NCBI GenBank assembly: GCA_030038475.1
Contig: JASHOU010000216.1
Coordinates: 1 to 64,000, forward strand
Length of the DNA stretch: 64,000 nucleotides
Reading direction: 5' to 3'
Source of the DNA: Terriglobales bacterium
GTDB taxonomy: Bacteria > Acidobacteriota > Terriglobia > Terriglobales > Acidobacteriaceae
Each line of letters opens with the position of its first letter. The stretch's first letter is position 1. The translations under genes were made by a program, and so were the position numbers. Under the pieces are notes generated by a model. It did no database searches. It was not told where the DNA came from and worked only from the letters and a program-made list of their open reading frames with translations. Below, piece by piece: positions 1-64,000 of this stretch.

Positions 1-37
1 AATTCTGTGGAGTTAGGGTCGTCTCCGTTCGAGTCAT
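1..37 (-). CDS. 5' end of an unidentified gene (partial)
   Basis: Only the first 12 codons are inside the window, read leftward from an ATG at 37-35 (MTRTETTLTPQN). The start is credible because a strong Shine-Dalgarno match (complement AAGGAGG, 43-49) sits 5 nt upstream. The product cannot be identified from so little sequence. The gene is divergent from the bactofilin gene. Confidence 0.55.
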   Translation of the reverse strand, partial: MTRTETTLTPQN

Positions 38-337
38 GATTTCCTCCTTAATTGGTATTCGGCGGGGATGCTTATGGCTAGCTTGAACCCACGCCTTCAT
101 CTTATCGCGATAGAAGAATTACCGCAGACTGGGCAGAGGTTATACGGTCGGCGGAAGCGTGAAAGCGTTAGCGCGCGCAAGCCACCGCGCTGACGAACCA
201 CGTTCGGAACTATGAAAATCAATAAGAAAGCTTGATTTCCACAGCATTATGGGTTTACTGAGGAGTACAATTCGATTTGGCAGCCGAAATGCGGCGCCAA
301 TTCCTAATCACTCGGAAAAGGAAAGGATTTCTCTACA
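38..337. other. 300-bp divergent spacer
   Basis: Spacer between the truncated minus-strand gene and the bactofilin gene. It must hold both promoters. Apart from the Shine-Dalgarno at 43-49 and a purine-rich ribosome-binding region near 316-328, I see no ORF, clear hairpin or convincing promoter pair. Confidence 0.5.
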
Positions 338-874
338 ATGTGGAAGCCCACGAACCAACCTGCCACACCCGGTCGTCCGGCTGAACCGGAGCGTCCGAGC
401 CCGAGCGCTGTGACGACGGCACCGCTGGCGACGAGCGAGCCTGCGGCTGTGCCGCGTCCGGTCTCGACCACCACCTCCGATCAGGCTACCATTGGCAAGT
501 CGCTGGTGATTAAAGGAGAAGTGACCGGCTCCGAGTCCTTATATATTGATGGACGTGTGGAGGGGTCGATCAACCTGAGCGGCAATCGAGTGACCATCGG
601 TCGCAATGGGGTGGTTTCGGCGAACATCAGCGCGCGGGAGATTGTGGTGCTGGGCAAAGTTCGCGGCAACCTCACGGCGAGCGACCGCGTGGATATCCGC
701 AGCGACGGTTCGTTGACCGGCGATGTGGTGGCGGCGCGCATCTCGATCGAAGATGGCGCGTTCTTCAAGGGCGGCATCGACATTCGCAAGGCGGGATCGA
801 AGCCGGAGGAAGTTTCCAGCACGAAGAGCGTTTCGAGCGCCATTCCGGAGCCGGCGATTGCGGCAAGGGCGTAG
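338..874 (+). CDS. Bactofilin family cytoskeletal protein
   Basis: A 178-residue protein. Residues about 50-145 form the bactofilin (DUF583) domain: a regular beta-helix of short repeats with conserved glycines, for example IKGEVTGSESLYIDGRVEG and VSANISAREIVVLGKVRG. The first 45 residues are Pro/Ala/Thr-rich and the last 30 are Ser/Ala-rich, both probably disordered, as is usual for the family. Bactofilins polymerise without nucleotides and act as scaffolds for cell shape, polarity or wall enzymes. An A/G-rich ribosome-binding region precedes the ATG. No partner gene is adjacent, so the specific role is unknown. The gene is followed by a heptamer array and a clear terminator, so it is probably transcribed alone. 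Confidence 0.92.
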   Translation: MWKPTNQPATPGRPAEPERPSPSAVTTAPLATSEPAAVPRPVSTTTSDQATIGKSLVIKGEVTGSESLYIDGRVEGSINLSGNRVTIGRNGVVSANISAREIVVLGKVRGNLTASDRVDIRSDGSLTGDVVAARISIEDGAFFKGGIDIRKAGSKPEEVSSTKSVSSAIPEPAIAARA

Positions 875-880
875 CTTCGG

Positions 881-915
881 CGTTAGGCGTTAGGCGTTAG
901 GCGTTAGGCGTTCGG
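881..915. repeat. Heptamer tandem array after the bactofilin gene
   Basis: Five consecutive 7-nt units: four identical CGTTAGG units and a final CGTTCGG. The array starts 6 nt after the bactofilin stop codon and ends 25 nt before the terminator stem. It has the same gene-edge position and unit size as several other arrays in this window. Confidence 0.85.
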
Positions 916-940
916 CTTGGGATTATTGGCGAAAAAGATC

Positions 941-972
941 AGGCATTCCTCTCATTGAGGAATGCCTTTTTG
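941..972 (+). terminator. Rho-independent terminator of the bactofilin gene
   Basis: GGCATTCCTC and GAGGAATGCC form a 10-bp stem with a short ATT-type loop, followed at once by TTTTTGT. The position, 67 nt after the bactofilin stop, fits termination of that transcript. Confidence 0.9.
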
Positions 973-1017
973 TCTTGGTGAGTGCGTGCGGCCAATTCCC
1001 TACCTTCATTGGACGAA

Positions 1018-1476
1018 TTACGATGGTTCGGGTGTCGGCAGAGACTGAAGATCATCGGCAAAGCGACGCATCAGGCGAGCCAGGTCTTGAAGATCGCGTT
1101 TGCTCCACTTCGAGAACAGTACGGTCGCCATTCGTTCGCGGGCCGCATCAATGGCGCTTGTCATTTCTTTGCCTTTGGCGGTGATTACGGCTTCGCGCAC
1201 CCGGCTATCAGTTTTCGAGGGATGTCGGTTGATTAGGCCGAGGCCATCGAGCTTGCTGATTTGCCGGCTTACGGTCGTGTAATCCCTGCCAACTAACTCG
1301 GCCAATTCAACGACACCAATAGGGCCCTTGCGCTCAACGACAATCAACAACGGAAACAGGGCCCGATCGAGTGAAACCCCCGCTTCCTGCAACAGCGCGC
1401 TGTCACGCTGCGGCCTGTTCATAAGGCCCACTAGATCAACCAGCGTGTGGTGAAGCTGGCGAATTTCTTTATGCAT
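1018..1476 (-). CDS. MarR family transcriptional regulator
   Basis: A winged-helix repressor-type protein. The HTH lies in the middle (GVVELAELVGRDYTTVSRQI) and is followed by the wing (LGLINRHPSKTDSRVREAVIT), including the conserved D-x-R. I chose the ATG at 1476, giving 152 residues, typical for MarR. Upstream in-frame ATGs at 1491, 1500 and 1527 are possible, but the last lies inside the palindromic operator. The gene is divergent from a quinone-oxidoreductase-like gene and shares a spacer of about 75 bp with a perfect inverted repeat. It therefore probably represses its neighbour and itself, responding to an electrophile or quinone-like ligand; the ligand is inferred only from the neighbour. 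Confidence 0.9.
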   Translation of the reverse strand: MHKEIRQLHHTLVDLVGLMNRPQRDSALLQEAGVSLDRALFPLLIVVERKGPIGVVELAELVGRDYTTVSRQISKLDGLGLINRHPSKTDSRVREAVITAKGKEMTSAIDAARERMATVLFSKWSKRDLQDLARLMRRFADDLQSLPTPEPS

Positions 1477-1490
1477 GACGCATTTTCTCA

Positions 1491-1530
1491 TTGACAACAT
1501 AACTCGGTATATGTGTATAATACACATATA
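1491..1530. promoter_or_regulatory. Promoter and palindromic MarR operator
   Basis: On the plus strand there is a perfect -35 (TTGACA, 1491-1496) and a perfect -10 (TATAAT, 1516-1521) with a 19-bp spacer. A perfect 11-bp inverted repeat with a 1-bp centre, TATATGTGTAT-A-ATACACATATA, spans 1508-1530 and covers the -10. A MarR dimer bound here would block the promoter. The gene it drives starts at 1552 with GGAAGGAG upstream. Confidence 0.82.
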
Positions 1531-1551
1531 AAACCCGGAAGGAGCAAAACC

Positions 1552-2523
1552 ATGAAAGCCGCAATCGTGTTGGAAGCGGGCAAAACACCCATCTATGCAG
1601 ATTTCAAAGAGCCAGTCCCCGCAAATGGAGAAGTTCAGGTCACGGTGAGCGCCGCCGCGCTAAGTAACGTGGTTAAGAGTCGGGCATCCGGCACGCACTA
1701 TAGTTCGCAATCCTGCTCGTCGAGTCAGCTGCCTTTCGTCGTGGGGATTGACGGGGTGGGGCAGCTCGAGGATGGCCGCCGTGTGTATTTTGTTCTTCCG
1801 AAAGCGCCGTTCGGAAGCATGGCCGAGAAGGCGGTAATTCGGCCTGCTCAATGTGTTTCGCTGCCGGACGATCTGGATGATGTGACCGCCGCTGCCATAG
1901 CAAATCCCGGCATGTCGGCATGGGCTGCGTTCAAGGAACGTGCCAAGCTCACGGCGGGGGAAACCGTCCTCGTAAACGGGGCGACAGGCGCGGCGGGACG
2001 TCTGGCGGTTCAGATCGCCAAATATATGGGCGCACGAAAGGTTATGGCGACGGGAAGAAATGCGGAGGCCCTGAAAGCACTGTCTCTCTTGGGGGCCGAT
2101 GTGACCATCCATCTCGGTGACGGCGGCAACGCGTTTGAGGATGCCTTAAGGGAGCAATTCGGGGGCGATGGAATCGATGTTGTCTTGGACTATCTGTGGG
2201 GCGTAAGCGCAGAACGGATTATTATTGCCGGGGCAAAGGCGGGAAAAGAGGCCGTACCGATCCGGTTCGTACACATCGGCTCGGTGAGCGCACCGAATAT
2301 TACCCTTCCTAGCGCGGCCCTTCGTTCTTCGGCAATCACGCTCATGGGAAGCGGCATCGGCAGCATTCCAGTGGACAAGATCCTGAAGTCAATCGGCGAA
2401 TTGATGCAGGCAACTGTACCCGCCGGCTTCAAAATCGCGACCAAAACCTTTCCTCTTTCCGAAGTTGAACAGGTTTGGGCTGCGGCGAATAGCATGCCAC
2501 GCAGCGTGTTTCGGATGCCGTGA
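1552..2523 (+). CDS. Quinone oxidoreductase-like MDR family protein
   Basis: A 323-residue medium-chain dehydrogenase/reductase. It has an N-terminal GroES-like domain and a Rossmann domain with the nucleotide-binding segment VNGATGAAGRLAVQIAKYMG. The catalytic and structural zinc ligands of alcohol dehydrogenases are absent, which places it with the zinc-independent quinone oxidoreductase branch (NADPH-dependent reduction of quinones or enones). I chose the ATG at 1552 because GGAAGGAG lies 7 nt upstream and the family start MKAAIVLEAG follows; the longer frame would start inside the operator. It is probably controlled by the divergent MarR protein. The substrate is unknown. Confidence 0.88.
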   Translation: MKAAIVLEAGKTPIYADFKEPVPANGEVQVTVSAAALSNVVKSRASGTHYSSQSCSSSQLPFVVGIDGVGQLEDGRRVYFVLPKAPFGSMAEKAVIRPAQCVSLPDDLDDVTAAAIANPGMSAWAAFKERAKLTAGETVLVNGATGAAGRLAVQIAKYMGARKVMATGRNAEALKALSLLGADVTIHLGDGGNAFEDALREQFGGDGIDVVLDYLWGVSAERIIIAGAKAGKEAVPIRFVHIGSVSAPNITLPSAALRSSAITLMGSGIGSIPVDKILKSIGELMQATVPAGFKIATKTFPLSEVEQVWAAANSMPRSVFRMP

Positions 2524-2552
2524 ACCGGGCTTGCTTTCTTCGCGGGAGTCGC

Positions 2553-4169
2553 TTAGGGTTCCTTGCCGGCGGCGAAGGTTTCGGATGCCCCGCCTTCGGC
2601 GACTCGTGGAAAGGACGTCGGTTTTTTCCGGCGAAGATCGGCAGGGAGCTCCGAACGTAATAGCCATAACCCGGCGGCTACCGCCGCGGCCCAAGTTAAA
2701 GAGCCGAGCGCCAATGCTTCCAAATCGGCTTGGCTGCCATTCAGCGCGATGCCGCGCGTGACCTCATAACTCAATCCACCGGAAATCGCGCCTACGCATG
2801 CGGCCTTGGATAACTCTCTCCAGTTCATTCCTGAGAGCGGAACCATGCCGCGAATGTGTAACAGCAACGCAATCGCGATGGCGTTCGCGGTGATTCCCAG
2901 ATCCGATGCGATGGCGAGTCCCGTGACCGAGAGCGTGCGGAAGAATAGAGAGTAGATGGGCAGTGACGCAACCGTGATCAGACTTGTGGCGATCATCGGA
3001 GTGAGCGTATTGCCGGAGGCATAGAAAGCTCGCGCATACAGCGCCTGACTCGACCACAACGCCAGAGAAAGCGAAAACCAGAAGAAGTACACGGCGGTCG
3101 ATTCGGAATCGATGATGGTGAAATGGCCGCGGCGATAGACGAGATCGATGAGCGGAAGCGCGATGGCCATCATCCAGCCGGTGACGAGCAGCGATGCGGC
3201 CGTAATGCGATAGACGGAAGCATTCACGGTGGCGGCGAACTCGTCGAATTTCTTCTCACCGAACAGGCGCGAGAAAAACGGAAGTGACGCCTGGCCGGTG
3301 GCTTGCCCGAGAATGGCGATGGGCACGCCGAAGAGGCGCTTGGCGTAATTGAGGCGCGCGATGTCGCCAATGCCGCTCGAGGCGAAGTAGCGGAGGATCC
3401 AGTCGTCGGCGGTAACGAGTGAAACGCCGAGCATGAGCGGAATGGAAAGACGCACCCACTCGCGGAATGCAGGATTCGCAACGTCGAATGAAACGCGGTA
3501 TCCGGTGCCGATTCTCGCTGCGCCGATGGCATTGACGAGGAACGGTCCGGCGATGCTGCCGATGAGCGCTCCGTAGGCGAGCGATGCTATGCCCATTTGG
3601 CGGCCGGCGACGACTCCACCGACGATGATGAAGACGTTATAGATCAGCGGACCGAACGCCGGCAGCAGAAACAGACGGTGCGAGAGAAGCACCGCGGAAA
3701 CGACTCCTCCAACATAGAAGAAGATCTGCGCGGGCAACAGAATGCGTGTGAGGTGCACGCAGAGCCGCATCTGCTCGGAGGTGAAGCCGTGGAACATCCA
3801 GGCGGCAAATTGCGGCGTAAAAATTTCGGCGACGATTGTGCCTGCGATAAGCACCGCGGTCATCACGGTGATGATGATGGAAAACGTTTGTTGCGCGTCG
3901 CGCTCGCGTTTTTCGGCGAGAAAGCGCGTGTAGATGGCGATAAAGGTGATCGAAGCGGTGCCGCCGGCGACGATGTAATTCAGCCAGTCGGGCAGGGTGA
4001 ACGCGGCCACGTATGCGTCGGTTTGCTGGCCGGCGCCGAAAGCGTAGGCGATGTAGGCTTCGCGAATGTATCCGATCACGCGCGAGAGCGTGATGGCCGA
4101 CATCAGCAACAGCGTTGCGGAAAACGCGGTGTGCTGATGAGACGGACGAAAAAAGTGCAGAAGGCGCAT
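2553..4169 (-). CDS. murJ: Lipid II flippase MurJ (MviN)
   Basis: A 538-residue polytopic membrane protein of the MVF/MOP family, with about 14 predicted transmembrane segments. The N-terminal region (TLSRVIGYIREAYIAYAFG) and the central segment with LSIPLMLG are characteristic of MurJ, which flips the peptidoglycan precursor lipid II across the cytoplasmic membrane. The length fits the family (about 510-550). The C-terminal 30 residues are hydrophilic and basic. It converges with the quinone oxidoreductase gene, with 29 bp between the stops, and I see no obvious terminator there. It appears monocistronic. Confidence 0.92.
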   Translation of the reverse strand: MRLLHFFRPSHQHTAFSATLLLMSAITLSRVIGYIREAYIAYAFGAGQQTDAYVAAFTLPDWLNYIVAGGTASITFIAIYTRFLAEKRERDAQQTFSIIITVMTAVLIAGTIVAEIFTPQFAAWMFHGFTSEQMRLCVHLTRILLPAQIFFYVGGVVSAVLLSHRLFLLPAFGPLIYNVFIIVGGVVAGRQMGIASLAYGALIGSIAGPFLVNAIGAARIGTGYRVSFDVANPAFREWVRLSIPLMLGVSLVTADDWILRYFASSGIGDIARLNYAKRLFGVPIAILGQATGQASLPFFSRLFGEKKFDEFAATVNASVYRITAASLLVTGWMMAIALPLIDLVYRRGHFTIIDSESTAVYFFWFSLSLALWSSQALYARAFYASGNTLTPMIATSLITVASLPIYSLFFRTLSVTGLAIASDLGITANAIAIALLLHIRGMVPLSGMNWRELSKAACVGAISGGLSYEVTRGIALNGSQADLEALALGSLTWAAAVAAGLWLLRSELPADLRRKKPTSFPRVAEGGASETFAAGKEP

Positions 4170-4674
4170 TGTTTGCAGAGTAACGCATCCCGCGATGGTT
4201 GGGAGAGTTATTGGCGGGATGGAATCGGGAATGGCAATTGGCTTTGTCTCAAGGAGCGCTGACTCAAGTAACGCCTTCGGTTGCCGTTGGGGGTTACGCG
4301 GCGATCATAGCCGCGATATACTGTTAACAGGTCATGCGTTCAAACGGCTACATTTCGCGTTTCTGTATTGCGTCTCATCTGTCGCATCCCGTTTCGTATC
4401 CCGCGAATTGCTGGATCGAGGGACGCGCTTGTCCTCGCCGGTATCTTTCTTTGCTCCCTTCGCACGTGCGTGCCAATCTGTTTGGCAGCGACTAATTTTT
4501 TTCCTCTCCTACGGCTGCGTGTTTAGCTTTTAGCCCTTAGCTTTTGGCTCTTAACTACTAGCCACTGGCTTCTGGCGACCTTGAACCGGATTGCTAATCG
4601 CAAATCAGCATTGCAGATCCGAAAACTGGAGATCGCAAACCGGCGATCCCTTACGAGAATTGAGGAGAACTCCG
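4170..4674. other. 505-bp divergent spacer with heptamer array
   Basis: Spacer between murJ and the aminotransferase gene. An open frame at 4195-4533 has no ribosome-binding site, no recognisable domain and unlike composition, so I do not call it. The right half holds the heptamer array at 4522-4577 and further degenerate short iterations (GATCGCAAA-like) up to the Shine-Dalgarno. Confidence 0.55.
4522..4577. repeat. Degenerate heptamer array (YTTAGCT-like), eight units
   Basis: Eight 7-nt units in perfect phase: TTTAGCT, TTTAGCC, CTTAGCT, TTTGGCT, CTTAACT, ACTAGCC, ACTGGCT, TCTGGCG. The unit length is conserved although the sequence drifts. It lies about 100 nt upstream of the aminotransferase start. 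Confidence 0.85.
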
Positions 4675-6048
4675 ATGACGACCAAGACTTTGACGATCGG
4701 CCCCAAGCTGAAGACGGCGCTTCCGGGACCGAATGCCCGGCGCATTCTGGCTGGCGACGAGAAGTATGTTTCACCTTCGTACACGCGTTCCTATCCGCTG
4801 GTGGCCAAGCGCGGCCGCGGCGTTGTTGTCGAGGATGTGGATGGCAACGAGTTCTTCGATTTTTCGGCGGGCATTGCCGTGGTCTCGACCGGTCACTGCC
4901 ATCCGGAGGTGGTTGCGGCCATTCAAAAGCAGGCTGGCGAGCTGATCCACATGTCGGGCACCGATTTTTATTACGAGTCGCTGGTCACGCTGGCGGAACG
5001 GCTCTCGAAGATTGCGCCCATGCCGGGCCCGCACAAGATTTATTACGGAAACTCGGGAGCCGAGGCGATTGAAGCGGCTCTGAAGCTGGCGCGCTATCAC
5101 ACCAAGCGGCAACAGGTGATCGCGTTTCTGGGTGCGTTCCATGGGCGGACGATGGGCGCGCTTTCGCTGACCGCATCGAAGCCGCAGCAGAAGCGCCGTT
5201 TCTCGCCGCTGGTGCCGGGAGTGACGCATGTGCGCTACCCCGATGTGTATCGCGGTTGCGAGGGTGGTCCGCAGGATGCCGAAAAATTTGCGCTCGGCTG
5301 CGCGCGCTATATCGAAGACAAATTGTTCAAGACCATCCTCGCGCCCGAGGAAGTGGCGGCGATTTTTGTCGAGCCGGTGCAGGGCGAAGGCGGATACGTT
5401 GTTGCGCCGACAATCTTCATGCAGGAACTGCGGCGTATCTGCGACAGGCACGGCATTCTGCTGGTGGTGGATGAAGTGCAGAGCGGCATCGGCCGCACGG
5501 GAAAATGGTTTGCGGTCGAGCACACTGGCGTGCAGCCGGATATTGTCTGCATGGCAAAGGGCATCGCTTCAGGGATGCCGCTGGGCATCACGCTGAGCAA
5601 GGCTGAAATCATGGATTGGGTGCCGGGATCGCATGCTTCAACGTTTGGTGGAAATCCCATCTGCATTGCCGCGGCGCTGGCCACACTCGATGTGATCGAA
5701 AAAGAAGGACTGCTGCGCAATTCCCACGAGGTCGGCGAGCACATGATGAAGCGAATGGCCGACTGGCCGCGCAAGCACAAGATCGTCGGCGATGTTCGCG
5801 GACGCGGCTTGATGATCGGAATCGAGATCGTGAAAGACCAGCAGACCCGCGAATACGGCGCGAGCGAGCGAGACCGCATCGTGGAGCAGGCGTTCGAGCA
5901 TGGCGTGTTGTTTTTGGGATGCGGTCCGAGCACAATTCGCATTGCGCCGCCGCTGATCGTTACCAAGGATGAAGCGGACGTGGCCATCGACGCGCTGGAG
6001 GACTCGATTGCGAGCGTGGAAGCTTTAAAGGCCGCCGGGAACGCATGA
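4675..6048 (+). CDS. Class III PLP-dependent aminotransferase
   Basis: A 457-residue protein of the acetylornithine/4-aminobutyrate aminotransferase group. The PLP lysine is K295 in CMAKGIASGMPLGI, preceded by the conserved VVDEVQSGIGRTGKW block. The N-terminal half carries GNSGAEAIEAALKLAR and AFHGRTMGALS, which bind PLP phosphate. The reaction is transfer of an omega-amino group to 2-oxoglutarate; gamma-aminobutyrate, acetylornithine or another omega-amino acid cannot be told apart from sequence. I chose the ATG at 4675 because GAGGAG lies 6 nt upstream and a homologous N-terminus follows. The longer in-frame extension runs through degenerate repeats and is unlikely to be translated. Confidence 0.9.
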   Translation: MTTKTLTIGPKLKTALPGPNARRILAGDEKYVSPSYTRSYPLVAKRGRGVVVEDVDGNEFFDFSAGIAVVSTGHCHPEVVAAIQKQAGELIHMSGTDFYYESLVTLAERLSKIAPMPGPHKIYYGNSGAEAIEAALKLARYHTKRQQVIAFLGAFHGRTMGALSLTASKPQQKRRFSPLVPGVTHVRYPDVYRGCEGGPQDAEKFALGCARYIEDKLFKTILAPEEVAAIFVEPVQGEGGYVVAPTIFMQELRRICDRHGILLVVDEVQSGIGRTGKWFAVEHTGVQPDIVCMAKGIASGMPLGITLSKAEIMDWVPGSHASTFGGNPICIAAALATLDVIEKEGLLRNSHEVGEHMMKRMADWPRKHKIVGDVRGRGLMIGIEIVKDQQTREYGASERDRIVEQAFEHGVLFLGCGPSTIRIAPPLIVTKDEADVAIDALEDSIASVEALKAAGNA

Positions 6049-6165
6049 TTGCCGGAGTTACGTAACCGCCGAATGGCCTTGAAACCGCTTGCCGCGTCTG
6101 CGACGCGGCACTTCAGCGTCGCAAGCGTAAGACGGGTCAATTCCCTTCTCTGTAAAAAGAGGACT

Positions 6166-6696
6166 ATGGGCGACAGTACATTGCGCGAGCTCGTGCATGG
6201 CAAAGGCTCCCATGTCGATCCGGTTGCCTGCATCGAGGATCTCTCGGCGGAACTGGCGGCCCGGACTGTGGCGGGGTATCCGCACTCCATCTGGCAGATC
6301 GTTCTGCACATGAATTACTGGATGGAGCATGACCTCGCCAAAGTTGCGGGCGAGAATCCTCCATATCCGGATCATGCAATTGAAAGTTGGCCGGAGCATC
6401 CGAATCCGGCGCAGGGGCGAGCCGCCGAAGAAGTGTGGCAATCCGCGGTTGGGCGATTTACCGAGTTGCTGAGCCGGCTGGAACGGCTTGCCGAATCCGA
6501 TGCCAACGAGTTGGCGCGAACGTTGCAGTATCCCGGGCCGGGGCAAACGTCGCGCGAGTCCTTGTCCCGCGAGTCTACGGTTCACGCCATGCTCTGGCAG
6601 ATTGTTGGGCACAACAGTTATCACGCCGGGCAGATTGCATTGCTGCGAAGGCAATTCGGGGCGTGGCCTCCGCGAGATGGTGGCGATAGCTGGTGA
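6166..6696 (+). CDS. DinB family protein
   Basis: A 176-residue four-helix-bundle protein of the DinB/YfiT-like superfamily. The family histidines that form the metal site are visible: one in LHMNYWMEHD and two in VGHNSYHAGQIALLRR near the C-terminus. Members include thiol-dependent S-transferases and proteins of unknown function; no specific reaction can be assigned here. The ATG at 6166 follows an AGAGGA Shine-Dalgarno and gives the normal family length, whereas the upstream in-frame extension has no homology features. It lies 117 nt after the aminotransferase on the same strand and could share its transcript. Confidence 0.85.
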   Translation: MGDSTLRELVHGKGSHVDPVACIEDLSAELAARTVAGYPHSIWQIVLHMNYWMEHDLAKVAGENPPYPDHAIESWPEHPNPAQGRAAEEVWQSAVGRFTELLSRLERLAESDANELARTLQYPGPGQTSRESLSRESTVHAMLWQIVGHNSYHAGQIALLRRQFGAWPPRDGGDSW

Positions 6697-6835
6697 CTTG
6701 ACCGGAGCTGTTCGCAGAGGACGGCGCTTGACACGTCCTTACAGATAAGGCGTCACGAATTCTACCGAACGCGCGGTGAGCCGCATCACATCCCACTCGT
6801 GCGCTGCGCGATACGGTAAGCATGGAGTCGTTTGC

Positions 6836-7312
6836 ATGTTTGCCGGACGCCTGACGCAAGCCACGCTGCGCACGCTCGATTGGCTGGCGGAGCGCACGCT
6901 TCCGCCCGAGGACCTGCCCGCGCACCAGCGCACCGGGCAGCGCGGCGAAGAGGCGGCATATTTCTATCTGCGGCGGCGCGGTTACGTGATCATCGCGCGC
7001 AACTTTCGCTCACCCAATCATCGCGGTGAACTCGATCTAGTCGGTTGGGATGGGGACGTGCTTTGCTTTATCGAGATCAAAACCCGCACCACGCGTGCCG
7101 TCAAGCCCGCCGAAGCCGCGGTAGACCGGTATAAACAAAAGGAGTTGGCGCTGGTGGCGCGTGACTTTCTGCGCCACATGCCTCCTTCGTGCCAATGGCG
7201 CTTCGATGTTCTTGCCGTATACTATGACCGCGGCGACAGCCGACCCTCGTTCGAGCTGCTGCAAAATGCGTTTTCCGCATCGAGCCATCGTGGGTTTGGG
7301 GATTCTTATTGA
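6836..7312 (+). CDS. yraN: YraN family (UPF0102) putative endonuclease
   Basis: A 158-residue protein of the UPF0102/YraN family, which has a restriction-endonuclease-like fold. The key motif is NHRGELDLVGWDGDVLCFIE followed by IKTRT: an acidic residue and E-x-K as in PD-(D/E)xK nucleases. An upstream GxxGExxA element (GQRGEEAAYFYLRRRGY) is also present. I chose the ATG at 6836 with GGAG 8 nt upstream; the earlier ATG at 6776 lacks one. About 35 residues precede the conserved core, slightly longer than usual. The cellular role of the family is poorly known. It lies 13 nt before galT and is probably cotranscribed with it. Confidence 0.88.
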   Translation: MFAGRLTQATLRTLDWLAERTLPPEDLPAHQRTGQRGEEAAYFYLRRRGYVIIARNFRSPNHRGELDLVGWDGDVLCFIEIKTRTTRAVKPAEAAVDRYKQKELALVARDFLRHMPPSCQWRFDVLAVYYDRGDSRPSFELLQNAFSASSHRGFGDSY

Positions 7313-7325
7313 AAGGATTTAGTAC

Positions 7326-8369
7326 GTGCCTGAACTGAGAAAAGACCCAATCGTGGGCCGATGGGTGATTATTTCCACGGATCGCGCCAAGCGGCCGACG
7401 GATTTTGTGCGCGAAGCGGTAAAGATCAAGGGCGGATTTTGTCCGTTCTGTTATGGCAATGAGAACAAGACTCCGCCGGAGATTCTGGCGTACCGGCCGG
7501 GTTCGAATGGCAACACTCCGCCGAAAGACAGTCCGGGATGGACGATCCGCGTGGTTCCGAATAAATTCCCCGCGCTCGGCATCGAAGGCAATCTGAACAA
7601 GCAGGCCGAGGGCATGTTCGACAAGATGAATGGCATCGGCGCCCACGAGGTGGTGATCGAGACGCCGGATCACAATGCCACGCTGGCCGGGTTGCCGGCG
7701 AAAAAAATCGAAGACGTTTTGTGGGCGTTTCGCGACCGCATTCTCGATCTGAAAAAAGACCGGCGCTTCAAATATATTCTGTTGTTCAAAAACCACGGAG
7801 AAGCGGCCGGCGCTTCTCTTGAGCACTCGCATTCGCAGTTGATTGCGCTGCCGATTCTGCCGATATATGTGGTGGAAGAACTGCAAGGGGCGAAGCAGTA
7901 TTACATCTACAAAGAGCGCTGCGTTTTCTGCGACGGCATCCGACAGGAGATGGATAGCGGCATTCGCGTGGTGGCGGAGAACGAGGATTTTCTGACGCTC
8001 GCTCCGTACGCTCCGCGATTTCCGTTTGAAACCTGGATTCTGCCCAAGCGGCACGAATCGGCCTTTGAGAACTCGTCGTCGCATATGTTTGAAAATCTGG
8101 CGAAGGCGATCAAACTGCTGCTGATGAAAGCCGACCGCGTGCTCGATAATCCTCCGTATAACCTGGTGGTGCATACCTCGCCGGCGCAGGATCCGGCGAA
8201 CGAGTATTACCACTGGCATATCGAGTTCATGCCCAAGTTAACCAAGACCGCGGGATTCGAGTGGGGGACTGGTTTCTACATCAATCCCACGCCACCGGAA
8301 GAGGCGGCACGGTTTTTAAGAGAGGCAAGCGTGGAAGAGGGGACGGGGCAAACCGTGGGCACGCGGTAA
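7326..8369 (+). CDS. galT: Galactose-1-phosphate uridylyltransferase
   Basis: A 347-residue HIT-superfamily nucleotidyltransferase. The active-site motif HSHSQ is at residues 167-171; its second histidine (H169) becomes uridylylated in GalT. Zinc-binding cysteines are visible as CPFC near the N-terminus and CVFC in the middle, and WILPKRH and YHWHIEFMP are also family blocks. The enzyme exchanges UMP between UDP-glucose and galactose-1-phosphate (Leloir pathway). Translation starts at GTG (7326) with AAGG upstream. No galK, galE or galM lies nearby, so the gene is isolated from its pathway; an ADP-glucose or other sugar-phosphate specificity is possible. Confidence 0.88.
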   Translation: MPELRKDPIVGRWVIISTDRAKRPTDFVREAVKIKGGFCPFCYGNENKTPPEILAYRPGSNGNTPPKDSPGWTIRVVPNKFPALGIEGNLNKQAEGMFDKMNGIGAHEVVIETPDHNATLAGLPAKKIEDVLWAFRDRILDLKKDRRFKYILLFKNHGEAAGASLEHSHSQLIALPILPIYVVEELQGAKQYYIYKERCVFCDGIRQEMDSGIRVVAENEDFLTLAPYAPRFPFETWILPKRHESAFENSSSHMFENLAKAIKLLLMKADRVLDNPPYNLVVHTSPAQDPANEYYHWHIEFMPKLTKTAGFEWGTGFYINPTPPEEAARFLREASVEEGTGQTVGTR

Positions 8370-8424
8370 GCTAAAGAGAGGCCGAGACGGAGTCTCCTTC
8401 AAAGTCGGTAAAGAGTGAGGCCGC

Positions 8425-8646
8425 CTATCCTTGCGTTCTGTCCAGAACCTCGGCGTGCCACGCCATCTGGATGGCTTCGAGCTTGGCTTCGTTCGACTTC
8501 GAGGGATCGTCTTTGAAGTCGGGCAACGCGGTTACATACTTGTGCAGGTCGGTGAAGCGGACGGCGAGCGGGTCGAGTTCGGGATGGGTTTCGGAGAGAA
8601 GGATTCCGATATCGTCGGCGTCGGACCAAGTTAGTTGTTTGGGCAT
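8425..8646 (-). CDS. iscX: Fe-S assembly protein IscX
   Basis: A 73-residue acidic protein matching IscX: LTWSDADDIGILLSETHP, then DPLAVRFTDLHKYV and DFKDDPSKSNEAKLEAIQ. In E. coli, IscX binds IscS and may act as an iron-responsive modulator of cluster assembly. It is the last gene of the isc operon here, as in E. coli. The Shine-Dalgarno GGAG (complement of 8654-8657) is clear. Homologues typically have 65-75 residues, so the gene is full length. It converges with galT with a 55-bp gap that holds a small GAGAC/GTCTC hairpin at 8384-8396. Confidence 0.93.
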   Translation of the reverse strand: MPKQLTWSDADDIGILLSETHPELDPLAVRFTDLHKYVTALPDFKDDPSKSNEAKLEAIQMAWHAEVLDRTQG

Positions 8647-8663
8647 GAATATCTCCAGATGCC

Positions 8664-8820
8664 AGAGTTCAATGTTTCGAGGTTTCAGAGTTTCAATGTC
8701 TTAGGGTTTCAGTGAAACACCAATTCGGAGCTTCAACGCTTCGACAGCATTTTGTGGTCAACGACGACTTCAAAGTCTTGGATCATTGCAACCTTGAACC
8801 ATTGAAACTTTGAAACCTTT
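8664..8820. repeat. Paired edge arrays in the fdx-iscX spacer (8-nt period)
   Basis: The left arm at 8664-8711 has six phased 8-nt units with consensus NNGTTTCA (AGAGTTCA, ATGTTTCG, AGGTTTCA, GAGTTTCA, ATGTCTTA, GGGTTTCA). The right arm at about 8784-8820 repeats the reverse complement (CATTGAAA, CTTTGAAA and similar). About 70 nt of unrelated sequence lies between them. In the isc transcript the arms could pair into a long imperfect hairpin. The arrays fill both edges of the spacer, stopping just outside the iscX Shine-Dalgarno and 6 nt from the fdx stop. Confidence 0.85.
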
Positions 8821-8826
8821 TCACTT

Positions 8827-9240
8827 CTAATGCTCTTCCGAGACGTAATTCCGGTTCCACGCCGGGATCTCCACCACCACCTTGCCCGGCTTCTTGATCA
8901 CCGTCTGGCATCCGAGACGCGAGTTTAGTTGAAGATCGGCGGCCATGTCGAGCTTGTCGGCTTCGTCGTCTTCCATTTCCGTGAGCAGACCGGCGCCTTC
9001 TTTCACCCAGACGTGGCAGGTGGTGCAGGCACAGTTGCCTCCGCAGGCGTGGTCGAGACGAACGCCGAAGTTGAGCGCGACATCGAGCAGCGACTCTTCC
9101 TTGCCATGGTCTTTGTAGGGCAGCTTGCCGTGCTCGAAGGTTACAGTTTTGCCTTCGGGCAGAAATGTGACTTCAACGGTGTTTTCTGTGGCGGCATCTG
9201 CAATTGCCGTGCCGGCGTTGTTTGTTTTTTCTTCAGACAT
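8827..9240 (-). CDS. fdx: 2Fe-2S ferredoxin of the ISC system
   Basis: A 137-residue plant/adrenodoxin-type ferredoxin. Three cluster cysteines lie in HACGGNCACTTCHVW, and the fourth is in SRLGCQTVI. The preceding segment KEESLLDVALNFGVRLDHAC is typical of Isc ferredoxins, which supply electrons for sulfur reduction on IscU. About 25 extra N-terminal residues, low-complexity and Thr/Ala-rich, precede the domain. Shine-Dalgarno GGAG (complement of 9245-9248) supports the start. It lies between hscA and iscX, the conserved isc order. Confidence 0.93.
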   Translation of the reverse strand: MSEEKTNNAGTAIADAATENTVEVTFLPEGKTVTFEHGKLPYKDHGKEESLLDVALNFGVRLDHACGGNCACTTCHVWVKEGAGLLTEMEDDEADKLDMAADLQLNSRLGCQTVIKKPGKVVVEIPAWNRNYVSEEH

Positions 9241-9254
9241 AGTGCTCCAAAATA

Positions 9255-9356
9255 ACGTTTCAAGGTTTCAAAGTTTCAGGGTTTCAAGTTCACCATGTCG
9301 TACCAATCTGAGTAGCTTCACGCTGAAACTTTGAGAACTATGAAACCTTGAAACCT
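9255..9356. repeat. Paired edge arrays in the hscA-fdx spacer (8-nt period)
   Basis: The left arm at 9255-9294 reads ACGTTTCA, AGGTTTCA, AAGTTTCA, GGGTTTCA, AGTTCACC. The right arm at about 9321-9356 is its reverse-complement type (CGCTGAAA, CTTTGAGA, then two TGAAACC-containing units). About 26 nt of other sequence separates the arms. It is the same motif family as in the fdx-iscX and iscS-iscU spacers, but not an exact copy. Confidence 0.85.
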
Positions 9357-9377
9357 GCAATCTCGAACGTTTCCCTC

Positions 9378-11283
<1,906 letters not shown>

Positions 11284-11285
<2 letters not shown>

Positions 11286-11369
11286 TTGTAATTTGTGATT
11301 GGTAATTTGTAATTTGAAGTGCGTATGGGCGAAATCGCAATTACAAATTTCAAATTACCGATTGCAAAT
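11284..11369. repeat. Paired edge arrays filling the hscB-hscA spacer (7-nt period)
   Basis: The left arm at 11284-11318 has five heptamers: ATTTGTA, ATTTGTG, ATTGGTA, ATTTGTA, ATTTGAA. The right arm at about 11341-11369 is the reverse-complement type: TTACAAA, TTTCAAA, TTACCGA, TTGCAAA. The arms run from the hscA start codon to the hscB stop codon with about 22 nt between them. The same motif family recurs at 23674-23757. Confidence 0.88.
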
Positions 11370-12119
11370 TTATTCCACTGCCTCGTTCACATCGCGCAAC
11401 AGGTTGCGGATGTAATTCCTGCGGTTGAGCAAATCCAGCATCGTGGCCAGGATTTTCGGCCTGTCCACTTCCCTGCCGTTGTCGATGGTTTCATCCCACT
11501 TCTTCCATTCGGTTTTCAGATCGTGAAGAAGCGCGTCGTGTTTTTCTTCCAATGAAAGTTTCGCCTTGCCGATTTCTTCGAGCAAAGCCGGATCGTCTTC
11601 GCCCAGCTTTTTTTGCGCGCCCAGTTCTTCGAGATGCATGTTCAGTTCGAAAACTTCCTCCAGAAGATCGGGTGGAACGACCTGCTTTTTCAATTCGCCG
11701 GTCGCGCGCGCTTTTTCCGTCGCCTGTTTCGACTGCTCTTCCAGTTCGATGCCTTCGAGTCGCAACAAATATTCGGTGCGCTTGATGGGATCTTTCAGCG
11801 TGCGGTAGGCGTCGTTGAGCATGGAACTTTGTTCGAGACTAAAGGCACGTTCCTCGGGGTTCGCCTGCGCAAACAGGTCGGGATGGAGGCGGCGGCTCAG
11901 CGCGTAGAATTCTTTTTCCAGGGAGGCCGTGTCGAGGTCGAGCTTGGCCGTAAATCCGAAGAACATGAAATAGTCGACCGGAACCGGCGGCTGCACTTTG
12001 CCGCATGAACTGCAGAAATGCACGGCGCGCATGGTGCCGCAGGACCAGCAACGGGGAGTAGCTTCTGCGGGCGCTTGCCCGGGAATAATTATCGACGATT
12101 TGGATTCCGTATTTGCCAT
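11370..12119 (-). CDS. hscB: Fe-S assembly J-domain co-chaperone HscB
   Basis: A 249-residue J-protein. An N-terminal zinc ribbon (CWSCG then CSSCGK) precedes the J domain, which has the catalytic HPD in RRLHPDLFAQ. The C-terminal helical domain (KLSLEEKHDALLHDLKTEW) corresponds to the HscB IscU-binding bundle. HscB delivers IscU to HscA and stimulates its ATPase. E. coli HscB lacks the zinc ribbon, whereas eukaryotic HSC20 often has one; here it is clearly present. I chose the ATG at 12119 (MANTESKSS); the upstream in-frame ATG adds 14 residues lying over a hairpin-rich region. Confidence 0.92.
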   Translation of the reverse strand: MANTESKSSIIIPGQAPAEATPRCWSCGTMRAVHFCSSCGKVQPPVPVDYFMFFGFTAKLDLDTASLEKEFYALSRRLHPDLFAQANPEERAFSLEQSSMLNDAYRTLKDPIKRTEYLLRLEGIELEEQSKQATEKARATGELKKQVVPPDLLEEVFELNMHLEELGAQKKLGEDDPALLEEIGKAKLSLEEKHDALLHDLKTEWKKWDETIDNGREVDRPKILATMLDLLNRRNYIRNLLRDVNEAVE

Positions 12120-12171
12120 AACAAAATTTAGGGCGAGCGCGCGGCCCGCCCTGAATAACAACGAAAACCAG

Positions 12172-12190
12172 GACGGGCGAGACGCCCGTC
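12172..12190. other. Stem-loop in the iscA-hscB spacer
   Basis: GACGGGC and GCCCGTC form a perfect 7-bp stem with a GAGAC loop. A second weaker inverted repeat (AGGGCG/CGCCCT) lies at about 12129-12151. The spacer is about 100 nt. The stem may stabilise or process the isc mRNA; neither side has a proper T-tract for termination of the operon strand. Confidence 0.6.
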
Positions 12191-12220
12191 TTTACTCTTC
12201 ACGTCTCCACTTCACTCCCG

Positions 12221-12601
12221 TTACGAGAAAGAGCTTCCGCAGCCGCAGGACTTGGTCGAGTTGGGATTCTTGAAGACGAAGCCCTGCTGCATCAGGGTTT
12301 CCTGGTAATCGAGAGTCATCCCGTGCAGATAGATGAAGGACTTGGGGTCGACAAAAACCCGTACATCGTCGAACTGAAAGACGCGGTCGCGCTCGCGCGG
12401 CTGCGTATCGAAGCGGATGTTATATGTCAACCCGGAGCAGCCTCCGCCCTGCACGCCCAAGCGCAAGCCACCCTGCTCCGGTGAAATATTTTCCTTCGCC
12501 ATTGCCGAACGAATTTTCCTAAGCGCGTTGTCGGTCACCTGAATGCCCTTGGCCGGAGCCGCGAGCGTGGGGCGTTCAACGATTTTGAGCGTGTCTTCCA
12601 T
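12221..12601 (-). CDS. iscA: A-type Fe-S carrier IscA
   Basis: A 126-residue HesB/IscA family protein. The three conserved cysteines are visible: one in GVQGGGCSGLTY and two in the C-terminal SCGCGSSFS. The core starts at VTDNALRKIRSAM, after about 20 extra N-terminal residues. The protein accepts or delivers Fe-S clusters, mainly 4Fe-4S. Its position between iscU and hscB supports the name IscA; ErpA would be a family alternative. A compact hairpin lies 13 nt upstream of its start. Confidence 0.92.
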   Translation of the reverse strand: MEDTLKIVERPTLAAPAKGIQVTDNALRKIRSAMAKENISPEQGGLRLGVQGGGCSGLTYNIRFDTQPRERDRVFQFDDVRVFVDPKSFIYLHGMTLDYQETLMQQGFVFKNPNSTKSCGCGSSFS

Positions 12602-12613
12602 GGTTCGCTTCGT

Positions 12614-12650
12614 CCCAGGTTAGCGCCCAAAAGAGGGGCGCGAACCTGGG
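12614..12650. other. Stem-loop upstream of iscA
   Basis: CCCAGGTT-A-GCGCCC pairs with GGGCGC-G-AACCTGGG, a 14-bp stem with one mismatch and a loop of about 7 nt. It occupies most of the iscU-iscA spacer and ends 13 nt before the iscA start. It could separate or stabilise mRNA segments, or limit iscA translation. Confidence 0.7.
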
Positions 12651-12679
12651 GCACCTTCGCTCACGGCTCGCAACTTTTG

Positions 12680-13096
12680 TTACTGCACCGTTTGCACGGC
12701 CGCGGGCTTGGTCGCTTCCTGCTTCTTCTTCCAGTCGCCGATGGCAGCGCGGATCGCGTCCTCGGCCAGCACCGAGCAGTGAATCTTGACCGGCGGCAAA
12801 GCCAGTTCCTTCACGATCTCAGTGTTCTTGATCTCGAGCGCCTGATCGACCGTCTTGCCCTTGACCCACTCGGTGGCGAGCGAAGACGATGCGATGGCCG
12901 AGCCGCAGCCGAAGGTCTTGAACTTGGCGTCTTCGATGACGTTGGTCTGCGGATTTACTTTGATCTGCAGCTTCATCACATCGCCGCACTCGGGCGCGCC
13001 CACCAGGCCGGTGCCCACGTCGGCGCTCGACTTATCCATGGAGCCAACGTTGCGTGGATTGTTGTAATGGTCGATTACTTTATCGCTGTATGACAT
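12680..13096 (-). CDS. iscU: Fe-S cluster scaffold IscU
   Basis: A 138-residue scaffold protein. The N-terminus is the canonical SDKVIDHYNNPRNVG. The three cluster cysteines are in GAPECGDVMKLQ, TFGCGSAIASSS and VKIHCSVL, with the conserved aspartate in ECGD. LPPVK, the HscA-binding motif, directly precedes the third cysteine. The C-terminus has about 12 extra Ala/Lys/Val-rich residues. IscU receives sulfur from IscS and iron, builds a 2Fe-2S cluster, and passes it on with HscA/HscB. Confidence 0.95.
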   Translation of the reverse strand: MSYSDKVIDHYNNPRNVGSMDKSSADVGTGLVGAPECGDVMKLQIKVNPQTNVIEDAKFKTFGCGSAIASSSLATEWVKGKTVDQALEIKNTEIVKELALPPVKIHCSVLAEDAIRAAIGDWKKKQEATKPAAVQTVQ

Positions 13097-13104
13097 CTTT
13101 CACC

Positions 13105-13234
13105 CCTTCAGGTTTCAAAGTTTCAAAGTCTCAAGGTTTCAATGACTACCCCACCGAGTCCTCAGGGCTGCAAGTTTCATCGTTCCTGACTTTGGAACTT
13201 TGAAACCATGAAACTTTGAAACCCTGAAACCTTG
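13105..13234. repeat. Paired edge arrays in the iscS-iscU spacer (8-nt period)
   Basis: The left arm at about 13105-13144 has 8-nt units such as TTTCAAAG, TTTCAAAG, TCTCAAGG, TTTCAATG. The right arm at about 13187-13234 has GGAACTTT, GAAACCAT, GAAACTTT, GAAACCCT, GAAACCTT. The arms are reverse complements with about 42 nt between them and run almost from the iscU start to the iscS stop. In RNA they could form a stem of more than 30 bp with mismatches. Confidence 0.87.
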
Positions 13235-13237
13235 CTT

Positions 13238-14521
13238 CTAATGTGCCTCTGCTGCCCACTTCACATTTTTCAGGTCCACGCCTTCTTTCGCCATTTCGTA
13301 GAGCGGCGAAAGCTCGCGCAGACGCAGAACCGTTTCCACCACGCGGTCGGCCACGTAGTCGACTTCAGCTTCTGTGTTGAAACGTCCGATGCCAAAGCGG
13401 ATCGAGCTGTGCGCCAGATCGTCGCCCGTGCCGAGCGCCTTCAATACATAAGATGGCTCAAGGGTCGCCGAGGTGCATGCCGAACCGCTGGAAACCGCAA
13501 TATCGTTGATACCCATCAGCAACGACTCGCCTTCGACATAGGCAAAACTGATATTCAGGTTGCCCGGCAGGCGGTGCTCCATCGAGCCGTTGATGTAGAC
13601 CTCATCGAGGCGGCTCATGATGCTGTTTTTCAGGTGATCGCGCAGGCCCGCTAGTTTGACAGATTCCTGGGGCATTTCTTCCATCGCAAGCGAACACGCC
13701 TTGCCCAGGCCGACAATACCGGGAACATTCAAAGTGCCGGACCTCATGCCGCGCTCGTGCCCGCCGCCGTCGATGAGCGGAACGATCTGCACGCGCGGAT
13801 TCTTGCGGCGAACGTAGAGCGCGCCGGCGCCCTTCGGGCCATAGAGCTTGTGCCCCGTGATGGAGGCGACATCGATGTTCATCTTGTTTACATCAATCGG
13901 AATCTTGCCGATCGCCTGCACCGCGTCGGTGTGGAAGATAACGCCACGCTCGCGGCACAGCTTGCCGATTTCGGCGATGGGCTGCAGCACGCCGATTTCG
14001 TTATTGGCCGCCATGATTGTGACCAGGATCGTCTTGTCATCCATGGTGCGCTTTAAGTCGTCGAGATCGATCAAGCCATCTTTCTGCACCGGCAAATAGG
14101 TCACGCGGAAGCCAAACTTCTCCAGATGCTTGCAGGTGTCGAGGACCGCTTTATGCTCGGTAACCGCGGTAATGATGTGGTTACCCTTCTCGCGATACAT
14201 CTCCGCGACACCTTTGATGGCGAGGTTGTCGCTTTCGGTGGCGCCGGAGGTGAAAATGATCTCTTTTGGGCTCGCGCCGATCAGCTTGGCAATGCGCTCG
14301 CGCGACAACTCAACCGCTTCTTCCGCGACCCAGCCAAAAGGATGATTGCGGCTGGCGGCGTTGCCGAACTTCTCCATGAAATAGGGCAGCATTTCTTCCA
14401 GAACCCGCGGATCCATCGGCGTGGTCGCGTGATTATCCATATAAATCGGCAGCTTGATGCCGTTGGGAGCAGTGCGCTGCTCGTGATCGTTTAGGGTCGC
14501 CTTGTTGCCGTTCGTGCTCAT
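13238..14521 (-). CDS. iscS: Cysteine desulfurase IscS
   Basis: A 427-residue class V aminotransferase-fold enzyme. The PLP lysine is in [12 protein letters not shown] and the catalytic, persulfide-forming cysteine is in [11 protein letters not shown], on the long flexible loop typical of group I (IscS) enzymes. The N-terminal [17 protein letters not shown] and [15 protein letters not shown] are diagnostic. It converts cysteine to alanine and passes sulfane sulfur to IscU and other acceptors. The N-terminus carries about 20 extra residues. Shine-Dalgarno GGAG is visible upstream of the ATG at 14521. It is the second gene of the operon after iscR. Confidence 0.95.
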
Positions 14522-14542
14522 GATTGCCGTTTCTCCTACGCC

Positions 14543-14597
14543 GCCCCTGAAGGGGCATTATTTTTTCTAACGCTTGCGGCATCGCTAAAGCGATGCC
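14543..14597. other. Two stem-loops in the iscR-iscS spacer
   Basis: GCCCC-TGAA-GGGGC at 14543-14556 is a 5-bp stem with a tetraloop. GGCATCGCT-AA-AGCGATGCC at 14578-14597 is a perfect 9-bp stem with a very small loop. On the operon strand neither is followed by a U-tract, so read-through with processing between iscR and iscS is more likely than termination. Confidence 0.7.
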
Positions 14598-14627
14598 CTG
14601 ATACAAAGCATTGCTGCTACACCATTG

Positions 14628-15110
14628 CTACGAAATCGTTATCAACTCCGCCGGCTTTCTGTCCCCTGGCTTTTTTTCTTCCTGCTTTACCAGATCGATG
14701 ATCTCCGGCTCTTCTTTCATCTGCGAAATTTTGATGTTCTTCAGCACCTGCTCGATGCTTTCATTCACCTTGCGCAGCGGCTCGCGAATGGTGCAGCGGT
14801 CGCTCTGATCGCATTCGCCGCGCACGGTTACGCACGAAGTAATAAACAGCGGGCCGTCGATCGCCTTGATCACTTCAAAAGCCGAAATCATCTTCGGATC
14901 GCGCGTCAGCGTGTAACCGCCGTTCATGCCATGCTGCGACCGCACCAGACCGACCTTCGCCAGCCGTTGCAGAATCTTCGCCAGCGCTTCGTGCGGAATG
15001 CCGTAGGCTTCGGCAACATCCTTGGCGCTGCAAGCCCCGTGATTCGAATGCTCGGCCAGATGTTTCATGGCCATGAGCCCGTAATCTGCCTTTTTGGTCA
15101 GCTTCAGCAT
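14628..15110 (-). CDS. iscR: Rrf2 family Fe-S regulator IscR
   Basis: A 160-residue Rrf2-family winged-helix protein, first gene of the isc operon. The HTH includes CSAKDVAEAYGIPHEALAKI and the wing includes SQHGMNGGYTLTRDP. The cluster-binding loop has C93, C100 and C106 (spacing x6, x5), against C-x5-C-x5-C in E. coli IscR. The fourth E. coli ligand, the histidine three residues after the last cysteine, is replaced by arginine (C106-T-I-R109). The C-terminus is a charged tail. By family knowledge, holo-IscR represses the operon; two type-1-like boxes lie just upstream. Confidence 0.9.
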   Translation of the reverse strand: MLKLTKKADYGLMAMKHLAEHSNHGACSAKDVAEAYGIPHEALAKILQRLAKVGLVRSQHGMNGGYTLTRDPKMISAFEVIKAIDGPLFITSCVTVRGECDQSDRCTIREPLRKVNESIEQVLKNIKISQMKEEPEIIDLVKQEEKKPGDRKPAELITIS

Positions 15111-15145
15111 GTCTTCTTAATGACGACTCCCAGTTGCTGAATGCC

Positions 15146-15183
15146 GACCGATTCAGTCGGGTATAACTCCGACTCTTTCGGTC
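15146..15183 (-). promoter_or_regulatory. Two type-1-like IscR boxes upstream of iscR
   Basis: On the operon strand, GACTGAATCGGTC (complement of 15146-15158) matches 12 of 13 positions, and GACCGAAAGAGTC (complement of 15171-15183) matches 11 of 13, of the central E. coli type-1 core GACTRWWWYAGTC. The centres are 25 bp apart. They lie 36-73 nt upstream of the iscR ATG, with an AT-rich TTATAC segment between them that could be the -10. Confidence 0.65.
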
Positions 15184-15358
15184 GTATTTAGATTCTAACC
15201 GCCGCCAGCTATTCACGCAAGCCCAAGCAGGTAGTGGTTCAACTTTGCAGTTGAACGGTAAGTTTTAGCAGGTAAGCGGGTTAGAGTTGCCGCCCGGCAG
15301 CCCCGACTCGAGCGGTACGGCATGGGATTCAAACGCGCCTGATTCTAGACCCTGTTCT

Positions 15359-16015
15359 TCAGACTTGACTCTTCAACCCCTGCAGCACCAGCCCGCAAAG
15401 TTCGTCGGCGAAGCTTTCTTCGAGCCTTATGTGGCGAATGAGAAACCGCATTAAAATCGGCCCGTAGAGTGAGTCGAGAATAAGGTCAAAGTCGCAGCCA
15501 GCGGGTAATTCGCCGCGATCCACACCGCGCTGCAAGGTTTGGTAAGCCTGTCTGCGTCTGGGCCACAGAAACCGGTCGCGATAGGCTTCAAGCAATTCGG
15601 GATCGGATTGGCCGCCAGCGAGGAGCGCGGCGACGACTTTGCCGCGCTCGGAGCGGAAGAGTCGAATCAGACGCCGCATCTGGAGATTCATGTCGCGTTG
15701 CACAGAACCGGTGTTGGGAAATTGCAGTTCTTGATCGGCACTGGCGGAAAAAGCGTCGGCCACGAGCGCGGCCTTGGTCGGCCACCAACGGTAGACAGTT
15801 GTTTTGCCAACATTCGCGTCGGCCGCGATGGCTTCGATGCTCAGCTCCGGGAATCCGTTTTCCTTCAGCAATTTCAAAGTGCTGCGCAGGATCGACTGGC
15901 GCGATTCCTCACTGCGTGGACGGCCCGGTGGACGCTTCTCGACGATTCCGTTACGTCCGTTGGCTCCGTTACTTCCGTTTCGGCCGCCCGCGTGGCGGAT
16001 AGGATTTTGAGGCAT
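15359..16015 (-). CDS. TetR family transcriptional regulator
   Basis: A 218-residue TetR/AcrR-type regulator. The N-terminal HTH is LSIEAIAADANVGKTTVYRW followed by WPTKAALVADAF, as in repressors of efflux pumps. The ligand-binding domain follows. Residues about 11-23 are a Gly/Asn-rich low-complexity tract encoded by a 9-nt repeat. The gene is divergent from the RND efflux operon with 226 bp between the starts, so it probably represses that operon and is released by a pump substrate; this is inferred from arrangement. Confidence 0.9.
   Translation of the reverse strand: MPQNPIRHAGGRNGSNGANGRNGIVEKRPPGRPRSEESRQSILRSTLKLLKENGFPELSIEAIAADANVGKTTVYRWWPTKAALVADAFSASADQELQFPNTGSVQRDMNLQMRRLIRLFRSERGKVVAALLAGGQSDPELLEAYRDRFLWPRRRQAYQTLQRGVDRGELPAGCDFDLILDSLYGPILMRFLIRHIRLEESFADELCGLVLQGLKSQV
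15947..15982. repeat. In-frame 9-nt array in the TetR N-terminus
   Basis: Four phased 9-nt units on the plus strand: TCCGTTACG, TCCGTTGGC, TCCGTTACT, TCCGTTTCG. They encode the Asn-Gly repeats at residues about 12-23 of the regulator. The unit length is a multiple of three, so the frame is kept. The position is again a gene edge. Confidence 0.85.
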
Positions 16016-16241
16016 AGCTAAAGTCTAATATAATTTAAATCCGAAACGTACTGTTTTGAATCTTTAACAGAAATCAGCAAGTCACTGGGAACCTGCGCCC
16101 TGCCAATAAAGTGGCGTCGAGCAGGTGCGGTGAACCCGGGCTTCAGTCGATAGTCGAAGGTAAATGGGCCGTCGTTAGGAAATTCGGCGGCATCCGGCGA
16201 ACGACCATCGTCAGGCGAATGACCGTTTTGCAAGTCCTTTT

Positions 16242-19200
16242 ATGTGGATAGTTGCCTTAGCGCTGCGCCGTCCGTACACCTTTGTGGTGATGGCGCTGCT
16301 GATCATTATTCTTACGCCGGTCACTATTCTGCGCACTCCAGTTGATATTTTTCCGGACATCAATATTCCCGTAGTCAGCGTGGTATGGAGCTATGACGGC
16401 ATGTCGCCGAGCGAGATGGCGGACCGGATCGTGAGCAATTCCGAGCGCGGATTCACGGTCACGGTCAACGACATCGAGCATCAGGAGTCGTTGGCGGTAC
16501 CGGGGAAGGCTGTGATCAAGATTTTTTTCCGGCCGAACGTCAACCTGTCGATGGCGATGACGCAAGTGACGGCAATGTGCCAGACCATACTGCGAGGATT
16601 GCCTCCGGGGACGACTCCGCCACTGGTCATTACCTATACGGCTTCGACGACGCCGATTGTGCAACTCGGCTTGAGCAGCAAGACGCTTCCGGAGCAGCAG
16701 GTTTTCGATCTGGCGCAGAATTTTCTGCGCACGCAGTTGACGACGGTGCAGGGTGCGGCGACTCCGTATCCATATGGCGGCAAGCCGCGGCAAATCCAGG
16801 TGGACCTCGATCCGGTCAAGCTCCAGACGTATGGGTTGGCGCCGGCCGACATTGTGAATGCGGTCTCATTACAGAACCTGATTCTGCCGGCGGGAACGAC
16901 GAAGATCGGACCGACTGAATACAACGTGGAGATGAATGGCACACCGAATACCATCGCTCAACTGAACGATCTGCCGGTGAAGACGACGAACTCTTCGACA
17001 CTTTACTTGCGCGACGTGGCCCACGTGCGGGATGGCTTCATTCCGCAGACCAACATCGTGCGGCAGGATGGCACGCGCGGCGTGCTGATGTCGATGTACA
17101 AACTGGGCGGCTCTTCGACGCTGACCGTGGTCGATGCCATCAAGGCGATGGTGCCGATCGCGTCGCAGTCGCTGCCGCGCGACCTGACCATCAAGGCTTT
17201 GTTCGACCAGTCGCTATTTGTGCGCGCCTCGATTCAGGGGGTGTTGCGGGAAGGCCTGATTGCCGCGGGTTTGACCGCGGCCATGATTTTGCTTTTTCTG
17301 GGCGACTGGCGGCCAACGATCATTATTGCGGTCTCGATTCCATTATCCATCTTTGTTTCGGTGATTCTGCTGAGCGCGCTGGGCCAGACCATCAACATCA
17401 TGACCCTCGGAGGACTGGCGCTCGCGGTCGGCATTCTGGTCGATGACGCCACTGTGGAAATTGAAAACATCGAGCGCAATCTGGCCATGGGCAAGGAGAT
17501 GAAGACGGCGATTCTCGACGGCGCGCAGCAGGTTGCCGTGCCCGCGTTTGTCTCGACGCTCTGCATCTGCATCGTGTTTCTGCCGATGTTCTTTCTGACT
17601 GGGGTCGCCAAATTTCTTTTCGTCCCCATGGCCGAAGCGGTCAGCTTCGCCATGCTCGCTTCCTACCTGCTGTCGCGAACGCTGATTCCCACGATGGTGA
17701 TGTACATCATGCGTGGGCACGAGCATCGCGCCGTCAATCCGACGAACATTCTCGCACGATATCAGCGGGGGTTCGAGCGCTGGTTTGAGAGAGTTCGGCG
17801 GGGCTACCAGGGCTTGCTCGAGACTACGCTCGAGCATCGCAAGTTATTCGCCGTTGGCTTTGCCGGCTTTTGTTTCCTGTCGCTCGGGTTGGTCTTTTTT
17901 CTCGGGCAGGATTTTTTCCCGCAAGTAGATGCGGGTCTCATCCGGCTGCATTTTCGCGCCCGGCCGGGACTGCGCGTGGAAGAAACAGCGCGGCTGTGTG
18001 ACGAAGTGGAGCAAGTGTTGCGCAGCGAGATTCCCGCACAGGAATTGCAGACCATGCTCGACAATATCGGCCTTCCCTATTCGAGCATCAATCTTTCCTA
18101 CAGCAGTTCGGGAGTGATTGGCACGAACGACGCCGAGGTTCTGATATCGCTCAATCCGGAGCATCATCATCCGACTGCACAATACATCCGCCGTTTGCGG
18201 CATCTGTTACCGCAGAAATTTCCGGGGGTGGAGTTTTTCTTCCAGCCGGCCGACATCGTCTCCCAGATTCTGAATTTTGGCTTACCGGCTCCGGTCGATA
18301 TTCAGGTTGTGGGCGCGGACATACGCACCAATTACGACATTGGGCAGAGAATCGCCAATCGCTTGCGCCTGATTCCCGGCGCGGCGGATGTGCACGTGCA
18401 GCAGATGATGAGCCTGCCCACACTTTTCCTGGACATGGACCGTACACGCATCAACCAGGTCGGAATGACGGCGCAAAACGTGGCGCAGAGCGTCCTGATC
18501 AGCTTGAGCGGAAGCTTCCAGACAACTCCGAACTTCTGGCTGAACCGAAGCAACGGAGTCACTTATCCCATCGCAGTGCAGGCGCCGCAGTACCGGGAAA
18601 CTTCGCTGCAGAATTTGATGAACACGCCGGTTACGAACGGGACTGAATCGCCGCAGGTGCTGGGCAATCTGGTGCAACTGACGCCGGTGACGCGTCCCGC
18701 AGTGGTCAACCACTACAACGTGCAACCGGTGATCGATGTTTATGCCAGCACACAAGGACGTGATTTAGGCGGGGTAGCATCGGATATCATGAAGGCGCTG
18801 AAGCCCTTCCAGGACCATCTTCCGCGCGGAACGCAGATCATCGTCCGCGGGCAGGTGCAGACCATGAGGTCTTCGTTCTTCGGCCTGGGATTTGGACTGG
18901 TGGGCGCGATTGTATTGGTTTACCTGCTCATCGTGGTCAACTTCCAGTCCTGGCTCGATCCCTTTATCATTATTACTGCGTTGCCCGGAGCGCTGGCGGG
19001 AATCTGCTGGTTCCTGCTGATTACGCGCACTACGCTGAGCGTGCCCTCGCTGACGGGCGCGGTGATGTGCATGGGTGTGGCGACGGCGAACTCCATTCTG
19101 CTGGTTTCGTTTTCCCGCGACCGCATGAATGCGGGGGCGCCGGCGCTCGAAGCCGTGCTCGAAGCGGGCTATACGCGTATGCGGCCGGTGATCATGACGG

Positions 19201-19394
19201 CGCTGGCGATGATTATCGGCATGGTGCCAATGGCGTTGGGTTTTGGCGAGGGCGGCGAGCAGAACGCTCCGCTGGGCCGAGCCGTGGTCGGAGGCCTTAT
19301 CTTTGCCACTGTGGCTACGTTATTTTTCGTGCCTAGTGTATTTACCATTATTCATGGCCGCCGCGAGGCACGGCTGAAGCTGAAGCAGGAATAG
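16242..19394 (+). CDS. RND efflux transporter permease subunit
   Basis: A 1050-residue inner-membrane RND pump of the AcrB-like superfamily. It has the N-terminal TM1 (residues about 10-30), a large periplasmic loop, TM2-6 with GGLALAVGILVDDATVEIEN (the paired aspartates of the proton relay), a second periplasmic loop and a final TM block. The TM10 segment aligned with AcrB K940 reads GVATANSILLVSF, with alanine in place of the lysine. This resembles a distinct RND branch and leaves substrate type, drug or metal, open. First gene of a three-gene operon with adaptor and outer-membrane factor; TetR is divergent. No strong Shine-Dalgarno is visible before the ATG. Confidence 0.92.
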   Translation: MWIVALALRRPYTFVVMALLIIILTPVTILRTPVDIFPDINIPVVSVVWSYDGMSPSEMADRIVSNSERGFTVTVNDIEHQESLAVPGKAVIKIFFRPNVNLSMAMTQVTAMCQTILRGLPPGTTPPLVITYTASTTPIVQLGLSSKTLPEQQVFDLAQNFLRTQLTTVQGAATPYPYGGKPRQIQVDLDPVKLQTYGLAPADIVNAVSLQNLILPAGTTKIGPTEYNVEMNGTPNTIAQLNDLPVKTTNSSTLYLRDVAHVRDGFIPQTNIVRQDGTRGVLMSMYKLGGSSTLTVVDAIKAMVPIASQSLPRDLTIKALFDQSLFVRASIQGVLREGLIAAGLTAAMILLFLGDWRPTIIIAVSIPLSIFVSVILLSALGQTINIMTLGGLALAVGILVDDATVEIENIERNLAMGKEMKTAILDGAQQVAVPAFVSTLCICIVFLPMFFLTGVAKFLFVPMAEAVSFAMLASYLLSRTLIPTMVMYIMRGHEHRAVNPTNILARYQRGFERWFERVRRGYQGLLETTLEHRKLFAVGFAGFCFLSLGLVFFLGQDFFPQVDAGLIRLHFRARPGLRVEETARLCDEVEQVLRSEIPAQELQTMLDNIGLPYSSINLSYSSSGVIGTNDAEVLISLNPEHHHPTAQYIRRLRHLLPQKFPGVEFFFQPADIVSQILNFGLPAPVDIQVVGADIRTNYDIGQRIANRLRLIPGAADVHVQQMMSLPTLFLDMDRTRINQVGMTAQNVAQSVLISLSGSFQTTPNFWLNRSNGVTYPIAVQAPQYRETSLQNLMNTPVTNGTESPQVLGNLVQLTPVTRPAVVNHYNVQPVIDVYASTQGRDLGGVASDIMKALKPFQDHLPRGTQIIVRGQVQTMRSSFFGLGFGLVGAIVLVYLLIVVNFQSWLDPFIIITALPGALAGICWFLLITRTTLSVPSLTGAVMCMGVATANSILLVSFSRDRMNAGAPALEAVLEAGYTRMRPVIMTALAMIIGMVPMALGFGEGGEQNAPLGRAVVGGLIFATVATLFFVPSVFTIIHGRREARLKLKQE

Positions 19395-19449
19395 ACGGCA
19401 ATCAAGTTAGCATGCAGCAGAGCAAGACAAGTTGTCGGAGAACGTCATT

Positions 19450-20682
19450 ATGTCAGTGCAACCGCCGGTAACGTTTGAGCGGAACGAAACGCAATCCCCG
19501 CCGGAATACCCACGGCCTTCCGGTCCGGAGCGGGCTCCGGCCAGCCATGCAAAGCTGCTGGTGGGCGCGGTGCTGCTGGTGTTGATCACGGCCGGCGTAG
19601 TCACGTTTCTAAACCGTAAAAGCGAAAGCGACGCGCTGGCCAAGGAAACCGATGCCATCGCCATTCCGACGGTCGCGGTGGTGCAGCCTCAAACCGAGCC
19701 GGGAAACGATGAATTGGTTTTGCCTGGGAACTTGCAGGCGTACATCGAATCTCCTATTTTTGCCCGCACCAATGGTTACCTGCTGCAGTGGTACAAGGAC
19801 ATTGGCAGCAAGGTGCAAAAGGGCGAACTGCTGGCGGCGATCGACACACCCGAGGTCGATCAGGAGCTATCGCAGGCAAGAGCAACACGCGAGCAGATCA
19901 AGGCGGCTCTGGCGATGGCCAAGATTTCGGCCGACCGCTGGGCCAATCTGCGCAAGACGGACTCGGTGTCGCAGCAGGAGGCCGATCAGCAATCGAGCGG
20001 CTACGAGCAGGCGCAAGCCAACATGGCGGCGGCGGATGCAAATGTTCGACGCCTGGAACAGCTGGAATCCTTCAAGAACGTATACGCTCCATTTTCCGGC
20101 GTGCTGACGCGGCGCAACGTCGATCCCGGCGCACTTATCAATTCCGGCGCGCAGGCCAATGGCAGAGAGTTGTTTGATATCGCGCGGGTCGATCCGCTGC
20201 GCGTTTATGTGAGCGTTCCTCAGGCCTACGCGCCGAACATCAAAGTTGGCATGAAGGCGAACGTCACGCTGCAGGAGTTTCCTGGGCAGAAATTTGTTGG
20301 CACGGTAGTGCGCACCGCCGATGCCATCGATATGGCGACGCGCACCCTGAACACCGAAGTCGACGTTCCCAACAAAGATGGCAAGCTGCTGCCGGGTTCT
20401 CTGGGCCAGGTGCATTTTGCGACTGGGACTTCCGTTCCGAGAATTACGATTCCGGTGAACGCCATGCTCTTCCGCGCGCAAGGGCCGCAGGTCGCGGTGG
20501 TCGATAAGGACAGCAAAGTGCATCTGCGGCCCATCAGCATTGGACGCGACTTTGGCGCCACGCTCGAGATTGTCGGCGGGCTGGACATGAGCGATCAGAT
20601 CATCATCAATCCCTCCGACTCGCTCGAGGAAGGCCAGCAGGTTCACGTCGCCAAGCCAAGTACGGGAGAGGCTGGTTCGTGA
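19450..20682 (+). CDS. RND periplasmic adaptor subunit (membrane fusion protein)
   Basis: A 410-residue HlyD/AcrA-type adaptor. A single N-terminal transmembrane anchor (LLVGAVLLVLITAGVVTFL) is followed by a lipoyl-like half-motif (DIGSKVQKGELLAAIDTPEV), a coiled-coil hairpin (EQIKAALAMAKISADRWANL to NVRRLEQLES), the second lipoyl half (YAPFSGVLTRRNVDPGALI) and beta-barrel and membrane-proximal domains. It bridges pump and outer-membrane channel. I chose the ATG at 19450 because GGAG lies 9 nt upstream; a TTG at 19432 would add six residues. It overlaps the next gene by 4 nt (GTGA), indicating translational coupling. Confidence 0.93.
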   Translation: MSVQPPVTFERNETQSPPEYPRPSGPERAPASHAKLLVGAVLLVLITAGVVTFLNRKSESDALAKETDAIAIPTVAVVQPQTEPGNDELVLPGNLQAYIESPIFARTNGYLLQWYKDIGSKVQKGELLAAIDTPEVDQELSQARATREQIKAALAMAKISADRWANLRKTDSVSQQEADQQSSGYEQAQANMAAADANVRRLEQLESFKNVYAPFSGVLTRRNVDPGALINSGAQANGRELFDIARVDPLRVYVSVPQAYAPNIKVGMKANVTLQEFPGQKFVGTVVRTADAIDMATRTLNTEVDVPNKDGKLLPGSLGQVHFATGTSVPRITIPVNAMLFRAQGPQVAVVDKDSKVHLRPISIGRDFGATLEIVGGLDMSDQIIINPSDSLEEGQQVHVAKPSTGEAGS

Positions 20683-22271
20683 AGCGCAATCCTCACCACG
20701 GAGCCACGGAGAAAAGCGGCTTCATGATTTCGTCGCTCGTCAAGCAACTGCGACTTGGGAATGAGCAGCTAAGAGAGCATTCCTCCGCGTCTCTGTGTCT
20801 CCGTGGCGGGTGTTGCGCTTTGCTGGTGGTGGCGTTGCTCTCGGGCTTGGGATGCACCGTTGGCCCGCGATACAAGCGGCCTGCCGTGCAGGTTCCCGAC
20901 ACCTGGAAGGGTGAAGGACCGTGGCAAGCCGCGGCGCCCAAAGATGCCATTCCCAAAGGCGCGTGGTGGCAGGTATTTCATGATGCCGAGCTCGACCAGC
21001 TAGAGCAGGATGTGCTTGCGGCCAACCAGTCGCTGACGGCGGCGCAGAACCGTCTGCTGGAGGCGCGGGCGCAGGCGCGCATCGCGTCCGCGGCATATTT
21101 TCCAACGCTCAGCGCCGACCCGAGTGGCGTGCGTCAGCGCTACTCCGGCAACCGGCCGCTGGAGGGCGCCAACCCTGCGCAGGTCAAGCCCGACACCGAG
21201 AACGATTTCACCGTCCCATTTTCCGTCAGCTACGAGCTGGATTTATTCGGGCGCGTGCGCCGCACTATGGAGGCTGCCAATGCTTCGCTCCAGGGCAGCG
21301 CCGCCGATCTCGAAAACGTTCGCCTGGTGCTGACCGCCGAACTCGCCGCCGATTATTTCAACCTGCGCGAACTCGACCGCGAGGCGGGAGTGGTGCGGGA
21401 ATCGGTCGACATTCAGCAAAAAGGATTGGACCTGGTCAACCGTCGCCACGCAGGCGGAGTCGCCTCCGGGCTGGAAGTGGCGCAGCAAGCGGCATTGCTG
21501 AAGGCGACTGCGGCTCAGCTTTCGCTCGTCCAACAACAGCGCGCGCAATATGAACATGCCATTGCTGTTCTGGTGGGGAAATCGGCTTCGGTTTTCAGCG
21601 TCGCCGAAGCGCCTTTCAACGTTACTCCTCCAGCGATTCCAACCGGAGTTCCTTCCGAAATTCTGGAGCGGCGCCCCGACGTGGCAACCAGCGAACGCCA
21701 GATGGCATTTGAAAATGCGCAAGTTGGCATAGCGCTGACCGCGTTTTATCCGCACATCACGCTTTCCGGCAGCGGCGGATGGGAAAGCCGCAACCTCGCC
21801 GCGTTGCTCAACGCTCCTAGCGCCTTCTGGTCGCTGGGCGGCGATGCGCTACAGCCGATTCTGAATGGCGGCCGTAATCGCGCCAACCTGGCGTCAGCGC
21901 GCGCCGCCTATGACGAATCGGTCGCCAACTACCGCGAAGCTGTGCTGGAGGCATTCCAGCAGGTGGAGGATGGGCTTTCAGGATTGAGCTTGCTCGATCA
22001 GGCGGCGAAGACACAACAGGCGGCGGTCACCGAGTCGCAGCGCGCTCTCGATATCGCCAATGACCGCTATGTTGGCGGGTTGACCACCTACCTCGATGTA
22101 ATCACCGCCCAATCAACGCTGCTGAGCAATGAACGCCTGGCGACGCAACTGCTCGGCCAGCAGATGGTCACCTCGGTTTATCTGGTGAAGGCTCTGGGCG
22201 GCAGCTGGGATGCTTCCGCCATTCAGAATGAACAGGTCAGGCCCAAGCTGGTGCAGGCGATACAGCAGTAA
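20679..22271 (+). CDS. Outer-membrane efflux lipoprotein (OprM/NodT type)
   Basis: A TolC-like channel of the NodT/OprM subfamily, 530 residues from GTG 20679. A lipobox-like LLSGLGC (cysteine near residue 59) is followed by TVGPRYKRPAVQVPDTWKG, the usual start of these lipoproteins. Two OEP repeats with long helices follow (LDQLEQDVLAANQSLTAAQN; GLDLVNRRHAGGVASGLEVA). The N-terminal extension before the lipobox is unusually long and is partly encoded by an 8-nt-period repeat element (20695-20809). A shorter start at ATG 20724 still lies inside the element. Stop-start overlap with the adaptor supports one operon. Confidence 0.9.
   Translation: MKRNPHHGATEKSGFMISSLVKQLRLGNEQLREHSSASLCLRGGCCALLVVALLSGLGCTVGPRYKRPAVQVPDTWKGEGPWQAAAPKDAIPKGAWWQVFHDAELDQLEQDVLAANQSLTAAQNRLLEARAQARIASAAYFPTLSADPSGVRQRYSGNRPLEGANPAQVKPDTENDFTVPFSVSYELDLFGRVRRTMEAANASLQGSAADLENVRLVLTAELAADYFNLRELDREAGVVRESVDIQQKGLDLVNRRHAGGVASGLEVAQQAALLKATAAQLSLVQQQRAQYEHAIAVLVGKSASVFSVAEAPFNVTPPAIPTGVPSEILERRPDVATSERQMAFENAQVGIALTAFYPHITLSGSGGWESRNLAALLNAPSAFWSLGGDALQPILNGGRNRANLASARAAYDESVANYREAVLEAFQQVEDGLSGLSLLDQAAKTQQAAVTESQRALDIANDRYVGGLTTYLDVITAQSTLLSNERLATQLLGQQMVTSVYLVKALGGSWDASAIQNEQVRPKLVQAIQQ
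20695..20809. repeat. CCACGGAG-type paired array inside a coding region
   Basis: The left arm near 20695-20715 has CACCACGGA and GCCACGGA units. The right arm at 20781-20809 has TCCTCCGC, GTCTCTGT, GTCTCCGT, an 8-nt period and reverse complement of the left. This kind of ACGGAG/ACAGAG repeat is common in spacers of several phyla, from my general knowledge. Here it is inserted in frame in the first 45 codons of the outer-membrane channel gene. Confidence 0.75.
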
Positions 22272-22377
22272 TTCCGATGCAAGCTGATCGAAACGCGATT
22301 TTGCGCGTCATTCAATTTGCGCGCAGAATCTGCATGGCAATATGCGGGGCGTTGAATTTGCGCGGCCGCACGTGCGG

Positions 22378-22785
22378 CTAGGTTGTCGCTCGCGGATGGC
22401 CGTTGTGGCGCGAACGAATCTCGCGCTCGGCAATCAGCCAATCCTGATTTTCGTCGCCGCCAGCCGAGATCGCCCGGCGCTGAAGATAGAGTTCGTAGGC
22501 GCGACGTCGAATCTCGTCCTCAATATTGATATCGCGCGAAACCGCATTGTTCGGAACAAAATTGTTCGGAACCAGACTGAGAGCCGATTTCGCGTTTTGG
22601 CGAACTTCGCCCGTTACAACCGTGTTCGTTACATCCCTGGCAACTACGGGCTTTGCGGTTTCGGTGTCAACGACATCCTGAATCACTTCTTTAATCACTT
22701 CCGGCGCAACCTGCGCAGCGCCGGACTGAATTGCAGTTTTCTTGCTACGAGTGATGGTACCGCTTCCATTTGCTTTGCGAGGCAT
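22378..22785 (-). CDS. DUF2934 domain protein
   Basis: A 135-residue protein. The C-terminal third, DEIRRRAYELYLQRRAIS followed by DENQDWLIAEREI, matches the DUF2934 signature (RAYELY, then DW-x2-AE). The N-terminal 60 residues are basic then Val/Thr-rich, with MPRKANGSG at the start and EVIKEVIQDVVDTETAK in the middle. I chose the ATG at 22785 because AAGGAG lies 8 nt upstream; the longer frame adds 20 residues without support. The function of DUF2934 is unknown. It converges with the efflux operon, 106 bp away. Confidence 0.8.
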   Translation of the reverse strand: MPRKANGSGTITRSKKTAIQSGAAQVAPEVIKEVIQDVVDTETAKPVVARDVTNTVVTGEVRQNAKSALSLVPNNFVPNNAVSRDINIEDEIRRRAYELYLQRRAISAGGDENQDWLIAEREIRSRHNGHPRATT

Positions 22786-23093
22786 ACTGTACTCCTTACA
22801 GATTCCCAACTCCAGAAGTGGCTTTGCACAATGAATAAGCGACATATACTGTCCTCGTCGCTATCCAGCTATTTTGCAATGATTGCTATCTATAAATATA
22901 ACGCGGCGGACTGTGGAATTGTGGCGTCAAATTCATTTTTTCCGTACATGAAAAGGTACTCTTCCGGACAATGATCGAGAGGACGGAGGACTCGGAGAAC
23001 AATGGCGAGAGAACAGCGCGAAAGTACTCCGGTAACTTGTCGAAAGCCTGTCGGTACCCGCAGGATGTATGGGGAGGCCTAGAGGCCACAACC
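22786..23093. other. 308-bp divergent spacer
   Basis: Spacer between the DUF2934 gene and the GAF-like gene. It is locally AT-rich around 22870-22960, which fits promoters, but I see no definite -35/-10 pair, hairpin or array. An open frame crossing it on the plus strand is a shadow of the DUF2934 gene. Confidence 0.45.
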
Positions 23094-23672
23094 ATGTCAT
23101 CAACCGGGTCATCGAGCGGCAATCAGGGTTCTGCGGCGAAGACCGCCAAGACGAGCCTCAGCGAATTGGAGGCCATGCTCTCCCAATCTGCGGGGTCCGA
23201 GGCGGTATGCCGGAAGCTGGCGCAAATTCTACGTGTGCGCCGCAGCGAAGTAGCACTGCTCAGGCTGGAAAAAGGCAGCCTGCGATTCATCTTTCCACCC
23301 GAGCTGCGATCTGCGGGTGTGTTGCCATTGAGTGGATCGGCCGTGGCGGCGCGAACGGCAGCTACGCGAACTCCATTGCTCTCGAATAATTTCATGCGCG
23401 TGCGGCACGTCAGCCTGTTTGAAGCGGTGAAGCTTGGCGCTGGAGCCGACGAAGAGGAGAAAAACCAGGAGCAAATGCCGATTCAGAAAATCATCTCCGT
23501 TCCTGTGCTGCCCGCCGGAGGAGGCGTGATTGGAGTGGTGCAGGTTTCGCGCAAAGGACTCGATGCTTCGCTCTCGGGCGCGGACTTCACCTCCGAAGAT
23601 TTGAAGCAACTGGAGCAGGCCGCGGAAATTCTTGCCCGCATGCCGTTCATGCAGGAAGGCGCAGAGCTCTAG
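23094..23672 (+). CDS. GAF-like domain protein
   Basis: A 192-residue protein. After a Ser/Gly-rich start, residues about 25-185 resemble a GAF domain: an initial helix (LSELEAMLSQSAGSEAVCRK), strands with EVALLRLEKGSLRFIFPPEL, a central loop, and the terminal block IISVPVLPAGGGVIGVVQVS followed by SEDLKQLEQAAEILA. GAF domains bind small ligands or mediate dimerisation. No output domain is attached, so it may act with a separate partner. I chose the ATG at 23094 with AGAGG 8 nt upstream. It converges with an HI0933-family gene, and the spacer is filled by paired heptamer arrays. Confidence 0.72.
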   Translation: MSSTGSSSGNQGSAAKTAKTSLSELEAMLSQSAGSEAVCRKLAQILRVRRSEVALLRLEKGSLRFIFPPELRSAGVLPLSGSAVAARTAATRTPLLSNNFMRVRHVSLFEAVKLGAGADEEEKNQEQMPIQKIISVPVLPAGGGVIGVVQVSRKGLDASLSGADFTSEDLKQLEQAAEILARMPFMQEGAEL

Positions 23673-23673
23673 G

Positions 23674-23757
23674 ATTTGTAATTGGTAATTGGTAATTTGT
23701 AATTTGTAATTTTCAAAGCGGATCTAATTTAAGTTTCAATTACAAATTACCAATTGC
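23674..23757. repeat. Paired edge arrays filling a convergent spacer (7-nt period)
   Basis: The left arm at 23674-23715 has six heptamers: ATTTGTA, ATTGGTA, ATTGGTA, ATTTGTA, ATTTGTA, ATTTTCA. The right arm at about 23733-23757 is the reverse-complement type (GTTTCAA, TTACAAA, TTACCAA, TTGCC). The pair runs from 1 nt after the GAF gene stop to 1 nt before the stop of the opposing gene. It is the same motif family as the hscB-hscA spacer 12 kb away. Confidence 0.9.
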
Positions 23758-23758
23758 C

Positions 23759-24952
23759 CTACACCGCTTGCCCGGCGCAAAATCCCGACGCCCACGCCCA
23801 CTGAAAATTGAAGCCGCCGAGCTGGCCGGTAACGTCAACTACTTCTCCGATGAAAAAGAGTCCGGGCACTTTTCGCGATTCCATCGTCTGCGCGGAAAGT
23901 TCGCCGGTATCGACGCCGCCGGCGGTGACCTCCGCTTTGCCGTAGCCTTCGGTTGCCTCGGGCCTGACTTCCCATGCGTGCAAGTGCCGTTCGGCGGCGG
24001 CGATGGCGCGGCCGGAGTTTCCCTCCAGGGGATAAATTTCGCACCAGCGATCGGCGAAACGGCGCGGCAAAATTTCTCGCAGCACCGATTTCCAACTCGC
24101 CTCATCGCGGCGCCCCCGCAATTGCAACTTGGCAGCGAGATCACGGCCCGGCACAAGGTCCAGTTGAATTGGCGCTTTGCCGTCCCAATAAGAAGAGATT
24201 TGTAGAATTGCGGGGCCGCTGATACCGCAATGAGTGAAGATCATATTTTCGCGGAAAGCTTGCTTTGCGTTGTGCCTAGCGTGGTGGCTGGCGCTGCGAA
24301 TCGAAGCAACTACTTCAGTCGAGATTCCCGCAAGATCGCACCAGCGTCGGCGGTCGGCTTCGCTGAAGACCAGAGGAACCAGCACGGCGCGCGGCGGCTC
24401 GATCTTCAAGGCGAATTGCCGGGCCAGATCGTAACCGAATGAAGTTGCGCCGATTTTCGGGATGGATAAGCCCCCGGTGGCGACCACAAGGCGTGGCGCA
24501 GTGTAGGCAGCGTTTTCTGTTTGAATCGTGAACGACTTCTCCTTATCTATGGAATTGACCTTCACACTGCAGCGAATCTGTACTCCGGCATCGCGGCATT
24601 CGCGCTCCAGCATAGAGGTAATGTCGTTCGCGGCGCGGTCGCAAAACAACTGCCCGAGTTTTTTCTCGTGATAGGGAATGCCATGTTTTTCCACCAGGCG
24701 AATGAAATCTGCCGGTGCGTAGCGGGCGAGCGCCGACTTCGCGAAATGCGGGTTGGCCGACAAAAAATTCTCAGGCCTGGTATGCAGGTTGGTGAAGTTG
24801 CAGCGCCCGCCGCCGGAAATCAGAATCTTCTTGCCGATTCGATCCGCGCGTTCGAGCACCAGCACGCGTCGTCCGCGCTTGCCGGCTTCAATGGCGCACA
24901 TCAGGCCGGCAGAGCCCGCTCCGAGAACGATGACGTCGTAGTTTTGATCCAC
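23759..24952 (-). CDS. HI0933-family FAD-dependent oxidoreductase
   Basis: A 397-residue flavoprotein of the HI0933/YhiN/BaiN family. The N-terminal dinucleotide motif is VIVLGAGSAGLMCAIEAGKRG followed by the family signature SGGGRCNFTN. Further blocks are LVVATGGLSIPKIGATSFGY and FTHCGISGPAILQISSYW, and the C-terminal VDVTGQLGGFNFQWAWASG closes the FAD site. Family members are mostly uncharacterised NAD(P)/FAD oxidoreductases. Length fits the family (about 390-420). It is probably monocistronic. Confidence 0.92.
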   Translation of the reverse strand: MDQNYDVIVLGAGSAGLMCAIEAGKRGRRVLVLERADRIGKKILISGGGRCNFTNLHTRPENFLSANPHFAKSALARYAPADFIRLVEKHGIPYHEKKLGQLFCDRAANDITSMLERECRDAGVQIRCSVKVNSIDKEKSFTIQTENAAYTAPRLVVATGGLSIPKIGATSFGYDLARQFALKIEPPRAVLVPLVFSEADRRRWCDLAGISTEVVASIRSASHHARHNAKQAFRENMIFTHCGISGPAILQISSYWDGKAPIQLDLVPGRDLAAKLQLRGRRDEASWKSVLREILPRRFADRWCEIYPLEGNSGRAIAAAERHLHAWEVRPEATEGYGKAEVTAGGVDTGELSAQTMESRKVPGLFFIGEVVDVTGQLGGFNFQWAWASGFCAGQAV

Positions 24953-25174
24953 GTTTACGATTTACTTCGGCTGATTTCGGCTGATCAACCCTGGAAACGA
25001 GCTTAGCAAAGCGCTGCATGGTTGTCTGGTTTGATATGCTGGTTCAAATCCGGGAGTTGCGATTTTCGAATTGCGGCTCGCAAGCGGCCGTGCTGTTGAC
25101 TCCGCGAATTTCGGGCTTCGACTTTCGGGCTTCGATTTACCTGGCACACAACTTTCACTCCAACGGATTCGTAC

Positions 25175-26200
25175 ATGCTCGCTGGAATCAAAACTCGTGA
25201 CCTGCGCAAGGTCTACACTTCCGCGCCTCCGCTCGCGGCCGGCGGCGGCTTCGGTTTCGGCGCAACGCGCGCGAAGGGAAAGAAACAGCCGAAGCCTCAA
25301 ATCGTTGCCCTCGACGGCCTTTCGCTGGAAGTTGCGCCGGGGGAAATTTTCGGCCTGCTGGGTCCCAATGGCGCGGGCAAATCGACTACTGTAGGAGTTC
25401 TGACCACCCGTGTTCGCCCGACGGGCGGCCAAGCGTGGATCGGCGAGCACGACGTGTGGGCGGAACAGGTCGCGGTCAAGCGGCTGATTGGAGTGGTGCA
25501 GCAGCGCCCGAACCTCGACTTTACCCTGACGGCGCGCGAGATTCTGCTGTTTCACGGCGCTTATTTCGGCATCGATTCGCGGGTGCGAGCCGAGCGCGCG
25601 GAGAAACTGCTCGATCGCTTCAAACTGACCGATCGCGCCGAGCAGATGGTGCGCGGCTTTTCCGGCGGCATGATGCAGCGGCTTTCGATTGCCCGCGCCA
25701 TGATGCACGATCCGCAGGTGCTTTTTCTGGATGAGCCGAGCGCGGGGCTCGATCCGCAGACGCGATTGCTGCTGTGGGAAATTATTCGCGAATACAACCA
25801 GAGCGGCAAAACCATTCTGCTTACCACCCACAACATGGAAGAAGCGGATGCGCTGTGCCGGCGACTGGCGATCATCGATCACGGGCGCAACATCGCCCTG
25901 GGAACTCCGGCGGAGTTGAAGGCGTCAGTGCCGGGCGGATATCTGCTGCGGTTGCGCTTTGGCCAGCATACGCCGGAATTGCTGCAGCGGCTTCAGGGAT
26001 TGGCGGGCGTTCGAGAGGTTCGCGCGACGGGGAACGATAACAATTCCGCCGACATTTATGCCGACCGTGGCGGCTCGCTGGTCTCCGAGATCGCGAACCT
26101 GGCCGCCGTCGCGGCAGTGGAACTGTGCGACGTGCATATTTCGGAGCCCAGCCTGGAGAATCTTTTCTTGCACCACACAGGAAGGAGTTTGCGCGATTGA
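25175..26200 (+). CDS. ABC-2 type exporter ATP-binding protein
   Basis: A 341-residue ATPase. Walker A is GPNGAGKST (residues 63-71), the signature is FSGGMMQRLSIAR, Walker B is VLFLDEPSAGLD, and the switch histidine is in LTTHNMEEAD. The length and C-terminal domain match the DrrA/NodI-like ATPases of ABC-2 exporters. An unusual Gly/Lys-rich insertion (residues about 20-42) lies between the first two strands. It is translationally coupled to the permease gene by overlap. Substrates in this family include drugs, polysaccharides and lipids; none can be chosen here. Confidence 0.93.
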   Translation: MLAGIKTRDLRKVYTSAPPLAAGGGFGFGATRAKGKKQPKPQIVALDGLSLEVAPGEIFGLLGPNGAGKSTTVGVLTTRVRPTGGQAWIGEHDVWAEQVAVKRLIGVVQQRPNLDFTLTAREILLFHGAYFGIDSRVRAERAEKLLDRFKLTDRAEQMVRGFSGGMMQRLSIARAMMHDPQVLFLDEPSAGLDPQTRLLLWEIIREYNQSGKTILLTTHNMEEADALCRRLAIIDHGRNIALGTPAELKASVPGGYLLRLRFGQHTPELLQRLQGLAGVREVRATGNDNNSADIYADRGGSLVSEIANLAAVAAVELCDVHISEPSLENLFLHHTGRSLRD

Positions 26201-26967
26201 ACTGGAAGACGTTTCTCGCCCTGCTCGGCCGCGATGCTCACGTGGCTCGCCGCAACATCGTTCCTTTGTTTCTGCAGACATTTCTGCAGCCCATGATGTT
26301 CGTATTTATCTTCGGCCGTGTGATGGTCTCGAGCGGTTACATGCCTCCGGCCTACAAGAGCCTGTTGCTGCCCGGGATCATGGCGATCAGCATGGTGTTC
26401 ACCGGAGTTTGGGCGGTCGCGATGCCGCTGATCGGCGAGTTTCAGTTCACACGAGAAATTGAAGACCGCCTGCTTGCGCCGATCAACATCTCGTGGCTGG
26501 CGATTGAAAAAGTGATCTTTGGCACGATGCAGGCCGTGATTGCGGGGTTAGTCGTGATCCCGGCGGCGTGGCTGCTTCTGCGTCCCGGCGTGGGCTTAAA
26601 TCTCAGTTCGCCGTTGGCGTTTGCCTGTGTCACGCTGCTGGTGGCGCTGTTCTCATCCTGCGGAGGCCTAGCGCTCGGTTGCAGCGTCGAGCAGACTCAC
26701 ATCGGACTGATGTTCAGCATGGTTCTGACGCCGATGATCTTTTTCGGCTGCACCTATTATCCGTGGAGCGCACTCGGACACTTTCCCATTCTGCAGAAAG
26801 TTGTGCTGATTAATCCTCTTGTTTACGCGAGCGAAGGACTTCGCGGTACGCTCGTGCCGCAGTTCCCGCACATTTCGGTATGGGCTGTGCTGATTGTGCT
26901 GGCGTTTTTCGATCTGATGTTTCTATTCGTCGGATTGAAACGCTTTCGCGCCAAGGCGGTTAGCTAG
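26197..26967 (+). CDS. ABC-2 type permease
   Basis: A protein of about 256 residues with six predicted transmembrane segments and the ABC-2 pattern (FLQPMMFVFIFGRVMV; MAISMVFTGVWAVAMPLIGE; GCTYYPWSALGHFPILQKVV). I chose TTG at 26197 as the start because GGAAGGAG lies 9 nt upstream (26180-26187), and the TTG overlaps the TGA of the ATPase gene. The longer frame from ATG 26125 would begin deep inside the ATPase gene without a ribosome-binding site. It forms an export complex with the upstream ATPase. Confidence 0.9.
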   Translation: MNWKTFLALLGRDAHVARRNIVPLFLQTFLQPMMFVFIFGRVMVSSGYMPPAYKSLLLPGIMAISMVFTGVWAVAMPLIGEFQFTREIEDRLLAPINISWLAIEKVIFGTMQAVIAGLVVIPAAWLLLRPGVGLNLSSPLAFACVTLLVALFSSCGGLALGCSVEQTHIGLMFSMVLTPMIFFGCTYYPWSALGHFPILQKVVLINPLVYASEGLRGTLVPQFPHISVWAVLIVLAFFDLMFLFVGLKRFRAKAVS

Positions 26968-27007
26968 GCTAAGGCCGTCGGTTACGCGGCTGCTGACGAT
27001 TCTCGAA

Positions 27008-27670
27008 TTAATACTGCAGATAGCCAATCCCCACCCGCATGTGATGCAGCAGGCTGTCCGGAGTAACGACTGCGATCGTCAGTCCCAGCATGGCGTGCAC
27101 GATGCCGAGAAAATAGATGCTGCGGTAGCGGCGAAACATTTCACAGAAGAAAAGCGCGCCGATGAGCGTCGCGGTCGTCAGCACGGGACTCGGCAGGTGA
27201 GCGGCGGCAAAGAGAGTGGCTGCGATCCAAACTGCGGAAGAGCCGCCATAGAGCTCTTCGAAGCTATTGAAGAAAAACGATTGCAGAATGAACTCCTGAA
27301 TCAAGGCCCAGATCACATATCCCCATACCGATTGCACCGCCGGCCAAGTCTGGTTGGCGGGAATTACTCCGCCCGCCCAATGCACCAGGGCCACCACCAC
27401 GACAACCATTACAAAACCGATGCCCAGCACCACGCTGGCGCCGAACGTCTTCGGCAGCCGCAGGCCGAGTCGCTGGAGCGACGGCCGATCGACCAGCACC
27501 AGCCCGAGAATCGTGCACAATCCGATTACGGCCCAGCGGTTGCGCATGTGAATGGTCGGCGCCCAGAGCGCAAGCTCCAGCAACAGAAACACAACGACAA
27601 TTTGTCCCCAGATGAAGCAGCGGCGAGCCAGTGTCGGTTCCGCGTGGTAGGTTTTAGAGATAACTGCCAT
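27008..27670 (-). CDS. CPBP-family membrane protein with altered motif
   Basis: A 220-residue polytopic membrane protein with the layout of the CPBP (CAAX protease and bacteriocin-processing) family. Motif 1, normally EE-x3-R, reads Q125-E126-F-I-L-Q130; the motif 2 histidine is H158 in AAAHLPSP and the motif 3 histidine is H192 in IVHAMLG. The loss of the first glutamate and of the arginine suggests changed or lost protease activity. It lies next to a second CPBP protein with intact motifs, and the two may share a transcript with only 67 nt between them. Function unknown. Confidence 0.78.
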   Translation of the reverse strand: MAVISKTYHAEPTLARRCFIWGQIVVVFLLLELALWAPTIHMRNRWAVIGLCTILGLVLVDRPSLQRLGLRLPKTFGASVVLGIGFVMVVVVVALVHWAGGVIPANQTWPAVQSVWGYVIWALIQEFILQSFFFNSFEELYGGSSAVWIAATLFAAAHLPSPVLTTATLIGALFFCEMFRRYRSIYFLGIVHAMLGLTIAVVTPDSLLHHMRVGIGYLQY

Positions 27671-27737
27671 TCTTGTTGGTTGCTATATATCACATGCGGG
27701 TATTTAGTCATCTTACTTAGTCACGCAAGCCAGCGGC

Positions 27738-28622
27738 CTAAAACCAGAATGACCAGATGGCATCGACACTGGCGTGGGTGATGGCCGATGCCGGCACTCG
27801 CCTTTGTTCGCGCCACGCCCGTCCGTAGAAAATTCCCGCGACGCTCGCCAGCAAAACATAACGCCAGTTGAAGCGGGCGAAGGGCATTAAACGCTTGTTG
27901 AAATGCGAGAGCCCGAACAGAACTGCCGTAATTGCGAGTGCTATGCGGCGTCCAACGCGGCGCTCCAGCAGGTTCTGAACCCAGGCGCGAAAAAAGAGTT
28001 CTTCGGGAACGGCGATAAAAATGAAAATATAAATCCATGCCGGAATCATCGAAAGCCGCAGCGCGCCATGATGCGGATGGAGAAAACCGAGCGCCAGCCC
28101 TCCAGCGATGACGATTGGAGCGAAAAAAGCCAGCTCGCGCAGACCGGTTTTCCAGTCGCTCCAACGAAAATGAAAATCAAAACCGGTGCCCGTGAGCCGG
28201 CGAATCACCACGAATCCATAAAGCGCCGCATCCACCAGAAGCAGTTTTCCCAAACCGATGAGATTGCCCGGCCAGGCAGGCTCGAACCATCGCAGATCAA
28301 CAGCGAGGCCGAGGATCAGGAGAATGACCGCGTCACGCCAATTGCCGCGCTGTTCGGGATCGACCGTCGCAGCCTGCGCCAGCAGCCACGCGATTGCCAC
28401 AGGCAACAGCGCATACAGGGCGCACCACTTCCAGGAAAACATCTGGTGCGAATAAGAAATCAGAACGTAAGGCAGAACGCACAGAGCCGGCAAAATGGTT
28501 CGCAGAGTGGAAGGCCATCGGGCGCAAGCTTGCGCAACCCGCTCGCCGGCCAGTCCGAATGCGAGCGCCGGCGTCAGTTCCAGCGCGAGCACGGCGAGAG
28601 CCGCCGAGGTTGCGTTCTGCAT
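27738..28622 (-). CDS. CPBP-family intramembrane metalloprotease
   Basis: A 294-residue membrane protein with about eight predicted transmembrane segments. The CPBP motifs are complete: PEELFFRAW gives E207, E208 and R212; FGLSHFNK gives H240; ITHASVDAIW gives H283. By family knowledge these form a glutamate-histidine intramembrane protease site related to Rce1. The substrate is unknown. It sits between the altered CPBP gene and a sulfotransferase-like gene on the same strand, so the three may form an operon. Confidence 0.88.
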   Translation of the reverse strand: MQNATSAALAVLALELTPALAFGLAGERVAQACARWPSTLRTILPALCVLPYVLISYSHQMFSWKWCALYALLPVAIAWLLAQAATVDPEQRGNWRDAVILLILGLAVDLRWFEPAWPGNLIGLGKLLLVDAALYGFVVIRRLTGTGFDFHFRWSDWKTGLRELAFFAPIVIAGGLALGFLHPHHGALRLSMIPAWIYIFIFIAVPEELFFRAWVQNLLERRVGRRIALAITAVLFGLSHFNKRLMPFARFNWRYVLLASVAGIFYGRAWREQRRVPASAITHASVDAIWSFWF

Positions 28623-28644
28623 GAAGCTATTCTAATTTGCCGTC

Positions 28645-29580
28645 TTATTGCGTGAGCGCGACCATTCCGGCAGCCGCTTCCACTTCCTGTTCGAGGGCAG
28701 CGAATTGCTGGGCGCTCCAGCCGAGGTATTGGTCGTAACGCTCGACACGGCAATCCTCGAATGAGATCTCCATACCGAGCAGGTCGGCGATCGCCGATTT
28801 CATCTGACGGCGATAAGCGCTGTCGAGGCTGAGCCGGTCGATGTCGATGACCAGATGACAATGCGGTTCGCCTAACTGGCGAGCGAGAAGCCACAGGAAA
28901 TAGAAGATGAAATAAAGCCGGTGCAGGAGCGATTCCTCCACCAGTTGGTCGCGAAAGGCTTCGCGCAGATTCCGCGAATCGAGCAAGGGCGGCAATTCGA
29001 ACTTGAGCGCGGCGAGCAGCGGAGCGAACGACGTCGCTTGCAGGTTGTGGCGAAGAATGACCACGCCGCGTTGCAGAAAATACGGGTTGCCCTGCACCGC
29101 CTGGCGCAACATCGAGAGAAACTGGCGCCGCGGCTCGCGGCGAATAAAAATGTGTGCACCGGGCGCGTGGGCGCGGAACCACGCCACTCTGAGGTCGGTG
29201 CGAACGAATCCGTAGACCGGGCGGCGCTTGAGGCGCGCGGCGAGCGCGGCTAAGTCGGCCAAGTAAGCTTCCAGTTCCGGCAAGCAATCGTCGGCAGAGG
29301 CGCAGTATTGCCCGAAGGTGAGGTGAGCGGGGAAACTGGGAATGCCGCCCGCGGGACCAATGAGTGGACGAAACTCCTCGAGGTAAGGGGCGGCTAACGC
29401 CGGATGATTGGCGAACGACCAGAGGACAAACCGACGGATGACTTCCGGCGTCAAGGTCGATAAGTGCTCGTTGAGCGGCTCGAAGTAACAGTAAGTATCG
29501 GGCCGCTCATGAAACTTCGACCACACATAGGTGCTTGCCGAGCGCCAGCTCGAATGCAGGAAGATTGCTTCCTGAGCCAT
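28645..29580 (-). CDS. Sulfotransferase-like protein
   Basis: A 311-residue protein. The N-terminal IFLHSSWRSASTYVWSKF resembles the 5'-phosphosulfate-binding loop of PAPS-dependent sulfotransferases (R-S-x-S-T). A later strand-helix pair (GAHIFIRREPRRQFLSMLRQ) could be the 3'-phosphate site with R and S. The remainder is helical without a clear signature, so the acceptor is unknown and P-loop kinase relatives cannot be excluded. I chose the ATG at 29580 with GGGAG upstream; the longer frame adds a Cys-rich 46-residue stretch over the spacer repeats. Confidence 0.65.
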   Translation of the reverse strand: MAQEAIFLHSSWRSASTYVWSKFHERPDTYCYFEPLNEHLSTLTPEVIRRFVLWSFANHPALAAPYLEEFRPLIGPAGGIPSFPAHLTFGQYCASADDCLPELEAYLADLAALAARLKRRPVYGFVRTDLRVAWFRAHAPGAHIFIRREPRRQFLSMLRQAVQGNPYFLQRGVVILRHNLQATSFAPLLAALKFELPPLLDSRNLREAFRDQLVEESLLHRLYFIFYFLWLLARQLGEPHCHLVIDIDRLSLDSAYRRQMKSAIADLLGMEISFEDCRVERYDQYLGWSAQQFAALEQEVEAAAGMVALTQ

Positions 29581-29686
29581 TGCAACTCCCAAGACTCCCC
29601 GCAACGCGTAGAGACAGACGCACCGGCAAATGCAACCAAGGCACGACGGCCGCCCCCGGCTGTCAGCCGGATAAAAGTCCGGCACC

Positions 29687-29731
29687 AAGCTCAGTTCACC
29701 GAAACTCGGTTGACCCAAGCTTGGTTGACCC
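29687..29731. repeat. 15-nt array upstream of the sulfotransferase-like gene
   Basis: Three phased 15-nt units: AAGCTCAGTTCACCG, AAACTCGGTTGACCC, AAGCTTGGTTGACCC. The array sits 28 nt from the stop of the Gln/Ser-rich protein gene and about 105 nt upstream of the sulfotransferase-like start. Confidence 0.8.
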
Positions 29732-29759
29732 AGGCGCGGGGGCGCAAAGTCGATTGCCG

Positions 29760-30296
29760 CTATGCCGTCACCGAGACTTCACTCGCGGTCGACTGCGATG
29801 AGTTCTGCCCGAAACCTTGCGTAAGTTGCTCGAGCTCCTGCTGCAAGTTTGTGAAGGTGCTCTGCGCGCTCGTCAGGTTGCCCGACTGCAGGTCCGATCC
29901 CAACTGGCTGAGCAATTGGCTGATTTCGCTACCATTGTTATTGGCTCCATAACGGAAACCCCCGGTTCCCTGCGTCGACTGACTCTGGTTTGCCTGATTC
30001 TGGAAGGCCTGCTGAATGGTGGTGTAGTCCTGCTGTGCGGCCGAGAGGTCGCCGGACTGCAGGTCCTGCGACAACTGGTTGAACGCCTGCGCAATGGGAT
30101 TGTTGCTCTGCGATGCCGACGCGCTGTTCTGCGGCTGAAGTTTTTGCAAACTGGCAAAGTCCGACTGCGCGGCCGAGAGATTTCCCGACTGCAAATCCTG
30201 GCCGAGTTGCTGGAAGATTTGTTGAAATTGTTGAAAGTTATTCTGAACGCTCTGGTTGCTGAGAAAGCTGCTGCTTGAAATTCCTGAAACGGACAT
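29760..30296 (-). CDS. Gln/Ser-rich protein with three internal repeats
   Basis: A 178-residue protein without signal peptide or membrane segment. Three copies of a helical unit of about 25 residues are visible: LGQDLQSGNLSAAQSDFASLQ, LSQDLQSGDLSAAQQDYTTIQ and LGSDLQSGNLTSAQSTFTNLQ, joined by Gln/Asn/Ser-rich linkers. The units look like helix pairs (D-L-x-S-G-N/D-L-x-x-A-Q). I know such proteins only as uncharacterised. A paralogue with two similar units lies at 46282. The ATG is followed by MSVSGISSSSFLS; a GGAG-type ribosome-binding site lies upstream. Possibly a self-assembling or surface-associated protein, but this is speculation. Confidence 0.75.
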   Translation of the reverse strand: MSVSGISSSSFLSNQSVQNNFQQFQQIFQQLGQDLQSGNLSAAQSDFASLQKLQPQNSASASQSNNPIAQAFNQLSQDLQSGDLSAAQQDYTTIQQAFQNQANQSQSTQGTGGFRYGANNNGSEISQLLSQLGSDLQSGNLTSAQSTFTNLQQELEQLTQGFGQNSSQSTASEVSVTA

Positions 30297-30357
30297 AGTT
30301 GACTCCTGAAGGTGAAATATTTGTTGACTTTGTCGGCGTGACCGGCTCCAAACTTTA

Positions 30358-30402
30358 GTTGTTTCTGAGACAGCTGTCTCTGAGACAGTTGTTTCTAAGA
30401 CT
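30358..30402. repeat. 15-nt array upstream of the Gln/Ser-rich gene
   Basis: Three phased 15-nt units: GTTGTTTCTGAGACA, GCTGTCTCTGAGACA, GTTGTTTCTAAGACT. Within units, CTGAGACAG/CTGTCTC segments are self-complementary. A partial matching end (GCTGTCTTAGAAGG) lies near 30430, directly before the stop of the glycosyltransferase-like gene. Confidence 0.82.
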
Positions 30403-30435
30403 CCGGTGCAGTCTCGCTGCCAAATGCCGGCTGTC

Positions 30436-31224
30436 TTAGAAGGTGTTTATGTCGATGGGCTGTAGTCCGGCAAGGCGCGAAGCGTGGTCGCCGACAAATT
30501 CGTAGGGTCCGGTATGGGTGAGCCGGCTGGCCGCATCCAGCCAGATTTCGCCGCCGATGCGCCGCCAGCGCAGACAAAAAGAGTAATCTTCGCTGAGATA
30601 GACACCCGTCTCCGGATCGATCATCGGATCGAAAAGCGCATACAGATTGGAACTCTGCACCGTGTCGCGCCGCGAGCCCGAGATCGGCAGGCTATGCACA
30701 CGGCGGAAGTGGGTCTCCGGATACGCCGCCGTCATGCGCAAGAACGCGGCGCGGCGAATCAGCTGAAAACCGCCGCCCGCATAAATTGCGGTGACAAAAT
30801 CGCCTTCCTGTTTGCGCTCCGGCTCGGGACAGAAGCTTCCGACATACGACAGGGCCGCCTGTTGCACGCTCTCGCTGCGCTCCACACAGCGCTGCGGAAT
30901 GAAATCCCAGTCGATCGACTTGAGGGGATACAACGCGCCGGTAAAGTCCTTATCGGCGCGCAGCAGGCGCTCGATCTGTCGCAGTTCGAAACTTATATCG
31001 GCGTCTATGAATAAAAGATGAGTGGCGGCCGGATGATCCAAAAAGGCAGCGACCAAGGTGCTGCGCGCGCGCGAAATCAACGCGTCGTAGCCGAGCAGCC
31101 GCAGCGACACGTCAAAACCGGCCGACTTCGCATAGCTCATCAGCCGAATCACCGACAACATGTAGCCCTGCGAAACCATCCCCCCAAAGCAAGGAGTCGC
31201 AATAAGAATCAAAGGTTGAGACAT
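30436..31224 (-). CDS. Glycosyltransferase-like protein (GT-A fold)
   Basis: A 262-residue protein. MSQPLILIATPCFGGMVSQG at the start and LLFIDADISFE with a D-x-D motif at residues 74-76 are typical of GT-A nucleotide-sugar transferases. A late segment (GVYLSEDYSFCLRWRRIGG) fits the acidic catalytic region (ED). Donor and acceptor are unknown. I chose the ATG at 31224 because homology-like sequence begins there; the longer frame adds 11 residues. There is no signal peptide, so it probably acts at the cytoplasmic face. Confidence 0.75.
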   Translation of the reverse strand: MSQPLILIATPCFGGMVSQGYMLSVIRLMSYAKSAGFDVSLRLLGYDALISRARSTLVAAFLDHPAATHLLFIDADISFELRQIERLLRADKDFTGALYPLKSIDWDFIPQRCVERSESVQQAALSYVGSFCPEPERKQEGDFVTAIYAGGGFQLIRRAAFLRMTAAYPETHFRRVHSLPISGSRRDTVQSSNLYALFDPMIDPETGVYLSEDYSFCLRWRRIGGEIWLDAASRLTHTGPYEFVGDHASRLAGLQPIDINTF

Positions 31225-31575
31225 GGTCGGTTCCGGGGCGAAGTTCGTCGTCCCCAAATCAGTTTGTCAGAGCAATGCGCGGCGAGCCAGGCTCGAAGGG
31301 GATGCTCCAAACAGAGGTTTGGGCTGAAAACTAAACATTCGGCATTCGGCAGCGATCGACCGATGAGAGAGCTAGCACTTCAACGCGCTAACGCATTGAA
31401 GAACGGTGATTCGAGGAACTTCGGTAACGCTGCAGCGGTTCTCTGTCGCCAATGCTCCGAAATGGAAGCCCGAAAGACCAATCAAAAGAGAGCTGCGACA
31501 CTCCCCACCGTGACGCGGATCACAGCCCGTTAGTACACCGGACCGGCACAATAGGCGGAGTACGACGGAGGGTCA
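31225..31575. other. 351-bp divergent spacer
   Basis: Spacer between the glycosyltransferase-like gene and the flavoprotein pair. It contains only shadow frames. I see no strong promoter or terminator; a short TTCGGCATTCGGCA iteration lies near 31339. GGAGGG just before 31576 is the ribosome-binding site of the next gene. Confidence 0.45.
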
Positions 31576-32466
31576 GTGTTCAAAATTGTCAACGCCCAGT
31601 TTATCGCTCCGGGCATCAAGCGCTTTGTCATCAATGCCCCCCGCATTGCGCGCAAGCAGCGGCCGGGCCAGTTTGTCATCGTGCGGGTCAATGAAACAGG
31701 AGAACGCATCCCGTTGACCATCGAGCGCTCCGATCCCGAAAGCGGCACGGTCAATATCGTCGTGCAATCGATTGGCAAGACCACTCATCTGCTCAATTCT
31801 CTTGAGACCGGCGACAGTATTCTCGACATCGTCGGACCGCTCGGCAAGCCATCGGAGATAACAAACTTCGGCACCGTAGTGGTCATGGGTGGAGGCGTCG
31901 GCACGGCGATGGCCTATCCCACAGCCGCAGCCATGAAGCGCGCTGGCAATCGCGTGATCTCCATTCTCGGCGGACGAAACAAAGATCTGGTCATCCTCGA
32001 AAACGAGATGCGCGGCGTAAGCGACACGGTTTTTGTTACCACCGACGACGGCAGCTACGCCGATAAGGGACTGGTCACCGACAAGCTGCGCCAGCTTATT
32101 GAGAATGGCACGCGCATTGACCTGGTGCTGGCCGTTGGCCCAATCCCGATGATGCGCGCCGTAGCCGACATGACACGCAAAGAACGCATTCGTACCCTCG
32201 TCAGCCTGAACCCGATCATGATTGATGGCACCGGGATGTGCGGCGGGTGCCGCGTCCTGGTCGAGGGCAAGAGCGAATTCGCCTGCGTCGATGGCCCGGA
32301 GTTTGACGCTCACCGCGTCGATTTTGCCGTGCTGGTGCAGCGCAACGCCATGTATCGCGATGCCGAGAGGCGCTCGATGGAAGCTTTCAAGCGCGAATGC
32401 GAATTGGAAAAGCGCAAAGCCGCCGAGCCGGCCGATGAAGTCGCCTGCGCACTGGAGGGAAAGTAA
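31576..32466 (+). CDS. NfnA/SudB-like FAD/NAD(P)-binding subunit
   Basis: A 296-residue ferredoxin-NADP reductase-fold protein, as in the sulfide dehydrogenase/NfnA beta subunits. FAD contacts are in ERIPLTIERSD and the NAD(P) site is VVMGGGVGTAMAYPTAAA. A C-terminal 2Fe-2S motif, MCGGCRV with a downstream cysteine (FACVDGPEFDAH), matches the three-cysteine plus acidic ligand pattern of NfnA. Translation starts at GTG with GGAGGG upstream. The stop is directly adjacent to the next ATG, so both are made together. It transfers electrons between NAD(P)H and the partner subunit. Confidence 0.88.
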   Translation: MFKIVNAQFIAPGIKRFVINAPRIARKQRPGQFVIVRVNETGERIPLTIERSDPESGTVNIVVQSIGKTTHLLNSLETGDSILDIVGPLGKPSEITNFGTVVVMGGGVGTAMAYPTAAAMKRAGNRVISILGGRNKDLVILENEMRGVSDTVFVTTDDGSYADKGLVTDKLRQLIENGTRIDLVLAVGPIPMMRAVADMTRKERIRTLVSLNPIMIDGTGMCGGCRVLVEGKSEFACVDGPEFDAHRVDFAVLVQRNAMYRDAERRSMEAFKRECELEKRKAAEPADEVACALEGK

Positions 32467-33957
32467 ATGCCGACGACCCCGCCAAAAACGACTCCTGCCA
32501 AAACGGCTCCCACCAAGAAGTCGAGCAATCCCGTACCTAATAAGGAACGCATTAAGATGCCGCGGCAGCACATGCCCGAACAGCCTCCGCTGGTGCGCGC
32601 CAAACAGTTCACCGAAGTCAATCTTGGTTACTCGGCCGAACTGGCTCGGCAGGAGGCGCTGCGCTGTCTGGAGTGCGCCAAACCGACCTGCACCCGGGAT
32701 TGCCCCGTGGGCGTTAAGGTAAAAGATTTTGTGCAGCTCATCGTAGAAGGCGACTACCTGGGCGCAGCCGCCAAAATTCGCGAAGATAACGTGCTTCCGG
32801 CGATCACCGGGCGCGTCTGCCCCCAGGAGGATCACTGCGAAGGCGCTTGCCTACTCTGCAAGAAAGGCGAATCGCTCGGAATCGGCTACCTGGAGCGCTT
32901 TGTCGCCGATTACGAGCAGCAGCATTTCGATGTAACAAAAATTGTGAAGGCTCCGCCGACGGGGAAGAAAGTTGCCATCGTCGGCAGCGGGCCGTCAGGC
33001 TTGACTGCCGCCGGAGACCTGGTGCAGAAGGGCCATCAAGTGCATGTTTTCGAGGCGTTGCACGAAGTGGGCGGCGTGCTCGTGTATGGCATCCCCGAAT
33101 TCCGGTTGCCGAAAACCATCATCCGCCAGCAAGTCGATTACATGCGCGCCATGGGAGTGGAGTTTGAAACTGATGTAGTGGTCGGCCGAACCGTCACCAT
33201 CGACGAATTGCTCGAAGACGAGGGTTACGATGCGGTGTTTATCGGCACCGGAGCCGGCTTGCCGCAGTTCATGGGCATTCCCGGCGAGCACCTCAACGGC
33301 GTCTACTCGGCCAACGAGTTCCTCACGCGCATCAACCTGATGCACGCCTACGAGTTCCCCAAATACGACGAGCCGATGGTCGATTTTCGCGGCAAGAACG
33401 TGGCCGTAATTGGCGGCGGCAATACCGCGCTCGATGCCATCCGGTCGGCGCTGCGCCTCGGAGCGGGCAAAGCGTTCATTCTCTATCGCCGCAGCGAGGC
33501 GGAGATGCCGGCGCGCATCGAGGAGATCAAGCACGCCAAACAAGAAGGCATCGAATTTCAGGTGCTGGCTGCGCCGCTCGAATTCCTCGACGACGGTAAA
33601 GGCTGGCTGCGAGCGGCACGTTGCCAGAAGATGGAGCTGGGCGAACCGGATGCTTCCGGAAGACGGCGGCCGGTACCGATTGAAGGCTCGGAGTACGAAA
33701 TCCCGCTCACCGTGGCTGTGATCGCGATTGGAACCACCGCGAATCCGATTGTGCAAACTACCACGCCCGGTCTCGCGACCACGAAAAGAGGTTACATCCA
33801 GGCCGATGAGACCACGCAGAAAACTTCGCGCAAGGGAGTTTTCGCCGGCGGCGACATCGTCACGGGCGGCGCGACTGTGATTCTCGCCATGGGAGCAGGG
33901 CGTAGAGCCGCTAAGTCCATCGACGAATACTTGACTACGGGCCAGTGGGACCAGTAG
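32467..33957 (+). CDS. GltD/NfnB/SudA-like flavoprotein subunit
   Basis: A 496-residue glutamate-synthase-small-subunit-like oxidoreductase. The N-terminal cysteine clusters CLECAKPTCTRDCP and CPQEDHCEGACLLC bind 4Fe-4S centres. FAD binding is at VAIVGSGPSGLTAAGDL and NADP binding at VAVIGGGNTALDAIRSALRL; the closing block is GVFAGGDIVTGGATVILAMG. With the upstream NfnA-like gene it forms an NfnAB/SudAB pair: either NADH-dependent ferredoxin:NADP oxidoreductase or sulfide dehydrogenase. There is no large GltB subunit nearby. A Pro/Lys/Thr-rich 30-residue extension, coded by a 15-nt repeat, precedes the domain. Confidence 0.88.
   Translation: MPTTPPKTTPAKTAPTKKSSNPVPNKERIKMPRQHMPEQPPLVRAKQFTEVNLGYSAELARQEALRCLECAKPTCTRDCPVGVKVKDFVQLIVEGDYLGAAAKIREDNVLPAITGRVCPQEDHCEGACLLCKKGESLGIGYLERFVADYEQQHFDVTKIVKAPPTGKKVAIVGSGPSGLTAAGDLVQKGHQVHVFEALHEVGGVLVYGIPEFRLPKTIIRQQVDYMRAMGVEFETDVVVGRTVTIDELLEDEGYDAVFIGTGAGLPQFMGIPGEHLNGVYSANEFLTRINLMHAYEFPKYDEPMVDFRGKNVAVIGGGNTALDAIRSALRLGAGKAFILYRRSEAEMPARIEEIKHAKQEGIEFQVLAAPLEFLDDGKGWLRAARCQKMELGEPDASGRRRPVPIEGSEYEIPLTVAVIAIGTTANPIVQTTTPGLATTKRGYIQADETTQKTSRKGVFAGGDIVTGGATVILAMGAGRRAAKSIDEYLTTGQWDQ
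32479..32523. repeat. In-frame 15-nt array at the GltD-like start
   Basis: Three phased 15-nt units: CCGCCAAAAACGACT, CCTGCCAAAACGGCT, CCCACCAAGAAGTCG, starting 12 nt after the ATG. They encode the Pro-Lys-Thr-rich N-terminal extension. The unit keeps frame and lies at a gene edge. Confidence 0.82.
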
Positions 33958-33983
33958 CCAACGGCATCAACAGTTGCCTTTAT

Positions 33984-36900
33984 TCATTGGCCGGTGAAGA
34001 TGGGGCCCTGGTCTGAGAGCGAGCGCATTGCATACCCGATTCTTAGCGTCTTGATCTCATACGGTTTCGTGCGCACCGTCACCGCGTCGTTCTTCACTGC
34101 GAGATCGGCAATCGGTCTCTCCATCAAATCGGTTTCTGACGCCGACTGCGCTCCGGGCGGAAGCTCAAGCTTTACATCGGCTTCTTTTCCCGCCCATTCG
34201 TAAAAGCGCAGCACCAGCGCATCGCCGTCCTCCGATTTTTTGAGTGCGGTGAGGACCACATTATTCGCGTCAACCCGCACAAAGGAATGTTCCGCCGGCA
34301 ACGGTCCCGCGTGCCTCAGAGACTGCCGCGCGATCAGCTTGTAGTTCAGTTCGTAGCCGCGGCGCACGGTTTCGGCATCGTGCCAGCTTGCTGCATGCGG
34401 ATACATCGAGTAGGTGAACTCGTGATGACCTTCATCGGCGTGCGGATCGGGCCACTCCGGCGATCGCAGCAACGAAAGCCGCAGCACGTTGCCCTTGGCG
34501 TCGTATCCGTATTTGCTGTCGTTCAGCAGGCTGAACCCGTGTTTCGCGTCCGAGATATCGGCCCAGCGCTGCGCCGGAACCTCGAACTTCGCCTGCTCGG
34601 CCGGCGTGTTGCGCGTGGTTGGACGTTCGATAGAGCCGAACGGAATTTCAAACGTGGCCTTGTCGCTGTGCGCGCTCAGCGGGAACGCGACTTTCAGCAA
34701 AATGTGTTTCTCATGCCAGTCAACGTACATCTTCACGTCCACGCGCGGCACGCCGGCATACATGGTGATGTCCTGCACGAAGGTGGAATTCTGAAAATGC
34801 TTTTTGACGCGAATCGCGGCGCGCAGCGGCCCCCGCTCCATTAGCTTGACCTCGTCGGCTTTATCCAAATCCCAATGCTGTTTTTCGAAATCGGCATCGA
34901 TATTCCATGCGTCCCAGCGTTTGGGCTTGTCGACGAACGCCTGCAACAGATTGCCGCACACCGACGTCTTCGGACCGCCGGTATCGGTTTCAGCGGGAGC
35001 CAGAGCTTCGGTTTGATTACGAAGATCGAAAAGGCTGGTGACGCAGCCGGATTTCGGATCGACGGTGACACGGACCAGAGCGTTTTGCATCACAAGGCCA
35101 CCGGTGTTTTCTGACAGCGTGACCCGTTGCGCTGCGCCCTTGCTGTGCGCATTCTGAGAGCCGGCCGCTGCTGGCGCCGAGCGGACAAAATAGGTTTTGT
35201 AGCCGAGCGCCGGCGGATCGGCGAGAATAAGAATGCGCGCGCGGTGGGTTGCGCTGTCAATGGAGAGCAACTCACTTTCGACTGGCCGGCCCGCGGCATC
35301 GACGACTTCGACATTTTTGGTCGGCCCCGGAAGCTGCGCCTCGATCTCGACTACTTCAGCTCGCGGCCAGGACAGTGAATTGAACACCACCAGCGGCACG
35401 GAGTCGCACATCGCGGCGCTGCCTTCGGTGTTGACGTGCGCCAGAATTTCGTCGAACGCGCCATCGGTAATCAGATTCGCCGAACGGGCAACGTCTTCCA
35501 GGTTGCGCTTGGCCTCCAGATAGTTGACCGCGATGCCCGAACCCGGCATCACGTCGTGGAAATGATCGAAGAGCAAATTCTTCCAGGCGAGTTTGAACTG
35601 ATCCTGGGGATACAAGCGCCCGAAAAGAGAAGCCAGTGCCGAATACTTCTCGGCATCGAGCATCAATTCCTCGTCGTGCCGAATCTGCTGTTTCGTGTCT
35701 GCCTGCGAAGTGTAGACGCCGCGGTGGTACTCGAAATAAAGTTCGTCCTTCCATGTGGGAACCTTGAGATTCGGAATCTCGGGCGCGAGGTCGGCAAAAA
35801 ATTCTTTCGCCGTGCTGAACTGAATTTTCGGAAAAACAGTATTCGGATCGCGGAGACGATCGGCCTCGTCGAGCATCGTTCGCGTCGGCCCGCCGCCGTG
35901 GTCGCCGATTCCGTAGAGGTAAAGCATCTGCGGTGAAGGTGAATCGGCCAGCTTTGGGCCGTAAATTGACGGCGCGTAGAACGAAAAATCCTTCACGATC
36001 TGCTGCGGATCAAATTCATTGGCGTATTCGTGGGGGAAATACGTCAGCAGGCGGCTGCCGTCGGGCGCTTCCCACCAGAACAAGCGATAGGGGAATTTTG
36101 TGTAATCGGTGGCCCACAGCAACTTGCTGGTGACGAAATAATCCATGCCCGACTTTTTATAGATTTGCGGGAGCTGCCAGTTGTATCCGAAAGAATCGGG
36201 ATTCCAGCCGATCTTGATATCGACGCCAAAATTCTTCTGAAAATATCGTTTGCCGACCAGAATCTGGCGCACCAGCGATTCGCCGTCCGGCATGTTGAGA
36301 TCGGGCTCGACCCACATGCCGCCAACGACCTCCCAACGGCCTTCTTTAACCCGTTGCTGGATCTGCTCGAACATCGCCGGATATTTTTCCTGCATCCATT
36401 CGTAAGTTCGCGCCGACGACATAGTGAACTTCAAATCGGGATATTCGCGCATCAGATCGAGCACGCTCTGAAACGTATTGCGCACCACTTCGACGGTTTC
36501 CGTCCACGGCCAGAGCCAAGCCATATCGATGTGTGAGTTGCCGACGGCGCGAACCGTAAACTGTTTCAGCCAGGGATTGAGCGATTGCAACTGGCTCTGC
36601 GCCTGGCGCAACGATGCGTTGAATGCAGCCTGATCGTTTTTGTCGAGCGCAGAAAAATCGATGGCCTTGACCGCCGCGTCGAGCTGCTGCTCGCGTTCCG
36701 CTCGACCCTCTTCATAGGCCGCAATCATGGGCCGCGCCGCGAGGATTTCCGTCCGCACCATCGCCGGATCGGGCCGGCCGACTGCCGGTTCGATGGTCAA
36801 CTGCGCGTGCTGAAACAGCGTCTCCACGTCGGGAGCGACGATGCGCAAGGCGATCAGAAATTTCTGCCCTGGCTGCGCGTTTTCTGTGAGCGCAATCGGC

Positions 36901-37337
36901 TGCTGCATATCGTCGTCTCCGCGTGAAACGAGCGATCCGTTAGAGAACACGGAGATCATGACCGGCCCTTTGTTGTTCCACATGAAATCGAAGCTGATGT
37001 CCAATTTCACGCGCGCGCCGGTCACGGCGTAGCTGTCGATCTTTTCCGGAATTTCAACCCAGCGCCGCATCACTCGAGGCCCACTTGACCACCGGTCTCC
37101 AACCTTTACGGTTTCCCATGTCGAGTCATCGAGAGACGGTTCTTCGGGATGCGGCACGTCCGCATGAAAGCGCCAATCGGGGCATGGCAGCGTGGTCAGG
37201 GATTGGAGGCGATCCAAGGTCGGTTGATACGGATCGGTTGTTTTCTGTGACGAAGACGGCTGCTGGGCGAAGACTGACGCGGCGGTCGTAAGTGCGAAAA
37301 TTGCGGGCACGATCCCCCGCACCATCGAACGATTCAC
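33984..37337 (-). CDS. Secreted GH38 alpha-mannosidase
   Basis: A protein of 1117 residues. A signal peptide (GIVPAIFALTTAASVFAQQ) is followed by a lectin-like beta domain, then the GH38 catalytic domain with GNSHIDMAWLWPWTET (zinc ligands) and WNPDSFGYNWQLPQI (aspartate nucleophile), the middle helical domain (FHDVMPGSG) and the C-terminal beta domains (DWHEKHILLKVAFPL; RNTPAEQAKFEVPAQRWAD). It hydrolyses alpha-mannosides, probably outside the cytoplasm. I chose GTG at 37337 with AAAGGAGA upstream; the ATG at 37325 is a close alternative. It converges with the flavoprotein operon, 26 bp away. Confidence 0.9.
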   Translation of the reverse strand: MNRSMVRGIVPAIFALTTAASVFAQQPSSSQKTTDPYQPTLDRLQSLTTLPCPDWRFHADVPHPEEPSLDDSTWETVKVGDRWSSGPRVMRRWVEIPEKIDSYAVTGARVKLDISFDFMWNNKGPVMISVFSNGSLVSRGDDDMQQPIALTENAQPGQKFLIALRIVAPDVETLFQHAQLTIEPAVGRPDPAMVRTEILAARPMIAAYEEGRAEREQQLDAAVKAIDFSALDKNDQAAFNASLRQAQSQLQSLNPWLKQFTVRAVGNSHIDMAWLWPWTETVEVVRNTFQSVLDLMREYPDLKFTMSSARTYEWMQEKYPAMFEQIQQRVKEGRWEVVGGMWVEPDLNMPDGESLVRQILVGKRYFQKNFGVDIKIGWNPDSFGYNWQLPQIYKKSGMDYFVTSKLLWATDYTKFPYRLFWWEAPDGSRLLTYFPHEYANEFDPQQIVKDFSFYAPSIYGPKLADSPSPQMLYLYGIGDHGGGPTRTMLDEADRLRDPNTVFPKIQFSTAKEFFADLAPEIPNLKVPTWKDELYFEYHRGVYTSQADTKQQIRHDEELMLDAEKYSALASLFGRLYPQDQFKLAWKNLLFDHFHDVMPGSGIAVNYLEAKRNLEDVARSANLITDGAFDEILAHVNTEGSAAMCDSVPLVVFNSLSWPRAEVVEIEAQLPGPTKNVEVVDAAGRPVESELLSIDSATHRARILILADPPALGYKTYFVRSAPAAAGSQNAHSKGAAQRVTLSENTGGLVMQNALVRVTVDPKSGCVTSLFDLRNQTEALAPAETDTGGPKTSVCGNLLQAFVDKPKRWDAWNIDADFEKQHWDLDKADEVKLMERGPLRAAIRVKKHFQNSTFVQDITMYAGVPRVDVKMYVDWHEKHILLKVAFPLSAHSDKATFEIPFGSIERPTTRNTPAEQAKFEVPAQRWADISDAKHGFSLLNDSKYGYDAKGNVLRLSLLRSPEWPDPHADEGHHEFTYSMYPHAASWHDAETVRRGYELNYKLIARQSLRHAGPLPAEHSFVRVDANNVVLTALKKSEDGDALVLRFYEWAGKEADVKLELPPGAQSASETDLMERPIADLAVKNDAVTVRTKPYEIKTLRIGYAMRSLSDQGPIFTGQ

Positions 37338-37699
37338 CGGTTTTTCTCCTTTGGTAAAAGTGTGCTGCTCACGTCGCAATGGCGGATTGGGTTTCGTACC
37401 GAAGGTTAATTGTCACGACGGGGTTGGTCAAATGGCCTTCCGCTTTTCGCAATTTCGTTCGCAAAACCTAACGACTCGCTCGGACGAAATCCCTTGACGG
37501 AATCGTTGCTGAAGTTCAGGATGGCGTGGTCATCGCCTCAGCACGCCTGAAGATAATCTGGCGCCGGGCGCGTGATTTGTGACTAAGTCATAACCGTGTG
37601 TTTATAGTCACAACCTGACGTGACGGCCGTCGCAAGCACGCGTACGCTGGTGTGCTATATCTAGCCCAATTTGGGCCATGTTAGCCCAGGAGTCCCCTT
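37338..37699. other. 362-bp divergent spacer with inverted repeats
   Basis: Spacer between the alpha-mannosidase and the MFS transporter. It holds two inverted repeats (listed separately) in the half nearest the transporter, which suggests regulation of that gene. No ORF is credible here. Confidence 0.55.
37578..37676. promoter_or_regulatory. Two inverted repeats upstream of the MFS gene
   Basis: TGTGACTA (37578-37585) and TAGTCACA (37605-37612) form an 8-bp inverted repeat with a 19-nt centre. GCCCAA-T-TTGGGC (37664-37676) is a 6-bp palindrome 24 nt before the start codon. Either could be an operator. No regulator gene is adjacent. Confidence 0.5.
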
Positions 37700-39091
37700 A
37701 TGCCGCAGCAACAAGAGCTCTCCAACCAAGCAAGAATGGCCATGTTTTCCCAGTTCTTGGGATTCATGCTTGACGCCTATGACATGGCGCTGGTTCTGAT
37801 CATGGCTCCGATTCTGGTCAAAGTTTTCATCTCCCCCAAAGGCAGCGCGGCTTGGCAGTACGTGGTGATTGTGTTCACCTACTCCATCACCATGGCTGCC
37901 CGGCCGATTGGTTCGGCCATTTTTGGACGCTATGCCGACAAGATTGGCCGACGCTTCCTGCTGGTCCTCACCATCGGCGGCGTGGGCGTGATGTCGGTGC
38001 TCGGGGGCTTCCTGCCGACCTACGCGCAGATTGGGGTCTGGTCCTATGTTTTCTTCTGTTGTCTGCGCTTGTTGATGGGCATCTTTTTTGGCGGCGAATA
38101 TGCGGTCGGGCACACTTTCGCGATTGAGTACGCTCCGCAGAAAAAGCGAGGAACCATTGGCGGCTTCATCCAATCCGGTTTTCCGCTCGGCTATGTGCTC
38201 GGCTCGCTGGTCTTCGCCCTGGTCTCCTATCTCACGACCAAAGAAGCCATGATCGCCTATGGCTGGCGCATCGTTTTCATGACGGGCGTCGTTCCCGTAC
38301 TGCTGGCGCTGTATATCCGCAACAATCTCGCCGAATCGCCGGAATTCGAGAAGACCAAAGCTCTCGGCAAGATCGAAAAATCTCCGTTCCTGAGTTTGTT
38401 TAAGCCGCCGCAACTGTTTGACTTTCTCCAGGTCTTCTTTTTCATGACCGGACTGTTCCTTACCGACTACTCGGTCTATGGATTCCTGCCCAACATTCTG
38501 ACCTTGAAGGGACGCGGCTTCGACACGACAACCTACAGTCTGATTTACGGTTTCGCGCTGTTTATGGCGTTCCTGGGATATAACTTTTACGGCTGGCTTT
38601 CAGACCGAACCGGCAGAAAGATTCTGACCCAGTGGTATTGCGCCTTTCTCATCGTGTTTGGAATCCCCGTTTTTTACGTGCTTTATCATGCTGCCATCGA
38701 GCGCAATTTGTGGATGGCAGTGCTTGGCACGGTCATGGCCGCCATGCTTAAACTGGCATGGGGAGTCGTTCCCGCCTACCTTTGTGAGCGCTTTCCTACC
38801 CGCCGACGCGCCGCCGGTGTGGGCTTTGGGTATTCTTCGGGCGCGCTGCTGGGCGCGTGGTTCAGCGCCTACGTCTGGTGGGCTCACAAGATTCCGTTTA
38901 TCGCCGCCATCGAGAAACAGGATTTGTGGCTGTCGCCTGCCGTCGTCCTGACCGTTGGCTCGGTCATGACTTTCGTGAGCCTGTTGTACTCACCAGAAAC
39001 CAAAGATCTGCAACTCGACGAAGTGGGAGAAAGAGAACGGGCCTTCCAGGCGGCCAAGGAAACATCGGCCAAACCACTCCTCGCAAGCTAG
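37700..39091 (+). CDS. MFS transporter, metabolite:proton symporter type
   Basis: A 463-residue protein with 12 predicted transmembrane segments. The loop 2-3 signature is GRYADKIGRRFLLVLTIGG, and the later copy is GWLSDRTGRKILTQWY. Overall organisation (FLGFMLDAYDMALVLIMAPI; EYAPQKKRGTIGGFIQSGFP) resembles sugar/carboxylate symporters of the metabolite:H+ symporter group. The substrate is not deducible. AGGAG 9 nt upstream supports the ATG at 37700. Confidence 0.9.
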   Translation: MPQQQELSNQARMAMFSQFLGFMLDAYDMALVLIMAPILVKVFISPKGSAAWQYVVIVFTYSITMAARPIGSAIFGRYADKIGRRFLLVLTIGGVGVMSVLGGFLPTYAQIGVWSYVFFCCLRLLMGIFFGGEYAVGHTFAIEYAPQKKRGTIGGFIQSGFPLGYVLGSLVFALVSYLTTKEAMIAYGWRIVFMTGVVPVLLALYIRNNLAESPEFEKTKALGKIEKSPFLSLFKPPQLFDFLQVFFFMTGLFLTDYSVYGFLPNILTLKGRGFDTTTYSLIYGFALFMAFLGYNFYGWLSDRTGRKILTQWYCAFLIVFGIPVFYVLYHAAIERNLWMAVLGTVMAAMLKLAWGVVPAYLCERFPTRRRAAGVGFGYSSGALLGAWFSAYVWWAHKIPFIAAIEKQDLWLSPAVVLTVGSVMTFVSLLYSPETKDLQLDEVGERERAFQAAKETSAKPLLAS

Positions 39092-39286
39092 GCGAACTGG
39101 TTAGCGGTAACAGTGCCTGGCTGGCACTCGGCAATGGGACGGGGCGCAACTCCGCACTTTTTTACCGGCGGAAAATGCGGTAGCGTATCATCGGGAGGAA
39201 GCGGGAGAAGAGGAAACGGAACCCTCTCATCCTGATACGGATATTTACTGTGCGCCCGAGGGTTGACCCCGGTTGGGGAGCGCTCG

Positions 39287-41944
39287 ATGTCTGACCCAAA
39301 CGCCACTTTCTCTGCGGGAGAGCTCGTCGGCAACTACAAAATCCTCGGTCTGGCCGGAGCCGGGGGGATGGGCGTGGTGTATCGCGCGCTGGATGTAAAG
39401 CTGGAGCGCACCGTCGCGCTGAAGTTCCTCCCTGAACACCTGATTTCCAGCAACGAAGAGAAAGAACGATTCCTGCGCGAAGCTCGGACCGCGTCTTCGC
39501 TCGACCATCCCAACATCGGCGTGATTCACGGCTTGGAGGAAACCGGCGACAGCCGCTCCTTCATTGTGATGGCGTATTACGAGGGCGAACCGCTGGCGCG
39601 CAAGATACGCCGCGGGCCTTTGCCGATGGCTGAAGCAGTCGATATCGCGATCCAGATCGCCGAGGGCCTGGCCGCGGCGCATGCCGGCGCCGTGGTGCAT
39701 CGCGATATCAAGCCCTCCAATGTCATCGTCACGCAGAGCGACGTAGCGAAAATCGTCGACTTTGGCCTGGCGCGGCTGGCCGCGACCGGCAGCACTCAGA
39801 GCATCAGCACGGCGGGAACCATCGGCTACATGTCGCCGGAGCAGACCGTTGGCAAGTTTATCGATCAGCGCGCCGACATCTGGTCGCTCGGAGTCGTGCT
39901 GACGGAAATGGTCACCGGGAAGAATCCGTTTTCGCGGGAGACGCCGGCAGCGACAATTTTTGCCATTCTGAACGAAGCCCCGCCGCCGATGGATGAGATC
40001 CCCATCGATCTGCTGCGAGTCGTCTACCGGGCGTTGTCGAAAGAGCCGGCCACGCGTTATCAGAACTGCCGCGAGATGGTCGCCGATCTAAAAGAAGTGC
40101 GCAGCCATCTCGATCCGGCAGCAATTGCGCAGCCCATTACCAACCGGCCGTCTTCGTCGCGCAGTGCGTCGAGTATCTCAGCGGAACTGCGCAAGCACGT
40201 CGAGCAAGCTTCGCGCCCAACCTGGGGCGGTATTGCCGCGCAGACTCCGGCGCAACGATGGAGCCGCTGGCTGGCCGGTGCGGGGATCGCGTTGGTCATA
40301 CTGGCTATCATTTCGTTCCTTCCGCCAGTACGCGAGCGACTGACGGAATGGTTCGGCCATGAGGTCGATCACATCGCCGTTCTGCCGTTTGAGAATGCCG
40401 GGAACGATCCAGCAAACGAAGCCGTTTCGGCCGGATTGATGGACAATCTGGCGAGCCGGCTCACCAATCTCGAAGCCGGGAAACAGTCGCTTTGGGTTCT
40501 GCCGACGAGCGAGGTGCGGCGACTTAAGATTGCCGATCCCTCTTCGGCGCTGCGAGAGCTGGGAGCGACGGTCGTAGTCGAAGGCAGCCTGCAGCGCGAT
40601 GGGCAGGCGATCCGGCTCACGGTGAATCTGGTCAACACCAAAAACCTGCGACAGATTGGGTCAATTACGCTCGAAGACCGCGCCGGCGACTTCTCCTCGC
40701 TCGAAGATGAGGCGGTTGCGCGCATGGCCAAGATCATGCACATCGAGGCCACGCCTGAGATGTTGCGGGCTATCGGTGGCGCGGTCAATGCCGGTGCCTA
40801 CGAGTCCTACCTGAAGGCGCTCGGCTACATCCAGCGCTATGATAAAGTGGGAAATCTTGACCTGGCAATTGCGGCGCTCGACAACGCGGTCAAAGCTGAC
40901 CCTCATTTTGCCCTGGGATTCGCGCAACTCGGAGATGCCTATCGCCTGAAATATTCTTTGGACAAGGATCCCAAGTGGATCGAGGAAGCTCTGGTCAATT
41001 GCCAGAAGGCGCAGCAACTCGACGATCGTCTGCCCGCTGTCTATGTGACGCTCGGCAAGATCCATCGCAGCACAGGAAAATACGAGCTTGCCCTGCAGGA
41101 AAGCCAGCGCGCGCTGCAGCTCGATCCGCGGAATGCCGATGCGATCAACAGCCTGGCCAGATCCTACGATAGCGCCGGACGCACCACCGACGCCGAAGCG
41201 GCCTTCAAAAAGGCCATCGCGCTCCGCCCCGACTCCTGGGATGGTTATAACTCGTACGGAGCATTCCTGGATGAGCACGAACGCTACGACGAAGCGGTCG
41301 CCCAGTATCGCCATGCCATCCAACTTACTCCCGACAACGCGGCGCTCTATCTCAATTTAGGCGGGGCTTATAGCGATATGGGCGAGAACCACTACGGCGA
41401 GGCCGAGGAGGCGCTGAGAAAATCGATCGCCCTCGAGCCCACTTACCCCGCCTACGGCAACCTCGGATATCTCTACCTCCAGGAACAAAAGTATGCCGAG
41501 TCCGTCGCTGCCACGGAGAAAGCCCTGCAACTGAACGCCAACGATTATGTGGTCTGGGGCAACCTGATGAGCGCCTACGAGGGCCTCAAAGATACTGCTA
41601 AAGCCGCTCAGGCGCGCGACCGAGGAATCCCCTTGCTCGAACAGGCGACCCTCGACAACCCGCGTGACGCCATTGCGCAGTCCAGGCTGGGGCTGCTCTA
41701 CGCCAAGAAAAAGTTGCGCGAACAGGCCATTTCTCGCATACAATCAGCGCTCGCCCTTTCCCCGGACGACCCCAACGTCCTGGCGACCGTCGGCTTAGCC
41801 TACGAAGACTTGGGGGATCGCGCTCAGGCGTTACTGTACATCGAAAAGAGTCTGCAAAAAGGGTATGCCCTTGCCGACCTGAAGAATACTCCAGATCTGC
41901 AAGCTTTGCTCGCCGATCCGAGTTTTAAGCCCAGTGGTAAGTAA
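39287..41944 (+). CDS. Ser/Thr protein kinase with TPR domain
   Basis: An 885-residue receptor-type kinase. The kinase domain (about 15-270) has LAGAGGMGVVY, the ATP lysine K46 in VALKFLP, the catalytic D140 in VHRDIKPSN and D158 in DFGLA. A transmembrane segment lies at about 326-348. Outside it follows a TolB/FlgO-like N-terminal fold (HIAVLPFENAGNDPANEAV; LGATVVVEGSLQRDG) and then about ten TPR repeats (for example ALNPRNADAINSLARSYDSA-like units). This architecture is common in Acidobacteriota. Substrate and signal are unknown. I chose the ATG at 39287 with GGGGAG upstream. Confidence 0.93.
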   Translation: MSDPNATFSAGELVGNYKILGLAGAGGMGVVYRALDVKLERTVALKFLPEHLISSNEEKERFLREARTASSLDHPNIGVIHGLEETGDSRSFIVMAYYEGEPLARKIRRGPLPMAEAVDIAIQIAEGLAAAHAGAVVHRDIKPSNVIVTQSDVAKIVDFGLARLAATGSTQSISTAGTIGYMSPEQTVGKFIDQRADIWSLGVVLTEMVTGKNPFSRETPAATIFAILNEAPPPMDEIPIDLLRVVYRALSKEPATRYQNCREMVADLKEVRSHLDPAAIAQPITNRPSSSRSASSISAELRKHVEQASRPTWGGIAAQTPAQRWSRWLAGAGIALVILAIISFLPPVRERLTEWFGHEVDHIAVLPFENAGNDPANEAVSAGLMDNLASRLTNLEAGKQSLWVLPTSEVRRLKIADPSSALRELGATVVVEGSLQRDGQAIRLTVNLVNTKNLRQIGSITLEDRAGDFSSLEDEAVARMAKIMHIEATPEMLRAIGGAVNAGAYESYLKALGYIQRYDKVGNLDLAIAALDNAVKADPHFALGFAQLGDAYRLKYSLDKDPKWIEEALVNCQKAQQLDDRLPAVYVTLGKIHRSTGKYELALQESQRALQLDPRNADAINSLARSYDSAGRTTDAEAAFKKAIALRPDSWDGYNSYGAFLDEHERYDEAVAQYRHAIQLTPDNAALYLNLGGAYSDMGENHYGEAEEALRKSIALEPTYPAYGNLGYLYLQEQKYAESVAATEKALQLNANDYVVWGNLMSAYEGLKDTAKAAQARDRGIPLLEQATLDNPRDAIAQSRLGLLYAKKKLREQAISRIQSALALSPDDPNVLATVGLAYEDLGDRAQALLYIEKSLQKGYALADLKNTPDLQALLADPSFKPSGK

Positions 41945-41973
41945 GCCAATTCGATTTGAAAAAGGAGCCAGTC

Positions 41974-42609
41974 ATGGCCGCAGCGCCCAACCTTCCGTTG
42001 TCCGATTCAATAACTTGGGACATCACCATCGACGATACATATACGCCCTCGAGACAGGGCATCGTGGTCAGCCCGGGAGATCAAATCAACTTTGAAAACC
42101 AATCCGGAGTCGACATTATCATTGAGTTCCAAACCAATGGCACCGGCCAGCAGGTTTATCCTGCTATGAGCCTGGAGGTCGGCAATGGAGGGTCCAGTAG
42201 TTTTACCGTACCGAACGCTGACTGTGCTGGCAATTATTACATCTACAATGACGATGTGACGCCGCCCGCCCTGTTAAGCGGCCCGTTTGTGATCCAGGTG
42301 GGCGCAGGCCCGATGTTTGTTACAGTCGCCGGCACTTTCAACAACCCAACTTACAACCCTTCAACCGTGGCCGTTCCTCTCGGTACCTCTCTGCCGCCGG
42401 GAGCGGGCAATTTGCAAATGAACGCCACTTCCGCGACCTTCGGCATCACCTGGCAAAACAACAACGACCCGTTTACGCCGGCAATCAATTCCACCGATGG
42501 CACGCCGCACGCGGTTGCCTCCTTGTCTGCGCTCGCCACCTACACCTATTACGGCGGACCATTGGCCAACGATAATCCAGCCGGCGGCAAGATTATCATC
42601 CAGAACTAG
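41974..42609 (+). CDS. Beta-rich protein, cupredoxin-like, function unknown
   Basis: A 211-residue protein with no signal peptide. Two similar beta-rich halves can be seen: the first with YTPSRQGIVVSPGDQINFEN and an aromatic-rich end (NYYIYNDDV), the second with YNPSTVAVPLGTSLPPGAGN and TYTYYGGPLANDNPAGGKII. The phrase VVSPGDQINFEN resembles the first strands of cupredoxins, but no Cys-His-Met copper site is visible. AAGGAG 8 nt upstream supports the ATG at 41974. It follows the kinase gene by 29 nt and is probably cotranscribed; it might be a kinase partner or substrate. Confidence 0.6.
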   Translation: MAAAPNLPLSDSITWDITIDDTYTPSRQGIVVSPGDQINFENQSGVDIIIEFQTNGTGQQVYPAMSLEVGNGGSSSFTVPNADCAGNYYIYNDDVTPPALLSGPFVIQVGAGPMFVTVAGTFNNPTYNPSTVAVPLGTSLPPGAGNLQMNATSATFGITWQNNNDPFTPAINSTDGTPHAVASLSALATYTYYGGPLANDNPAGGKIIIQN

Positions 42610-42641
42610 GGATGCCGCTACGCCCGCCACTCGGCGCCGCC

Positions 42642-42671
42642 GCCGCTGCGACCTGCATCGATCGCAGCGGC
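42642..42671. other. 10-bp perfect stem-loop between genes
   Basis: GCCGCTGCGA and TCGCAGCGGC form a perfect 10-bp stem with a 10-nt loop. It lies 33 nt after the beta-rich protein stop and 69 nt before the hbd-like start. There is no T-tract, so it may act as an mRNA 3' stabiliser rather than an intrinsic terminator. Confidence 0.65.
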
Positions 42672-42739
42672 AGTGTCTCTGAGTCTGCTACACTTTCCGG
42701 TTTCCTTCTCTTCACTACGGTAATTTTAGCGAGGGAATC

Positions 42740-43591
42740 ATGCCAATCGAGCGCGTGGGCGTCATCGGAGCCGGCACCATGGGCAATGGCATCGCTCATG
42801 TTTTTGCCCGCTCCGGATTCAACGTCGTGCTCTGCGATGTAGAACAGCGATTTCTCGACCGCGGTCTCGCAACCATTGCCAAGAACCTGGATCGCGAAGT
42901 CGCCAAAAACAAAATTGCCGCCGCCGACAAAGCCTCTACGATGGAGCGCATCACGGCGGTGATCGATCGGGCCAAACTCGCCGATTGCGATCTGGCAGTC
43001 GAGGCGGCGACGGAGAAGTTTGCCATCAAGGCCGAAATTTTTCGCGAACTCGACCGCATCATGAAGCCGGAGGTGATTCTTACCACGAACACCTCGTCGA
43101 TCTCCATCACCAAAATCGCCGCGCTCACCGGAAGGCCCGGCAAAGTCATCGGCATGCACTTTTTCAATCCCGTGCCGGTGATGAAGCTTGTCGAAGTGAT
43201 TCGCGGCCTCGCAACTTCTCAAACCACCTACGAAACCGTGCGCGATCTCGCCGTGAAACTGGAAAAGACTCCGGTCGAGGTCAACGACGCTCCGGGATTT
43301 GTTTCGAATCGCGTACTGATGCCCCTGCTGAACGAGGCGATGTATGCGGTGATGGAGGGCGTGGCCACGGCAGAGGCGATCGATGAGGTGTTTAAACTGG
43401 GCATGGCGCACCCGATGGGACCCTTGACGCTGGCCGACTTCATCGGCCTCGACGTCTGCCTCGACATCATGCGCGTGATGCACGACGGGCTGGGCGATCC
43501 GAAATATCGACCGTGCCCGTTGCTCATCAAAATGGTGGATGCAGGCCGGTTAGGGCGCAAGAGCGGACGCGGATTTTATACTTACTCGTAA
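42740..43591 (+). CDS. 3-hydroxybutyryl-CoA dehydrogenase
   Basis: A 283-residue 3-hydroxyacyl-CoA dehydrogenase. The NAD site is [21 protein letters not shown]; the substrate-domain block is [20 protein letters not shown], including the catalytic histidine, and [19 protein letters not shown] follows. Length matches stand-alone short enzymes (Hbd/PaaH). It oxidises (S)-3-hydroxybutyryl-CoA or related acyl-CoA, in fatty-acid or butanoate metabolism. The ATG follows GAGGGA. It precedes the uracil-DNA glycosylase gene by 34 nt and may share a transcript. Confidence 0.93.
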
Positions 43592-43625
43592 ATTCGTTGT
43601 TTGAGGTTTGCTATTCTTATCTGCA

Positions 43626-44579
43626 ATGCCCCGCACGCTTGATCCTGAACTGCGCCGCGCTCTGGTCTCGCGTATCCTCTTCTACAACGAATTGGGAATC
43701 TATGACTTTTACCGCCGGGATTTTTACCGGCAGCCGCTTCCTGAGGTCGACGCAGCAGTGCCGCACTCAGTTGACGAAGAGGAAACGATCGTCTCGGAAG
43801 CCAGGGTTTCGACGCACGAAGCGTCAGCGAATGCGATTGCGGCAAGTCAGCCCGCATGGGGAGAAAAAATGACTTCGCGGAAAGCCACGGCGTTAAAGCT
43901 GCCGGCAGCGGCCGAAGAAAGTATTTTTGACTTGATTGCGTTGAAGCCCGAGCAGCGGGCGAGCAATCCGGTCGAGGCGCTGAAGATCATCCGCGAAGAT
44001 CTGGGCGACTGCACGCGCTGCGTCCTTCATAAGCAGGGACGGAAGCAGATTGTGTTCGGCGTGGGCAATCCGAAAGCCGCGTTGATGTTTGTGGGCGAAG
44101 GGCCCGGTGCAGATGAAGACGAGCAAGGCGAGCCTTTTGTTGGACGCGCTGGCCAGTTGCTCAACAACATGATTAAAGCAATGGGAATCGCACGCAAAGA
44201 CGTATACATTGCCAACATTGTGAAGTGCCGTCCGCCGGGGAATCGCACGCCCGAGCGGGAAGAATGCGCGACCTGTTCGCCATTTCTCATGCGGCAGATC
44301 GCGGTAATCAAGCCCAAGGTCGTGGTGGCGTTGGGTGCGGTGGCGGCGAAGACGCTGCTGGCGGTGAATGCCGCGATGAATCAGCTTCGCGGACGCTTCT
44401 ACGACTTCAGGCCGTCAGGAGTACGAAGTATCGACCCGAACTGGGATGGATGTAAGGTGGCCGTGACGTATCATCCGGCATTCCTGCTGCGCGATCCGCG
44501 GCAAAAAGGCGAAGCGTGGAAGGATCTGCAAATGGTAATGAAAGAACTGGAAATGAAGCTTCCGAAAACCGGTCGTTAG
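43626..44579 (+). CDS. Family 4 (type) uracil-DNA glycosylase
   Basis: A 317-residue protein. The C-terminal 200 residues match 4Fe-4S uracil-DNA glycosylases: cysteines in [20 protein letters not shown], the active-site stretch [37 protein letters not shown] with two more cysteines, and TYHPAFLLR near the end. It removes uracil from DNA for base-excision repair. The N-terminal 110 residues are poorly conserved and may tether the enzyme. The start is uncertain: ATG 43626 has only a distant TGAGG. The stop codon lies inside a GTCGTTA heptamer array. Confidence 0.88.
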
Positions 44580-44592
44580 TCGTCAGTCGTTG
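44572..44592. repeat. Heptamer array overlapping a stop codon
   Basis: Three 7-nt units GTCGTTA, GTCGTCA, GTCGTTG. The TAG stop of the uracil-DNA glycosylase gene lies across the first and second unit, so the array supplies the stop codon. Confidence 0.7.
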
Positions 44593-44655
44593 GCTAAATC
44601 ATTTTGTCAAGAAGGCCGGTGGGCGGCGGCCTCTTATGGGTCGCGCGCTTCGGTG

Positions 44656-45678
44656 CTACTTCACATTAATCACACCGAACGTGCCCGCCAGGTTGTTATA
44701 CGGGCCGGCAGTAAAGAAAAGTTGATTGGTTTTGCCATTGTTGGCCGAGCCTCCGCCGAAGTCAATTCCCCAGAGCTGGTCGATGACGATCGGCTTGCCG
44801 TTCGTGTCTTTCACTGTACCGACGAACGCGCCGGTCTCGAGATTGAAGGCATTGATGGTGCCGGTGTTGGTGTTGTTCGTAACCAGCAGAGTATTGCTGA
44901 GAGCACCGAAATTCGTGGGCGCGACAGCGAGACCCCAGGGTTGATTCAAGGGTTTGCCCGCGGCCAGTTGCCGCACGAAGGTTCCGTCTTCCTGAAAGAT
45001 GTCGATGTAGCCTCCCGGAGCTTCCGATACCAGCGCAAACGTCACGTAGACTAATCCACCGATATCCGCGATGCCAAATGGCGCGTTGCCCGGCGGCAGC
45101 GTCGGATCGGTAAACGAATTGACGAGATTGAAATTCGTGTCGTACACATCGACTACGTCGTTGGCGAGATCGGCGGCATACAGAAGGTTGCCCGACGCAT
45201 GGTTGGTTACGGCCAGTCCGGTAAACATCGAACCCGCCGCCGAGTTGTTCACGGTAATAATCGCATCGTTGATGTTTACTTTGGGCGACCACGCGCTGAT
45301 CGTCCCGTCGAGGGTCGCAAACAAGAAGACTCCAGGCCATCCCTCCACTTGGAAATCCTGCGATCCATTAAAGACGATTCCTGTCGGCTGGCCCGGACCT
45401 GCGCCGGTGGCCGAAGGAATCGAGACCTCGAGGCCTTGCTTGACTCCCGCTCCGTTGTAGAGTGTCGACCAGCCCGATCCCTGGTCGCTCACCCAGAACG
45501 GTCCACCCGGTCCGTAAGCCAGCCCCCAGCCGTTTACCTGCAAGGGGTCCATAAATTTCGCCGTCTTCGCCTGATTGGAGTCAAGATTCGTGAGTGTATA
45601 TTGTGCCATCGCCGCGCTCGAAACCAGCATGAGCGCAAGGCCGAGGAAAAACGAGAAAACAATTTTCTGTCGATGCAT
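44656..45678 (-). CDS. TIGR03118 family secreted protein
   Basis: A 340-residue protein. It has a signal peptide (FFLGLALMLVSSAAMAQYT) and a six-bladed-propeller-like series: VNGWGLAYGPGGPFWVSDQG, PTGIVFNGSQDF, GLAVTNHASGNLLYAADLAN, GFGIADIGGLVYVTFA-like, PWGLAVAPTNFGALSNTLLV and WGIDFGGGSANNGKTNQLFF. These match the TIGR03118 family, which has no known biochemical function. It is probably periplasmic or exported. It converges with the uracil-DNA glycosylase gene. Confidence 0.85.
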   Translation of the reverse strand: MHRQKIVFSFFLGLALMLVSSAAMAQYTLTNLDSNQAKTAKFMDPLQVNGWGLAYGPGGPFWVSDQGSGWSTLYNGAGVKQGLEVSIPSATGAGPGQPTGIVFNGSQDFQVEGWPGVFLFATLDGTISAWSPKVNINDAIITVNNSAAGSMFTGLAVTNHASGNLLYAADLANDVVDVYDTNFNLVNSFTDPTLPPGNAPFGIADIGGLVYVTFALVSEAPGGYIDIFQEDGTFVRQLAAGKPLNQPWGLAVAPTNFGALSNTLLVTNNTNTGTINAFNLETGAFVGTVKDTNGKPIVIDQLWGIDFGGGSANNGKTNQLFFTAGPYNNLAGTFGVINVK

Positions 45679-46281
45679 ACAAAAACCTCCTTGGAATGTG
45701 AGCCGGAACAGAGAGCGAGTCAGCCGCTGAGCGCTCGATTGACACCTTCTCAGTCCTGCCAGTGATCGAATGCTAATGCGGCAGCGTCACGGAATTGTCA
45801 TTGCGGTGTCATCAGTTTGCACAATATTTGTTGACGCATTTCCCGTTGCGAATGTTGTGTTCGTCCGCGAAAAAGCCGCGGACGCTATTTTCGTCTGCGG
45901 AAAAAGCTGCAGAAGCTGACTTCGTTCGCGGCAAAGAACAGAGTCTCGCGGCCGCCCGACGCAGGCTTTGGGACAGCGAGCTATATCTCTCGAACGGGAA
46001 TTGAAACATGTAGCGTCACTTGGCGCGACCAGCGTATCTCGGTAACCTGCGATCTGTTACTTCGGTATCATGCTAACAAGTTAGGGCTACGATTCCCTTG
46101 CTTGTAAGTTGTTTAGCAACTAACAGAGGGAATCTTTCCGAGAATGCAAATTAGCAGCGACTTAGTATCACGCCCTAAAGTTGAGCCCAACCTTGCCGAT
46201 ACGCTAGGTTAGGCCCCTTTAAAGATAGGCGGAGCAGGCTACTATTAGAAGGAAGAAAGAAAGAAAGAAAGAAAGAAACAA
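45679..46281. other. 603-bp spacer with several repeats
   Basis: Contains a degenerate direct repeat of about 30 nt near 45860-45935 (TTCGTCCGCGAAAAAGCCG followed by TTCGTCTGCGGAAAAAGCTG). A 7-bp inverted repeat GATTCCC (46091-46097)/GGGAATC (46128-46134) brackets a small AGTTG-TTTAG-CAACT hairpin. The spacer ends with a GAAA tract. A 69-codon frame at 45795-46004 overlaps the direct repeat and is not called. Confidence 0.55.
46255..46278. repeat. GAAA tetranucleotide tract before a start codon
   Basis: Six perfect GAAA units end 3 nt before the ATG at 46282. AAGG upstream of the tract (about 46249-46252) could be a ribosome-binding site at a distance set by the number of units. Such tracts vary in length by slippage, so the position is suited to phase variation. 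Confidence 0.8.
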
Positions 46282-46783
46282 ATGACAGTCAATTCCATCT
46301 CGGCTGCAAGCCTCAGCCAGTACGTGCCGGCTTCGAGCGGCACCAGTCAACTGCAGCAAGCTTTGCAGAACTTGGAAAGCAGCATCACATCGGGCGATTT
46401 GAATGGAGCGCAGTCGGCATTCGAAGTGTTGCAGAGTCTGAATCAAAGCCTTACGGCTGAGAGTGGAAGCAATTCGGTGAACGATTCGCAACTCTCGAAC
46501 GATCTGACCTCGCTCGGTAGCGCGCTCAGTTCCGGCAATCTATCCGCAGCGCAGTCCGCATTTACCACCGTGCAGAGCGACCTTAGAAGCAGCAGCGCTC
46601 CATCGCAGCAGAATGAAATCAATGCCGCTTTCTCAATCCGAGCAACTGGTGCAGGAACTGCTCACCCCGCTGAATGCGAACAACACTTCTTCCAGCACCT
46701 CCGGTTCCAGCATTTCCGACGAAACCACCTCTGTGTTACAGAGGGTCTACGGAACGTCGAGCGGCCTCAACGTGCTGGCCTAA
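46282..46783 (+). pseudogene. Gln/Ser-rich repeat protein, frameshifted
   Basis: Paralogue of the protein at 29760-30296. The intact part has two units of the same type (ESSITSGDLNGAQSAFEVLQ and GSALSSGNLSAAQSAFTTVQ). Reading then continues, in the original frame, into a stretch of unrelated composition up to 46863. In the +1 frame from about 46622 a sensible Ser/Asn-rich tail follows (SQSEQLVQELLTPLN ... SGLNVLA) and ends at TAA 46781-46783. Removing one T from the TTT at 46629-46631 would join the two as NAAS-QSEQL. So this is a single-base frameshift, real or a sequencing error. Confidence 0.72.
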
Positions 46784-47241
46784 TGCCTGCCGTGCTCGCT
46801 TCCCATACAAGACAGCGCCAAACTGTTCCGCTTTCAAACGTGCCTCTGCCAAACTATTACTGATAGTCTTGTACGCAACGAAGAACTGTCATCACGACAG
46901 TAGAAAGTGTCATTGGAGTAGTAATAGTAGGAATGCGCAAGAAAGTGCACAAAAGTACACGATAAGTGCAGGTCGTTTCTCTGCCTGCCGCGTCATAACT
47001 TCCGCTCTCAGTTGACAGGGGTAGTGCCTGAAAAGTGCGGCGAGCGCTCGCTGTGCGCAAGAGTTCAATAATTTCTTTACTCGCAGATTTCAGGCACCAC
47101 CGTTGACAGGAAATTTACTTTTCTTGAACACGCTTTGATGTATACTTCATCGCTACACGCAGAAGTTTCGTGCGTGAGTGTGCCCGTTTTCGATGAACGG
47201 GTTGCTTGCCCTCTATTTGCCTTCCCAGAAAGGATTCTCCC
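46784..47241. other. 458-bp spacer before the S53 protease
   Basis: Contains ACTGTC-ATCAC-GACAGT (46885-46901), a small stem-loop after the frameshifted gene, and an 80-bp MITE-like element (listed separately) at 47011-47110. An AT-rich region with TATACT at 47141-47146 could be part of the protease promoter. No gene is called here. Confidence 0.55.
47011..47110. mobile_element. 80-bp MITE-like element with 9-bp flanking direct repeat
   Basis: GTAGTGCCTGAAA (47021-47033) and TTTCAGGCACCAC (47088-47100) are 13-nt terminal inverted repeats with one mismatch. The pair is flanked on both sides by GTTGACAGG in the same orientation (47011-47019 and 47102-47110), separated by one G or C. This is what a small transposable element with a 9-bp target-site duplication would look like. 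No coding capacity and no transposase are present. Confidence 0.5.
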
Positions 47242-50200
47242 ATGCGTCGTGCAATGTCTTTTGGCTGTTGCCTGCTGGCAGTCCTGGCTTGTCTCAATTT
47301 CCTGGCGGTGTCTGCCGCTAGCGCTCAAAACGCACCGGTGCTGATCACACAAAGTATAGACGACAACAAACTCGTCACCCTGGGCGGCAACACGCGCCCT
47401 GAAGCGACCGCGAAGAATGATCGCGGTCCGGTCGCTGACGATCTCTTGATGCAGCACATGCTGCTCTTCTTAAAGCGCTCGCCCGAGCAGGAGCGCGAAC
47501 TGGAGAAATTGATTGAAGATCTCCACGACAAATCTTCGCCCAGTTTTCATCACTGGCTCAAATCCCAGGAATTCGGGGAGCGATTCGGCCTGGCGAAGCA
47601 GGACCGGGAGACCATCAAAAACTGGCTGCAGTCGTATGGTTTTAAGGTCAATGTGGAATACACGAACGGCATCGTGATCGACTTTTCCGGAACGGCCGGC
47701 GAGGTTGAGGCGGCGTTCCATACCCAGATTCACAATCTGGACGTGAAGGGTGAGAAGCATATCGCCAACATGAGCGATCCGAAGATTCCGGAGGCGCTGG
47801 CGCCGGCGGTAGTCGGAGTCGTGTCATTGAACGACTTCAAGCCTCACACCATGTACAAGCCGCGCAAACAGTACACGGATGGAAGCTGTTTGTTTGGCAC
47901 ATGCTACTTAGTGGTTCCGGGCGATCTGGCAGAGATCTATAACCTGAATCCACTATTCAGCGAGGGTATTTCGGGACAAGGCCAAACCGTCGTGGTGCTC
48001 GAAGACACGAACCTCTACACCGCCAACGATTGGACTTCGTTTCGTTCTGTGTTCGGCTTATCGGGGTACACCGACGCCTCCTTGACGCAGATCCATCCCG
48101 CTCCCCCGAGTGGCCCCAATAACTGCACCAACCCAGGGGCGAATGGCGACGATACCGAAGCCATCATTGATGTGGAATACGCCAGCGCGGCCGCACCCAG
48201 CGCGGCTATCGTACTGGCTTCTTGCGCCGATACCGCCGCCTTCGGCGGTCAGATTGCCTTGCTGAACCTACTCAACGAAAGCAGTTCGCCGCCGGCCATC
48301 GTGAGCATGAGCTATGGCGAATGCGAAGCCGTTAGCGGCGCAACTCTCAATGCATCCTTCAACACAACCTTCCAGCAGGCGGTCACTGAAGGCGTCTCAG
48401 TCTTCGTTTCCTCTGGCGATGCCGATGCGGCGGGCTGCTCCAGAGACGAAGTCGCCACGACTGGCATCGGGATCACCGGCTGGGGAGAAACCCCCTATAA
48501 CGTATCCGTGGGCGGTACCGACTTCGCCGACACGTACGAAGGGGAAAACAGCACTTACTGGAGTGCCACTAACTCCTCAACATACGAATCGGCCCTGTCC
48601 TATATTCCCGAGATTCCCTGGAACGACGCCTGCGCCAGCGTGTTGCTTTCGAATTTCGAAGGCTTCGCTGAACCGTACGGATCGAGTGGATTCTGCAACA
48701 GCTCGGGGGCATCGGAGTTCCTGGGTTCGGTTGGAGGCAGCGGCGGGCCGAGTGAGTGCGCAACAGGAACGCCATCCCAGTCTGGAGTGGTCAGTGGAAC
48801 CTGCGCAGGCTACGCAAAGCCGTCCTATCAGTCGTTGCTTGGCAATCCGAGCGACGGAGTGCGTGACACGCCCGATGTATCGCTCTTTGCCGCGAACGGA
48901 GTCTGGGATCACTATTATCCATTCTGCTTCACCGGTCCCGGAGGCGTTTCCTGCTCCGATCCGCCGGATGAGTGGCCGGGAGCGGGCGGTACATCATTCT
49001 CCTCGCCCATCATGGCCGGAATCCAGGCGCTGGTAAATCAGAAAGCCGGCGGCCCTCAAGGCCAGCCGGACTACGTCTACTACAGCCTGGCGAACACCGA
49101 GTACGGCGCCAGCGGCGATTCCTCCTGCAATTCGACGCTGGGCAATGCCGTCGGCAGCTCTTGCATCTTCTACGACATAACGCTGGGCGACAACGACACC
49201 GATTGCACCGGCACAATCAACTGCTACCTGCCCTCTGGCACACGGGGTGTACTCTCCACTTCGGACAGCGCCTATGATCCGGCTTATGGGACGCAAACCG
49301 GCTGGGACTTCGCGACCGGAATTGGCAGCGTCAACGCCTACAACCTGGTGAACGCTTGGCCTGTGTCTCCTGGATTCACGCTGTCGGCAAATCCGAGTAG
49401 CGTGAGCGTTACACAGGGCAGCAGCGCCACCACCACCATCACCATCACCCCGCTGAACGGTTTTAGCGGCAGCGTAACTCTTGCTGCCTCGGGATTGCCA
49501 AACGGCGTGACGGCTGGTTTCAGCCCCAACCCTGCAACCTCAACCAGCACGCTCACCTTGACGGCAAGTCCCTCCGCCGCTACGGGAACCGTTACGGTGA
49601 CCATCACCGGAACCTCCGGCTCAATAACGAATACCACCACGCTCACCCTCACCGTGAACGCCTTGCAGCAGAGCTTTACACTCTCAGCCTCGCCCAGTTC
49701 GCTCACTATTGCGAAGGGCGGAGCCAGCGGCACGAGCACGATTACCATCACCCCGGTGAATGGATTCTCGGGCAGCGTAACCTTGGCCGCTTCTGGACTG
49801 CCAACGGGCGTGACGGCATTGTTTAATCCGAACCCGGCAACCTCGACCAGCACGCTGACTCTCACGGCCAGCGCTTCGGCCAAGAAGGGAACGGCGACGG
49901 TGACCATCACCGGAACCTCCGGCAGCCTGAGCGCAACCACAACCATCTCGCTGACGGTAGATGCCTTGGGTACCTTCACGCTGACGCCTTCGCCGAAAAA
50001 GTTGACAGTAGAGCAGGGCAGCAGCGGAACCAGCACGATTACGGTGAATGACAAGAACGGCTTCGATCAGGAAGTCACTCTGGCGGCAACGGGAGTGCCG
50101 AGCGGAGTCACCGCGTCATTCAGTACCAACCCAACCACTTCCACCAGCACTTTGACGCTGGCGGTAAGCGGGTCGGCAGCAACCGGGAAATCGACCATAA

Positions 50201-50268
50201 CCATTACGGGTACTTATGGAAGCCTGAGCAAGAAGACTACGGTCATGCTCACGGTCACAGCTCCGTAG
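47242..50268 (+). CDS. S53 (sedolisin/kumamolisin) protease with Ig-like repeats
   Basis: A 1008-residue secreted protease. A signal peptide (LLAVLACLNFLAVSAASAQ) is followed by the pro-domain (about 50-210; SPSFHHWLKSQEFGERFGL) and the catalytic domain. The catalytic E306 and D310 lie in DTEAIIDVEYASAA, and the nucleophile S585 in GGTSFSSPIMAG. Three C-terminal repeats of about 95 residues follow, each with GFSGSVTLAASGLP-like and STSTLTLTAS segments; they are Ig-like and probably extracellular adhesion or spacer modules. S53 proteases are acid-active serine-carboxyl peptidases. I chose the ATG at 47242 because it opens the signal peptide. A terminator follows the gene. Confidence 0.92.
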   Translation: MRRAMSFGCCLLAVLACLNFLAVSAASAQNAPVLITQSIDDNKLVTLGGNTRPEATAKNDRGPVADDLLMQHMLLFLKRSPEQERELEKLIEDLHDKSSPSFHHWLKSQEFGERFGLAKQDRETIKNWLQSYGFKVNVEYTNGIVIDFSGTAGEVEAAFHTQIHNLDVKGEKHIANMSDPKIPEALAPAVVGVVSLNDFKPHTMYKPRKQYTDGSCLFGTCYLVVPGDLAEIYNLNPLFSEGISGQGQTVVVLEDTNLYTANDWTSFRSVFGLSGYTDASLTQIHPAPPSGPNNCTNPGANGDDTEAIIDVEYASAAAPSAAIVLASCADTAAFGGQIALLNLLNESSSPPAIVSMSYGECEAVSGATLNASFNTTFQQAVTEGVSVFVSSGDADAAGCSRDEVATTGIGITGWGETPYNVSVGGTDFADTYEGENSTYWSATNSSTYESALSYIPEIPWNDACASVLLSNFEGFAEPYGSSGFCNSSGASEFLGSVGGSGGPSECATGTPSQSGVVSGTCAGYAKPSYQSLLGNPSDGVRDTPDVSLFAANGVWDHYYPFCFTGPGGVSCSDPPDEWPGAGGTSFSSPIMAGIQALVNQKAGGPQGQPDYVYYSLANTEYGASGDSSCNSTLGNAVGSSCIFYDITLGDNDTDCTGTINCYLPSGTRGVLSTSDSAYDPAYGTQTGWDFATGIGSVNAYNLVNAWPVSPGFTLSANPSSVSVTQGSSATTTITITPLNGFSGSVTLAASGLPNGVTAGFSPNPATSTSTLTLTASPSAATGTVTVTITGTSGSITNTTTLTLTVNALQQSFTLSASPSSLTIAKGGASGTSTITITPVNGFSGSVTLAASGLPTGVTALFNPNPATSTSTLTLTASASAKKGTATVTITGTSGSLSATTTISLTVDALGTFTLTPSPKKLTVEQGSSGTSTITVNDKNGFDQEVTLAATGVPSGVTASFSTNPTTSTSTLTLAVSGSAATGKSTITITGTYGSLSKKTTVMLTVTAP

Positions 50269-50295
50269 GTTTGTGGTCTCAACCAAAACAGTAAG

Positions 50296-50327
50296 AAAAG
50301 GGGGCCGAGAAATCGGCCCTCCTTTTT
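50296..50327 (+). terminator. Rho-independent terminator after the S53 gene
   Basis: GGGCCGA (50302-50308) and TCGGCCC (50313-50319) form a 7-bp stem with a GAAA loop, followed by TCCTTTTTC. It lies about 30 nt after the protease stop. Confidence 0.88.
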
Positions 50328-50382
50328 CAGAGCTCCATCTTGTCGGCGAATGAAGCTTTATAGAAGCGCGGCAGAGAGCGCA

Positions 50383-51660
50383 TCAAGGCTGCACGCCGGC
50401 ATAGAACGGGATCGCGCCCCGCGCCGTGTTCTTGTAAACAACCCCTGCCTTCATCACAAAGACAACGCGCCGAACCGCGGTGATGTCCTTCAACGGATCG
50501 CCGTCGAGCGCAATAATATCCGCCTGCAAGCCCGGAGCGATCGAGCCGATCTGATCGCTCATGCCCATCGCTTCAGCCCCTAGCGAGTTAGCTGAGATCA
50601 TTGCAGCCATCGGTTCCACGCCGCAATCGCGCACGCGGTCGATGAACTCCTCAGCATTCCGCCCGTGTGCGCCCGCCACCGCGTCCGTACCAAAAACCAT
50701 TTTCAGTCCCGGAGTTTTCGCCGCGTGTTCCACGATCTCATGATCCATTGGCAGAATCTTCTCCATTGCTGCAAACCCCTCCGCGGTGTAACCCTCAGTG
50801 CCCAGATACTTTTCCTTGTTCTGCACATAGTTCTCAATCACCAGCCCGCATTGCGGATCGAAGTAAGTTCCCTTCTCCGCCATTAATTTCAAATCTTCGT
50901 CAGGAGCCAGCGTACCGTGCTCAATTTCGGTGCATCCTGCCAGAGTCGCAGCTCGCACCGCATCTTTGTAAGCGTGTACCAGCGTGCGAAGCCCCTGCTT
51001 TTTCGCCTCGTCGCACGCCGCGTTCAATTGCTCCTGCGAAAGTGTCATGCCCCCACCTTGGCGAATCGACTGCGACGCGAAAATCTTGATCAGGTCCGCG
51101 CCCGCTTGCTTCTGTTTTCTTATATATGCGCGGATTTCATCGGGTGAGCCGGTCGCCGCGCCTCGCCCCACCAGCGGCTCGTTCGCAGTCAGGATCCGCG
51201 GGCCGGGAATCGTCCCTTTCGCAATCGCATCGTGCAGCGGAATATCGTTGGGCGAGCCCACGCTTTGCACCGTCGTGAATCCTGCCATCAGTGTCACCCA
51301 CGCATTCGACGCGACTTGATATATATCCGGCGGAGTTGTCCCCTCGGTACCAGCATTTTTTCCGTCCTTGCCGAATATCCATGTGATGTGCACGTGCGCG
51401 TCAATCCAGCCTGGCATCACGGTCAGCCCGCGCAGATCGTAATCGGCCGGCCCGTCGCCGGCGGGGCCTACAGCAACTATCTTTGAGTCTTCAATCTCGA
51501 GGTGCACGTCGTGCAGGATTTGTCCTTTGCCATCGAGCACCGTGCTGGCGGCAATGACGATGCGCTTGCTCGGCATAGCCGCTTGCGCAGAAATTCGAGG
51601 CGCCAGCGCGCCGATGCCCAACATGATCAACAAAAATGAAATGCCTCTAGCAACCCGCAT
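50383..51660 (-). CDS. Secreted amidohydrolase family protein
   Basis: A 425-residue metal-dependent hydrolase. A signal peptide (GISFLLIMLGIGALAPRISAQ) precedes the TIM-barrel enzyme. Metal ligands are in DAHVHITW, a carboxylated-lysine candidate follows GADLIKIFAS, and later histidines are LVHAYKDAV and CTEIEHGTL; the catalytic aspartate is in FGTDAVAGAHG. It resembles imidazolonepropionase-like prolidase/Xaa-His amidohydrolases that cleave cyclic amides or dipeptides. The substrate is unknown. The gene is divergent from the zinc alcohol dehydrogenase gene. Confidence 0.9.
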   Translation of the reverse strand: MRVARGISFLLIMLGIGALAPRISAQAAMPSKRIVIAASTVLDGKGQILHDVHLEIEDSKIVAVGPAGDGPADYDLRGLTVMPGWIDAHVHITWIFGKDGKNAGTEGTTPPDIYQVASNAWVTLMAGFTTVQSVGSPNDIPLHDAIAKGTIPGPRILTANEPLVGRGAATGSPDEIRAYIRKQKQAGADLIKIFASQSIRQGGGMTLSQEQLNAACDEAKKQGLRTLVHAYKDAVRAATLAGCTEIEHGTLAPDEDLKLMAEKGTYFDPQCGLVIENYVQNKEKYLGTEGYTAEGFAAMEKILPMDHEIVEHAAKTPGLKMVFGTDAVAGAHGRNAEEFIDRVRDCGVEPMAAMISANSLGAEAMGMSDQIGSIAPGLQADIIALDGDPLKDITAVRRVVFVMKAGVVYKNTARGAIPFYAGVQP

Positions 51661-51806
51661 GTTCGCTCCTTCCTTTATCTTGTCACTGCGCTTGTCTTGC
51701 TAACCTTCCACTGTAAGGCGCTGTGTTCCCGTCCTGAACGAAGCTGACCGTGCGTGAAAGAACCAGCTTCACTGTTCCGTAGCGCTCTGTCCGGGTTTCT
51801 GTATCG

Positions 51807-51834
51807 TGCAAAATACAGTATTTGCTGTATTGCA
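51807..51834. promoter_or_regulatory. Imperfect palindrome, candidate operator
   Basis: AATACAG (51812-51818) and CTGTATT (51825-51831) form a 7-bp inverted repeat, extended by TGCA at both ends with a 2-nt bulge. The centre is TATTTG. It lies between divergent genes, a usual position for an operator, but no regulator is adjacent. Confidence 0.5.
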
Positions 51835-51885
51835 ACTAGCGCGGCTCGAAACTAGCCTCATCTTCCACCGTTTTTACTCTCAGCA

Positions 51886-51927
51886 ACCATTGTTGTCTAA
51901 CCATTGTTCTTTATCCATTGTTCGCTA
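51886..51927. repeat. 14-nt array (two heptamers per unit)
   Basis: Three phased 14-nt units: ACCATTGTTGTCTA, ACCATTGTTCTTTA, TCCATTGTTCGCTA. Each unit can be read as a CCATTG-containing heptamer plus a TT-rich heptamer, consistent with the 7-nt class elsewhere in the window. Confidence 0.8.
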
Positions 51928-52087
51928 TGAATCGCGGGAATCCCAATACCTCAAACGTGGTACGTAGCGGCAAGCCTCCCGTGGTAGCGAAAAAGTACTG
52001 TATCGCGTGATGCGTTTCTGCAGGCAGGGTGCGAAAACTTTGGGTGCGAAAACCTTCAACAACCGCTAAAGACTCACTGGAGGATCT

Positions 52088-53137
52088 ATGGCAACGAGCA
52101 GAGCGACGGTCGTACCGATGAAGCTGACGCAGATGAAGGCTGCGCAAGTCCCAAAGCCCGGCGCAGACTTCGAAATCGTCGAGCGCACGATTCCTACGCC
52201 GGAATCAGGACACGTGCGGATCAAGGTGCAGGCCTGCGGCGTTTGCCACAGTGACGTGCTCACGAAAGACGGCTTGTGGCCCGGAATTCAGTATCCCCGC
52301 GTTCTCGGCCACGAAGTCGCTGGCGTCATCGACGAAGTGGGCGACGGCGTTTCGGCGTGGAGGAAAGGGCAGCGTGTCGGTGTCGGCTGGCACGGCGGCC
52401 AGGACAACACGTGTCGCGAATGCCGCCGCGGAGATTTTCGCAACTGCCGGAATCTGAAAATTCCGGGCATCAGCTACGACGGTGGATACCAGCAATACAT
52501 GGTGGCTCCCGTGGAAGCGCTGGTGCCGATACCGGAGACTCTCAGTGACGTCGACGCGGCGCCGCTGCTCTGCGCCGGTATTACCACCTACAATGCGCTG
52601 CGGCACAGCGGCGCGCTCCCTGGCGATCTGGTCGCGGTGGAGGGAATCGGCGGCCTGGGCCACCTCGGAATTCAATTCGCAAATAAGTTTGGTTATCAGG
52701 TCGTCGCGATCGGCCGCGGAGCAGAAACCGCACCGCTGGCAAAGAAGCTCGGCGCGAGCCTGTACATCGACAGCAAATCGACGAACGCAGCGCAAGAATT
52801 GCAAAAACTGAGCGGTGCACGTGTAATTCTCGCAACAGCTCCAAGCTCGAAGGCGATGTCTGAGCTGATCGACGGTCTCGGGCCGAACGGCAAACTCATT
52901 GTGATCGGCGCCACATTCGATCCGATTGAGGTCTCGCCGATCCAGCTCATTACCGGAAGCCGCACGATTCAGGGCTGGGCGGCGGGTACCGCAGCCGATT
53001 CCGAAGACACCCTGCATTTCGCGGAAATAAGCGGCGTGCGTGCCATGATTGAAACCTATCCGCTCGAAAAAGCAGCCGAGGCTTATGCACGCATGATGAG
53101 CGGCAAGGCCGAGTTCCGCGTCGTTTTGACGATGTGA
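52088..53137 (+). CDS. Zinc-dependent alcohol dehydrogenase
   Basis: A 349-residue MDR enzyme of the AdhP/AdhA type. Catalytic zinc ligands are C in GVCHSDVL, the histidine in GHEVAG and a later cysteine (LLCAGITTY). The structural-zinc lobe normally has four cysteines; only three are visible here (DNTCRECRRGDFRNC) with the first position changed. The NAD(P) site is VEGIGGLGHLGIQFANKFG. The substrate is an alcohol or aldehyde, otherwise unknown. GGAGGA upstream supports the ATG. It precedes the alpha/beta hydrolase gene by 100 nt and may be cotranscribed with it. Confidence 0.9.
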   Translation: MATSRATVVPMKLTQMKAAQVPKPGADFEIVERTIPTPESGHVRIKVQACGVCHSDVLTKDGLWPGIQYPRVLGHEVAGVIDEVGDGVSAWRKGQRVGVGWHGGQDNTCRECRRGDFRNCRNLKIPGISYDGGYQQYMVAPVEALVPIPETLSDVDAAPLLCAGITTYNALRHSGALPGDLVAVEGIGGLGHLGIQFANKFGYQVVAIGRGAETAPLAKKLGASLYIDSKSTNAAQELQKLSGARVILATAPSSKAMSELIDGLGPNGKLIVIGATFDPIEVSPIQLITGSRTIQGWAAGTAADSEDTLHFAEISGVRAMIETYPLEKAAEAYARMMSGKAEFRVVLTM

Positions 53138-53237
53138 GGTTGACCAAACAACGTCTTTCGCGCAATGACTGGCTTGTTGAACCATGAACTCGCAGGCAGC
53201 CGAGGGAGCACGAAACAAAAAGAAAGGATCGGGCACC

Positions 53238-54128
53238 ATGTCGCAGCATGTCTCCTATCGCACGGTGAAGGTGGACGGACTCACGATTTTTTATCGGGAG
53301 GCCGGACCGAAAGATGCCGCAACGATTCTGCTGCTGCACGGACTTCCCTCGTCGTCCCGCATGTTCGAGCCGTTCTTTGCCCGGCTCGCCGATCGCCACC
53401 ACCTTGTCGCGCCCGATTATCCTGGGTTTGGACACAGCGACTGGCCGGATCCAAAACAATTCGCGTATACGTTCGACCACTGCGCCGAAATCATAAGTCA
53501 TTTCACCGAAGTGCTCAGGCTCTCGCGCTACACGCTTTACATGCAGGATTACGGCGGTCCGGTTGGCTTTCGCATGGCCTTGGCGCAACCGGAGCGCGTA
53601 GAGTCGCTCATTGTTCAAAACGCCGTCGCCCACGATGAAGGCCTGGGCGTGAATTGGAAGACGCGGCGTGCGTTTTGGGTCGATCGCGCCGCCAACGAAA
53701 GCGCGCTGCGCACAAATCTCCTTTCGCTAGCTACGACGCGGACCCGCCACGTCGGAAGCGACCCTAACATCGAACGCTATGATCCCGATCTCTGGACCGA
53801 TGAATTCGCCTTTCTCAGCCAACCCGGACAGGCCAAGATTCAAAGCGACCTGTTCTACGACTATCGCACGAATGTGGAGTCGTACCCGAAATGGCAGGCG
53901 TGGATGCGCGAGAAGCAGCCGCGCCTGTTGGTCGTCTGGGGTAAGTACGATCCGTCGTTCGACATCTCGGAGCCGGAAGCTTATCGGCGCGATGTGCCGA
54001 ACGCTGAAGTACACGTTCTCGACGCCGGTCATTTCGCACTGGACACGGCTGCCGATGAGATCGCCGCACTGGTCCGGAACTTTGTCGGTTCTTCGCGTGG
54101 AGGGTTGCAGGCGCGGCGCACTGCATGA
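53238..54128 (+). CDS. Alpha/beta hydrolase, haloalkane-dehalogenase-like
   Basis: A 296-residue alpha/beta hydrolase. The nucleophile is D104 in MQDYGGPVG rather than serine, and the catalytic histidine is H265 in DAGHFALD. The oxyanion-hole motif HGLPSSSRMF and the lid GLGVNWKTRRAFW are visible. An aspartate nucleophile fits haloalkane dehalogenases or epoxide hydrolases; the halide-binding tryptophan cannot be confirmed. I chose the ATG at 53238 with AAAGGA upstream. An ADH gene lies directly before it, which would suit alcohol oxidation after hydrolysis (inference). Confidence 0.82.
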   Translation: MSQHVSYRTVKVDGLTIFYREAGPKDAATILLLHGLPSSSRMFEPFFARLADRHHLVAPDYPGFGHSDWPDPKQFAYTFDHCAEIISHFTEVLRLSRYTLYMQDYGGPVGFRMALAQPERVESLIVQNAVAHDEGLGVNWKTRRAFWVDRAANESALRTNLLSLATTRTRHVGSDPNIERYDPDLWTDEFAFLSQPGQAKIQSDLFYDYRTNVESYPKWQAWMREKQPRLLVVWGKYDPSFDISEPEAYRRDVPNAEVHVLDAGHFALDTAADEIAALVRNFVGSSRGGLQARRTA

Positions 54129-54234
54129 GGGATTTCAAATTGACCCGTCGTGCGATAATTCGTGCCGCAACTTGCAGAATCGAAGATCGAAGGCCGAAGG
54201 AATCGTTTCATTCAACGATTGAGCCGAAACGGCC

Positions 54235-55698
54235 CTAGGAGAAGAAATCTTGGCGACTGCAACGATCGCAACCCGGCCTCCTTTGCCGCCCTTCACTCGC
54301 GAGAGCGCAATTCAGAAGGTGCGCCTCGCCAAGATGGCTGGAACACGCATAGCGAAATAGCATCATGAAACCGAAGTCCATGTGGCTCTGCTGGTGACAA
54401 TGAAACAGCGTCACGCCCGGGTTTGCCGCGACAAAGTCGATCTCCGCATTGCTATTTGCCTTCACCACCACCACATCCTTGCGCAGCCCCGAGAGCGGCT
54501 TTCCGTCCAAGCTGGTAATCTCGAAGCTATGGCGATGTAAGTGAACCGGATGATCGTCGCTGCTCTTATTCCGCATCGCCAGTCTGTAACGCTTGCCTTC
54601 ATTCAACAGAATTGTGTCCGTCTTCGGATACGACTTGCCATTGATCATCCAATAGTCAAAATCGCCATGCCCATGAAACTTCGATTCAAACAGCAGAGGA
54701 ACGCGCTGATTCGGCTCTGCGGCCGCCGGCTCCTGTTTTGCGAAAAGCGAGTAATCCCATAACGTCTCTGGAGGATCGATCCACTTCGCCTCGCTCTGCT
54801 GGTTGGCATATTCCACCACAATCCCCATGCCCGCCTGGCGAACATCCGCCCGCGTCTCGCCCAGCACCCACACTCCTGGCCGATCCATTTCTACCAACAA
54901 ATCAATGCGCTCCGCCGGAGCCAGCCGTACTGCCCGCACTTTCGCCGGCCGCGGCACGTCATTCCCATCCATGGATACCACGGTGAATTCATGCCCGGCC
55001 AATGCCAGCCAATGCGTCGCTGTCGCACTGGCGTTCAGTACGCGGAAGAGCACTCTTTGCCCTTCACGTACCTTGATCGGATCGCCATGCCCGAGCATGC
55101 GGTCATTGATCGTCGCATAGTCATAAAACGCATCCATCGACGCATCCCCACCGCCTCCCATATACGCGTTCCAGTCGTGCAGCGTCAGGAATATTTCCTG
55201 ATCGTTCCCGCCCGGCTCCTGCTTCGGCTCAATGTAGAAACATCCGAACTGACCGGTATAGGTCGCGCGCTTTAAATCGTGCCCGGCGAACGTGTGCGTG
55301 TGGTACCAACGGAAACCCGCCGGCCGCGGCGTGAAACTGTAGCGCCGTTGTCCGCCGGCCGCAATCGTGGGAGATCCTTCTTCTATCGAGCCATCTTCTT
55401 CCGCCGGAATCCACAATCCGTGCCAGTGCACAATCTCAGGCGCGTCTGTATGGTTCACAACATCGATCGCGATCGGCTTGCCTTCTGGCCAGCGAATCAG
55501 CGGACCGGGAACACTCCCGTTGTAGGCGACTGTGTTAATTACTTTCCTCGGCGCAATTTCCAGCTTGAGCGGCGCAATTTCCAGCCGCACATCTGCTGGG
55601 GCGGTCGCCAGCGTCTGCGCGCAAAGCTTTGTCTCCGCCGCGGTACCCAGCATGGCGAAACTTGCTCGCATCAGAAAATTGCGGCGATCTATTTTCAT
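54235..55698 (-). CDS. Multicopper oxidase, Tat-exported
   Basis: A 487-residue protein. The Tat signal is DRRNFLMRASFAML. The copper ligands are in VHWHGLW, WYHTHTF, DHPVHLHRHSFEI and the late FHCHQQSHMDFGFM, i.e. all four motifs of a three-domain oxidase. It oxidises phenols, metals or other substrates with O2 outside the cytoplasm. The C-terminus is odd: 34 extra residues with two Cys pairs (CSSHLGEAH ... CDRCSRQ) after the normal end. The start codon lies inside a 17-nt tandem array, which gives three potential ATGs. Confidence 0.9.
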   Translation of the reverse strand: MKIDRRNFLMRASFAMLGTAAETKLCAQTLATAPADVRLEIAPLKLEIAPRKVINTVAYNGSVPGPLIRWPEGKPIAIDVVNHTDAPEIVHWHGLWIPAEEDGSIEEGSPTIAAGGQRRYSFTPRPAGFRWYHTHTFAGHDLKRATYTGQFGCFYIEPKQEPGGNDQEIFLTLHDWNAYMGGGGDASMDAFYDYATINDRMLGHGDPIKVREGQRVLFRVLNASATATHWLALAGHEFTVVSMDGNDVPRPAKVRAVRLAPAERIDLLVEMDRPGVWVLGETRADVRQAGMGIVVEYANQQSEAKWIDPPETLWDYSLFAKQEPAAAEPNQRVPLLFESKFHGHGDFDYWMINGKSYPKTDTILLNEGKRYRLAMRNKSSDDHPVHLHRHSFEITSLDGKPLSGLRKDVVVVKANSNAEIDFVAANPGVTLFHCHQQSHMDFGFMMLFRYACSSHLGEAHLLNCALASEGRQRRPGCDRCSRQDFFS

Positions 55699-55753
55699 GA
55701 ACGGTCCATTTTCATGAGCGATCTATTTTCATGATCGATCTATTCGCACGCAT
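55686..55753. repeat. 17-nt array around the multicopper oxidase start
   Basis: Four 17-nt units: GATCTATTTTCATGAAC, GGTCCATTTTCATGAGC, GATCTATTTTCATGATC and a degenerate GATCTATTCGCACGCAT. On the coding strand each good unit contains ATGAAAAT, so the translation start region is repeated in tandem. The real start is the innermost copy (55698), which continues in frame. Confidence 0.85.
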
Positions 55754-55756
55754 TTT

Positions 55757-56608
55757 CTATTGGGTGCTCTCGGAACTGCCCGCTCGATGGCGCGTCCAAT
55801 CGAAGCGTCGCCCCAGGATGCCCTTGATAATCAGATGATCGGTACTGGCCGTCGCTCCAATTCCGACCCCAAAGTTGATCTCCCACTCCGGAGACACATT
55901 CAGATCGATCGTAGGAAAAAACTGCTGCTGCTGATTGTGTAACGAAGACACACCGGTGATCGACCCGTAGGCAGCGTAGTACTCCAGGCCACCGGAAATG
56001 TATTTATTGAAGTCATAGCTGAATTTCGCGCTTGGCGAAAAGCCCACGCCCTGCGGAACGCTCGGCCCATGGAAAGATCGCTCCAGGGCAGGATTCACCG
56101 CAAAATACCATCTGCCGATCTGCTTATCGACGATCGGCCGCAACTCCATCGTCCATGTGTCCTTCGAAAACGACGCCCGCTGATAACCAAATTCCATCGA
56201 CAGACTTACGCCCACCGGCCAATGCCAGCTATTAGGTGCTCTCACTCGCGGACGAATATGATCTCCCACCCATTGCCAGCCATCTCCATTGCGCAGACTG
56301 GTGAAAATGTAAAAGCCAACCTCCGACCAGTTCGTCACTCCCTGCGTAATCTCAACCGTTTCGTGCTCGGCATGGTTGGTTGGATAGAGCCCATCCGCAG
56401 TGAACTGCGAACCGGGCGCCGGATAACTTCCCTCGGCGGTGAAGTTGCTGTGCAGTTCGAGCATCGTGGTCTTGGGCGCGACTGTGTCCGAACCATAAAC
56501 CTGGATTTCATAGTTGTCCTGCGCCTGCGCAAGTCTGGAATTGTCAAACCCCAAAATCAGCAGGATCAATAACGAACAAGATTCAAACGCACCCCGCCTG
56601 AACGCCAT
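55757..56608 (-). CDS. Putative outer-membrane beta-barrel protein
   Basis: A 283-residue protein. A signal peptide (SCSLLILLILGFDNSRLAQAQ) is followed by alternating aromatic-rich strands (VGFYIFTSLRNG; VGVSLSMEFGYQRASF; RWYFAVNPALERSF; AKFSYDFNKYISGGLEYYAA; WEINFGVGIGAT), typical of outer-membrane barrels. No specific family is recognised. It lies 58 nt upstream of the multicopper oxidase on the same strand, so the two may work together in metal or phenol handling. I chose the ATG at 56608, which opens the signal peptide. Confidence 0.7.
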   Translation of the reverse strand: MAFRRGAFESCSLLILLILGFDNSRLAQAQDNYEIQVYGSDTVAPKTTMLELHSNFTAEGSYPAPGSQFTADGLYPTNHAEHETVEITQGVTNWSEVGFYIFTSLRNGDGWQWVGDHIRPRVRAPNSWHWPVGVSLSMEFGYQRASFSKDTWTMELRPIVDKQIGRWYFAVNPALERSFHGPSVPQGVGFSPSAKFSYDFNKYISGGLEYYAAYGSITGVSSLHNQQQQFFPTIDLNVSPEWEINFGVGIGATASTDHLIIKGILGRRFDWTRHRAGSSESTQ

Positions 56609-56926
56609 GGTCTTGTCGCGCGCGGGAGCAGCGCTCAAACAGGCACAAGTGCGATTGTGCTCGAAGAGGTCCACCACTCACTTTACACGGTCTCGATTTC
56701 CGAAGCACAGGCAGTAATGCATGTGAGTGTGGGTTAAGTGCTCGCCTTACCGCAGCCTCTGCCATGACCCCCGCGTTAATTAAGACCAGTGCCAAAATCG
56801 CGCCTCGTCGAAAAAACTGCGCTTTTCATGGAAAGCGATCGCAGGAGTGGACAAACTTCGGGAGAATTCCACGCACGATTGGTCTGAAGTAAGCGCCTGC
56901 TGGAATTCAAGAAGATAAGAAAATAA
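56609..56926. other. 318-bp spacer
   Basis: Lies between the putative outer-membrane protein start and the tRNA-Val gene. It must contain the promoter of the former. I see no array, hairpin or ORF worth reporting. Confidence 0.4.
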
Positions 56927-57003
56927 TGGTAGGCACGTGGGGACTCGAACCCCAGACCTCTACCGTGTCAAGGTAGCGCTCTAACCAACTGAGCTACGCG
57001 CCT
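56927..57003 (-). tRNA. tRNA-Val (GAC)
   Basis: A 77-nt tRNA on the minus strand. The acceptor stem pairs AGGCGCG with CGTGCCT (one G-T), the D stem starts with GCTC, the anticodon stem-loop is CTACC-TTGACAC-GGTAG with anticodon GAC, and the T arm contains GGTTCGAGTCC. The 3' ACCA is encoded. GAC reads GUC/GUU valine codons. Confidence 0.95.
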
Positions 57004-57466
57004 ACGATCACCTGCGATTTTACCACTGTTCCCATGCGAACAACTGTAGTTCCCGGTCCGGTTCGGCGTCCGAGATTAGAACATTAGCCGCTCCCGGAGG
57101 GCCAATGTCTACCATACCGATTACTTTTATCAACGGGGAATCTGGGACACGATGTTGAGCTTCCTGTACCCGCGGCAACGCGCCGAATTCAGATAGTTTG
57201 GGCCAACAATCTGTGATAACGTCGCGTCGGAAAAACTATTGGAAACTAACCATGCCGAACAACGGCCCCTCCCCACTGTCGCTGCGTCGCGAAACGTGAT
57301 AAAACCAAGCCTGAGTCGGTGCTGCGCGCATCGCTCGCCGCTTCCGGCAATCGGCTTGACTTTTCTCGGATTCAGGGAAGCCGGATTCGATAAGCCCGAA
57401 TTTGAAATATGGGCAACAAGACGCATTGGCGCGGGGCAACGGGAAACCAACAAATGGGAAGGCAAT
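57004..57466. other. 463-bp spacer
   Basis: Lies between the tRNA and the methylmalonate-semialdehyde dehydrogenase gene. The dehydrogenase frame stays open back to 57239, but this part has no homology-like features and I do not call it coding. GGGAAGG just before 57467 is the ribosome-binding site. No array or hairpin seen. Confidence 0.5.
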
Positions 57467-59065
57467 ATGGCAATCGAAACCAATATCTTGACTCCGCTGG
57501 ATAACGATAAGGCAACCAGCAAAGACACGCTCACGGACGCGACGCTCGGCAGGCCGACTAAGCGAATTCTCGCGAACTACATCGGCGGACGATGGATAAT
57601 GCCAACGGCAACGCCAACGCTGCAATCATCCGCCGCTCTCGACGTGACTAACCCGGCCACCGGCGAGGTGTTGGCGCGTGTTCCCTTGTCGGGCGCTACC
57701 GATGTCGAAGCGGCAGTCACTGCCGCCAGCGCCGCTTTGCCCGACTGGAGCTCCCGCGCAGTGGGTGAGCGCACCGAATTCATCTACGCCTTGCGCGAGA
57801 AATTCCGCCAGCGCATTGACGAACTTGCGGCGTCGGTGACGCGCGAAGGCGGCAAAGTGCTGTCGGATGCGCGCGCCGAGATCAGCCGCACCATCGAAGT
57901 GCTGGAAGTGGCCTGCGCCACTCCCATGACGATGCAAGGGCGCATTCTCGAAGGCGTGGCGCGCGGAATCAACTCCGAAACCATTCGCCAGCCGGTCGGT
58001 GTCTGTGCGGCGATCACGCCCTTCAACTTCCCTGCCATGGTGCCGATGTGGTTTCTGCCCTTCGCCATTGCATGTGGAAACACGTTCGTGTTGAAGCCAT
58101 CGGAGCAGGTTCCGCTCACCTCGGAACTCATCTTCGACATTTTCGAAGCGATTGGTCTGCCGCGCGGCGTGGTCAATCTGGTGCATGGCGCGCATGATGC
58201 CGTCAATGCCATTCTCGATAGTCCCGGCATTCGCGCCGTTTCGTTCGTGGGCTCTGTCAATACAGCGAAGTACATATATCGCCGTGCAGCAGAAAAAGGA
58301 AAACGCGTGCAGGCCCTCGGCGGCGCGAAAAATTACATGGTGGTCATGCCCGATGCGGTGATCGACAAAACCGTCTCGAACGTTCTCGGCAGCGCCTTCG
58401 GCAACGCCGGTCAGCGCTGCATGGCGGGATCGGTGCTGGTAACGGTAGGGTCTGCCCATGCTGCTATCATCAGGCGCTTAAAAACCGATGCCGAGAAGCT
58501 GATCGCCGGCGACGGCACAGACGCGAAATCGAGTCTGGGACCTGTAATCTCGCGCACCGCCTGCGACCGCATTCATGACGCCATTGAAAGTGGAATGAAA
58601 GAAGGCGCGGAGTTGCTCGTGGATGGACGCCATCCAGCGGGAACTCCAGCCGGAGGAAATTTTGTCGGCCCGACCATCCTCAGCAATGTGAAGCCCGAAA
58701 TGCGCGTAGCTCGCGAGGAAATTTTCGGCCCCGTGCTCTCGGTGATGCACGTCGATACGCTCGACCAGGCAATCGCCCTGGTCAACAGCGACCCCCGCGG
58801 CAACGGCACCTCGATCTTTACCGAAAACGGTGCGGCCGTGCGCGAATACAGTCGCCGCATCGAAGTTGGTATGGTCGGAGTGAACATCGGTGTTGCTGCC
58901 TCACCAGCGTATTTCCCCTTCTCCGGTTGGAAGGATTCCTTCTTCGGAGATCTGCACGTCCACGGCTGGGATGCGGTCGAATTCTTCACCCGTAAGAAAA
59001 CTGTGACGTCGCGTTATTTTTCCGCCGGAGAAACGGGTAAATTCTTCACCGAGCAAGGGGACTAG
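57467..59065 (+). CDS. mmsA: CoA-acylating methylmalonate-semialdehyde dehydrogenase
   Basis: A 532-residue aldehyde dehydrogenase. The catalytic cysteine is C318 in GQRCMAGSVLV. Further blocks are PFNFPAMVPMWFLPFAIACG and GAKNYMVVMPDA (in place of the usual glutamate region), typical of the CoA-acylating MmsA/IolA branch. It converts methylmalonate semialdehyde to propionyl-CoA in valine/thymine degradation, or malonate semialdehyde to acetyl-CoA in inositol degradation. About 45 N-terminal residues precede the usual family start. I chose the ATG at 57467 with GGGAAGG upstream. Confidence 0.9.
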   Translation: MAIETNILTPLDNDKATSKDTLTDATLGRPTKRILANYIGGRWIMPTATPTLQSSAALDVTNPATGEVLARVPLSGATDVEAAVTAASAALPDWSSRAVGERTEFIYALREKFRQRIDELAASVTREGGKVLSDARAEISRTIEVLEVACATPMTMQGRILEGVARGINSETIRQPVGVCAAITPFNFPAMVPMWFLPFAIACGNTFVLKPSEQVPLTSELIFDIFEAIGLPRGVVNLVHGAHDAVNAILDSPGIRAVSFVGSVNTAKYIYRRAAEKGKRVQALGGAKNYMVVMPDAVIDKTVSNVLGSAFGNAGQRCMAGSVLVTVGSAHAAIIRRLKTDAEKLIAGDGTDAKSSLGPVISRTACDRIHDAIESGMKEGAELLVDGRHPAGTPAGGNFVGPTILSNVKPEMRVAREEIFGPVLSVMHVDTLDQAIALVNSDPRGNGTSIFTENGAAVREYSRRIEVGMVGVNIGVAASPAYFPFSGWKDSFFGDLHVHGWDAVEFFTRKKTVTSRYFSAGETGKFFTEQGD

Positions 59066-59109
59066 CGCTAGATGTCGCGCGCTTATGGAGATGATCGCCC
59101 AAGCTGATT

Positions 59110-61518
59110 ATGGAGATGATCGGCCAGACCGTTTCCCATTACCGCATCCTGTCAAAGCTCGGCGGCGGCGGCATGGGAGTTGTTTACGAGGCTGAAGATC
59201 TTCGCCTCGGCCGTCACGTCGCTCTGAAATTTATCCCCGAGCACCTCGCCAAAGATCCACGCGCGCTCGAACGGTTTATTCGCGAGGCACGCGCGGCCTC
59301 GCAGCTCAACCACGCGAACATCTGCACCATCCACGACATCAACGACAACGACGGCCATCCCTTCATCGTCATGGAAAAGCTGGAAGGCGAAAGCCTGAAA
59401 CAGCGCATCCATGGCCATCCTCTTCCTCTTGACGAAGTGCTCGATATCGCCATCCAGGTGGCCGATGCGCTCGCCGCGTCCCACGCCAAAGGGATTGTGC
59501 ATCGCGACATCAAGCCGGCGAACATTTTTCTCACCCCGAACGGGCAGGTAAAAATTCTCGACTTCGGCCTGGCCAAGCTGGCAAAAGATGGCGGCGTGGG
59601 CACCACCACCGATTCTTCGCTCGAAGAGTCGCTCACCCAGGTTGGAGTCATTCCAGGAACGGCGGTTTATATGTCGCCCGAGCAGGCACAGTCGGCCGAT
59701 CTCGACGTGCGCAGCGACATATTTTCGTTCGGCGTGGTGCTATTCGAAATGGTCACCGGGAAAAAGCCGTTCACCGGAACTAACGTCGTGACCACGCTGC
59801 ACGCGGTCATCCACGGAAAACCGGCATCGCCGTGCTCCATCAATCCGGCTGTGCCTCCGGAACTGGAAACCATCATCGGCAAAGCGATGGAGAAGGATCG
59901 CAACCAGCGCTACAAAAACGCGACCGAGATGAAAGCCGATCTGCTACGTTTGCAGAAGGGAGTAGAACCGGCCCTGCGCAGCGGCCTGATGCGGCTTCGC
60001 TCCGCCCCAAAAACATTTCGGAGTTCGAGTTCCACGCAAACCTGGATCATCGCCGGGCTGGCAGCAGTGTTGCTCATGCTTGCGACCGTGCTGGGAGAAT
60101 GGTGGCTGAAACACGAGCCAGTCACGCAAAAACCGGGCATTCGAACCATCGCCGTGCTGCCCTTGCAGAATGTGAACAGCGAGCCGGAGAGCGAGTTCCT
60201 CCGCTTCGCACTGGCCGATGAGATTGCCAATGCGCTGACCTATGCGCAATCGCTCGAAATACGTCCAACGACCTCCACGCAAAAATATTCCAATGCAGAA
60301 GCCGACCCGGCCAAGGTTGGGCGCGAGCTGAGTGTGAGCACGGTCGTGGTCGGGCACTTTCTGAGCCACGACAAAACCGTCCAGGTAACGCTCGAAGCCG
60401 TCGACGCAAAAGACAATCGCCTCATCTGGACCGGCCAACTGACCGCCCCCGCGGATAATCTGCTCGCTCTGCGAAACCAGATGGCAAAGAAGGTCCGCCA
60501 GGAACTGGTGCCCGCGCTCGGAGGCGGAAAGAACAATGCGGAAGCCGCCAGCGCTCCCACCAACAGCGAAGGCTACAAACTTTTCATGCAAAGTGTTTCG
60601 CTGCCGCACGACGGCCCCGGCAATAAACAGGCGATCGACTTGCTCGAACGCTCCGTGGCGCTCGATGCGAATTACGCGCCGGCATGGGAGGCTCTCGGAC
60701 ACCGCTACCACTTCGAAGCGGTTTATTCCGATGGCGGAGATTCGGCCTACCAGCGCTCGAACGCGGCCTATAAGAAAGCTCTCGCCTTGGAGCCGGAACG
60801 AGTTAGCACGACTGGATTACTCGTCGAGAATGACGTTGAGGGCGGCGATCTCGACAAAGCATACAACGACGCGCGGGGGCTGGTGCAAAAGCATCCGGAG
60901 GCTGCAATCGCTCATTTCTCGCTATCGTACGCGCTGCGCTATGCCGGCGAGCTCAACGAGGCGCAGAGTGAGTGCGACAAGGCCGTGGCCATCGATTCCG
61001 GCAACTACACCTGGCGTTCCTGTGCATACGCCTTCGCGGAAGCGGGCAAGCCCGGCCGGGCGATGGAATTTATTAACCGCGATGCCGGTTCGGAGTGGTC
61101 GAATGCCGTGCGCGTTTCCGTGCTGATGCGCCAGGGCAAAATGGACGACGCGCAGAAAGCCGCGCAACGCATGACAGATAATCCCACCTGGATGCGCGGC
61201 CTCGTCCAGGCATGTCTCGACAAGGCTCCGGCCGCGGAAATCCACACGCTCGCCGTGCGGGCCGAAAATGAACTCCTGGCGCGGCAGGACCCCGAATTGT
61301 TGTATCAGCAGGGCGCGGTGTTGGCAGCCTGCGGCGAAAAACAAATTGCCCTCGCGTTCCTTGGCAAGGCCGTGAAGGGAAATTATTGCGCCCAGCAGGC
61401 GTTGCGCTCCGATCCTCTGCTCGCCCCCGTGCGCGACGACGCCGACTTCCAGCGGATTGTGCAAGCGGCGGCAGAATGCCAGCAAAAATTCGCCTCCGCG
61501 CAGGAGTCACTCAGATAA
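59110..61518 (+). CDS. Ser/Thr protein kinase with TPR domain
   Basis: An 802-residue receptor-type kinase, paralogous to the one at 39287. The kinase domain has [11 protein letters not shown]40 in [10 protein letters not shown]133 in VHRDIKPAN and D151 in DFGLA. A transmembrane segment lies at about 312-333. The outer part starts with a TolB/FlgO-like fold ([35 protein letters not shown]) and continues with degenerate TPR repeats. The stop codon is inside a 15-nt repeat. The following gene is a PIG-L deacetylase on the same strand, 50 nt away. Confidence 0.92.
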
Positions 61519-61553
61519 GAGTCGCTCAGATAAGATATTTGATTCTTTATCTG
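61506..61553. repeat. 15-nt array at the kinase stop codon with a hairpin
   Basis: GTCACTCAGATAAGA (61506-61520) and GTCGCTCAGATAAGA (61521-61535) are two 15-nt units. The TAA stop of the kinase is in the first. CAGATAAGA of the second unit pairs with TCTTTATCTG (61544-61553) with one bulge, giving a stem-loop between the two genes. Confidence 0.8.
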
Positions 61554-61568
61554 GGGAAAATCCATCAC

Positions 61569-64000
61569 ATGGTCATGTTCCGAAAGTGGAAGAAGTTTGG
61601 GCGCAAGCGTATTCACAGATTTGTACTCGACCATATTGCGTTTTCTACACTGCCGTTTCTCCTAGCCGTTGCCGCCTCGATCGCGCCGGCGCAGTCCGCT
61701 GAAAAGCCCGCAGCCAGTCCTAATGCCGATCACGCAGCGACGGACGCCGCCGATCATTATTATGAGCCGCTCCCGCAGGAAACCGGCGCTTCGGGCTTAA
61801 AGCTCACGCTGCGCCGTTTACAGACAACCGCGCGCCTGATGCAAGTCACCGCGCACCCCGACGACGAGGACGGCGGCATGTTGACGCTCGAGGCGCGTGG
61901 CAAAGGCGTTTCAACCTTATTAATGTCGCTGACCCGCGGCGAAGGCGGACAGAACAAACTCGGCAGCAATCTATTCGACGCGCTCGGCGTGTTGCGCACA
62001 CTCGAGCTGCTGGCTGCCGACCGCTACTACGGCGTGGAGCAGCGTTTCTCCCGCGTCGCCGATTTTGGCTACTCGAAAACGCCCGAAGAAACTTTCGAGA
62101 AATGGCAGGGACACGATATCGCCCTCGCCGATATCGTCCGCGTCATCCGCACCTTTCGTCCCGACGTGCTGATTGCACGCTTCTCCGGAACCGACCGTGA
62201 TGGCCACGGACATCATCAGGCTTCGGCCATTCTCACGCGCGAGGCGTTTCGCGACGCCGCCGACCCAAACCGTTTTCCCGAACAGATTGCCGAAGGTTTG
62301 CAGCCTTGGCAGCCAAAGAAGCTCTACATCGGAAATGTCTGCGGGTTCGGCGCCTCAACCTGCGACCCGGCGAATTACACGGTCAAGCTGAACACGGGCA
62401 AGGAAGACCCGCTGCTGGGAACGTCATACGTCCAATTTGCGCTGAAAGGCCTACACCACCAGGAATCGCAGGGCGCGGGAAATTTCACCATCCCGCCCGG
62501 CGACCGCTTCACCTTCTACAAACTGGTCGATTCGGTTGTGGATTCGCCCAAAGATAAAGACGGCCACGAGCAGGATTTCTTTGACGGCATCGACACCACC
62601 TTGCCCGGATTGGCTTCGCGCCTTGGCGACGCGGAGATGGAAAAAGAAGAAGCCAAAAATCTCCCCTGGTTGCGCCCCACGCTCGTCGACATCCAGGCGA
62701 AGATCGATAGCGCCACAGCCGCCGCCGAGAAAGATCCGTCATCTGCCGGACCAATTCTCTACGAAGCCTACGGACTAGAGACAAGACTACTCAGCCGAAT
62801 CCTGAGTTCCAGTCTTCCCGTTCCAGAAAAAAAAGACCTCCAGTTTCGGCTCCTGCAATCGAAAGGTGAACTTGAGCAGGCCTTGGCGCTCGCGTCTGGC
62901 GTTAGCCTGCACGCGGCAGTCGACGCTCCTATCGGATCGAGCCCCAACGATGCGTTCATGGCCGTGCCCGGCCAGAGTTTCGAAGTCACCGCCAAGCTAT
63001 CTACGCCGAGCAAGTCACCGACCGCGGCCAATGTCGCATTGCTACTTCCGGAAGGCTGGAAATCGATTGTTTTATCGAAAGAGATTTCCGCTGACGCCGC
63101 CGTCGCGCGATTCAAAGTTACTGTTCCCGCCGACGCCGAAATCACCCGGCCCTACTGGCACCGCAACGATCCTCAGACTGAAGCTCTCAACATCATCGAT
63201 AATCCGAAGTATCAAACGCTCCCGTTTCCGTCGCCTCCGCTTAAGGTAACTGCGAGCATCGGCCGAATGCCTGTGCCTGCTGCAGTTTGCATGGTGAACT
63301 ACAAAGACGCATCGGGCGCCCTTTCCGAACGCCCCCTGGCCGTCGCCCCTGCATTTTCTATCCTGCTCGATCCCCACGAGCAGGTAATTCCCACCGCAGA
63401 CGGTCCGCAGCCGCAGGTCAAAGCCGACGTCTCGAGTAACCTTGATTTAAAAACACCACAGCAAGCGCGCTCCGGAGACCCCGCAAAGGATGAAGGCGTG
63501 TTGCAAGTTCACTCGCCAGAGAGCTGGCGCGTTGAGCCTGCGGACAAACAACTCAGTTTTCACGAACGCGGCGAGCGTGAAACCGCCGATTTCAGGGTTA
63601 CTCCCGAGAACCGCATGGAAGGGCGAAAGGAAGTTACCGCATCGCTCCGGAGCGGCGCGTTGAATTATACGCAAGGCTATTCGGTAGTAACTCGCGAAGA
63701 CCTCGGCACTTTTTATTATTATCAGCCCGCCATACAGCGCGTCAGCGTCGTCGACGTGAAGGTTCCCCGAGATCTTAAAATCGGCTACATCATGGGCGCA
63801 GGCGACGAGATTCCAACGGTGCTCCAGCAAATCGGAATGAATGTAACTCTGATCCCGACGGAGAAACTCGCCACGGAAGACCTGAGCCAATATCAAACCA
63901 TCGTGCTCGGCATTCGCGCCTACGATACGCAGAAAGATGTCGTTGCGAACAACAAACGGCTGCTCGATTTCGTGCAGGCCGGTGGCCGCCTGGTGGTGCA
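61569..64000 (+). CDS. PIG-L family deacetylase (partial, cut by window end)
   Basis: An open frame of about 810 codons to the window end. A signal peptide (FSTLPFLLAVAASIAPAQS) precedes the LmbE/PIG-L domain: the metal and catalytic motif AHPDDEDGGM (H96, D98, D99), then LTRGEGGQN and the later histidines in DRDGHGHHQASA. Beyond the deacetylase domain the protein has a long region of unknown fold, and the C-terminus is outside the window. PIG-L enzymes deacetylate N-acetylglucosaminyl compounds; the long secreted Acidobacteria-type forms are uncharacterised. Start is ATG 61569 or 61575, with GGGGAAA upstream. Confidence 0.88.
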   Translation, partial: MVMFRKWKKFGRKRIHRFVLDHIAFSTLPFLLAVAASIAPAQSAEKPAASPNADHAATDAADHYYEPLPQETGASGLKLTLRRLQTTARLMQVTAHPDDEDGGMLTLEARGKGVSTLLMSLTRGEGGQNKLGSNLFDALGVLRTLELLAADRYYGVEQRFSRVADFGYSKTPEETFEKWQGHDIALADIVRVIRTFRPDVLIARFSGTDRDGHGHHQASAILTREAFRDAADPNRFPEQIAEGLQPWQPKKLYIGNVCGFGASTCDPANYTVKLNTGKEDPLLGTSYVQFALKGLHHQESQGAGNFTIPPGDRFTFYKLVDSVVDSPKDKDGHEQDFFDGIDTTLPGLASRLGDAEMEKEEAKNLPWLRPTLVDIQAKIDSATAAAEKDPSSAGPILYEAYGLETRLLSRILSSSLPVPEKKDLQFRLLQSKGELEQALALASGVSLHAAVDAPIGSSPNDAFMAVPGQSFEVTAKLSTPSKSPTAANVALLLPEGWKSIVLSKEISADAAVARFKVTVPADAEITRPYWHRNDPQTEALNIIDNPKYQTLPFPSPPLKVTASIGRMPVPAAVCMVNYKDASGALSERPLAVAPAFSILLDPHEQVIPTADGPQPQVKADVSSNLDLKTPQQARSGDPAKDEGVLQVHSPESWRVEPADKQLSFHERGERETADFRVTPENRMEGRKEVTASLRSGALNYTQGYSVVTREDLGTFYYYQPAIQRVSVVDVKVPRDLKIGYIMGAGDEIPTVLQQIGMNVTLIPTEKLATEDLSQYQTIVLGIRAYDTQKDVVANNKRLLDFVQAGGRLVV

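Follow-up and report, generated by a model that had tools for sequence, protein, structure and literature searches.

The short tandemly repeated repetitive (STRR) heptamers of heterocystous cyanobacteria are degenerate 7-nt units that can be likened, by their description, to the arrays reported here, and the heptanucleotide repeats in the tRNA-Leu intron and in the RNase P RNA of these organisms form stems. The published repeats closest to the present arrays are heptamers of Xanthomonas and of Nostoc/Anabaena, (GGGANTN)n and GGGGA(C/T)T, for which the authors were unable to assign a role (PMC4692102). Two Xanthomonas genomes hold 70 and 75 inverted pairs of such heptamers, and the repeats lie on average 28 nt from the upstream ORF and 160 nt from the downstream one (PMC4692102). 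TAACTGA repeats, described in marine Beggiatoaceae, cyanobacteria and Bacteroidetes, are likewise intergenic heptamer arrays; they differ in being direct, with one indirect case only, and in lying immediately upstream of start codons (PMC4679880). REP and REPIN elements, tagged by GTAG or CGTC and accompanied by RAYT transposases (tyrosine transposases of a kind that occurs also in Acidobacteria), are likewise small palindromic spacer repeats able to fold as RNA hairpins. REPs are hairpins of 20-40 nt with one fixed sequence per family, whereas the elements described here are long hairpins built from tandem degenerate units (PMC3733652). No description of such arrays in Acidobacteriota was found among the matches listed in the open-licence literature.

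The window, which is the whole stretch of 64,000 nt analysed from a Terriglobales bacterium, carries an isc operon that lies entirely on the minus strand. The cysteine desulfurase iscS (13238..14521, minus strand; NCBIfam TIGR02006), the scaffold iscU (12680..13096, minus strand; TIGR01999), hscB, hscA and iscX all score above their NCBIfam cut-offs. The ferredoxin does not reach its equivalog cut-off; the operon opens with a regulator of the Rrf2 family that stays under the IscR cut-offs, and its fourth gene qualifies under the general assembly-accessory model and fails the IscA model. The closest iscS rows belong to Terriglobia/Acidobacteriaceae MAGs, with L009 at 94% identity.

The iscS-iscU spacer (13097..13237, minus strand, 141 nt) is an array hairpin almost throughout, which spans from 7 nt past the iscS stop to 15 nt short of the iscU start. 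Since the isc operon is read from the minus strand, that strand is the sense strand of the mRNA, and in it the order is GTTTCARR units, loop and YYTGAAAC units. The 5' arm (13200..13232, minus strand) stands right behind the iscS stop and the 3' arm (13110..13142, minus strand) shortly ahead of the iscU start; they pair over 33 nt at 88%, with 57 nt between them. The unit has 8 nt with a variable 2-nt linker and, because each arm is a tandem array of it, the stem has several pairing registers, such as 13111-13142 with 13192-13223 (32 nt, 84%) and 13111-13130 with 13188-13207 (20 nt, 95%). The stem can slip in whole 8-nt units, and the loop varies with the register between about 42 and 57 nt. 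The first-pass annotation had proposed a long imperfect stem made from 8-nt arrays between the desulfurase and scaffold genes, with complementary arms at 13105-13144 and 13187-13234 and about 42 nt between them; such a stem can form, the complementarity is borne out and the proposed gap falls within the range of loops.

Folding of the spacer, which had been named as a check, gives -59.2 kcal/mol for the sense RNA (13088-13245, minus strand) against -37.88 (sd 3.85) for shuffled sequences, a z of -5.54 that none of 200 shuffles equals, and the stem is well beyond chance expectation. The plus strand of the region (181 nt) gives -48.1, with a z of -4.33. An intrinsic terminator was not called at 12900-13400 by a scan that takes loops of 3-8 nt and would miss a long-loop stem, and Rfam has no match over the gathering score at the element, the sole match in the window being a tRNA at 56930-57003. 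The GTTTCARR unit does not fit GGGANTN, and a short fixed palindrome whose foot reads GTAG or CGTC was not found, since the arms are tandem degenerate arrays, the feet vary among the GTTTCA copies and no fixed tag is seen.

The isc operon of the window has three GTTTCA copies, of which the second lies in the hscA-fdx spacer (9257..9354, minus strand) and the third in the fdx-iscX spacer (8674..8816, minus strand). The hscB-hscA spacer (11286..11369, minus strand) has an inverted array of another dialect with period 7 (ATTTGTA), and a TTTGTAA-type inverted array of the same period (23673..23758, no strand assigned) has convergent genes on either side. The hairpin exists at the place that the first-pass annotation had named, where it was suggested to make the iscS part of the mRNA differ in stability from the iscU part; in E. 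coli the RyhB-dependent split of iscRSUA has an effect of this kind. Such an isc-specific device is very improbable, since the same element type is found in many unrelated operons and at the two further junctions of this operon. In a tree of 74 iscS rows, GTTTCA arrays defined by at least three exact cores occur at iscS-iscU in six, the window among them, and these six bearers need 6 changes, as many as shuffled labels would (mean 5.8). Near relatives often have spacers without the array, such as the 41-nt spacer of L010. The E. coli split itself sits elsewhere, in the iscR-iscS region at the Shine-Dalgarno sequence of iscS (PMC8300815). Stems of this kind may still influence, in general, how stable the upstream cistron is.

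Other small elements are seen in the same operon. The iscR-iscS spacer (window 14522-14627) holds another palindromic composite (GGCATCGCTTTAGCGATGCC ... ATGCCCCTTCAGGGGC), and a similar composite lies at iscR-iscS in L009 and at iscS-iscU in L013 and L014, so different small elements occupy the same slots. The hscA-fdx spacers of L015, L020, L022 and L036 carry inverted CTCTGTG-type arrays with a spacing of 9-10 nt, which were seen in the relatives at this one isc junction. L020 and L022 have iscS DNA that is 88.9% identical and iscS-iscU spacers that are wholly different.

The iscS-iscU spacer, used as query, has 79 matches in the own genome. The pattern GTTTCANNGTTTCANNGTTTCA has 61 + 54 matches with up to one mismatch, against 3 + 7 for the reversed-pattern control, and 86 + 69 with up to two mismatches, against 22 + 31. 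The window and 31 stretches around the matches listed contain at least 47 groups of GTTTCA arrays, while none of eight permuted cores used as control gives more than two groups in 384 kb. When GTTTCA is written as F and TGAAAC as R, these groups, at least 47, comprise 28 FR, 9 R, 8 F, 1 FFR and 1 FRF, with no RF; among the 47 listed, both arms are present in 30 and 17 are single-armed. Their settings are 37 same-strand, 5 convergent and 4 divergent, with one group inside a called gene. The distance from stop to element has a median of 10 nt in 27 two-armed copies, and in the 24 that have a same-strand gene downstream the element ends a median of 16 nt ahead of the start. Genes beyond the isc operon of the window were called by a codon-usage gene finder made for this analysis, which puts some start codons too far downstream, such as that of rplO, and so inflates distances from element to start. 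Arms mostly have four units (29 of 56), loops range from 20 to 94 nt (28 elements), and the 140 linkers between units include AG 46 times, AA 45, GA 20 and GG 15.

Seven GTTTCA copies are located in the S10-spc-alpha ribosomal locus of the own genome (contig C151), and further ones lie at rpsL-rpsG, rpsI-rpsB, rpsB-tsf, secD-secF and rimP-nusA and after mreB, with genes named by NCBIfam and rimP under its model cut-offs. Four genomes of the same family (G103, G014, G092 and G072) have 45 groups, 26 of them FR and none RF, with 33 between same-strand genes. Several of these groups share their junction with an array of the own genome: rpsL-rpsG, rplN-rplX and rpsM-rpsK (G103), rpmD-rplO and rpsK-rpsD (G072), and rpsI-rpsB, iscS-iscU and fdx-iscX (G092). 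The pattern is patchy: of 120 genomes from the order 12 have it, the own genome among them, and the one congener in this sample lacks it.

The class is much broader than the GTTTCA word. A search free of words, which takes inverted repeats with arms that are themselves periodic, finds arrays in 41 of 241 isc spacers of at least 50 nt in relatives (0.4 in shuffles). In S10-spc-alpha stretches of up to 20 kb from the own genome and 20 genomes of the family, arrays occupy 167 of the 435 same-strand gaps of at least 45 nt (1.7 in shuffles). The 20 comparison genomes are not a random sample, 11 having been chosen for GTTTCA matches and nine without them; these nine contribute 73 of the 167 arrays. 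The period is 7 in both arms of 131 arrays and 8 in 29. About 13 unit dialects are distinguished, for example AGCTCTT-, AGCTTTC-, GTCGTTG-, GTTTCAAG-, GTAATTGG- and AGTGGTT-like, and several are used within one genome; the AGGGA dialect accounts for three of the 167, in G002 and G096. The dialect word is on the 5' arm in 158 of 162 classified arrays, with four reversed and five more arrays unclassified; as the words were chosen after reading the arms, this polarity is an agreement within each dialect.

The iscS-iscU spacer holds a single member of this dispersed class of inverted-array repeats, which stand behind stop codons, mostly between same-strand genes. The window and 16 other own stretches have arrays in 12 of 149 same-strand gaps (four in the isc operon of the window), 1 of 37 convergent gaps, 2 of 49 divergent gaps and 7 of 858 coding chunks. 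Among 20 Acidobacteriota genomes outside the order, seven have hits, which amount to 23 in 198 gaps (5 in shuffles) with one of them (L251) being a run of N; clear new array words occur in G142, G139, G127 and G152. In the E. coli S10-spc-alpha locus, 2 of the 27 spacers reach 45 nt, and neither of them is periodic.

Ribosomal-protein operons are crowded with these arrays. In the own genome, arrays other than GTTTCA occupy 10 of 22 gaps of the S10-spc-alpha locus, with GTTTCA in five more, against 8 of 130 gaps and no GTTTCA in the 16 background stretches (P 6e-7); because these stretches were picked away from the listed GTTTCA elements, the test is limited to the other dialects. Four other genomes show the same excess (P 2e-5), with 36 of 92 ribosomal gaps (8 more with GTTTCA) against 9 of 87 gaps (12 more with GTTTCA) in a background of stretches chosen for GTTTCA arrays. 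The spacers of the own S10-spc-alpha locus (L139) are unusually long: the 26 named ones have a median of 115.5 nt, whereas 27 spacers of E. coli K-12 have one of 14 nt. A dependence on synteny alone was considered and set aside on a view of few operons: the cell-division stretches L227 and L228, with names given by eye, have one such array in the cluster, behind an ftsZ-like gene, and the nuo/atp stretch L225 has several.

The best reading, which we hold tentatively and at a little less than an even chance, is that the array pair is a cistron-end RNA hairpin. Counted for it are the array pair with its fold, the arrangement of the 47 own array groups, the occupancy of the 435 ribosomal gaps, the ribosomal excess in the own genome and in four others and the placement behind stops; the absence of any array from the S10-spc-alpha stretches of G094 and G089, 2 of the 21 genomes, counts against it. 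In polycistronic mRNA, such a pair would form a long, slip-tolerant hairpin that seals the upstream cistron and may hinder 3'-to-5' decay or separate adjacent cistrons. Any unit could pair with any other of its dialect, and so turnover of the sequence and replacement of whole arrays would be tolerated. On this reading the element between iscS and iscU is a cistron-end hairpin of the generic kind and no isc switch.

The slot is narrow on the stop side. Among ribosomal arrays (n=157), the 5' foot lies a median of 4 nt past the stop (IQR 2-9), 93% within 25 nt, and the 3' foot a median of 27 nt ahead of the start (IQR 10-72). In spacers of at least 150 nt, 53 of 61 arrays are closer to the stop. 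Non-periodic hairpins of array-less spacers are likewise on the stop side (13 vs 86 nt, n=107), which counts against the cistron-end hairpin. The final 22 nt of a spacer contain TTTT in 17 of 77 cases with an array foot close to the start and in 19 of 214 array-less spacers (P 0.004), which counts for it; at no more than 14 nt from the 3' foot, TTTT is present in 20 of 132 cases against 9.5 in shuffled flanks.

Spacers with arrays have a median length of 131 nt and yet a median of only 35 nt lies outside the hairpin, which would suit a hairpin that loops out a long spacer, brings stop and start close together and couples translation. The long spacers of the own ribosomal locus and the concentration of arrays between same-strand genes agree with this fold-back. 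It is nevertheless improbable, since a median of 78 nt is left from foot to start in the spacers of at least 150 nt and convergent gene pairs also carry arrays. Loss of the Shine-Dalgarno sequence behind elements was considered and rejected, as an SD-like word occurs in 12 of 29 cases against 95 of 212.

At rpsD-rpoA of L139 and L202-L221, inspection by eye shows an array behind the stop and, between it and the rpoA start, a conserved stretch of about 110 nt that is present in many relatives (e.g. ...CCAGATCAGCC...GGCCGAAGGAGAA...) and resembles an alpha-operon leader or attenuator.

Different dialects fill the same slots in related species. Array frequency differs among junctions beyond within-genome shuffles (P 0.0005), from 12 of 15 at rpsM-rpsK to 0 of 14 at rplV-rpsC, which counts for the cistron-end hairpin. 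The 12 arrays of rpsM-rpsK have five dialect labels, and four genomes have a spacer of at most 3 nt there. Across genomes the same dialect is found at the same junction in 133 pairs, against 71.8 (sd 7.1) in within-genome shuffles. When pairs of congeneric genomes are compared, 36 junctions have the same dialect, 52 different dialects, 93 an array in one only and 152 none. The stop codon was rejected as the seed of arrays, as it is repeated one period on in 7 of 131 against 3.7 expected.

This turnover among congeners, together with the scatter on the iscS tree and the few arrays held by divergent gene pairs, is consistent with a tolerated repeat, in which a DNA-level process spreads and rewrites arrays that survive between the stop and the ribosome-binding site and the hairpin serves no purpose. 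Repeats that fill gaps close to strongly transcribed genes need no function to arise, which counts against the cistron-end hairpin, and the tolerated repeat is almost as likely, only slightly behind. The recurrence of dialects at the same junction, the nearly fixed polarity and the marked enrichment in ribosomal operons, which should be the least tolerant of idle inserts, argue against it. The enzyme that would mobilise such a repeat was also not found: the three Y1_Tnp (RAYT/IS200-type) matches in the own genome (G000 C166:10378-10707, C155:11522-11824 and C181:26340-26585) have no array in the surrounding loci. Mobilisation by RAYT was rejected, as the short flanks of these matches hold no periodic inverted array.

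Pairing selected pair by pair in RNA should leave more G.U than A.C mismatches in the sense strand. The 167 ribosomal-locus arrays have 223 G.U against 194 A.C, without a significant excess (P 0.17), the own GTTTCA copies 32 against 33 and the isc arrays of relatives 51 against 41; a lean towards G.U is found only in the own ribosomal set (28 against 13, P 0.03). There is thus no sign of pair-by-pair RNA selection in the pooled arrays. In 27 own GTTTCA copies, partner arms match no better than arms taken across copies (P 0.72), so complementarity comes from the shared word and not from paired evolution. Both null results favour the tolerated repeat and count against the cistron-end hairpin. 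Complementarity through a shared word allows a robust hairpin without pair-by-pair selection and is no proof of one. In the ribosomal locus, partner-specific pairing appears in the dialects TAGC (P 0.0002), GTCGTT (0.0002) and AGTGG (0.002), is borderline in GTTTC (0.04), GTAATTG (0.05) and TGGCT (0.05) and is absent in TCAGC (0.20), but these P values are given no weight here, as the arrays were preselected for complementarity and the dialects are broad.

Strand-symmetric mismatches, partners that are unmatched pair by pair and a fixed core with variable linkers would also be expected of a DNA-level site, in which 6-nt cores at 8-bp spacing and in inverted order are bound by a protein or form a cruciform. 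This is more improbable than the fold-back, since one DNA-binding protein could hardly read about 13 unrelated cores, several per genome, and the placement behind stops tracks transcription units. The mean G+T content of the 5' arm is 0.585, with 126 of 167 arrays above half and 35 below, against 0.500 (n=98) and 0.516 (n=117) in non-periodic hairpins; a G+T-rich 5' arm was rejected as a universal rule, the TCAGC dialect having 0.46, and is a tendency only.

Taken at its widest, the cistron-end hairpin would be a sequence-free punctuation of cistrons in Terriglobales and, patchily, in other Acidobacteriota. Inverted arrays of short words would be made after stops by a putative array-making activity of limited vocabulary; species could exchange the words and still keep slot, polarity and hairpin, and the punctuation would be densest in ribosomal-protein operons. 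This proposal is rather unlikely as a whole. If the class is functional, a hairpin would be kept at each cistron end without sequence conservation, and RNA searches based on alignment would miss such hairpins. If it is not, a repeat would fill the spacers of operons deemed least tolerant of inserts, which raises the question of what writes the arrays.

The arrays have in common with (GGGANTN)n, as described in PMC4692102, degenerate tandem units of about 7 nt, mostly four per run, in intergenic regions, and inverted pairs close behind the upstream ORF, mostly between genes of the same direction and seldom between divergent ones. (GGGANTN)n has one G-rich unit type capable of forming G-quadruplexes, whereas most of the about 13 types found here are not G-rich, and the genes linked to it are spread over functional classes, in contrast to the excess in ribosomal-protein operons (PMC4692102). 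Unlike (GGGANTN)n as presented there, the arrays also have 8-nt periods and exchange dialects at the same junction (PMC4692102). The class thus differs from those heptamers in its many interchangeable words, its 8-nt units and its concentration in ribosomal operons.

Stops in all three frames are present in at least one arm of 65 of the 167 ribosomal-locus arrays, against 22 of 167 after shuffling of the arms, and periods of 7 and 8 rotate the reading frame. These stops could be a by-product, and the signal is kept as a lead only, because T/A-rich arrays of non-triplet period tend that way anyway.
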